39,302 bases of DNA from positions 1-39,302 of the forward strand of contig JAHFDY010000014.1 in NCBI GenBank assembly GCA_023248735.1. The letters are read 5' to 3'. Under the pieces are notes generated by a model that saw nothing but the letters and a program-made list of their open reading frames with translations, was not told where the DNA came from and did no database searches. Within the stretch, counting starts at the first letter, position 1. The number at the start of each line of letters is the position of its first letter. The position numbers and the translations under genes were made by a program. Of this stretch, positions 1 through 39,302 are shown in pieces. The DNA is from Myxococcales bacterium. Lineage in GTDB: Bacteria; Myxococcota_A; Polyangia; Polyangiales; Polyangiaceae.

Positions 1-1
1 G

Positions 2-100
2 GCCGAGCCGAACTGCCTTACCGAGACCGAGCGAAGAGAGGGTGCCGTGCTCGCGTGCGTCGCGTGCGTCTTGAGCGACCTCGAAGTTGAGGTGGGTTGA
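2..100 (+). CDS. 3' end of an upstream CDS (partial, hypothetical)
   Basis: Frame 2 is open from the window edge (AEPNCLTETERREGAVLACVACVLSDLEVEVG*). Its TGA (98-100) overlaps the ATG (100) of the MerR gene as TGATG. Confidence 0.35.
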   Translation, partial: AEPNCLTETERREGAVLACVACVLSDLEVEVG

Positions 101-828
101 TGCAGCAGGCGATCCGGCGCAGCGACTACCCCTATCGAATGAAGGACCTCTGCGATCGCACGGGCCTTCCGCGCCAGGCGATACACTTTTACATCCAGCA
201 GGGTCTCGTCGCTGAGGGCCTGAAGACGGGCCGCAACATGGCCTATTACGGCGACGTTCATGTTGAGCGCATCCTCTTGATTAAGAAGTTGCAGCACGAA
301 CGCTTCTTACCGCTCAAGGCGATTCGCGCTGTGCTCGACGACACAGACGATGGCTTCACCCCTGCGCAGCAGCGCCTCTTCGCAGAAGTGAAGGAACAAC
401 TGCCTAAATCGATCGTTAAGAGTGACGAATATGTTGGCATCTCGGTAAGCGACCTACTCCTGCGTTCGGGGATCGATCGCGCGGATTTCGACGCGATGAT
501 CGCGACCGGCCTCTTCGGTACGCGCGAGGATACGCAGGGCCGCTTGTTCATGAGGCAAGACGACGTGTGGATGGTGGAGCTCTGGGGCGAGGTGCGGCAG
601 GCCGGCTTCACGCGCGAGCTCGGTTTCACGCCCGAGATCGTGATGTCGATTTACGAACAATCGATCAGCCATATGTTCAAGCAGGAACGCGTTGTTCTGA
701 CCACGCTTCTCGAGAGCATTCCGGCGGCCGAAATTGCGCGCCTTGTCGCTCTCGGCTTGCCAATGATCCACCGCTTCTTGGTGCGCTACCACGAGACCAA
801 AGTTCGCGATTTTTTCACCGCAATGTGA
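100..828 (+). CDS. MerR family transcriptional regulator with an apparently duplicated HTH
   Basis: N-terminal MKDLCDRTGLPRQAIHFYIQQGLV...YYGDVHVERI is a typical MerR winged HTH. ATG at 100 preferred over the TTG at 97. Confidence 0.85.
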   Translation: MQQAIRRSDYPYRMKDLCDRTGLPRQAIHFYIQQGLVAEGLKTGRNMAYYGDVHVERILLIKKLQHERFLPLKAIRAVLDDTDDGFTPAQQRLFAEVKEQLPKSIVKSDEYVGISVSDLLLRSGIDRADFDAMIATGLFGTREDTQGRLFMRQDDVWMVELWGEVRQAGFTRELGFTPEIVMSIYEQSISHMFKQERVVLTTLLESIPAAEIARLVALGLPMIHRFLVRYHETKVRDFFTAM

Positions 829-844
829 CCAAGGGAGCTCTCCC

Positions 845-2041
<1,197 letters not shown>

Positions 2042-2050
2042 CTTTGTGTT

Positions 2051-2806
2051 GTGGCTCATCTGCTTCAGCACTTGATCGAAGAGCCGCGAGAATGCTCGTA
2101 CCTTGCGCGCGATGACGCGCAGCTTGAGATGATGGTGCTCGAGAACGTGGCCCCGGCGGAGCTTGAGGCGTTGGTCTCGCGAGGATGGCGTCGTTTCGGA
2201 AGGGTCTATTTTCGACCCGCGTGCAGTCCTTGCGGCGAGTGCGTCACGCTGCGTGTGCTCAGTGGTGCATTCGTGCCGAGCAGGAGCCAAAGGCGTGCCG
2301 CAAAGAGCGCGGCACGTTTTCGACGCGAAGTGGGCGTCGCCAAAGTCGACGCGGAACGCCTTGCTCTTTATGCGAGATGGCACAGCGACCGCGAGCGCGT
2401 GCGCGAGTGGCCTTCGAGCGGACACACCCGAGAGTCGTACGTACGCGATTTTGCGGCGCCGCATGCATGCCTGCGTGAAGTTACATTTCGCGACGACGCC
2501 GACGGGGGCAGACTCGTGGGCGTTGGACTGTGGGACGAGATGCCGAGTGCGCTCAGTGCGATTTTCTTCTTCTACGATCCGTCGATCGAAAATGTATCGC
2601 TCGGTGTTGCAAATGTCGCGATGGGCATCGGGGCTGCGCGGGATGCGGGCAAGCCTCATGTTTACCTGGGATATCGCGTGGCGAATTGCGCATCTCTGCG
2701 GTACAAAAGCGCATACCAACCTCACGAAGTGCTTGTGGGAAGACCTGCGCTAAGCGAAGAACCGCGCTGGGAGCGAGAGGTCAGCCCGATGTCGCGGCGT
2801 CGCTAG
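2051..2806 (+). CDS. bpt: aspartate/glutamate leucyltransferase or arginyl-tRNA-protein transferase (Bpt/ATE family)
   Basis: N-terminal PRECSYL and FRPACSPCGECVTLRV Cys motifs, SQRRAAK, and C-terminal YLGYRVANCASLRYKSAYQPHEVL are characteristic of Bpt. GTG start. Confidence 0.9.
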   Translation: MAHLLQHLIEEPRECSYLARDDAQLEMMVLENVAPAELEALVSRGWRRFGRVYFRPACSPCGECVTLRVLSGAFVPSRSQRRAAKSAARFRREVGVAKVDAERLALYARWHSDRERVREWPSSGHTRESYVRDFAAPHACLREVTFRDDADGGRLVGVGLWDEMPSALSAIFFFYDPSIENVSLGVANVAMGIGAARDAGKPHVYLGYRVANCASLRYKSAYQPHEVLVGRPALSEEPRWEREVSPMSRRR

Positions 2807-3119
2807 CGCTCTTCTTGTTGCGGCACGCTTTGACGGTACTGTTGGTCACCGCGGTGCATTCCTGGTCGGAGGTGCACGACGCGCCAGCGTCAACGACGAC
2901 CGGTGCGGCGTCGGTTCCGCCATCCACGGTGCTGCCGAAGTCGCATATCTTGAGGCATGTGAGAGTGTCGTTGCCGTCTTTCGAGCACACGGCGCCCGTT
3001 TCGCATTCGCCCACGGTCACTCCGTCAACGACGCAAGGTTGACCGACAGCGCGCGCGGTCGTACCGCATGCAGCCACGACCAGACCAACGGAAACCAACG
3101 ACAAGAGAGTTCGCTTCAT
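2781..3119 (-). CDS. small Cys-rich lipoprotein
   Basis: MKRTLLSLVSVGLVVAACG is a lipoprotein signal peptide, followed by Cys-rich text. Its 3' end overlaps bpt by 26 bp, convergently. Confidence 0.7.
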   Translation of the reverse strand: MKRTLLSLVSVGLVVAACGTTARAVGQPCVVDGVTVGECETGAVCSKDGNDTLTCLKICDFGSTVDGGTDAAPVVVDAGASCTSDQECTAVTNSTVKACRNKKSASDAATSG

Positions 3120-3191
3120 GGGCAGCCATCCTACGCGGGTGTGCGTCTGCTGTCACCCGCCGACCCTCGCAACGCGCTTCCCGCCGTTCGA

Positions 3192-5582
3192 TTAGAGCCC
3201 ACCACCACCGTTGGGCGCGACACACGTAGGCACTCCGTAGGGGCCACCGCTGTAGGTGGGTTCCGGCAGAACAAGGGTCCCGAGTGACGTCAATGTGGAG
3301 GCGTCGTTCGCTTTCACGCCCGCATAGCTGACGGAGTAAAGGACGTTGTCCATGAATACGCTGCGGCGTACGTACGGACTGAAAGAGCCGCCGCAGTAGC
3401 CGTAGTAGTTCTTGCCGAAGAGATCGCTGTGATCGACCGCGCCGATCTTCTTGATGCCGTTTGCAATGTCGATGCTGAAGAGCTCGGCGGTGCTCTTCAT
3501 GCCGTATTCGTTTCTTTGATCGTACGCGTAGTACGGAAAGCTCAGGAGCTGCTTTTCCGGGTAGTAGGTGAATGCCTTGTGGTTGTACTCGGCTTCGGAC
3601 TGCCCATACACGTCCGCGCTGAAGACGTATTTGTGCACGAGCTGGGGCGCGGTGCCTTGCGATACGTCGAAGATCTGCAGCGCGAGGCCGGTGACATGGT
3701 TGCCTTCCGCTTCCTTGCCGATCGTGAGCAAGTGACCGTCGTCGAGCGGCTCCATGTACTCGCTAAAGCCAGGAATCTTCAGCTCGGCGAGCTTCGTGGG
3801 CCTTGTGGGGTCGCTGAGGTCGAACACAAAGAGTGGGTCGATTTGGCGGTACGTCACGACATAGCCGCGCGTGCCCACGTAGCGAACCGAATGGATGGTT
3901 TCGCCCTTTGCGAGATCGCCTGCGTCGCCAACCGTGACGAGTGAACCACCCTTGACTTGCAAAGTGTAAAGATGGTTGACGTTTTCTAGGTTGTAGTAAG
4001 TGCCGTTGACCAACGTTTCGCGTTGCTCGGTTGTCGCGACGCGCAACGTTCCGTTTCTTTCATCGAGGTAGAACTGATTTGCGACAGAGCCTGGCACGGA
4101 GCCCGTTGCGACGTAGAGCGGTTGGGTCAGGTCGTTCGAGAAGTCGAACTTGTGTAGATAGGTCTTGTTGAGCGTGATCGTGGACAGCGGCGCAACGGGT
4201 TCGTAGAGAAGACCGATGTTCTTCGGCGCCGGGTCTGTGCCGCCACCGCTTTTCGGAGGTTCGGCGGGCGTCACCGTTATCGTTCCGCTTCCCGAGCTAC
4301 CGCTGGATCCACCGCTGGCGCCAGACATGGAGGCGGCGGTGAGGGGGCCTGGGTCATTCCACCCGTGAGCGGCAAGGTAAAGAGAGTTGCCGTTTTCGTA
4401 GACCGTATCGGTGCTTGCAAAAATGGCGGCGCTCTTGGGCGCGGTCGTGTTTGCGTTGAGGTCGATGCTCATGACTTCTGTGCGACCGAAGTCCGTGCTC
4501 GCCGTGCCGGGTAAATAGTGGTCCGTACAGGCGACGGTGCTTGCGGTTACTTTTTCGCCGCTTCGTTCGAACTGGTAGGGCACCCAGTCGGCATACGTCG
4601 AGCTGTTGATCGCATAGGTATTTTGGATGCGAAGGATCTCGAAGGCTCTCTTCCAGTCGTCTGCCGTCTGCGGGTAAAACGTGGACGTGCCATTGGTGGT
4701 GACGCCGCTGAAGTCGGGGTACATCTTGAGGACCGGGCCGTGCCCACCGCCGGTAATGATCGTTCGCACGTTCGAGCCCACGCGGCGGGAGCTTAGGTAA
4801 GACCCCTCGAAGTACAATTCGCGAGCGACCGTTGCTTGGGTCCCGTTCGCGATGGTCAAGACAGTTACCTTAAGCAGCGGAGCGTAAGTCGCTTCGGGTG
4901 TGCAATTGATGCACTTGGTTCCGACGCTGTTATCGACTTGAGGAGGCGTTGGCTCAACCGAGGACCCAGCACTCACGACTCCACCGCGGGAAGTTGCGTA
5001 GCCATAGTCGTAGTAGCTCGCTCTTGGCGACACACCTGCGGCCTTGTAGATGCCCTTGCCGTCCACGACGGAATAGATGACGACCTTGCCTTCAGTGACG
5101 AACATCTCGGTCGGCTCGCCGTCGATAGTCAAGTTGCTTGCCTCTTTGAAGTCTTCGACAGGGTAAGCGTTGACGATACGGAACGAGCTGCCGTGAAGAA
5201 GGTAGATGTACTTGCCGTCGTTCTTCACAAAGTCGGCTTCGTCAACGCCCTTTACTTGTGTGTTGGTTTGAGAGTAGGTGCCAGCCTGATCGGCGCTTCC
5301 GCCGGGGGTGCTGCTGCCAGAAGCACGCTCGGGCGCTCCGAGTGCAGTGCCCTTGCTGACGGCGTAACCGTATCCGCCGGACGAGAAGCTCTGGATCATG
5401 GAGTCAATTTGCTTGTTCATTTTGACAAGCGCGTCTGCTTTGAGCATCGCGTCGAGTTCGCCGCAGCTCCGCGCACGCCGAAGGGTGCCGGACGTCTCGC
5501 TGATCGTGTCCTCGGTGCGGCCGCAGGCACCGGTGGAGGCAAGTACCGCGAGGCCTACAAGGCCAATCCACGTGCTCTTCAT
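3192..5582 (-). CDS. secreted beta-propeller domain protein (lipoprotein)
   Basis: MKSTWIGLVGLAVLASTGACG lipoprotein signal; YSQTNTQVKGVDEADFVKNDGKYIYLLHG is typical of the bacterial Beta_propel family. The ORF extends to 5648, but the start is placed at 5582 by the signal peptide. Confidence 0.85.
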   Translation of the reverse strand: MKSTWIGLVGLAVLASTGACGRTEDTISETSGTLRRARSCGELDAMLKADALVKMNKQIDSMIQSFSSGGYGYAVSKGTALGAPERASGSSTPGGSADQAGTYSQTNTQVKGVDEADFVKNDGKYIYLLHGSSFRIVNAYPVEDFKEASNLTIDGEPTEMFVTEGKVVIYSVVDGKGIYKAAGVSPRASYYDYGYATSRGGVVSAGSSVEPTPPQVDNSVGTKCINCTPEATYAPLLKVTVLTIANGTQATVARELYFEGSYLSSRRVGSNVRTIITGGGHGPVLKMYPDFSGVTTNGTSTFYPQTADDWKRAFEILRIQNTYAINSSTYADWVPYQFERSGEKVTASTVACTDHYLPGTASTDFGRTEVMSIDLNANTTAPKSAAIFASTDTVYENGNSLYLAAHGWNDPGPLTAASMSGASGGSSGSSGSGTITVTPAEPPKSGGGTDPAPKNIGLLYEPVAPLSTITLNKTYLHKFDFSNDLTQPLYVATGSVPGSVANQFYLDERNGTLRVATTEQRETLVNGTYYNLENVNHLYTLQVKGGSLVTVGDAGDLAKGETIHSVRYVGTRGYVVTYRQIDPLFVFDLSDPTRPTKLAELKIPGFSEYMEPLDDGHLLTIGKEAEGNHVTGLALQIFDVSQGTAPQLVHKYVFSADVYGQSEAEYNHKAFTYYPEKQLLSFPYYAYDQRNEYGMKSTAELFSIDIANGIKKIGAVDHSDLFGKNYYGYCGGSFSPYVRRSVFMDNVLYSVSYAGVKANDASTLTSLGTLVLPEPTYSGGPYGVPTCVAPNGGGGL

Positions 5583-5717
5583 GGCAAACTCCGTTTCGCG
5601 CACAACGATCAAGACGCCGCAACCTCCAGGGTAATTTGCATGTGCCATACCAGCAAGATTTGGCAGAAAATGCGTAAATTACTGCACTTTGCCGTGTGCC
5701 ACATTGGCATCATCCGG

Positions 5718-6839
5718 TCATCGTGTCGCGATCGTCCAGAGCTTGCAGTCGAGGTCGCCATTGTTCAGCGCATGCCAGCGCGCGCCGCGCTTGCGTTCCA
5801 GAAACGCGGCGTCGAGTTCGGGACTGCCGGACAAAATCGAGAACGTCCACACGCCGCGCACCTTCGCGATCCACGTGTCGAGGGCGAGGTAGGCGGCGTC
5901 GCTTCCGCCAAGCCTCTGCCCGTAAGGTGGATTCGTGACCACCCAGCCGCCGCGGTCGTGAGGAAGCCAGTCGGTGACATTGCGTGCGCTGAGTGAGATG
6001 GTCACACCGGCTTGTCGCGCGTTGTCCTCGGCGATGGCGATCGCATCGGGCGACGTGTCGGAGGCAACAATGTTGAGCGTCTCTGCGACGACGCTGTCAC
6101 GCGCTTCCTCTTCCAAGTGCTTCCAAGCCGTCGCCTCTTCGTCGTCGTAGGATGCCCAGCGCTGAAATCCGAACGAGCGTCCGAGGCCTGGCGCACGCTT
6201 GCAGGCCAGGGCTGCCGCCTCGATCGCCAATGTGCCCGAGCCGCACATCGGGTCGAGAAAGAGCGCGTCTTTCGTCCACCCTGAGAGCCGCACAATCGCT
6301 GCGGCGAGGGTTTCCTTGAGCGGCGCGGCACCGCCGCGTGCACGCCACCCTCGAAGGTGCAGTGGCTCGCCGGACATGTCGAAGTAAAGCGTGCAGACGT
6401 CGCGGTTGATATGCACGAAGAGGCGCAGATCAGGATCGGCGATGTCGACCGATGAGCGTTCTCCGAAGTCCTCGCGCATGCTGTCGACGATCGCGTCCTT
6501 CGTTTTTTGCGCGATGAACTGCGTGTGCGAAACGTAACTTTGGCTGCTACTTGCGCGGACGGCGAGGGTGTGTCGCGGGGTGATGACGTCGCCAAGGTCG
6601 AGTTCCCGGACGCGGTCGTAGAGGGCGCGTTCGCTTGGGCAGGCAAACGTTGCGCGCTCCACCAAGATGCGCATCGCGATGCGTGACCAGAGGCACGCGC
6701 GGTAGCCCTCGGTCGCGGGGCCTTCAAAGTGGACCCCACCGCGCGTCGCCTTCACGCGTCGAAACCGCAGCTCGCGCAACTCGTCGCGAAGTGCGCCTTC
6801 GGTTCCCTTGGCGGCCGTGGCGAAGAACTTGAAACTCAC
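5718..6839 (-). CDS. THUMP-domain class I SAM methyltransferase (RlmL/RlmK N-terminal-like 23S rRNA guanine-N2 methyltransferase)
   Basis: FFATAAKGTEGALRDEL start, DPMCGSGTLAIEAA SAM motif and NPPYG catalytic motif. Confidence 0.9.
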   Translation of the reverse strand: MSFKFFATAAKGTEGALRDELRELRFRRVKATRGGVHFEGPATEGYRACLWSRIAMRILVERATFACPSERALYDRVRELDLGDVITPRHTLAVRASSSQSYVSHTQFIAQKTKDAIVDSMREDFGERSSVDIADPDLRLFVHINRDVCTLYFDMSGEPLHLRGWRARGGAAPLKETLAAAIVRLSGWTKDALFLDPMCGSGTLAIEAAALACKRAPGLGRSFGFQRWASYDDEEATAWKHLEEEARDSVVAETLNIVASDTSPDAIAIAEDNARQAGVTISLSARNVTDWLPHDRGGWVVTNPPYGQRLGGSDAAYLALDTWIAKVRGVWTFSILSGSPELDAAFLERKRGARWHALNNGDLDCKLWTIATR

Positions 6840-6872
6840 GGGACGCGGTTATCATGGTTCTTGGGCCGCGCC

Positions 6873-6889
6873 GAGCGAAGGCTTCGCTC
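6873..6889. promoter_or_regulatory. 17-bp palindrome GAGCGAAG-G-CTTCGCTC in a divergent intergenic region, next to a TTGACA hexamer
   Basis: Arms 6873-6880 and 6882-6889 are exact reverse complements. CCTTTTTGACA follows at 6891-6901. Confidence 0.45.
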
Positions 6890-6945
6890 ACCTTTTTGAC
6901 ACTCCGCTTACAAACTTGCCGGGCCTCTTCCGCTAGGCTGCGCGC

Positions 6946-8481
6946 GTGCGCATCGCGACCCTATTCCTGCTGTTGGCGGTCGCCTCGCTATCCGCAAGCA
7001 GCCTTGCGTGGTTGTGCGCGGATAGGACGATTGAGGTCGAGGCGATCGACGGCGCTGCGCTTCTCCGGTCATTTGGCGGCGAAACCCCTCCGGAAGCCGA
7101 AGTCGATCTCGGGCGGCTCTATGCCGATCGCGCGGAGCTCCTCGATGGGTTGCTCGCGCTACCGTCGTGGCACCGCTTCCCGCGCAACGAAGCGCTCAGC
7201 GTCTATGCGCTGCGCTGTCCTTCAACTCCAATTGACGTCAAGGACCCCGTCCTCGCGAAAGCCGCGGCATGGCACGACAAGACGTGCGCTTCGAATGTCG
7301 ACGTGACGTCTTTCATCGACGCCGCACCACGCATGCACCCATCCGGTAAGTCGTACGCTTTGTTGGCCATGGCACTCGTCGGACCTTCTGCCATTCGTGA
7401 TCATGCGCGTTCGTTTCACGTGCTCGAACTTTCGGGGATCGAACCTTCGTGGCTCAGCGCCGATCAAAGAGCGCTCGCGGTGCTTCCAGTGCGCGCTTGG
7501 GAAGCTCTCTTTCGGGGTGACAATTTGGCGCTCACCGACACATCGTTGGTGGTCGCAGAGCGTTCGCAAGTTGGTCTTGCTCACTTGCAACTCTATTCCC
7601 GTGTCAAGTGGGCGTCATTCTTGCGAAGCCGTTCAGTTGCGCTCGCGTTGCGTAGCAACGAACGATTGTGCGCGAGGCCCGCCACGTCCTCGCTCTGCTG
7701 GCAGCCGCTTACAAATGCTGAACTGCACGAACGCGGCTTGCTCGCGTGGCGGTGGGGATCGGTTCTCGCGGTCCTTCTCGCGGCGGCTTCGCTCGCGAAC
7801 GCCTACAGGATGGACCGCCGGCGGATCCAAGCCGATCGCGTTCACATTCTTCGCACCCTCACACACGAGCTGCGAACGCCTGCGACAAGTTTGCGTGTCG
7901 ACGTCGACGTGCTCGCGCGGTCATACGATGCGCTACCGGAAGAATGCCGAGAGCCCCTCCTGCGCTTGGTCGATGGTTCGGAGCGTCTCGCGCGCATCTT
8001 GCACCGAACCGCGCGCTATCTTGCGCTCTTCGAGGGTGGGAGTGCGTCGCGCGATAGGGTCAAGTTGGTGAACATTGCGTCGGTCTCCGACATGCTTGCC
8101 GAGTTTGCACAAGAGTGGCCGGAAGGGGTGAGCGTGACGGCGTTATCTGACGACGGATCGGTCCGCACCGACACCACATGGCTTGGGGTGGCGGTTCGCA
8201 ATCTCGTGGAGAACGCGATTCACCATGGGTTACCGCCGGTTGATGTGGCGTGGACGCTTGATGCGCGGTGGTTTTCCGTGCGCGTGTCCGATGCTGGAAG
8301 CACGCGCGATCTCTCCCTTGCACATGCAACGCTGCCGCATGATCGCGGGGTGCAAAGCACGGGCCTTGGGCTGGGGCTCGCGATCACGTCCCGCGCGGTT
8401 TCTCTCATTGGCGGAACCCTGTCGCACAGTCCTTCGCCAACGGCGTTTGCGATTCGGATCCCGCGAGGCCGCATTTCATGA
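6946..8481 (+). CDS. membrane sensor histidine kinase
   Basis: N-terminal TM and extracytoplasmic region, second TM (SVLAVLLAAASLA), H box RTLTHELRTPATSL, and HATPase motifs NLVENAIHHG and STGLGLGLAI. Confidence 0.9.
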   Translation: MRIATLFLLLAVASLSASSLAWLCADRTIEVEAIDGAALLRSFGGETPPEAEVDLGRLYADRAELLDGLLALPSWHRFPRNEALSVYALRCPSTPIDVKDPVLAKAAAWHDKTCASNVDVTSFIDAAPRMHPSGKSYALLAMALVGPSAIRDHARSFHVLELSGIEPSWLSADQRALAVLPVRAWEALFRGDNLALTDTSLVVAERSQVGLAHLQLYSRVKWASFLRSRSVALALRSNERLCARPATSSLCWQPLTNAELHERGLLAWRWGSVLAVLLAAASLANAYRMDRRRIQADRVHILRTLTHELRTPATSLRVDVDVLARSYDALPEECREPLLRLVDGSERLARILHRTARYLALFEGGSASRDRVKLVNIASVSDMLAEFAQEWPEGVSVTALSDDGSVRTDTTWLGVAVRNLVENAIHHGLPPVDVAWTLDARWFSVRVSDAGSTRDLSLAHATLPHDRGVQSTGLGLGLAITSRAVSLIGGTLSHSPSPTAFAIRIPRGRIS

Positions 8482-9140
8482 CGACCGTCCTCTTGGTCGA
8501 AGATGACGCTTCGATTTCTGCCGCGCTCTGCGAGCTGCTCGAGCGGGAAGGGTACATGGTTCGCACAGCGCGCACGATCGCAGAGGGACGCTCGTTACTC
8601 GATGCCCACGTCGAAATCGTCTTGCTGGATTGGCGACTGCCAGACGGTGAAGGTGTCGAGCTGCTGAAAGAATGGCGCAAGACAACGGATGTTCCCGTGC
8701 TCATGGTCACCGCGCGTACCGACGTCATTGATCGCGTCCTCGGCCTCGAACTTGGCGCAGACGACTACGTCACGAAGCCGTTTGATCCGCGCGAGCTCTT
8801 GGCTCGCATCAAGGCGCGCTTGCGCGCGAGGAAAGTACCAACGATTGACGGTCAAGTTGTGGAAGTGTTTGGGTTGCGCATCGACAAAGAGACGCGCGAG
8901 GTCACCTTTGAGGGCCACGCCGTGGCTTTGACGCGGATGGAATTCGATTTGCTTGCTTTGCTCGCCGCGCATCCGGCTCGTGTTTTTAGTCGCGAAGAAT
9001 TGCTTAACCGAGTTTGGGGATATGACCGCACGCCGACGACGCGCACCGTCGACGCCCACGTCTTGCAGTTGCGCACGAAGCTCTGCCACGAGCTCATCGA
9101 GTCGTTGCGAGGTATTGGCTACCGAATGAGGCAACGGTGA
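8478..9140 (+). CDS. OmpR/PhoB family response regulator
   Basis: Receiver motifs VEDD, LLDWRLPDG, ADDYVTKPFDP plus C-terminal winged helix FSREELLNRVWGYDRTPTTRTVDAHVLQLRTKL. ATGA overlap with the kinase. Confidence 0.93.
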   Translation: MTTVLLVEDDASISAALCELLEREGYMVRTARTIAEGRSLLDAHVEIVLLDWRLPDGEGVELLKEWRKTTDVPVLMVTARTDVIDRVLGLELGADDYVTKPFDPRELLARIKARLRARKVPTIDGQVVEVFGLRIDKETREVTFEGHAVALTRMEFDLLALLAAHPARVFSREELLNRVWGYDRTPTTRTVDAHVLQLRTKLCHELIESLRGIGYRMRQR

Positions 9141-9241
9141 AGACCATTCTTTACGGAAGCCGAACGCGTTCTTTACGATGGCTTGACACATCGCCTTCGC
9201 GATCAGGGCACGCTTCCGCCTTGTCTACAGGAGGAATGTTC

Positions 9242-10213
9242 ATGAAATTGACTATTCGATGCCTTTCGGTCTGCGGTTCCTTGCTACTTTTCGGATGCTC
9301 GGGCACCAAAGTCGACGCGCCGCACGAAGTGAAACTCGAGGTCGTACCGGGTACCCTCACCGCAGCGCACGACGCCTACATGAAGAGTGACTGGATTGCG
9401 CTGGGCGAACGCGTTCGCGACGTTCTGCTCATGGCCAACGCCGGCGATCTTGCGCGCCAGAACGCGCTCGAACTGCTCGATAGCGCTTACGAGATCAACC
9501 ACGGCTCACTGCCGTCGACGTTCAAGGTTCCGTCCGGCATCGAAGGAATGGCCTACGGGCAAATCGCGGGTGTGGACCCGAATGGCCCGATGTTTCATAT
9601 TTTCATACGCGGGGAAGGGCCGGCGTCGTCGCAAATCAAGAACATTACGGTTCGCAAACTTCCCAACGAAGTATTGCTCGATAAGGTCGAAAAAAAAGGA
9701 ACTTTCGAAGTTACGAATACATCCACAGGGTCCGAATTTGAGCTCGACGCGACCGTGCAGTCGCTTCCGTCTGACGGCGTATTCTCAGTGCGGCTCGAAC
9801 TGACAAGTGGCGTGGTTTCCGAGGGCTCTTTCATCGCGCGAGGGCTTTCGGCTTCGGCGTCGCCGGTGATCACTTCGCCCGCGCATGCGTCATCACTCTC
9901 TGAACCCAATCCGATGGTGCGATGGGCGCCGTTTCATTCGCCCGAACGGAAGCCTTTCGAGCGACGAAGCCTCGGCGTCTATGTAAGCCGGCAGTTGCCT
10001 GGCGATCGTGACGAAAGAGCGTGGGAGTACTTCACGATGAAGCCCAGCGAGTTCGACGGGATCCGTATCGGAGATGCGCGAGGCGAGGGCGAAGCGAAAC
10101 TGAAGCCGGGCGGCTATTGGCTTTCCGTCACAGCCGGTGAGTCGCGAACGTTTGGCCAGATACGGCTGGTTCGAAGAAGCCGTACCGTCACCGCGTTTCG
10201 CGTGGTCCCGTAG
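9242..10213 (+). CDS. lipoprotein of unknown function downstream of the two-component system
   Basis: AGGAGG upstream and ATG at 9242 give MKLTIRCLSVCGSLLLFGCSG, a lipobox signal. The ORF-track start at 9137 lacks a signal peptide. Confidence 0.75.
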   Translation: MKLTIRCLSVCGSLLLFGCSGTKVDAPHEVKLEVVPGTLTAAHDAYMKSDWIALGERVRDVLLMANAGDLARQNALELLDSAYEINHGSLPSTFKVPSGIEGMAYGQIAGVDPNGPMFHIFIRGEGPASSQIKNITVRKLPNEVLLDKVEKKGTFEVTNTSTGSEFELDATVQSLPSDGVFSVRLELTSGVVSEGSFIARGLSASASPVITSPAHASSLSEPNPMVRWAPFHSPERKPFERRSLGVYVSRQLPGDRDERAWEYFTMKPSEFDGIRIGDARGEGEAKLKPGGYWLSVTAGESRTFGQIRLVRRSRTVTAFRVVP

Positions 10214-10217
10214 CCGC

Positions 10218-10600
10218 ATGCTCCGACGTCAATGGATGCTCAGCTTCGCCATGCTCCTGCTCGGCTCTTGCGGCGGCACTTCGACGGTCCGCCGCACTGA
10301 GAGCGACCTTAGGGCGGAAGTGCCGAAGCCACGAGTCGTTCTCAATCGCAAAGTTGTCATTACGATTGACGACCTGCCGCTGGCCGATTTCGATCGGTAT
10401 CCAAGTGACGTCTCCGACGGGCGACTCCCGTTGGTTGCGGCTGATGCGTAGTCGTGATCTGCGCCGATCGAGATGACGAGTCGTTTCCTCCATTATTGGC
10501 GGTCTTGCAACAACGAGGGACGGGTGACGGCGCATTCCATGTGCAGTTGGCACGGTTTTGGAGCTGGAAGCAGTTACCATCGGCAACGTGCCCGTTACGC
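10218..10600 (+). pseudogene. possible decayed polysaccharide (NodB-type) deacetylase remnant
   Basis: MLRRQWMLSFAMLLLGSCGG lipoprotein signal, then RKVVITIDDLPLADFDRYPSD (NodB entry motif), with a stop at 10451. FPPLLAVLQQRG continues in another frame at about 10484. Boundaries approximate. Confidence 0.35.
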
Positions 10601-11880
10601 GAAGCGTCCTCAGGTGGGTGTTCTCCAATGTCATGCGCATTTACTACCGGCGCATTGATGTTGTCGGAGAGGTGCCACCGAAGGACGTAGGTGGTCGCGT
10701 CTTTGTGGCCAATCATGTCAACGGTCTTGTCGATCCGGTGCTCGTGATGACGAGTGCGCCGTGCATGATTTCGCCCGTTGGCAAAAGCACGCTTTGGTCA
10801 ATTCCGATGCTCAAGTGGGTTCTCGACGCCGTCGATGCCGTGCCAGTGACACGCCGCAAGGACGATCCGACGAAGGCCGTGGGCTCGAACGACGTGGTAT
10901 TCGAGGCCGTCGCGGATAAATTGATCAATCATGGTAACATTTTGATTTTCCCAGAGGGCATTAGCCACAATGAGCCTCAGCTCCAAAAGTTGCGCACTGG
11001 CGCTGCGCGGATGCTCATGCGCGCAGCCGACGAGGGTGCGAGGGGGCTTACGTTTCAAGCTGTGGGACTCGAGTTCGATGCTCGTGACGTCTTTCGGTCG
11101 CGAGCGCTCATTATTTACGGCCCGGTGCGAGAGGTCGATGCGACGACCGGCGCCACGGAAGAGCGCGTCAATGCAATCACAACCGCGATGCGAAGCGATC
11201 TCAGTGAGCTTATCGTCGAAGGAACGGACTGGTCCGAGATGCGAGCGATAGCTCAGGTGGCCGAAGTGCTCGCCAATACGGCGCCCCATACAGATGGTAT
11301 GGCGGCATCTTCGCTCGCGCATCGCAACGCGATTGGTCGTCGTGTTGAGGCGGCGACGCGAGCGATCATGAAGTCGCAACCCGCCGTCGTTGAGGCCGTG
11401 AAGGGCAACTTGGAAACCTATTTTTCGAACCTAGCGCAGAGCGGCCTCTCCGATCGCGATGTCGTGCGTGGGTCGACCGGAGTCGGCGTTGTGCGCGCTG
11501 GGCTCCTTGGGCTTGTACTGCCCTTCGCAATCGCGGGTGCCCTGCTGTTTGCGCTTCCTTACCAATTTCCGCGTCTCGTTGCGCGTGCGTTCGCGAAAGA
11601 GAGTCATGACGTGGTGTCGACTTACAAGTTAGGCGTCGGCCTTATCGTGTATCCCGTTTGGGCAATGGGCTTGACGATCACCACGTTCATCCTGTTCCCA
11701 GTCCCTTGGGCGGCGCTCGCGGTTTTGCTCGTATGGCTCGCGCCTTGGTGTGCGTTGGTGTGGCTCGACGTGCTTGAACACGGACCGAAGCGTCCCGCGA
11801 ATCGGGATGCACTCTTGCGCTCACGCCGGGTGCTCATGACGTCGATTGAGCTGGCACAAGCGCAACTGGTTCAAAGGTAA
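10558..11880 (+). CDS. PlsC-type 1-acyl-glycerol-3-phosphate acyltransferase
   Basis: VANHVNGLVDPVL (HX4D-like, NHVNGLVD), FPEGISHNEP motif and two C-terminal hydrophobic segments. Start uncertain: TTG at 10558 or GTG at 10585. Confidence 0.85.
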   Translation: MELEAVTIGNVPVTRSVLRWVFSNVMRIYYRRIDVVGEVPPKDVGGRVFVANHVNGLVDPVLVMTSAPCMISPVGKSTLWSIPMLKWVLDAVDAVPVTRRKDDPTKAVGSNDVVFEAVADKLINHGNILIFPEGISHNEPQLQKLRTGAARMLMRAADEGARGLTFQAVGLEFDARDVFRSRALIIYGPVREVDATTGATEERVNAITTAMRSDLSELIVEGTDWSEMRAIAQVAEVLANTAPHTDGMAASSLAHRNAIGRRVEAATRAIMKSQPAVVEAVKGNLETYFSNLAQSGLSDRDVVRGSTGVGVVRAGLLGLVLPFAIAGALLFALPYQFPRLVARAFAKESHDVVSTYKLGVGLIVYPVWAMGLTITTFILFPVPWAALAVLLVWLAPWCALVWLDVLEHGPKRPANRDALLRSRRVLMTSIELAQAQLVQR

Positions 11881-11882
11881 AT

Positions 11883-12587
11883 ATGGGTGTCCTGTATCTT
11901 GTTCGTCATGGCAAGGCGGCCGAACTTCGCGAGGGCGCGTACGATTCGCTCTCGGCTACAGGGTGGAAGCAAGCTGCGGCCATCGGCCAATACTGGCGTG
12001 CCCGAGAGCAGACGTTTGACCATGTCTTTGTTGGACCGAGGCAGCGCCACCAGGAGACGCTTGATGGAACGTTTGCAGCGATGGGACGCACCCATCACGA
12101 TGTTCAGAAAATTGACGATCTGGATGAGCACGCGGGCTTGATGGTCGTGAAGAACACGCCTTCCAGTTGGCTCGAGACGCGCCCAGAGGCGAAAGAGATC
12201 GCAAAGCGCATCGCGTCAGGTGAGTCAAATCGAGACGATCTGCTGGCGGCCTTTCGGGTTGTTGTCCGGGCGTGGGTGGACGGCGAGCTGTGTCCTTCCG
12301 ACGTCGAGAACTGGTCTGCATTTCGCGAGCGCGCGTCGAGAGGTCTAAGAACGATGGTTCTGTCGTGTGCTGGGCGAGGTACCAGCGTCGCTTTCACATC
12401 GGCAGGTACGATCGCGGCGGCGGTGGGTGGTCTCTTGGGCGCTAACGATCGCGCGGTGTTGGATCTCTCGTGGCGGCTCTACAACGCGAGCGTCACTGAG
12501 GTTGTCATCGGTCGCGATGGCGTATCGATGCGCACGTTCAACGAGACAGCTCATCTTATGGACGATGAGCTTCGAACACAGGTTTGA
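11883..12587 (+). CDS. histidine phosphatase family protein (phosphoglycerate mutase-like)
   Basis: LYLVRHGKA catalytic RHG motif at the N-terminus. Confidence 0.85.
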   Translation: MGVLYLVRHGKAAELREGAYDSLSATGWKQAAAIGQYWRAREQTFDHVFVGPRQRHQETLDGTFAAMGRTHHDVQKIDDLDEHAGLMVVKNTPSSWLETRPEAKEIAKRIASGESNRDDLLAAFRVVVRAWVDGELCPSDVENWSAFRERASRGLRTMVLSCAGRGTSVAFTSAGTIAAAVGGLLGANDRAVLDLSWRLYNASVTEVVIGRDGVSMRTFNETAHLMDDELRTQV

Positions 12588-12597
12588 GAGGGCGGTC

Positions 12598-13782
12598 ATG
12601 GTCGACATTGGCAAGTTTGTGAACGACATTGAGAACTTCCTTCGCGAGCGCGTTTATCCCCGCGAGCCCGTGTGGCTCGCAAAACCATTTGTCGAAATCG
12701 AGCACGAGCTCTTCTCGTTGCGGCGCGAGGTAAAGGCGCGAGGCTGGTGGGCGCCCTACCTTCCAATCGCTTCGGGTGGCTCCGGTCTCGCACTTCTCGA
12801 CTACGCACGTGTGAGCGAGGTTCTCGGCACGACGCCATATGGGCACTACGTCTTTCATTGTCAGGCGCCTGATGTCGGCAACATCGAGGTGCTCCTCAGC
12901 CACGGGACTGACGAGCAACGAGCGACGTTTTTGGAGCCTCTCGTTAAGGGCCTTACGCGAAGCTGCTTTGCGATGACCGAGCCAGAGCACGCGGGTTCAA
13001 ACCCTACCTGGCTCAGTACTGAAGCCGTGCGAGAGGGCGACTCGTATGTGCTCAATGGCCATAAGTGGTTCACGACCGGTGCAGACGGCGCAGCCTTTGC
13101 GATTGTGATGGCGGTGACGGATCCCGCCGCGGCGCCCCACCTGCGTGCCTCGCAGATTCTGGTTCCGACGGACGCGGAGGGTTTCGAAAGGGTAAGAAAC
13201 TTGCCTGTTATGGGCGCGCCCGAGGCGGGCTGGCCAAGTCACTCTGAAGTGCGCCTTACGAATTGCCGTGTGCCCCTTGGTAACCGAATCGGTGACGAGG
13301 GCGCTGGCTTTCGCATCGCGCAGGAGCGCCTCGGACCTGGGCGTATTCACCACTGCATGCGTTGGGTCGGCATCATGCAGCGGGCCATCGAGCTTACGGC
13401 GAAGCGTGCTCACTATCGCGAAACCGCGCCAGGGGAAAAACTCGCGGATAAGCAAGCGATTGTACACTTACTCGCAGATAGTCAGGCTGATTACTTGTCA
13501 AGTCGCTTGCTCGTACTCGATGCCGCGACGCAGATCGACAAGAGCGGGATGCACGCCGCGCGCGAAGCCATCTCGCTTATCAAGTTTGTGGTTGCGCAGG
13601 CACTTGGTCGCGTCCTCGATCGTGCGATCCAGGTGCATGGAGCTCTCGGAATGCTCGACGAGACACCGCTGGCGTACTGGTACCGGCACGAGCGAGCAGC
13701 GCGCATCTACGACGGTGCTGACGAGGTGCACAAGAACGTGGTTGGCAAGGCTGTGCTTCGCTCCGCAGTGGGTAGGCCGTGA
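12598..13782 (+). CDS. acyl-CoA dehydrogenase family protein
   Basis: CFAMTEPEHAGSNP, LNGHKWFTTGADGA, QVHGALGMLDETPLAYWYR and RIYDGADEVHKNVV are ACAD signatures. ATG 12598 chosen over the 12367 track start, which overlaps the upstream gene. Confidence 0.93.
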   Translation: MVDIGKFVNDIENFLRERVYPREPVWLAKPFVEIEHELFSLRREVKARGWWAPYLPIASGGSGLALLDYARVSEVLGTTPYGHYVFHCQAPDVGNIEVLLSHGTDEQRATFLEPLVKGLTRSCFAMTEPEHAGSNPTWLSTEAVREGDSYVLNGHKWFTTGADGAAFAIVMAVTDPAAAPHLRASQILVPTDAEGFERVRNLPVMGAPEAGWPSHSEVRLTNCRVPLGNRIGDEGAGFRIAQERLGPGRIHHCMRWVGIMQRAIELTAKRAHYRETAPGEKLADKQAIVHLLADSQADYLSSRLLVLDAATQIDKSGMHAAREAISLIKFVVAQALGRVLDRAIQVHGALGMLDETPLAYWYRHERAARIYDGADEVHKNVVGKAVLRSAVGRP

Positions 13783-14852
13783 ACGATACGCTCGATCAGC
13801 CAGGCAAGGTCCGCGAACGCGATGCATTCGACCTCGAAGCGCTTCGTGGCCATCTCTCGTTGCGTGCGCCCGAGTTGCCGAAGGTTCTCGAGGTGAAGCA
13901 GTTTGGACGCGGTTACTCGAACCTGACGTACGGCCTCACGACGGAAGGTGGAAAAGACCTGGTCCTGCGTCGGGCTCCTCCGGGCGTGCAAATCAAGAGC
14001 GCGCACGATATGGGACGCGAGTACCGCATCCTCTCTTCGCTCGGTCCGCACTGGAACAAGGTGCCGAAAACGCGTTACATCTGCGAAGACTCGAGCGTCA
14101 TTGGTTCGCCATTCTACCTGATGGATCGCGTGGAGGGCGTCATCCTGCGAGGTAAGTGGCCGGCTGCGCTCGACACGAGCCCATCGGCGATGCAGCGCGC
14201 TTCGCATGCTGCGATCGATACGCTCGCAGAGATTCACAAAATTGACCTTCAAGCAACTGGACTACACGCGCTAGGCAAGCCAGAGGGCTATATCACTCGT
14301 CAAGTTCGGGGCTGGGGTGGGCGATATCTTGCGGCCAAGACGGACGACGTCGCCGATGTCGATACGCTGGTGCGGTGGCTCGAGTCGCACATGCCCGGTG
14401 AAAGTGGCGGAACACTCATTCATAACGACTACAAATACGACAACATGGTTTTGTCGCCGGGGCTCGACTCCGTGCGCGCGGTCCTCGATTGGGAGATGGC
14501 GACGGTTGGCGATCCGTTGATGGATCTGGGCACAGCTCTCGGGTACTGGGTTCAGGCTGACGACCCGGACTTATTTCAAGTCTTGCGGTTTGGGCCAACG
14601 CATCTACCTGGCAGCCTGACGCGAATTGAGATCGTCGAACGTTACATTAAGATGAGTGGCCGCAAAGTGGATGATCCGCTTTATTACTTTGTGTTCGCGC
14701 TCTTCAAGTTGGCGGTCGTCGCGCAACAGCTCTACAAGCGGTATGCGGAAGGACTGACCGAAGAGCCGCGCTATGCGCTCATGATCGAGGGTGTGAAGAG
14801 CGTTGCGAGAATGGCGGTGATCGCGATGGAACGGGGAACGATCGCGCCGTGA
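13779..14852 (+). CDS. phosphotransferase family protein (APH/ACAD10-like kinase)
   Basis: FGRGYSNLTYGL, LIHNDYKYDNMVL (HxDxxxxN) and VLDWEMATVGDPLMDLG. GTGA overlap with the ACAD gene. Confidence 0.9.
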   Translation: MNDTLDQPGKVRERDAFDLEALRGHLSLRAPELPKVLEVKQFGRGYSNLTYGLTTEGGKDLVLRRAPPGVQIKSAHDMGREYRILSSLGPHWNKVPKTRYICEDSSVIGSPFYLMDRVEGVILRGKWPAALDTSPSAMQRASHAAIDTLAEIHKIDLQATGLHALGKPEGYITRQVRGWGGRYLAAKTDDVADVDTLVRWLESHMPGESGGTLIHNDYKYDNMVLSPGLDSVRAVLDWEMATVGDPLMDLGTALGYWVQADDPDLFQVLRFGPTHLPGSLTRIEIVERYIKMSGRKVDDPLYYFVFALFKLAVVAQQLYKRYAEGLTEEPRYALMIEGVKSVARMAVIAMERGTIAP

Positions 14853-14865
14853 CTTCTCCCGTCGC

Positions 14866-15600
14866 TCAGAAACGGCCGCTGGCTGGGGCAGCACTTGCGC
14901 GCGGGATGGGCACAAGAAAAACTTGCAACGGCGACTGGCAGCTCGGGGCCATCATGTCAGTCGATGCACGGCTGCACTCAGCTTCGATGCCCGCTTGACG
15001 CACGATTTCTGGGGCGTGTGAGGTCGCCGTCGCGGTCGCCGTCGCGGTCGCCATCGTCTTGAAAGCGCCCATTGTCACTGCGGAAACGATGTGCGTTGCG
15101 AGGTTGCAGCTTGCGTTCCTCGACACTTCGGAGAGGTCGATCGACCCCACAACCTTGAGCTGTCCGGTGGCGGTGGTCATGACCGTCAAGCGTCCTGACC
15201 GTTTGAGCACGCTCTCCAAGCTTGCGGCGCCCAGCGGTAACTTCGCGTAGAGAGCGTCTGCATCTTGGATTTCGAGCGTGTCGCGACGCACGCTCGTCTT
15301 TTGCCAATCATAATCGGCTCTCGGACGACACTCGTCGACGATGCGCAGCTCACATCCCGTGTAGGCCACGGCGATGGCATTGCTGTCGCGCTTGTCGAAC
15401 GTTTCGGTGAGTCGCGACTCGAGCCTTACGGAGCCGGGCCATTCTGTGACGAGTGGCTCTCCATGTGACAGGCCAATCGCGCAGTGGGCCGCGACCCAGC
15501 TCTTTGAGCGCACCTCGCTGGTGGCAATCTTGGGTCCCTTTGCACCGGTGCACGCGAGACCAAGCATGCCAACCAATGAAAGGGCGAGCATCCGGATCAT
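14866..15600 (-). CDS. hypothetical lipoprotein
   Basis: MIRMLALSLVGMLGLACTG signal with lipobox; start set at 15600 rather than the track start 15660. Confidence 0.6.
   Translation of the reverse strand: MIRMLALSLVGMLGLACTGAKGPKIATSEVRSKSWVAAHCAIGLSHGEPLVTEWPGSVRLESRLTETFDKRDSNAIAVAYTGCELRIVDECRPRADYDWQKTSVRRDTLEIQDADALYAKLPLGAASLESVLKRSGRLTVMTTATGQLKVVGSIDLSEVSRNASCNLATHIVSAVTMGAFKTMATATATATATSHAPEIVRQAGIEAECSRASTDMMAPSCQSPLQVFLVPIPRASAAPASGRF
15022..15056. repeat. 12-bp tandem repeat GGTCGCCGTCGC, about 2.9 copies, in frame
   Basis: Two exact 12-bp units (15022-15033, 15034-15045) plus GGTCGCCATCG, encoding the TATATATAT stretch of the lipoprotein. Confidence 0.8.
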
Positions 15601-15773
15601 CGGCTCAGCTACGGGCGGTGGAGACCGGGAGTTTAGCGATCCCGCCACTTTGCCGCACACACGCTCTGTTACTGAAGTTGCTGAAACGCCTTGTGGGCGA
15701 ACGTGGTCGTTCTTGCCTCGCGCGCGGGTGGAGTCTTCAGTAGCGATGGGGCCTGGCCGTACTCACGTATCAG

Positions 15774-16493
15774 GTGACACGCATTGCGTTGTTGTTAGGA
15801 GACGCAGCACAACGAGAGCAGCTTTCGGCGGCGCTCGCATCGGCGTTTGGAGAAAACGTCAGGATTATTGACGATATCCTGCAAGCCAAAGATGAACTCG
15901 TGGTCGCGGTGGTCGCCGTGGGTGATATCGCTGGGCTACTCGCTTTCGGGTGTGCAGACTTTGTCACATTGCCGTGTGACAGCGCCGAGGTTGTTCGGGT
16001 CGTGGCTGCACTGTTGGACGGCAACGATGCCCCGCCCGCGTCCCGGGGGCCGTCGTCCGAGTATCGTGTGCCGGTACAGAGCGAGGAAGTCACGCTTCAC
16101 CTTTCTGACGGCGCGAACAAAGTAGGCACCTTGTTCTGGCCGAGTGAGGTCGAGTTTCGCAAATCGCTTGAGTCTGGCGATGCGTTCTTTCCGGTTAGCG
16201 TGGATGGCAAGATACAAATCGTTGCGCGCGCGGCGGTCGAAGCGTTTGGCATTCCTCAGGCACGCGAATCGGTTGCGTGGGAGCCCGAGGTACTCGCCAA
16301 GCGCGTGAGGGCGCGGTTGCGCATGCAAAGTGGTGCGACGTTCGAAGGAGAGTTCGTCTACTCGGCCGCCGAGGCACGCGCACGCGTTGCCGACTACCTC
16401 AATGAGAAAGACCGCTACTTTCCCTTCCGCGTGGGGAATGAGCTCCTTGCCGTGTCAAAAGCGCACGTCGCCTGGGTCGAGGAATTGCGATGA
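15774..16493 (+). CDS. regulator-like protein: short pseudo-receiver plus two similar beta-rich domains (DUF6812-like)
   Basis: N-terminal MTRIALLLGD...GCADFVTLPCDSAEVVRVV resembles a receiver without room for the phosphoacceptor region; two copies of a ...FFPVSV.../...YFPFRVGNELLAVSKAHV repeat. GTG start. Confidence 0.55.
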   Translation: MTRIALLLGDAAQREQLSAALASAFGENVRIIDDILQAKDELVVAVVAVGDIAGLLAFGCADFVTLPCDSAEVVRVVAALLDGNDAPPASRGPSSEYRVPVQSEEVTLHLSDGANKVGTLFWPSEVEFRKSLESGDAFFPVSVDGKIQIVARAAVEAFGIPQARESVAWEPEVLAKRVRARLRMQSGATFEGEFVYSAAEARARVADYLNEKDRYFPFRVGNELLAVSKAHVAWVEELR

Positions 16494-17569
16494 CGCCGAT
16501 GGTTGTGCGGCTTCTGCGCTTCACCGTCGAGCAAGGCGCTTCCGATCTCCATCTTTCGGCGGGTGAGAAACCAATGATTCGCGTCTCGGGCGAACTCTTG
16601 CCCGTAGACCTTCCACCGCTCACGAGTGAGCAAGCCCATTCGCTCATTTTTGACGTCATGAACGACGCGCAGAGGCGCGGATTTCAGGAGAATCTCGAGT
16701 GCGACTTCGCGTATCGCCTCGACGACAACGCGCGCTTTCGTGTGAATGCGTTCACGCATAATCGGGGCGAGGGGGCCGTGTTTCGGACGATCCCGACGAA
16801 GATCCCACGCATGGCAGACCTTGGGCTGCCCGAGGTCGTGCGTGCGCTGTGCGACGAAGAGAAAGGACTCATTCTTGTCACTGGGCCGACCGGGAGCGGC
16901 AAGTCGACGACGCTCGCAGCGATGATCGACTACCTCAATGAGACCATGCATGGTCATATTTTGACCCTCGAAGACCCGATCGAATTTGTGCACAACACCA
17001 AACGCGCACTGATCAATCAGCGCGAAGTCGGCGCGCAGACGAAGTCGTTTCACAACGCTCTCCGAAGTGCTCTTCGCGAAGACCCCGACGTCATTCTGGT
17101 GGGCGAGCTGCGCGATCTCGAAACGATCTCGCTTGCCCTCACCGCAGCCGAGACAGGTCACCTGGTGTTTGGCACTATGCACACGCAGAGTGCGGCAAAA
17201 ACGGTCGATCGCGTCGTCGACGTATTTCCTCCGAATCAGCAGGCGCAGATTCGCGTGATGCTCTCAGAGTCGCTTGTGGGCGTGATTTCGCAGATGCTCG
17301 TCAAGAAACTTGGTGGCGGTCGAGCCGCCGCGCTCGAGATTCTGGTGGGTACGCCGGCGGTGCGCAATTTGATTCGTGAAGGCAAGACGCATCAAGTGGC
17401 GTCCATTCTTCAAGTAAGCGGCAAGATCGGCATGCAGACAATGGAGGCTGCGCTTGCCGACCTTGTCACGCGGCGTGTTGTTTCGCTCGGTGATGCGCGT
17501 GCACGCATGCCTGGAGCGGAAATCTGGAACGTTCTCGAGAAGACTCTTTCGGGAGGAGGGTCCTCGTGA
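16490..17569 (+). CDS. pilT: type IV pilus retraction ATPase PilT
   Basis: GPTGSGKSTT Walker A, Asp/His boxes and the AVRNLIREGK motif typical of PilT. ATGA overlap with the upstream gene. Confidence 0.95.
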   Translation: MTPMVVRLLRFTVEQGASDLHLSAGEKPMIRVSGELLPVDLPPLTSEQAHSLIFDVMNDAQRRGFQENLECDFAYRLDDNARFRVNAFTHNRGEGAVFRTIPTKIPRMADLGLPEVVRALCDEEKGLILVTGPTGSGKSTTLAAMIDYLNETMHGHILTLEDPIEFVHNTKRALINQREVGAQTKSFHNALRSALREDPDVILVGELRDLETISLALTAAETGHLVFGTMHTQSAAKTVDRVVDVFPPNQQAQIRVMLSESLVGVISQMLVKKLGGGRAAALEILVGTPAVRNLIREGKTHQVASILQVSGKIGMQTMEAALADLVTRRVVSLGDARARMPGAEIWNVLEKTLSGGGSS

Positions 17570-18738
17570 GTGACGAGTTGCTCGAAGAAGTGAACGAGAC
17601 GCTGACAAAGCGCATTGAGCCAAACCTCGAGGCGTTTCTGAAGCACATGCTCAGAATCGACGCATCTGACGTGTACATTACCGCGGGCTCACCGGCGGTC
17701 TTCCGTGTTGCGGGTGTAGGTCATCCTGCCAAGACTGCACTAACGCCGGATCACATCGAGCTCATGGCGGCGTCGCTCATGTCGGATGCGCAGCTTGCCG
17801 AATTTCGCCGCGTACACGAAATGAACCTTGTGCACGCGATTGGTGAAGGCCGATTCCGCGTAAACGTGTTTCGACAGCGCGACGCTACCGGCATGGTTGT
17901 GCGCATGATCAAGACGAAGATTCGCGATCTCGATGCGTTGCAGGTGCCGCCGATCATCAAGGAAGTGTCGCTGAGTCGTCGTGGCCTCATTCTCGTCGTC
18001 GGCGCGACCGGCAGCGGTAAGTCGACGTTGCTCGCCGCAATGATCAACCACCGGAACGAAACCGAGACGGGTCATATTGTAACCGTCGAAGATCCAATTG
18101 AATTTGTCCATGAGCACAAGAAGTGCGTTGTGACTCAACGTGAAGTCGGGGGTGATACCCTCTCCTTCGGGGCGGCGCTGAAGAGTGCGCTACGGCAGGC
18201 GCCGGATGTGATCCTCATCGGCGAGGTACGCGACGAGGAGACGATGCAGGCCGCGATCACGTTCGCAGAGACCGGCCACCTTTGCCTCGCGACCTTGCAT
18301 TCGAACAACGCAAACCAGGCGATCGAGCGCGTCCTCAACTTCTTTCCTTCTGAGCGGCAGCACGAGATCTTGCTTCAGTTATCGCTCAACCTGCGCGGGA
18401 TCATCTCGCAACGATTGATTCCAAGTCTTGACGGCGGACGTGCGGCTTGTCTCGAAATCTTGCTCGATACGCCACGCATTCGCGAACTCATCAAAGCAGG
18501 CGAAGTCGACCTCGTGAAGGAAGCGATGGAGCAGTCCGCATACGAGGGCTGCAGGACGTTTGACGCGTCTCTTTTTGACCTCGTCGTTGCCGAACGCATC
18601 AACGAGACCGAGGCGTTGCGCGCCGCCGAAAGTGCGAACAACCTGCGGATGCGGATCGATCGCTGGAAGCAATCAGGGGGCGTCGCGATTGACGACGCGG
18701 ACGACGTCCCGCTGCGTCTTGTGCCGCGCGTCTACTAA
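17566..18738 (+). CDS. PilT/PilU family retraction ATPase (PilU-like)
   Basis: GATGSGKST Walker A, GEVRDEETMQAAITFAETGHLCLATLHSNNANQAIERV, RIRELIKAGEVDLVKEAMEQS. GTGA overlap with pilT. Confidence 0.9.
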   Translation: MSDELLEEVNETLTKRIEPNLEAFLKHMLRIDASDVYITAGSPAVFRVAGVGHPAKTALTPDHIELMAASLMSDAQLAEFRRVHEMNLVHAIGEGRFRVNVFRQRDATGMVVRMIKTKIRDLDALQVPPIIKEVSLSRRGLILVVGATGSGKSTLLAAMINHRNETETGHIVTVEDPIEFVHEHKKCVVTQREVGGDTLSFGAALKSALRQAPDVILIGEVRDEETMQAAITFAETGHLCLATLHSNNANQAIERVLNFFPSERQHEILLQLSLNLRGIISQRLIPSLDGGRAACLEILLDTPRIRELIKAGEVDLVKEAMEQSAYEGCRTFDASLFDLVVAERINETEALRAAESANNLRMRIDRWKQSGGVAIDDADDVPLRLVPRVY

Positions 18739-18785
18739 GCACTTACGTTTTTGTCGCTTCTCCCGCATCGTGTACGATTGCTCGT

Positions 18786-20117
18786 GTGACGACTCGTTTC
18801 GAATCCGCAAGCGTGCTCGCCATGAGCCTCCTCGGGTGTCGTGCGGTCTTGGGGATTGGTGACCCTTCAGTTGTCGACGGAGGCGCAGATGGCAGTGCGG
18901 ACATCGGTGCAGCCGATGTGGGAAGCGCGGGATCGGATTCCGTGCGGTCCATCGTTGTGGGTGACGTCGACACGTGCGCTGTGTTTTCCAATGGTCGCGC
19001 GAAGTGTTGGGGCCAGGGTTTCGGCGCGTCTGGCGTTCGCGGTTGCTTTTCGGATTTTCAGCGGGGCGCTGCGTTGCCTTATCTCGACTTTGGGAAGAAT
19101 GTGTCCGTGAAGCAAATTGTCAGCGGACGCAACCATCTGTGCGCGCTCACGGTGGACGGAAAGGTGAAATGTTGGGGCACAAATCAGTCGGGGGAACTCG
19201 GCTTGGGTGATGATGTCACGCGTGGATGCGCTGGCATGGGCGACGCACTCCCTTTCGTGAATTTGGGTGGAAACGTTGAGGCCTTGGCTGCCGGTTCAAA
19301 GCACACATGCGCGATTCTGGAGAATGGTAGTGCGGTGAAGTGCTGGGGAGGCAACAGCGAAGGCCAGTTGGGCCTCGGGCACACGCAAGATGTCGGCAAG
19401 CAAGTGCAGGACATTCCCTTCGTTCCGCTTGATCTTGGACAAAAAGCCGTCAAGGAAATTGCCGCTTCCGAAAACTATACTTGTGTGAAGCTCATCAGCA
19501 GTCAGATCAAATGTTGGGGCGAAGGCGGTCCCTATCTCGGAGCTGGAGACACACGCAGTCGCGGTACGAGTCCGAGCGACATGGGCGAGGCGCTCCAACC
19601 CGTGGCTACCGGATTCGAAGCAGCGTCAATCGCACCAGCGTGCGCCATCGACGCTGAGGGTCACGGAAAGTGCTGGGGAATCGTTTGGGGATTGGGTGCG
19701 AGTGTCTTTATCGGCAGCGCACCCAATGAGGTGAGCAAGCTCGCATTTTTTGACTTCGGAAAAGCGGGGCGCATGACGAAATTTGCCCGTTACAGCATGG
19801 GCATCTGCGCGATCCAAGAGCAAGCGTTGCGATGTTGGGGCCCAAATGCGAGCGGCCAACTCGGCAATGGATCAACCCTCGGGTGGGGCGACGACATGAC
19901 GGAGTTGATCAAGCAACTTGCGCCGGTTGATCTTGGCTCCAATCGGTACGCGGTGGACGTATCGGTCGGACCCGAACACGTGTGCGCAGTCCTCGACGAC
20001 GGCACGGCGAAGTGCTGGGGCTCCAACGAGTATGGACAACTTGGCATTGCAGGTGGAAGGCGTGGCGACGAACCCGGCGAGATGGGCGACGCACTTCCGA
20101 CCGTCGAGCTGTTCTGA
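18786..20117 (+). CDS. RCC1-repeat (beta-propeller) secreted protein
   Basis: About seven C(A/V)x(6-9)(K/R)CWG repeats with intervening GQLGLG-type motifs; N-terminal lipobox-like LAMSLLGC. GTG start. Confidence 0.85.
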   Translation: MTTRFESASVLAMSLLGCRAVLGIGDPSVVDGGADGSADIGAADVGSAGSDSVRSIVVGDVDTCAVFSNGRAKCWGQGFGASGVRGCFSDFQRGAALPYLDFGKNVSVKQIVSGRNHLCALTVDGKVKCWGTNQSGELGLGDDVTRGCAGMGDALPFVNLGGNVEALAAGSKHTCAILENGSAVKCWGGNSEGQLGLGHTQDVGKQVQDIPFVPLDLGQKAVKEIAASENYTCVKLISSQIKCWGEGGPYLGAGDTRSRGTSPSDMGEALQPVATGFEAASIAPACAIDAEGHGKCWGIVWGLGASVFIGSAPNEVSKLAFFDFGKAGRMTKFARYSMGICAIQEQALRCWGPNASGQLGNGSTLGWGDDMTELIKQLAPVDLGSNRYAVDVSVGPEHVCAVLDDGTAKCWGSNEYGQLGIAGGRRGDEPGEMGDALPTVELF

Positions 20118-20163
20118 AATGACAGCGTAAGGGCCCAAGCCAGGCTCTGGTGTATAGGGGAGC

Positions 20164-20472
20164 GTGACCGTTGAGGAATTTCTCCGTCTGCACCCCGATG
20201 CACGCGATGGCTCAGGTCGTCTGATCCGCGAATTGCACGGAGTTTCGCTGAAGGAGATCGTCGAACGACTGTCGCAAGCGTACGGGTGGGCGGAACTTGC
20301 ACGATTGATTCCGATCAACTGTTTTGCGATCAGTCCCAGCGTTCCATCGAGCCTCACGTTTCTTCGTCGGACGCCCTGGGCGCGGGCCAAAGTGGAACGC
20401 CTGTACGTCGCGATGCGTACGGCAGAGATCTTTGATGTGCCTAAACTCGAGCTGTCGGAGACGGGCGAATGA
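20164..20472 (+). CDS. VF530 family DNA-binding protein
   Basis: LHGVSLKEIVERLSQAYGWAELARLIPINCF...PSVPSSLTFLRRTPWARAKVERLY matches my memory of the VF530 (DUF2132) family. Confidence 0.85.
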   Translation: MTVEEFLRLHPDARDGSGRLIRELHGVSLKEIVERLSQAYGWAELARLIPINCFAISPSVPSSLTFLRRTPWARAKVERLYVAMRTAEIFDVPKLELSETGE

Positions 20473-21131
20473 CGCGACGGGGCAATGCTGAACATCGCTG
20501 CAAACGGTGCAAGATGCACCGAAGCTTGTGCGTCTGCGCGCTCATTCCACGGCTCGAAACGCGAACGCGGCTCGTTCTCGTCATTCACCGAACCGAGGAG
20601 CGCAAGCCGACGAATACGGGCGTGCTCGCGGCGGAGTGTCTCGTGAACAGTGAGATCGTTGTACGTGGCCACGCGTCAGACCCCACTCTCGGGCTTGTGG
20701 TGCCGGAGGGAACGGAGCCCTTACTTCTTTTTCCCCACGAAGAATCGGTCAACATAATTGACTACAAGCTTCCGTCGCTGCCCATCACGCTGATCGTTCC
20801 AGACGGAACGTGGAGGCAGGCGTCGAAAGTGCGGGCACGGGTGCCCGGTCTCTTAGACCTGCCCTGCGTATCCATTCCGGCGGGTGAACCCTCGATTTAC
20901 AGGTTGCGGTCCGAGGCGCATCCTCACGGGCTCGCCACGATTGAGGCGATCGCGCGCGCATTTGGCATCCTCGAAGGAGTCCAGGTGCAGCACGCCATGG
21001 AGTACGTGTTTCGTGCCATGGTCGAACGCACGCTGTGGGCGCGCGGCGAAGGTAAGACTGAGAACGTGACGGGAGGCATACCCGAAGGTGTCGTTCGACA
21101 TGATCCACGAAGTGGTTTGCGTCATGAGTGA
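20469..21131 (+). CDS. DTW domain protein (tRNA-uridine aminocarboxypropyltransferase-like)
   Basis: CKRCKMHRSLCVC Cys motif and DGTWRQASKVR DTW motif. ATGA overlap with the VF530 gene. Confidence 0.9.
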   Translation: MTRRGNAEHRCKRCKMHRSLCVCALIPRLETRTRLVLVIHRTEERKPTNTGVLAAECLVNSEIVVRGHASDPTLGLVVPEGTEPLLLFPHEESVNIIDYKLPSLPITLIVPDGTWRQASKVRARVPGLLDLPCVSIPAGEPSIYRLRSEAHPHGLATIEAIARAFGILEGVQVQHAMEYVFRAMVERTLWARGEGKTENVTGGIPEGVVRHDPRSGLRHE

Positions 21132-22341
21132 ACCTCGCTCGATTTGCGCGAAGTGCAGGCGACCAAAGCGAGTTTGCTACTGTGATCACATCACGCAACT
21201 TGAGACGAGGACGCGCGTCGTTCTGTTGCAACATCCACGCGAGCGGGACGTTCCGATTGGAACCGCACGCATGGCGAGCCTGTGCTTGCCGAACTCAGAG
21301 CTGCACGTCGGGACCTTCTGGGGTGACTCGAGGGCGCTGCTTTCCGCGATAGGCGATCCCGATCGTCCGGCTGCTTTGCTTTATCCAGGTGACGATGCGA
21401 CCGACGTTCTCCGTGATCCACCGAAGGGACCCATCACGCTCGTCGTGGTTGACGGTACGTGGTGGCAAACGCGCAAAGTCGTGCGGCAGAATCCCGTGCT
21501 CGCTGCGTTGCCGCGCTACGCATTTCTACCGAAGTCTCCTGGCGAATATCGGATTCGCAAGGAGCCAGCAGAAGGGTGCGTTTCGACGATAGAGGCGCTC
21601 GCGTACGTGCTCGGGGCGCTCGAAGGTGACGTGCAGCGGTTCCGCGCACTGCTTGATCCATTTCGGGCGATGGTGGCCATGCAAGTTGACTTTGCGACGA
21701 CGGTTCGTAACAGGAGAGGCGGGAGGCGACGCGCACCAAGGCCCATAAAAATGCGTCTCCCTGACGAGTTGGTCAACCGTCATGACGATGTCGTTTGCGT
21801 CGTTGCGGAGGCCAAGGCGTGGCCCTATCGATTCGTCGATCGACGTAAGGCCGAGCCCGACGAGCTCGTTCATTGGGTGGCCCATCGTGTGAGTACGGGC
21901 GAAACTTTCGAGAGCGTCGTCAGGCCAACGACGTCGCTTACACCTAACGTCGAAACGCAAATCGGATTGTCGGCTTCGGTGCTGCACGCCGGCGAGTCAA
22001 TGGATCAGCTCACGGAACGATGGCGTCGTTTTGTGCGCGAGGGCGATCTGATCGCTTCGTGGGGCTTCTACGCACCGGCGCTCTTTGGGGCTCAAGTCGC
22101 TCCGCTGCCCGAGGCAAGACTCGACGTTCGGCAGTGCGCGATCGGTTGGCTAGGTCGCAAGGTCGGCACGGTCGAAGCGCTTGCGGCGGAGCTCGGTGCA
22201 CCACCATCCCGCCTCGCGCAAGGACGAGGGGGCTCGCGACTCGCGGCGCTGGTCGCGATTGCTTCGGCAATGCGCGTTGCAGCGGAGGAGGAACGGCGTG
22301 ATGGTTCAATAAATCGCGAGGCCGAACAACGCTTCGCCTGA
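21124..22341 (+). CDS. DTW domain protein with C-terminal DEDD/DnaQ-exonuclease-like domain
   Basis: CAKCRRPKRVCYC and DGTWWQTRKV. C-terminus VVCVVAEAKAW...HRVSTGETFESVVRPTTSLTPNVETQIGLS...LDVRQCAIGW...GTVEALAAELGAP follows DnaQ-like fold spacing. ATG 21124 overlaps the upstream stop by 8 bp. Confidence 0.8.
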   Translation: MSEPRSICAKCRRPKRVCYCDHITQLETRTRVVLLQHPRERDVPIGTARMASLCLPNSELHVGTFWGDSRALLSAIGDPDRPAALLYPGDDATDVLRDPPKGPITLVVVDGTWWQTRKVVRQNPVLAALPRYAFLPKSPGEYRIRKEPAEGCVSTIEALAYVLGALEGDVQRFRALLDPFRAMVAMQVDFATTVRNRRGGRRRAPRPIKMRLPDELVNRHDDVVCVVAEAKAWPYRFVDRRKAEPDELVHWVAHRVSTGETFESVVRPTTSLTPNVETQIGLSASVLHAGESMDQLTERWRRFVREGDLIASWGFYAPALFGAQVAPLPEARLDVRQCAIGWLGRKVGTVEALAAELGAPPSRLAQGRGGSRLAALVAIASAMRVAAEEERRDGSINREAEQRFA

Positions 22342-23244
22342 AAAGCGGGTCTCGTCGAGAACCGACATGAAGGCGCCGCCGCGAAATTGGAGCGCCAAGC
22401 GTGTGGTCAACGGGACTTCTGCGAGGAGGCCGCCGCGGTAGATCGAACCAGCATCGGTAAATGAAGTTGACCCTTTGACTGAGTCGCGGAAGAGCCAGCC
22501 AAGCCCAGCGTAGACGCCAACGTATTTTGCAGGAAACAAGTGAATCTCGGGTCCGCAGGAAGCGAGGACCGCGCGAGGACCGTACACGGACGAGTCGATG
22601 TAAGCGCCGAATCCGAGCGTGAGGATGTTTCCAATGTTCGCGCCCAGTTGGGTCGCCCCGCCGACCCCAAGCGACGTCGCGCCGCGCATCGTAGGAATGC
22701 CCGTGGAATGTGTCGCAGTCGTCCACGTCACTCCGCGTCGATCGAGGGGCGCGCGCCGGAGCAGGACGAGGTCGGGTCCTCCATTGACGGTTCCGCCGTT
22801 GCTGCGCGCCGCGAGCTCGGGCGTGAGTTCCGACAGGCGCACCGGGCCGGTGTTGAGGCGTATCGTCTCCTTGGGAGCGAGCCGCGCCCAACCGTCGTAT
22901 CGCAGTCCTTCCGAGAGCGCGAGGGCCACACCAACAGCGGCGCCCGCGACGACGACCGCAGCAAGTACAGCCGTCGCTCCACCTTTGCTACTCTTGCCGC
23001 CGCCGCTAGTGCTGCTGCTGCTGTAGTGGATGTTGGTGCGTGCATCGATGCCGACTCCGCTCTGCGGGGCAGGGGGCATGCCGACATTTTCGATGACGCG
23101 GACCGAGTCGGCGCGGCGATCGGCCGGAAGCCTTGCGATGCGGACGAGCTCTTGCCGCGGAATGGCATACTGATTGGTGAGGCAGCCGGGCAGCACCGCG
23201 AGCAAGAGTGTGAATCCGATCCTCGAGGGCTTGTGGTTGGACAT
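22306..23244 (-). CDS. hypothetical envelope lipoprotein
   Basis: IGFTLLLAVLPGCLTN lipobox, Ser/Gly linker, hydrophobic segment and a beta-rich C-terminus ending SGEALFGLAIY. Convergent 36-bp overlap with the DTW gene. Confidence 0.65.
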   Translation of the reverse strand: MSNHKPSRIGFTLLLAVLPGCLTNQYAIPRQELVRIARLPADRRADSVRVIENVGMPPAPQSGVGIDARTNIHYSSSSTSGGGKSSKGGATAVLAAVVVAGAAVGVALALSEGLRYDGWARLAPKETIRLNTGPVRLSELTPELAARSNGGTVNGGPDLVLLRRAPLDRRGVTWTTATHSTGIPTMRGATSLGVGGATQLGANIGNILTLGFGAYIDSSVYGPRAVLASCGPEIHLFPAKYVGVYAGLGWLFRDSVKGSTSFTDAGSIYRGGLLAEVPLTTRLALQFRGGAFMSVLDETRFSGEALFGLAIY

Positions 23245-23375
23245 CGATGGGTGAGCGCAGCAAACCGCGTGCCCATCTCGGTGTAGGCGAAAATGCAGCG
23301 AACATGAGCGACTTGAGCCACATTGTGAACATTCGTTCGCAGCATGGTTTCACGGCTCTCGGGTAAGCTTGCGTT

Positions 23376-24290
23376 GTGGACCCTTCGCCCCACGCAGGAT
23401 TTCCGGCGGTGCTTCCACCGTATCGCGAAGGCATGCGCATAGCAGTTGTCGGCGACTTGCAGCGAACCGCACCGATTTTGGAGTTTTTCCGAGAAGAGAA
23501 TGATCGTGAGCGCGCGAGCGTAGTCAGCGAGATCACGAAGGAGCGCCCAGACCTCCTTCTATTTGCTGGAGACAACGTGTTTGGAGGAGGATGCGAAGCG
23601 CAGTGGCGTTCGTTCGATTCCTTGACCATTGCACTACGCAAGGCCGGAATCGTCGCCGCAAGCGCGTTCGGCAATCATGAATATTGGCTGACGCGAGTGT
23701 CGGCCGACGAGCACCTCTTCGCGCGATTTCCGCTCAATGCGCGTCGTCACTGGTTCTCGCTGGCGATGGGTCCACTCCGCATCGTCGTTCTCGATAGCAA
23801 CAAGCGTCGGCTCGGTGCGAAGTGGTCGGAGCAACTCGCGTGGTACGCGCGCGAACTCGACGTGTTCGATCGCGATGCGACCGTGCGGGGCGTTCTTTTG
23901 GTCGTGCACCACCCGCCGTACACCAACAGCTCGGTCACAGGCGACGAGATCCATGTTCAGCGTGCGATCGTTCCGCGATTCGAAAGCGCAGAGAAGACGC
24001 TCGCGATGCTCAACGGTCATGTTCACAGTTACGAACGCTTTCTTCGCAAAGGAAAGATGTACGTCGTGAGCGGAGGCGGAGGCGGACCGCGCGCGCGGCT
24101 TCACACGGGATCGCGCCGAAGGCACTTGGACGATTGCTACGACGGTCCTGCGCTGCGCGCGTTCAATTTCGTACTCTATACGGTCACGAATAAGGGCGTG
24201 ACTGCAGAGGTGCGCGGCCTAGCAAAGGGAGCGTCCACTTGGGCCACGCTCGATCAATTTGTGCTCACGTTTGTGAGCGTGTCACCCTGA
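23376..24290 (+). CDS. calcineurin-like metallophosphoesterase
   Basis: VVGDLQ, FAGDNVF, GNHEYW, VVHHPPY and NGHVHSYERF motifs. Confidence 0.92.
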   Translation: MDPSPHAGFPAVLPPYREGMRIAVVGDLQRTAPILEFFREENDRERASVVSEITKERPDLLLFAGDNVFGGGCEAQWRSFDSLTIALRKAGIVAASAFGNHEYWLTRVSADEHLFARFPLNARRHWFSLAMGPLRIVVLDSNKRRLGAKWSEQLAWYARELDVFDRDATVRGVLLVVHHPPYTNSSVTGDEIHVQRAIVPRFESAEKTLAMLNGHVHSYERFLRKGKMYVVSGGGGGPRARLHTGSRRRHLDDCYDGPALRAFNFVLYTVTNKGVTAEVRGLAKGASTWATLDQFVLTFVSVSP

Positions 24291-24333
24291 GCGAACCGTG
24301 TCATCCCGAGCGAAGCGAAGGACCCCCGGGTCC
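24278..24333. repeat. REP-like interspersed element (GTCATCCYGAGCGAAGCGAAGGACC type)
   Basis: Two imperfect tandem copies CGTGTCACCCTGAGCGAAC (24278-24296) and CGTGTCATCCCGAGCGAAG (24297-24315), 16/19 identical, followed by the hairpin GGACCC-CC-GGGTCC (24320-24333). Confidence 0.65.
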
Positions 24334-24378
24334 CTCGGCATCCGTAGGGTCACATGACGATCACGACGTGCCCGAAGG

Positions 24379-26568
24379 TCACATCCCGAGCATCTCGAAC
24401 AGGAACGCGTATACCTCCGCCATCTCCACAATGCGTTGGTTTTGCGGCGTCCCCATCCCGTGGCCAGTGTCATGAATGCGCATCAAGATGGGTTCTCCCG
24501 ACGACGACGCACTCTGCAGGCGCGCGGTGAACTTGAGCGTGTGAAACGGCGCAACGCGTGGGTCGTTCGCGCCACTCGTCAAGAACGTTGCCGGATAGTG
24601 CGCGTGGTCTTTTACCTGGTGGTATGGCGAATATCCGTACAGCGCTCTGAAGTCAGGTTCGTTTGTGACGGTGCCGTATTCGACCGTGTTGAAGCGCCCG
24701 TTCGGCGTAAGTTCGTTGCGAACTGAGTCATAGATGCCGACTTGCGCGACCACCGCGCGATACAGCTCGGGGTGTTGTGTGAGCGCCGCGCCCATCAGAA
24801 GACCCCCGTTTGAGCGACCCCAAATGCCGAGCTTTTGCTCGCTTGTGTAACCGGACTTGATCAGAAATCGGGCGCATGCTTCGAAGTCGTCGAAGACGTT
24901 CTGCTTCTTCGTGAGTCGTCCCGCTTCGTGCCACGTTTCTCCGAACTCGCCACCGCCACGAAGGTTTGCGATGGCCACGATGCCGCCACGATTGAGGAAG
25001 AGGCGATACAGTGGCTGAAATTTCGGCGCGACGGTGATACCAAATCCCCCATAACCCGTGAGGAGTGCCGGCGTGCTTGCGCTTGGTGTTACGCCGCGGA
25101 GCGAGAGCAACGTGAGCGGCACTTTGGTTCCGTCCTTTGACGAACACGTGTAACTGCCGACCTCGACGTCGCGAAAGTCGACGGAAGTGCGCGACGAATA
25201 CGGCGTGTCAGCGACTCGCCCAAGCGACGTGTGGTAGCGCACGACGCGCGACGGCGTGATGAACGACTCGGTACGAATGAGAAGGTCGCGATCCGCCGTG
25301 AATACGGCCTCGCGAACCGAAAAGACCCCGTCGGTTAGGATAGGAGAGAAGCGCTTGCCGATGAACAAACGCACGCGCGAAGGGCCACCTGTACCCTCAA
25401 TGACATAAGCGCCGCCGGGTACGGGGAAGAAGTCGTCTAGGGTTACATTTTGCTCGGCGATGACCTCCGATGCATGGGTTGCCGAATCACCCAGCCTCCC
25501 GCGGAGGAGCTTTCCTCGTGGCGCGTTTCGTAACGACAATAGGTACAAATAACCGTCTTCGCCCAACTTCGCCTTGGAAACGCGGTCTTCGTAGGACGCG
25601 GCTCTCGACCACTTCCCGCCTTGCGCGCGAACGAAGTGTTCGTACTCGCCACTGTCACCACGTTGCACCGAGGCGAGTGCCCAGCCCGCCTTATTTGTGG
25701 CGAGCTCGGTTTCAGCGATGCGCGGAAAGTCCTTTCCAGTTTCGTACCGATCGGCCTGCTCGGCGTCGCCAAGTTTCCGATAGTAAATTTGCTGAAAGAA
25801 ACCGTCGTCTTCCTTGGGTCGATCGCCTGGTCTGGGATACCGCGTGTAGAGCAAGCCCTCTTTGAGCCACGCGACCGATCCGCCTGCGGTGCCACCATTG
25901 ACCCCTTTGACGATGTCCCCGGTTTCGGCGCCCGTGACGGCATCGAAGATATGGACGTCACCACTTTCGGTGCCCTTCTTTGAGAGGGACACCGCCATTT
26001 TGGTGCCGTCGTGTGAGGCGACGAAGAAGTCGATCGTCGTCTCCCCGGACGGGTCGAGAACGTTCGGGTCGACAATCACTCTTTCTGGTGAGGTATCACG
26101 ATCAACTTTCTTGACGTTGTTCGCAAACGAGAGCGACGCGTCAGTTTGCGGCAAGGACACAAGGATGACTTGGCGCTTTGCGGGCGCAAACTTCATCGCA
26201 AACCAGCGCGTGCCGGCGGACTGAAATGCGTAGTAGACCGCGTGGGTGTCCGAAAGGAGCTGAGCGACCAGTGGCTTGACGTTCGGAAACGCTGCCGACC
26301 GTGCGAACCAGCCGTCCGTGTACGCCGTCTGATCGCGAACAAATTGTGCCGTCTCAGCCCCCGTGGTCTCGAGGTAGCGATATGGATCTGCCACGTCCGT
26401 ACCGAAGAGGAGGTCGTGTGCGTCGTCCTTGCGGGCGTGTGGCGGCGCCGCTGATGGCTGCGAGGCAACCGTGGCCATAACAGACGACACCGGCGGTGGC
26501 CCTCGTGGAATGACGTTCTGCGGCGCGCAGGCGATCAGCAAGAGTGTTGCAACGGGCAGTCGACGCAT
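24379..26568 (-). CDS. prolyl oligopeptidase family serine peptidase (S9A)
   Basis: GIWGRSNGGLLMG nucleophile, GANDPRV and HDTGHGMG catalytic Asp and His contexts; LRGGGEFGETWHEAGRL is typical of POP. N-terminal lipobox ATLLLIACA. Confidence 0.93.
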   Translation of the reverse strand: MRRLPVATLLLIACAPQNVIPRGPPPVSSVMATVASQPSAAPPHARKDDAHDLLFGTDVADPYRYLETTGAETAQFVRDQTAYTDGWFARSAAFPNVKPLVAQLLSDTHAVYYAFQSAGTRWFAMKFAPAKRQVILVSLPQTDASLSFANNVKKVDRDTSPERVIVDPNVLDPSGETTIDFFVASHDGTKMAVSLSKKGTESGDVHIFDAVTGAETGDIVKGVNGGTAGGSVAWLKEGLLYTRYPRPGDRPKEDDGFFQQIYYRKLGDAEQADRYETGKDFPRIAETELATNKAGWALASVQRGDSGEYEHFVRAQGGKWSRAASYEDRVSKAKLGEDGYLYLLSLRNAPRGKLLRGRLGDSATHASEVIAEQNVTLDDFFPVPGGAYVIEGTGGPSRVRLFIGKRFSPILTDGVFSVREAVFTADRDLLIRTESFITPSRVVRYHTSLGRVADTPYSSRTSVDFRDVEVGSYTCSSKDGTKVPLTLLSLRGVTPSASTPALLTGYGGFGITVAPKFQPLYRLFLNRGGIVAIANLRGGGEFGETWHEAGRLTKKQNVFDDFEACARFLIKSGYTSEQKLGIWGRSNGGLLMGAALTQHPELYRAVVAQVGIYDSVRNELTPNGRFNTVEYGTVTNEPDFRALYGYSPYHQVKDHAHYPATFLTSGANDPRVAPFHTLKFTARLQSASSSGEPILMRIHDTGHGMGTPQNQRIVEMAEVYAFLFEMLGM

Positions 26569-26606
26569 GACGCCTTCATACAGCGATGTTGCACGCGCGC
26601 GAACTT

Positions 26607-27521
26607 CTACCCTGGCACACCCGGAGGGTCAGGCGGCGGCTCTTGCGCGGGTTGCGCGAGCGACTCTGCAAAACGCAACAAGAAGTCGACCTTGTCGCCT
26701 CGAATCCCGAGTTGCTCGAAAACGGGTTCGGATGCCTTTGTCATCGGCACCCAGTCGGTGCCGATGCCGGCGTGCGCGAGCAACATGTCGGTGAGCGCAA
26801 CCACGTATGCCATCTTTTGCTTGTGGCGCGACTTCGACGCATCGTGGTGATGATTCACCGAATCGACAATGACGTCCGAGAGGCGCCACTTATCGCAAAC
26901 GTAAGAACCCACTTGCGCGTGATGACGCAAGATCGCGACGCGCAGATCGTCGAGCGGTGGTGGCCTTCCGATTTTCTGATACGCGTCTGCGACGATACCA
27001 AGGACAGCGACCTCCCCGATGTCATGGAGGAGGCCCGCAAGATATGCGGAGTCTGTTTCGCCTCCGCGCATGAGGCACACTTGCTTCGCGATGAGTCCGG
27101 CGGAGTGGGCCGTGTTGAAGACCGCCGCAATGCGTTCGGTGTACCCGGGGACGCGAAATAGCTTCGTCATGGTGACGACCTGAAACGCGACGTCGCGCAC
27201 CTGTGGAATGCCGAGTCGAACGATGCTCGCCCGGAGTGAAGTAACCGGCGTCCCTCGCGCGTAAAGCGCCGAGTTGGCAACCGACACGAGCCGAGCCGCG
27301 ATCGAAGGATCCTTGATGACGGTCTCTTCGACATCTGCAATGTCGACATCAAGGCGGCTTGCGATGGTGTTCAGTTTGACCGCCACGTGGGGAAGCAACG
27401 GGGGTCTAAAGCGACCGGAGTCGACCGTCGCCTTCACCAATATCGCAATCCGTTCGGCAAACTCTTCCGTACCGACCAGGGAGAGGTCAGGTGCAACCGG
27501 AGGACTGGTGTTGCGATTCAT
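26607..27521 (-). CDS. HDOD domain protein
   Basis: RPPLLPHVAVKLNTIASRLDVD...VIKDPSIAARLVSVANSALY...LRASIVRLGIPQVRDVA...LLHDIGEVAVL. Confidence 0.92.
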   Translation of the reverse strand: MNRNTSPPVAPDLSLVGTEEFAERIAILVKATVDSGRFRPPLLPHVAVKLNTIASRLDVDIADVEETVIKDPSIAARLVSVANSALYARGTPVTSLRASIVRLGIPQVRDVAFQVVTMTKLFRVPGYTERIAAVFNTAHSAGLIAKQVCLMRGGETDSAYLAGLLHDIGEVAVLGIVADAYQKIGRPPPLDDLRVAILRHHAQVGSYVCDKWRLSDVIVDSVNHHHDASKSRHKQKMAYVVALTDMLLAHAGIGTDWVPMTKASEPVFEQLGIRGDKVDFLLRFAESLAQPAQEPPPDPPGVPG

Positions 27522-27616
27522 GATGAGGACTCACCCGTTAACTTACAACGGAACAGTGCCGCAGATCCCTTAGGCCTGGAGCATCAAGTTCCTCCGTTTT
27601 CTCACGTGGTCTCATC

Positions 27617-29977
27617 TTGAACCAACAATCTGGGAACCCCCAACCGGGCCAACGCGTGCCCATGCTCTCAGATCGCCCCTTTCCAGCCGCGATAACCGTG
27701 CATTTGTGCGACGGGCGCATACTTACAGGCAGAATCGTCCACTTTTCACCTTACGCCCCCAATGTCACGCTGGATGCCGACATTGAGGGACAGGCGACCG
27801 CAAAGCGGTTGATGCTCTCAGGCGACAGCATCGCCTACGTCGCTTTCCGAGCGGCACGCGGAGCGCCAACTCCGAAGCGCGATTCGGGGATGAAGCGGCA
27901 CAAGCTCCACCTCGCAAGCGGAAAGGCTGTCCTCGTCGAACTTGCGCCTCAACCCGCCGGAAGTCCACTTGGGTTCTACGCCATCCCGACCGAACGCGAT
28001 TGGGATGTGCGCGAGTACTTTTTCTATTCGCACGCCGTTCTGAGACAAGAACTCGACGAACCCATTGGCGAGATGTTGATTCAAGACGGCGTCGTCGATG
28101 CGAATGCTGTCGCGAAAGGCCTTACGACCCAGGAAACCGATCGCAAGAAAACGCTGGGCGACATTTTGGTCGAGCGTTCGAAAGTGCAGCGCGATCAAGT
28201 TGAAGAAGCTGCGTTGCTTCAACAACGACGGAAGGCCAAGATCGGCGAACTGCTCGTCGAAGCCGGGCTCGCGACAGAAGCGGACATCGAAGACGCGCTC
28301 AAGGAACAGAGGGAGAACAAGGGCAAGCGCCTCGGTGAGATCTTGATGGGCATGGGCATAATCAAGGAAATTGACTTAATGCGCGTGCTCGCTCGTAAGT
28401 TCAATCTTCCGCTGATCGACTTGGATGACAACTCACCGCAGGACTCCGCGGTCTCGCAAGTCCCCCGGCATCTTATTGAGCGACTTGGTGTGCTTCCGAT
28501 CTATGCGGATTCGATGAACGTGATCATCGCGATCAGCGACCCGCTTGAGTTTCAGGCGGCCGACGCGATTCGCACCGCCGACAAGAAGCGCGTGATCGAG
28601 GTGCTCGTTACGCCGTCTCAACTCAAACGTTATGTCGAGCAGGCGATGGTTTTGCGCGAACTCGACCCGAGTTCGCACGCTGCAGAGGACGTAGGCGACA
28701 TTCTCAAAGGTCTCGAGCACGAGAAGATCGGCGTCGAACTCATCACTGAGCAGGAAGAGAAAATCTCCGCGGAATCTGCAAGCGGGGTCATCCGCTTGGT
28801 GAACAAGATCATCCTTGATGGTTATCGCCGAGGCGCTTCCGACATTCACATTGAGCCCAACGGAAAAGAACGTCCAACGACCGTTCGCTTTCGCGTCGAC
28901 GGTGATTGCGTTCGATACATCGACGTTCCCGCAACGCTGCGCCAGGCCATCACCGCGCGCATCAAGATCATGGCGCAGATGGACATCTCGGAGCGTCGCA
29001 AGCCCCAGGATGGAAAGATCCGGTTTCGTGTCGGCGATCGCCACATCGAATTGCGCATTGCGACCCTGCCAACCGTTAACGACAACGAAGACGTCGTGCT
29101 TCGTATTCTGGCGTCGAGTCGTCCCCAAGCCCTCGACAAAATGGGGATGAGCGCACGCAACTTGCGTGAGCTCAACAATGCCATTCGGAGACCCTATGGT
29201 TTGATCCTCTGCGTGGGTCCAACAGGGTCAGGCAAGACCACCACTCTTCACGCTGCGCTGGCCGCTCTGAATGACCAGGACACAAAAATTTGGACGGCTG
29301 AGGACCCCGTCGAGATCACCCAGCCGGGCCTTCGCCAGGTGCAGGTCAATCGAAAAATTGGCTACACGTTTGAGATGGCGATGCGCGCGTTCCTGCGTGC
29401 TGATCCTGACATCATCATGGTTGGCGAAATGCGTGACGCCGAAACGGCCGGAGTGGCGGTTGAAGCTTCCCTCACGGGTCACCTTGTCCTCTCCACGCTT
29501 CACACGAACACGGCGCCTGAAACGGTAACGCGCCTCCTCGACATGGGCATCGATCCATTCAGCTTCGCTGACGCACTTGTGGCGGTCCTCGCTCAGCGCT
29601 TAGCGCGCGCGTTGTGCGGGGCGTGCAAGCGTTCCTATCTTGCCAAACCTACCGAAGTCGAAACGATGGTCTTGGCCTATGGGCAAGAAGCCTGGGAGAA
29701 AACGTTCGGCGTTGCTGATCCGAACAGTGTTCAGCTGTACCGACCCATCGGCTGTCAGCAATGTGACAATTCCGGTTACAAAGGACGTGTTGCGATTCAC
29801 GAGCTTCTCGTGACCGATGAAGTCCTTCGGCGTTCGATCGCGGCCAAGGAACCCGTGCAAAAAATTCGCGATCTTTGCATTGCAGCTGGAATGACGACGC
29901 TGATGCAAGATGGCATCGACAAGGTCCTCTCGGGTCTCACTGACATGAAACAAGTGCTCGCCGTTTGCGCAAAGTAG
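27617..29977 (+). CDS. PilB/GspE family assembly ATPase with N-terminal MshEN-like motifs
   Basis: GPTGSGKTTTLHAAL, GEMRDAETAGVAVEASLTGHLVLSTLHTN and CGACKR...CQQCDNSGYKGR zinc motif. Start uncertain: TTG 27617, GTG 27656 or ATG 27662. Confidence 0.93.
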   Translation: MNQQSGNPQPGQRVPMLSDRPFPAAITVHLCDGRILTGRIVHFSPYAPNVTLDADIEGQATAKRLMLSGDSIAYVAFRAARGAPTPKRDSGMKRHKLHLASGKAVLVELAPQPAGSPLGFYAIPTERDWDVREYFFYSHAVLRQELDEPIGEMLIQDGVVDANAVAKGLTTQETDRKKTLGDILVERSKVQRDQVEEAALLQQRRKAKIGELLVEAGLATEADIEDALKEQRENKGKRLGEILMGMGIIKEIDLMRVLARKFNLPLIDLDDNSPQDSAVSQVPRHLIERLGVLPIYADSMNVIIAISDPLEFQAADAIRTADKKRVIEVLVTPSQLKRYVEQAMVLRELDPSSHAAEDVGDILKGLEHEKIGVELITEQEEKISAESASGVIRLVNKIILDGYRRGASDIHIEPNGKERPTTVRFRVDGDCVRYIDVPATLRQAITARIKIMAQMDISERRKPQDGKIRFRVGDRHIELRIATLPTVNDNEDVVLRILASSRPQALDKMGMSARNLRELNNAIRRPYGLILCVGPTGSGKTTTLHAALAALNDQDTKIWTAEDPVEITQPGLRQVQVNRKIGYTFEMAMRAFLRADPDIIMVGEMRDAETAGVAVEASLTGHLVLSTLHTNTAPETVTRLLDMGIDPFSFADALVAVLAQRLARALCGACKRSYLAKPTEVETMVLAYGQEAWEKTFGVADPNSVQLYRPIGCQQCDNSGYKGRVAIHELLVTDEVLRRSIAAKEPVQKIRDLCIAAGMTTLMQDGIDKVLSGLTDMKQVLAVCAK

Positions 29978-30020
29978 CGGGATTAGAGCGAATCAACCTT
30001 CGCACTGCGATCTATTTTTG

Positions 30021-30043
30021 CACGATTGCATTGCCGAATCGTG
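30021..30043. promoter_or_regulatory. inverted repeat CACGATT-N9-AATCGTG upstream of the desaturase gene (operator or stem-loop candidate)
   Basis: Arms 30021-30027 and 30037-30043 are exact reverse complements with a 9-bp spacer. Confidence 0.4.
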
Positions 30044-30095
30044 ACGCACCGCCGTGCGCACGAGCCTAGGGTCGTGTCACCGAGGAGGGAGCACT

Positions 30096-31058
30096 ATGCT
30101 TCGCTACGCCGCCGATCGACGGACCATGGTTTGGTCGTTCATCCTGTTTCCGAGTGTCATTGCAATTCAATACGCGATGCCTCAACTCGCGGGTTGGATG
30201 CTGCCGATCGGCCTGTACATGGGCTTTTGCTATGGCGTGTTCTCGCACAACCACAACCACACGCCGACGTTCGTCAAAAAGAGTCACAACACGCTCTTCG
30301 CGGCCTATCTGTCATTTATCTACGGCTATCCGACCTTTGCGTGGATCCCGACCCACAATCTCAATCACCACCGCTTCGTGAACAAGGCTGGCGATGCCAC
30401 GATCACCTGGCGCTACTCGAGAGAGAACACGTGGACCGTTGCGTGGACTTATTTCTTCGTTTCGTCCTATTGGCAGGCCGGTCCCATTAAGGAGTACCTA
30501 GCGAAAGCAAAGGCGAAGCATCCGAAGCTCTATCGTCAAGCAATTGGACAATATGTCGCTCTGATCGTTGGCCAGGTATCGATGCTTGCGCTCGCGGTAC
30601 GCCTTCACGGGACGAGGACAGGCTTGTGGGTCTACACATCGGCACTCCTGTTGCCGGGATTTTTTGCGCTTTGGTCAATGATGTTTATCAATTACATCCA
30701 GCACGTGCACTGCGACCCATGGTCGAAGCACAACCACTCGCGCAACTTTGTGAGCCCATACGCCAACTACGTCGTGTTCAACGCCGGCTATCACGCCGCT
30801 CACCACGAGAACTCCGGCATGCACTGGAGCGAACTCCCTGGGGCTCACGCAAAAATCGCCGACCAGATCGATCCGGAATTGAGGCAAGCCTCGATCTTCT
30901 GGTTTTGCATCCGGAGCTACCTGCTCGGTGCATTCAGCGATCGCTTTCGCACGAAGCAAGTCGGCCGCGCGGCCGACGATCCGCCAAATGGTGAACTCTC
31001 ACTTGAGACCGCCGAAGTTGCGGCCGAAGAGCTCGGCGTAAACGCGCAGATGGCGTAG
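30096..31058 (+). CDS. membrane fatty acid desaturase
   Basis: Histidine boxes HNHNH, HNLNHH and HAAHH with TM segments. AGGAGG before ATG 30096. Confidence 0.9.
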   Translation: MLRYAADRRTMVWSFILFPSVIAIQYAMPQLAGWMLPIGLYMGFCYGVFSHNHNHTPTFVKKSHNTLFAAYLSFIYGYPTFAWIPTHNLNHHRFVNKAGDATITWRYSRENTWTVAWTYFFVSSYWQAGPIKEYLAKAKAKHPKLYRQAIGQYVALIVGQVSMLALAVRLHGTRTGLWVYTSALLLPGFFALWSMMFINYIQHVHCDPWSKHNHSRNFVSPYANYVVFNAGYHAAHHENSGMHWSELPGAHAKIADQIDPELRQASIFWFCIRSYLLGAFSDRFRTKQVGRAADDPPNGELSLETAEVAAEELGVNAQMA

Positions 31059-31196
31059 AGAACGTCCTTCGCCGCGCCCCCAGCCAAGAGCACGTGAGAC
31101 ACTGGTAACTTTGGCGTGGTCGGTCGTGTTGCGCCCCTTGTGGACTGGATGGGCGCGTGGCAAGAGCATCGCCGCGTAGGGACCGGAGCGTTGGAA

Positions 31197-32426
31197 ATGA
31201 TCAAAATTCGGGTATTGGAGGCGACCGCGATCGTCGCGTTGCTGTCGTGCTCAGAAGCAGCACAAACGATCAACGGGATTGAAGCCCGGGTTGACGGAGG
31301 CACGGTGCGGGCCGTGGGATCTGCATGCGTGACCGATAAGGACTGCGATCCGGATGGATCGATCAGGTGTATCGGCGATGGATTTCCGGGTGGCTACTGT
31401 TCGCAGATCGATTGCAAGACCGGCGGGTGTTCAGCAGACAGTGAGTGTTACATTTTGGCGAGTGGCGTCCGCGCTTGCCTCGCAAAGTGTGAGTCAAACG
31501 CAGACTGTCGACAAGGATACGCATGCACCGATAACGGCGCTTGCGACGTTGCCTGCGCAGAGAGTTCGTGTGGCGATGGCCTGACCTGCACCGAAGGACG
31601 TTGCGTTGCCGATCTCACGAAGCACCCCGCGCCACGATTTCCTGAGCCAGCGTGCGATGACGCCCCCGATTGGCGATGCCGCGATGGTGCGACGGAGTGC
31701 GGCACGCTCTATCCGTTCGAACCCGTCGACGGGCCCGGGTACACGAACTATCCCATCAACGGCGAGACTCTTGCCGATCAGTACCGAAGCTTCGCACGCA
31801 AGGACACCATCATGCTCGTGAAGTCCGCCGCGGCGCTCGTCGCGTGCAAGACGAAGGGGTGGCGAATGGGCAACGGCCAAGTGCTCGCGCTTGGTGACAT
31901 GAGCGAAGCGAACGGCGCCATTCCCGGTACGCGTGAGAACGATCCAGGTCACCCCGCCGGAACGCACCTGAACGGCTTTGATATGGACATCGGGTACTTC
32001 CAGCTCAAGGGAGCGGACAATCAATTGCGACCGATCTGCATGCACACGGAAAATGGTAAGGAGGCTTACCATTGTACCGCGGCGCCGAACAATCTCGATC
32101 TCTGGCGCCAGTCGATGGTTCTCGGCACGATGTTCGCGACCGACCGTATTCGCGTGATTGGTGTCGATGGCAAGGTTGGCGCTCTCGTCACGGTTGCGAT
32201 GAAATCGCTTTGTAAAGAAGGTTTCCTATCGAACGACTCGTGCAAGAACGAGAAGCTCGCCTACGAGGAAACTGACGGCGGGGCAGGGTGGTACCTGTTT
32301 CACCTTCACCACTTTCACATCAGCTTGAACAAGTATCCGGCGCATGGGTACCCAACGGAAATGCTGAGCATCGCACCCCAACGCGGGAGCCTTCGCGATC
32401 GCGACATGTTGATGCGCTCGCATTGA
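31197..32426 (+). CDS. Cys-rich lipoprotein with MepA/LAS-type metallopeptidase-like C-terminus
   Basis: MIKIRVLEATAIVALLSCS lipobox, DxDC-type Cys repeats, then GHPAGTHLNGFDMDIGYFQ and FHLHHFHISL, which resemble the LAS metallopeptidase HxxGxD and HxHF sites. Confidence 0.65.
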   Translation: MIKIRVLEATAIVALLSCSEAAQTINGIEARVDGGTVRAVGSACVTDKDCDPDGSIRCIGDGFPGGYCSQIDCKTGGCSADSECYILASGVRACLAKCESNADCRQGYACTDNGACDVACAESSCGDGLTCTEGRCVADLTKHPAPRFPEPACDDAPDWRCRDGATECGTLYPFEPVDGPGYTNYPINGETLADQYRSFARKDTIMLVKSAAALVACKTKGWRMGNGQVLALGDMSEANGAIPGTRENDPGHPAGTHLNGFDMDIGYFQLKGADNQLRPICMHTENGKEAYHCTAAPNNLDLWRQSMVLGTMFATDRIRVIGVDGKVGALVTVAMKSLCKEGFLSNDSCKNEKLAYEETDGGAGWYLFHLHHFHISLNKYPAHGYPTEMLSIAPQRGSLRDRDMLMRSH

Positions 32427-32508
32427 TCTGAAGACTCACACAAAGTCTCGCGGGATATGGCTCAATGCGTGCTTAACCCCTCCTTCGGGCCGGCCGTCTA
32501 ATACGTGC

Positions 32509-33618
32509 ATGGTGGAACCCGACGACCGCCTTCTCATCACCCTTGGGCTGCGCGATCAGGCGCTAAACGTGGCAAAAGAGGCGGCCTCGCTCGTCGGTGC
32601 GTCGGTTTCTTCGTACGAAGACATTAAGGACTTTACCGAGTGTCTCGAGTCGCAAATGCCGCTCGCGGTCCTTGTGCGACCCGGGCAACTCGCGCAAGCC
32701 GCTACGTTCAATTTGAGGACCCAACCTCGGTTCGCCAACGTTCCAATTTTCGGTGCGGCGCTCGATCGCAGCGATCTATCTTTTGTCGAACTGTTCACAT
32801 GGGGTGGCGACGACCTCGTGTCCCTAGTGAACTCAGAACCCCTCTCTCGTCGCCTGCGCATCTTATGCTCGCAGAGCGTGGCGCGAGCGTCGCAAGGCCC
32901 CGGCGAGGGGTACGCGCTCGTGGCGGGTGCCGATCCGCAATGGCGCACCGTGATGGCGCGTGCGCTCTTCAACGGAGGCTTTCGTGTGCGCTTCTCGAGC
33001 AGCGCAACTGACACCTTAGACGAGCTACGTAACGATCAGGTGCGGATGGTCGTCGCCGCCGATGGTTTGCGCCCGGACGGTGCCGCTTCCGTCTTTCGTG
33101 AGGCGCGTAAGACGAACCAAGTCCCGTGGGTTGTCGTGGCGTCGCCGAAGAGGCTCGCAGCCTGTGCGAGCGAGCTTCGCGGTTCAACGAACGTGGCAAT
33201 CGCCGATGCCTTTGGTCCGCCCGAGAACGTGCTCTTCGTTGCCAATGACTTGATCCATGGTCGAGGTGGCGACAAGCGGGCGGCTGTCAGGTTACTTTAC
33301 GGTACGTCGGTCGCGTTTCGGCCTGCGGGTCGCGAAGTCGACGACGTCGGCTTTAGCTACAATTTGTCGTCCGGCGGTGTGTACGTGCGAACCCTAGCGC
33401 CGTGCGACGTGGGGCAAGAAATCTGGCTCGAGTTGTGGCCGCCACGCTCAGAGCGGCGCGTCCGTCTCGCAGGCAGCGTCGCGTGGGTGCGTCCCTTTGG
33501 GAGCCCAGAAGGCGCGACTGCACCGCCGGGCTGCGGTGTTCAGCTGAGCGCGGGTCTCGCCGGTGATCTCGAGCGATACCGTGAGGGCGTGGACGTATTT
33601 GAACGTTCACATAGTTGA
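32509..33618 (+). CDS. two receiver-like domains plus PilZ domain protein
   Basis: Receiver-like folds (PLAVLVRPG..., VRMVVAADGLRPDG...), then C-terminal YNLSSGGVYVRT (PilZ NxSxxG) and LAGSVAWVR. Confidence 0.75.
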   Translation: MVEPDDRLLITLGLRDQALNVAKEAASLVGASVSSYEDIKDFTECLESQMPLAVLVRPGQLAQAATFNLRTQPRFANVPIFGAALDRSDLSFVELFTWGGDDLVSLVNSEPLSRRLRILCSQSVARASQGPGEGYALVAGADPQWRTVMARALFNGGFRVRFSSSATDTLDELRNDQVRMVVAADGLRPDGAASVFREARKTNQVPWVVVASPKRLAACASELRGSTNVAIADAFGPPENVLFVANDLIHGRGGDKRAAVRLLYGTSVAFRPAGREVDDVGFSYNLSSGGVYVRTLAPCDVGQEIWLELWPPRSERRVRLAGSVAWVRPFGSPEGATAPPGCGVQLSAGLAGDLERYREGVDVFERSHS

Positions 33619-33623
33619 CGAAC

Positions 33624-34802
33624 TTATTGCGAGCACAAGCGCTGGCGGTGACCTGCCGGGCACACGCCGTCGACGCTCCAAGCCGATGGCCGGTCCAGCT
33701 GCCAACGCGAGGCCGCGAAGCACAACCCGCACGCGGAGCAGAAGAACGGGACGATTTCATGATCGTGTTGCCACAACGCACGCGCGTTTCTCGAGGTGAG
33801 CGCGTCGCGTAATCGCTCGACGTGTTCAGGTGCGATGTTCCACTTCGCGTCTCCTGTCGGCGCAAACCCAGAAAGCGCAAGCCATACGGACTTCGACGGA
33901 GGATGCGACGCCAGCAACGTCAGCGTGCCTGCGACGAGGCCGGTTTGGTCGCACAGAAACGCGTGCGAGATGTCTTCGCCAATGATCGGTGGAGCCTCGA
34001 CGTGGGGGATCTCAACGGCCTGGGGCGGAGGCGGAGTCGTGACGTTAGCGTCGGGCAACGTGACCACTTCTTCCGCGGGCGCCCGGCCCGGGATCGGCGT
34101 CTCAACGCGCGCTTTGTAGAACAACGCGATTGCCGTCTGAATGCGCGCCCGACTGTATTCGTCTGCGTTGGGCGTTCCGTGGCGCTCATCGTGAAAGGAA
34201 CGTGAAGGCGAAAACACGTGCTCCAACCGCGCAAGTGGGCTCGCTTTCGTTGCGGCTTGCTCGTCGCTCACCGGCCGCCACTGATCGAGCTCTGGGTTCG
34301 GCAGCAGCTCGGTGGGTGGAAACTCCATCACGGTGTAGGCAAGACCGTCCAGTTCCCTGACCACATACGCAAGGCGTGGATTCGCAGATATCGCGGCGCT
34401 GAGCGCGCTCATGCCTGCGCGGGCTTCCGCGCTTGTGCCCTCACGATGGTGGATGCCCACCGAAGAGTAGTGTTCATCCGGGACAAAGTTATGCTCTGCG
34501 CCCGCGACGGGAAAGCCTGCGTCGTTGAGACGCGCGATCATGATGGCATGTCGCTCGGGCGCAATCGTGGCTCGCCACGCAGGCACACTCTCTGATTCGA
34601 AGCTGATCAGGCGACCAAGGTGGGTGTGACGACCGCCGTGCTTGCGCACGAGTAGACTTCCGTTGCTACCAAGTGAAACGATGACCATGCGCCCACCGCC
34701 GTGGTACTCGATCGTGGCTTCGGTGGGGCTTTCGCGCAGGCGCTCTGCCCATTGTTCGCGCAACCTCACCGGATCGTACGCGGTGACCGACATTGGCAGC
34801 AT
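33624..34802 (-). CDS. hypothetical protein with C-terminal zinc-ribbon-like Cys motif
   Basis: Long ORF with consistent coding character; C-terminus FFCSACGLCFAASRW...DGVCPAGHRQRL. Confidence 0.65.
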   Translation of the reverse strand: MLPMSVTAYDPVRLREQWAERLRESPTEATIEYHGGGRMVIVSLGSNGSLLVRKHGGRHTHLGRLISFESESVPAWRATIAPERHAIMIARLNDAGFPVAGAEHNFVPDEHYSSVGIHHREGTSAEARAGMSALSAAISANPRLAYVVRELDGLAYTVMEFPPTELLPNPELDQWRPVSDEQAATKASPLARLEHVFSPSRSFHDERHGTPNADEYSRARIQTAIALFYKARVETPIPGRAPAEEVVTLPDANVTTPPPPQAVEIPHVEAPPIIGEDISHAFLCDQTGLVAGTLTLLASHPPSKSVWLALSGFAPTGDAKWNIAPEHVERLRDALTSRNARALWQHDHEIVPFFCSACGLCFAASRWQLDRPSAWSVDGVCPAGHRQRLCSQ

Positions 34803-34806
34803 GGTA

Positions 34807-35082
34807 TCAGTCTTGCTCGATCGCTATCGTTCGGCCGTCGGGAAATCGTATGTTGATGCTCAAAGTCGGCATTGCCGCAGAGGTCAATGCGACCGTGCCG
34901 TCTGCGAAGCAATAGCGCGTCACACCTGTTCCGATTTGCACGGCGCCACCGTCGAACCATGCGTCGTATGCGCCCGTTAAATCGCCTGGCATTGGCTCAG
35001 TTCGCCAATTTGGCGGCGCGCCGATCGCCGTGAGAATGCGCGCAACATCGAGCTCACGCAGCCGCCCGGACAGTGGGTTCAT
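34807..35082 (-). CDS. hypothetical 91-aa protein
   Basis: ATG at 35082 overlaps the stop of the upstream gene (ATGA), giving MNPLSGRLRELDVARILTAIG. The track start at 35190 is probably too long. Confidence 0.6.
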   Translation of the reverse strand: MNPLSGRLRELDVARILTAIGAPPNWRTEPMPGDLTGAYDAWFDGGAVQIGTGVTRYCFADGTVALTSAAMPTLSINIRFPDGRTIAIEQD

Positions 35083-36044
35083 TTGACTTCTCCTCGAAGT
35101 GGCGGCGGTGGATTCCAAGGCATGCCGGGCGAGAACATTCCGCTGATCAGCTTTCGCTCGATGAACCAATTGCACACGTCGAACGCGCAATCGTCACGCC
35201 ATTCACGACCCATGAGCGCCCAACATACGAGTTCGGTGGGGCCACCCCGTTGTCCGCAGGCATCGTGGTGCCAGGCCCTACCCGCTAATAGGAGCAAGAC
35301 GTTGTGATCGGAGCCGTTCGTTGCTTTGCACGCCGGGCATCGGACGCCGCCCGCATGGGAGAGCCCGAGTGCTTGTGCGATGGGTTCGAGTTCGAGCCCG
35401 AACGTGCGCTCTCGAAGTGTTTGGGGTGTGATCACCATCGGGTCTCGCCAGGTGACCAGTCCTTGGCGATCTTGCTCGTAAGCGTTGAGCAATTCTTCTA
35501 GATCGTCTGCGTCCACTCGCGCACGGAACTCCCCTTCGAGCGCGGTGGCGAGGCGATCTTGAGCGCTACTTTGCCACGCGACTCTCGCCTCTTTTCGAAA
35601 GTGCGCGGCGCGATCGAGGTGTGCTGTGCGATCGCGATGAAAGCGATCCATCTGGTCGCGAAGAAAGGTGTCGCGTTCGGCCTTGATGATCGCAAACGTT
35701 TCTTGCACGGATCGCCACACGATTGGCGCTCCTGCCACTGGTGGAGACGGTGGCGTGTCCGGTGCGCGTGCAGGGACAACACGGCGGCGAAGGTGACTTC
35801 GAGCGCGGAGCTCGTCGATGCATACGCCAAGTCGCGACATGCGGTCTTCGAGGCGCTTGCGTTCGGTGCTGTCGTCGCTTTCGGCCGCCGCAGCCAGTCG
35901 CTCAGCGCATTCGAGTTCGAGCGCCATGGCTTCGACGACCTCACGCTCTGTCCTACGGCCGTCGCGCGTTCGACGTGGATCGCCAACACGTTTTGCTTCC
36001 GTTCCGGTGACCGCTTGGTTCAACTCTGCGAGGGAACGCATCAC
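35079..36044 (-). CDS. hypothetical protein with DnaG/CHC2-like zinc finger
   Basis: Charged, coiled-coil-like N-terminus, then GGVRCPACKATNGSDHNVLLLLAGRAWHHDACGQRGGPTELVCWALMGREWRDDCAFDVCNWFI, similar in spacing to the primase zinc-binding domain. Confidence 0.65.
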   Translation of the reverse strand: MMRSLAELNQAVTGTEAKRVGDPRRTRDGRRTEREVVEAMALELECAERLAAAAESDDSTERKRLEDRMSRLGVCIDELRARSHLRRRVVPARAPDTPPSPPVAGAPIVWRSVQETFAIIKAERDTFLRDQMDRFHRDRTAHLDRAAHFRKEARVAWQSSAQDRLATALEGEFRARVDADDLEELLNAYEQDRQGLVTWRDPMVITPQTLRERTFGLELEPIAQALGLSHAGGVRCPACKATNGSDHNVLLLLAGRAWHHDACGQRGGPTELVCWALMGREWRDDCAFDVCNWFIERKLISGMFSPGMPWNPPPPLRGEVK

Positions 36045-36094
36045 GGCTGAAGCCTATCAATGACTTCGTCGCGAAGGCGTGATGAGATTGCTTC

Positions 36095-36718
36095 GTGAGC
36101 GCGCGTGCCTCCTTTCGAGTCGACCTGACCTACGGATTGTTTCATCCCGGTGGCGGAAGGGCGCCGGGTGAGCAGAAAAAAACTTGGTTCTTCGAAATAC
36201 CGGTCGAGGCACCTTCTGCGCTCCCGCCGATTGCGTATTGGACCGAGCTCCTCCATCGCATCTTCTACGACGCAAACGTGGCGATGCGCAGACGCGAACC
36301 CAACGATGTTAACTGGCTTGGGCTTGTGCAATTTTGGGTTTCGCCGGTTCTCGGGGAGAGTCTCCTTGCGTGGGACGGACGCAGTGCCGATCTGCTTCCG
36401 TGGGTTGCGGCTGAGCGTGCGGTCGTGTGGGAGTCAGGGGCTTGTTACTTCGTTGCCAACGACGGGCGCTACGACACGTTCGGCTACATCGAGTACACCG
36501 AGTTAATCATGAACCGCTTGCTCGATGCAGGCCGAATTGATGCCGTCGCATTTCAGCACTTCATGCGGCTCTTTTTCCCGAACAACGCCGCGACTGCGCA
36601 CGAAGCATTTGCCGATCGCGCGCAGCGGGTCCGCAACATCGAAGCCATTCGCGAAGGAATTGGTTTCCGTCGGCAGCCCGGATCGCAGCCGATGTGTTCT
36701 GGCCCGCCTCAGCTGTGA
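36095..36718 (+). CDS. hypothetical protein, divergent from the zinc-finger gene
   Basis: 207-aa ORF with GTG start and balanced composition; no family recognised. Confidence 0.6.
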   Translation: MSARASFRVDLTYGLFHPGGGRAPGEQKKTWFFEIPVEAPSALPPIAYWTELLHRIFYDANVAMRRREPNDVNWLGLVQFWVSPVLGESLLAWDGRSADLLPWVAAERAVVWESGACYFVANDGRYDTFGYIEYTELIMNRLLDAGRIDAVAFQHFMRLFFPNNAATAHEAFADRAQRVRNIEAIREGIGFRRQPGSQPMCSGPPQL

Positions 36719-36728
36719 CGTGAGAGGT

Positions 36729-38246
36729 TCAAGGACACTTCTTCGTGGGGTAGCCCGTGTCGATTGCGCGCAGCGCAGTGAGCAGTGCTTGGCCTTGCGT
36801 CTTGAATGTACTCGAAGCGCACCACTGGTTGACTTGTTCGAACGGATCGGCCTCGAGGTCGAACAGTTTGTACGTGTTGATATCGTAAACCAACTTGTAC
36901 TTGTCCTTGCGAATAGCGCCCTTCACCATCATTCGTGTCAACGTCGCCACGTCGGTTGTGGTGACCGCGCTTGGGTCAATGAGGGAACTCTTGAGCGCGC
37001 TAACCGCTGTGGCGCTGTACGAGAACGTGTCGGTGTAGTTGTACGTTCGCTTTGACGTTGCGGTGGTCGACTTCAGGTAGTCAACAAAACTGACGGCATC
37101 CGAAGTCGTTGCGGATACGCCCATGATCTCGGCCATGGTCGAGAAGATATCGACGGTGTTCGTGAGGTGCGACACCGTGCGTCCGACGCTAGCAACGGAA
37201 CCCGTGCCCGTCCCCGTCTGACCGACAATTGCGGCGCCGTCCGCGACGATAAGCGGCACGTGAACACCACCCTGATAGGTGCTCGCCTTTGATTGCGTGG
37301 TTGACGTCACTTGGCTCACTGGCCCGTCCGTTCCGTTGTCACCGACCAAGAGGATGGTGGTGTTCGCGAGGACGGTCGGATCCATCGCTGAAAGCAACGT
37401 GCCAACGTGGTAGTCAGCGCACTCGAGAGTCTTGTGATAGAGCGCGGTGTCGTCCGTGCCCGTGATGGCTCCACTTAGGCAGAACGACGGCGGTTCTGAA
37501 TACGGCAGGTGTGCGGCGTTGAGCGCAACCGTTGCCCACCAAGGTTTCGTTTGGCGATCGATCCATTCGAGCGCATCTTCGACTGCCGCCGTTGTCACGT
37601 ACTCGGTAGCGGTCGAATTGGCGCGCTTTCCTGTTTCATCAATCACTACCTTCCCCCAGCTTGTGTAGCTCGGGACCATGCCGGCCAGTGATCCGGAGAA
37701 GTAGTTCCAGCCACGATCCGTAGGGAGCGCGCCTTTGGTGGTTCCCAGGTGCCACTTGCCAAAAAGCCCTTTCGCGTAGTTTGAATTGGACGTGAGCTCG
37801 GCGAGGGTCGAAATATCTTTCGGAACTTGCCAGAACGTGGTCGCACCCACCGGAACGCCGACACCGTGGTGAATGGCATAGCGCCCCGTGTAGATGCCAG
37901 CGCGTGTGGACGAGCAAGAGGGGTTCGACCACACATTCGTGAACCGCACGCCGGCGGCACTGAGTGAGTCAATGGTTGGCGTCGCGATCGCTCCGTCGGG
38001 TTGGTCGTCGCTGTTGGTGTCGTCGAGACCATCCGGAATCCCGTTCGCGTTGGTATCGACGATGCCTGTGCTCCCGTTGGTGGTCTTTGTGGCCGCGCGT
38101 AGGTCGCGCGCGTAGGAGCGAATTTCCTGGGCGCCAACGTCGTCGAGAATCACCAGCAAAATGTTCCTCGCCGCATGAGCTGGCGAGGATGCCGTTACGA
38201 AAAGGAAAGAAGCAGCTGCCGTGCCGGCAGCGTGGAGGGATCGCAT
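36729..38246 (-). CDS. secreted sulfatase / arylsulfatase family protein
   Basis: Signal peptide ending SSPAHA, NILLVILDDVGAQ, ATPTIDSLSAAGVRFTN, SNPSCSSTRAGIYTGRYAIHHG, GKWHLG and VGDNGTDGP. Confidence 0.9.
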   Translation of the reverse strand: MRSLHAAGTAAASFLFVTASSPAHAARNILLVILDDVGAQEIRSYARDLRAATKTTNGSTGIVDTNANGIPDGLDDTNSDDQPDGAIATPTIDSLSAAGVRFTNVWSNPSCSSTRAGIYTGRYAIHHGVGVPVGATTFWQVPKDISTLAELTSNSNYAKGLFGKWHLGTTKGALPTDRGWNYFSGSLAGMVPSYTSWGKVVIDETGKRANSTATEYVTTAAVEDALEWIDRQTKPWWATVALNAAHLPYSEPPSFCLSGAITGTDDTALYHKTLECADYHVGTLLSAMDPTVLANTTILLVGDNGTDGPVSQVTSTTQSKASTYQGGVHVPLIVADGAAIVGQTGTGTGSVASVGRTVSHLTNTVDIFSTMAEIMGVSATTSDAVSFVDYLKSTTATSKRTYNYTDTFSYSATAVSALKSSLIDPSAVTTTDVATLTRMMVKGAIRKDKYKLVYDINTYKLFDLEADPFEQVNQWCASSTFKTQGQALLTALRAIDTGYPTKKCP

Positions 38247-38417
38247 ATTAAGTTACCTCGATGAGCTATCCCTTTCAGTCGCGCGCCGCTGTTGAAGCAC
38301 GTCTCTCGCCTTTGTCAAACGCGCCAACGAGCGCGTCTTGCTTAGTGCCCCGCCGCCACCTCTGAGATCGCCAAAGGCGTCTGACAATGGGTACGCAAAG
38401 GGTTATGAAGGGTGGCC

Positions 38418-39302
38418 ATGGCCATTGCTCCTCACGCGTCCAGCGTCTCTTACGCGCCATCGCGCATGCTTCGGTTCCTATCGCGCGCGAAGACGTCTTC
38501 ATCGGCGGTTCCTTCGGCGGAGGCGCGTGAGGGCTTTCGCAAAGCGCAACGGCTTGCGTACGCGTGCGTGCAAGCGATTGCGTGTGAAGTTCGCGAAGGC
38601 ATGACCGAGCGGCAAATCGCAAAAAAATTGGGCGACTGGCTTGGTGACCACGGTGCGCATCTCTTTCTACATACGCCCCTGTGCTGGATCGGTTCGCATT
38701 CGCGCTTCGACGGATACAACGAACGTCATGGCGAATACCTGCCAAGCGACAGAGTCCTCGCAGCGGACGACATCTTCATCCTCGATGTGTCACCTGCTGT
38801 GGATGGATACATCGGCGATATCGGCTACACGACGTCGCTCAAACCACAACCTGCGCTCGACGACGCGATGCGATTCTTGCTCACGCTGCGCGAAGAGATT
38901 CCAACGCTCTTTTCGACCGAACGCACCGCAGAGGCAATCTGGGCACACATCCACCGCACGATTGTTGCGGCGGGCTATGACAATTGCCACGCCCTCTACC
39001 CCATGCGCGTACTCGGCCATCGGGTATACCGCGTGCCTGCATGGCTCGAGCGCGCGCGATTGCCACGCGCGCCGTTCGGTTTCCTCGGCGCCAATTGGTT
39101 TAGCACTCAGGCCACGCTCAAGTTTCTGCAGCACGGTTTCGTTGGCGAGCTCCTCACGCCGTCGCACATCGGAACGCTCGAAGGACTATGGGCGATCGAG
39201 CCGCACATTGGCGGTCTTGGATTTGGCGCAAAGTTCGAAGAACTGCTGATCGTCGAAAGTGGTCGCTCGTACTGGCTTGATGACGAGGTCCCTCACGTCA
39301 CG
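38418..39302 (+). CDS. M24 family metallopeptidase (Xaa-Pro aminopeptidase-like), truncated by the window end
   Basis: My own translation from ATG 38418, not in the ORF track: ...FILDVSPAVDGYIGDIGYT...VLGHRVYRVP...LWAIEPHIGG...KFEELLIVESG, matching the M24 D, D, H, E, E ligand order. Confidence 0.85.
   Translation, partial: MAIAPHASSVSYAPSRMLRFLSRAKTSSSAVPSAEAREGFRKAQRLAYACVQAIACEVREGMTERQIAKKLGDWLGDHGAHLFLHTPLCWIGSHSRFDGYNERHGEYLPSDRVLAADDIFILDVSPAVDGYIGDIGYTTSLKPQPALDDAMRFLLTLREEIPTLFSTERTAEAIWAHIHRTIVAAGYDNCHALYPMRVLGHRVYRVPAWLERARLPRAPFGFLGANWFSTQATLKFLQHGFVGELLTPSHIGTLEGLWAIEPHIGGLGFGAKFEELLIVESGRSYWLDDEVPHVT

Follow-up and report, generated by a model that had tools for sequence, protein, structure and literature searches.

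A rare, putatively accessory myxobacterial operon encoding a divergent CHC2-type zinc domain apart from a TOPRIM core

The features of a DnaG-type primase are a CHC2 zinc domain, a TOPRIM core and a link to the helicase, and the ligands of the classical CHC2 domain (Pfam PF01807) follow the pattern C-x2-H ... C-x2-C. In B. subtilis DnaG, the integrity of the zinc domain with the polymerase domain matters for template binding, and the isolated zinc domain has been reported not to bind ssDNA in gel shifts (PMC5429622), so that a stand-alone finger of this type is not automatically a DNA sensor.

Among the CHC2-TOPRIM mobile primase-like proteins of the Myxococcota is a CxxC-type subfamily (L011 and L090-L098). 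L011 combines a CxxC...CxxCG finger with the TOPRIM-like motif VVIVEGEPDFLTW, L092 carries a Toprim_2 domain (E 7e-9), and L127, which scores above the PF01807 cut-off, has the TOPRIM-like motif EGEPDFLTW in common with L011; the finger group to which L011, L092 and L127 belong is thus primase-like. The members tested (L011, L091 and L092) are not reported by PF01807 itself.

Two further proteins, from the same bacterial family as the locus described here, have a CHC2-type finger and no recognisable TOPRIM core, like P0001, the product of the first gene of that locus. One of these (L131, genome G555) is a CHC2 protein of 225 aa that is followed directly by an AAA_25 (RepA-type) ATPase (the pair at L131:2105-4059) and, because of this adjacency, would provide a precedent for a CHC2 finger working in trans with a replication ATPase. 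The genes downstream of AAA_25 look phage-like by eye, without Pfam confirmation. The other (L125 / L130:6352-7215, genome G505), a protein of 288 aa with two tandem CHC2-like fingers, is encoded near a GreA/GreB C-terminal-type gene. Both differ from P0001 in these neighbours and in that no counterparts of its partners, P0002 and P0003, were seen beside them; beyond the finger, homology to P0001 is not evident. No description of an operon encoding a TOPRIM-less CHC2 protein with a coiled coil was found in the literature covered, that is, outside subscription journals.

The present locus lies in the window, by which we mean the whole stretch of 39,302 nucleotides that was analysed, on contig C172 of the source assembly (G000; 4.39 Mb, 254 contigs, 88% complete). 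Its features are summarized in Table 1.

Table 1. Features of the three-gene locus and its borders (positions in the window)
Feature	Position	Strand	Remarks
Gene 1 (P0001, 321 aa)	35079..36044	-	Helical/coiled-coil N-terminal two thirds and C-terminal CHC2-type zinc domain; TOPRIM absent
CHC2/DnaG-type zinc domain of P0001 (about residues 217-294)	35163..35396	-	Putative ligands CPAC...HHDAC
Gene 2 (P0002, 91 aa)	34807..35082	-	Overlaps gene 1 by ATGA; preceded by SD-like GAGGAG; matches no family
Gene 3 (P0003, 392 aa)	33624..34802	-	N-domain, linker and C-terminal Cys/His zinc ribbon
Zinc ribbon of P0003 (residues 355-385)	33648..33740	-	CSACG...CPAGH; no family above cut-off
Divergent orphan gene (207 aa)	36095..36718	+	Separated from gene 1 by 50 bp; might be a fourth member; broken remnant in congener G003
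Segment without counterpart at either G003 flank	33619..36169	.	Both ends are synteny breakpoints

The initial annotation, made from the sequence alone, had delineated three minus-strand genes, two of them coupled by an ATGA overlap, and all three lie where it placed them. The tetranucleotide ATGA at 35079-35082 is common to the end of gene 1 and the start of gene 2, the latter being preceded by a good ribosome-binding site (CGAGGAG...ATG) at a suitable spacing, and the gap between genes 2 and 3 is 4 nt. Codon log-odds, trained on 18 genes of the window, favour the annotated frame over all others in each of the three genes as well as in the divergent 207-aa gene and, together with the operon spacing, rule out chance ORFs; the three frames are very probably real genes in one operon. 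The listed start of gene 1 is a GTG at 36044 that is followed by an ATG codon (36041), and that of gene 3 is an ATG at 34802; because the relatives of P0003 begin at MSxx, aligning from the residue that matches 34793, the true start of gene 3 is suggested to be at this position. Neither a sigma-70-like promoter nor an RNA family was found at the locus.

As initially noted, the three genes belong to no recognised family: no model of Pfam, NCBIfam, PHROG or PADLOC scored above the cut-off for P0001, P0002, P0003 or the 207-aa protein, and PADLOC-DB yielded zero matches to any of them at E<=1. Several candidate relationships were rejected. Weak phylum matches between residues 29-116 of P0001 and frames of about 1,400 aa, as well as matches of P0001 to RNA polymerase beta' structures in the PDB, were dismissed as similarity of composition and helices, and a match of P0001 in the same genus (L008) was dismissed because it overlaps a large TonB-receptor-like frame. 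Some weak matches of the P0003 C-terminus fall in implausible frames, and others, which we take to reflect resemblance to an MsrB-like zinc ribbon, were not accepted. The same applies to three plasmid matches (H2, H4 and H5), the annotations of which contain nothing comparable, and Magoh-like Foldseek matches of the P0003 model were disregarded, given that they were obtained only at E>=0.1 with a low-confidence model.

In the C-terminal zinc domain of P0001, the motifs CPAC (35339-35328) and HHDAC (35270-35256) are exact. In the phylum scan, residues 217-295 matched L011 weakly (E 0.003). A profile was built of ten CHC2 domains of the CxxC type, taken from primase-like proteins of myxobacteria, the relatives of the L011 finger (L090-L098) having been gathered without using P0001. 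Residues 218-284 score 32.1 bits with this profile, compared to 13.3 for the top-scoring one among 10,000 shuffled versions of the tail, and therefore P0001 bears a genuine DnaG-type zinc domain. The hhalign probability is 96.8%, and when the seed L011 is removed from the profile, P0001 still scores 27.5 bits versus 13.2 in shuffles; the CHC2-like finger of the initial annotation is thus upheld. Because PF01807 itself does not report P0001, this domain is a divergent member of the CHC2 family. Residues 217-294 have the same layout as the CxxC-type proteins, a helix, a Zn ribbon and a second helix, with the common motif LGL...CPAC...W..xxCG..G...LV..AL.G...W, and the conserved tryptophan of the tail (CNWF) aligns with the finger relatives. 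In contrast to the classical ligand pattern, that of P0001 is C-x2-C ... H-x2-C (C-C-H-C), and P0001 further departs from the CHC2/DnaG proteins in that its finger is C-terminal, behind a coiled coil, with the TOPRIM core absent and the score below PF01807 detection.

Structure prediction renders residues 1-200 of P0001 mostly helical, with helices at 23-86 (fairly high confidence) and 110-193 (less), in agreement with the coiled-coil-like region noticed at first, although the overall confidence of the model is low; no confident model was obtained for the finger because there is only one sequence to model from. Pfam and NCBIfam likewise bear out the lack of a TOPRIM primase core, with no TOPRIM match in P0001, P0002 or P0003. 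Neither is a helicase-binding domain recognised in P0001 or a helicase found among the annotated neighbours. Of the DnaG-type primase features, P0001 accordingly has the zinc domain and lacks the TOPRIM core and the helicase link and, judging from its own domains, would not be a primase. The G000 assembly contains no DnaG zinc domain above the cut-off, whereas 56 of the 59 genomes in the search of relatives have one, a difference that is probably due to assembly incompleteness (88%).

P0002 matches only itself, apart from a single genome among 193 in which L020 gives a weak match (E 6e-4). Of P0003, which ends in the CSACG...CPAGH motif exactly as first described, only the N-domain (residues about 7-180) recurs, over approximately 170 residues, at 28-32% identity, in two distant genomes of the phylum, G289 (CAKZKQ010000281.1) and G293 (PBBL01000003.1, Myxococcales bacterium SP4258), and among about 85,000 species searched at that sensitivity, these two contigs alone came up. 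In both proteins, the N-domain and a linker are followed by a C-terminal hydrophobic, TM-like segment, where P0003 has the zinc ribbon instead. These relatives are located among chromosomal-type genes, and no genes resembling those for P0001 or P0002 were seen near them in the stretch fetched.

Full-length P0001 was not found in 59 relatives, in 379 genomes of the phylum, or in phages, plasmids and IMG/VR, where the phylum searches are samples rather than complete surveys and the assemblies of congeners are incomplete. The trio was not detected a second time, nor were P0001 and P0002 found with partners elsewhere, and because of this, all that points to a joint function of the three proteins is their operon spacing. 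A co-inherited system, as originally envisaged, is not supported by these results: the trio did not recur in the genomes searched, and the P0003 N-domain occurs without the partners, in a separate context, namely, the TM-like proteins of G289 and G293, which is an outcome that the initial annotation had itself named as contradicting it.

The congener G003 allows the borders of the locus to be examined. Its PilZ neighbour shows 94% protein identity. Window positions 27209-33619 and 36169-39302 have their counterparts on two separate contigs of this genome, and each contig continues into different genes; at the first border, the match ends one base past the PilZ stop, and at the second, it ends within the 207-aa gene. 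The intervening segment (33620-36168) is thus missing at both G003 flanks, and the locus is a point of rearrangement or loss. Apart from this genome, the 207-aa protein itself was detected only as a remnant in G003, where 5'-truncated and internally deleted gene fragments (G003:C76; L035 ~9880-10170) are 89-91% identical at the DNA level, with the start and about 250 internal bases lost. This remnant suggests that the G003 lineage once possessed the 207-aa gene and perhaps, along with it, the module; a gain here and a loss there both fit. Taken together, the uniqueness of P0001, the recurrence of the P0003 N-domain alone and the G003 flanks without the module support the view that we are dealing with a rare accessory segment and not with a conserved system; the patchy distribution agrees with the accessory nature of the DNA considered at the outset.

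We tentatively favor, with a probability of about 0.4, a rare accessory operon in which P0001 has put a primase-type zinc domain to new use on a coiled-coil scaffold, where it probably serves as an adaptor to DNA or to the replication machinery. Under this scenario, P0001 is a coiled-coil protein with the CHC2 zinc domain that is seen in mobile-element primases, minus the catalytic core; it would oligomerise via its helical part, and its zinc domain, presumably binding zinc, would dock it on ssDNA or on the primase or helicase of a replicating element, where it could act as an adaptor or as a competitor. Genes 2 and 3 would supply co-translated partners, with a second zinc ribbon at the end of gene 3, and any benefit might lie in the control of replication or in the conflict with mobile elements. 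Several observations weigh against an adaptor: none of the genes adjoining the module is a replication ATPase, primase, integrase or phage gene, the C-C-H-C ligands are non-classical, the structure models are of low confidence, the trio was found once only, and the isolated zinc domain of B. subtilis DnaG was reported not to bind ssDNA (PMC5429622). The last point bears also on the DNA-sensing finger of the initial annotation, in favor of which no positive evidence emerged. In any case, the operon, otherwise an orphan, is an example of a primase-type zinc domain that is detached from the enzyme and placed on a coiled-coil scaffold. Should this finger have kept its recognition of ssDNA or of replication proteins, it would give compact access to the way in which hosts or elements monitor replication, and if it recognises neither, the domain has been reused as a structural module; at present, what stands is a rare operon, specific to its lineage, of which one domain lends itself to testing.

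Established here are the anatomy of the operon, the homology to CHC2, the missing TOPRIM core, the extreme rarity of the module and its location at a synteny breakpoint; zinc binding, oligomerisation, the binding target and any benefit are inferred. Other explanations were considered. The module could be what is left of a decaying mobile element, such as a prophage or an ICE, or else its cargo, in which case the finger is a leftover replication factor and the genes are no longer coordinated. This is possible, though rather unlikely: the nearest relatives of the finger are the mobile-type CHC2-TOPRIM proteins and the L131 protein that adjoins AAA_25, and the segment is missing in G003 with the adjacent 207-aa gene broken there, whereas every frame is open and codon-biased in the present genome, no integrase, tRNA, convincing direct repeats or phage structural genes were found flanking the module, and phage and viral collections gave no match. 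The recognisable neighbours in the window are instead chromosomal (PilZ/TIGR02266, sulfatase, T2SSE ATPases, HDOD, prolyl oligopeptidase and, at the window edge, M24 peptidase), as would be expected of a lineage-specific chromosomal operon with a regulatory or housekeeping role, in which the zinc domain would be a protein-protein module and not a nucleic-acid binder. The chromosomal-type surroundings of the P0003 N-domain relatives, with their TM-like segment, and the proximity of the L130 double-finger protein to a GreA/GreB-type gene fit as well, but the absence from nearly all relatives, the same genus included, is unusual for housekeeping genes and renders this explanation unlikely.

Defence against phages or plasmids, with the P0001 finger recognising replication intermediates of the invader and P0002 and P0003 providing the effector or its regulation, appears improbable. 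Such a role would be in keeping with the patchy occurrence of this accessory operon in a restricted lineage and with its place at a rearrangement breakpoint, with several orphan genes and with a primase-derived domain devoid of its catalytic core; nevertheless, PADLOC has no match, no nuclease, NTPase, TIR or other recognisable effector domain is present, defence and mobile genes are missing among the neighbours in the window, and the gene set was not found a second time, so that the defence-type module proposed initially gains no positive evidence. Of that interpretation, the orphan genes, the CHC2 finger, the lack of TOPRIM and the accessory distribution are supported, and the co-inherited, DNA-sensing and defence components are not. 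The more specific possibility of a replication-sensing module, whereby the catalytically empty finger protein and its two partners, perhaps with the 207-aa protein, detect or block the replication of foreign DNA, is highly improbable. Elsewhere in the window (18786-20117), a 443-aa protein with RCC1-type beta-propeller repeats is encoded next to the pilus/T2SSE-type ATPase genes.
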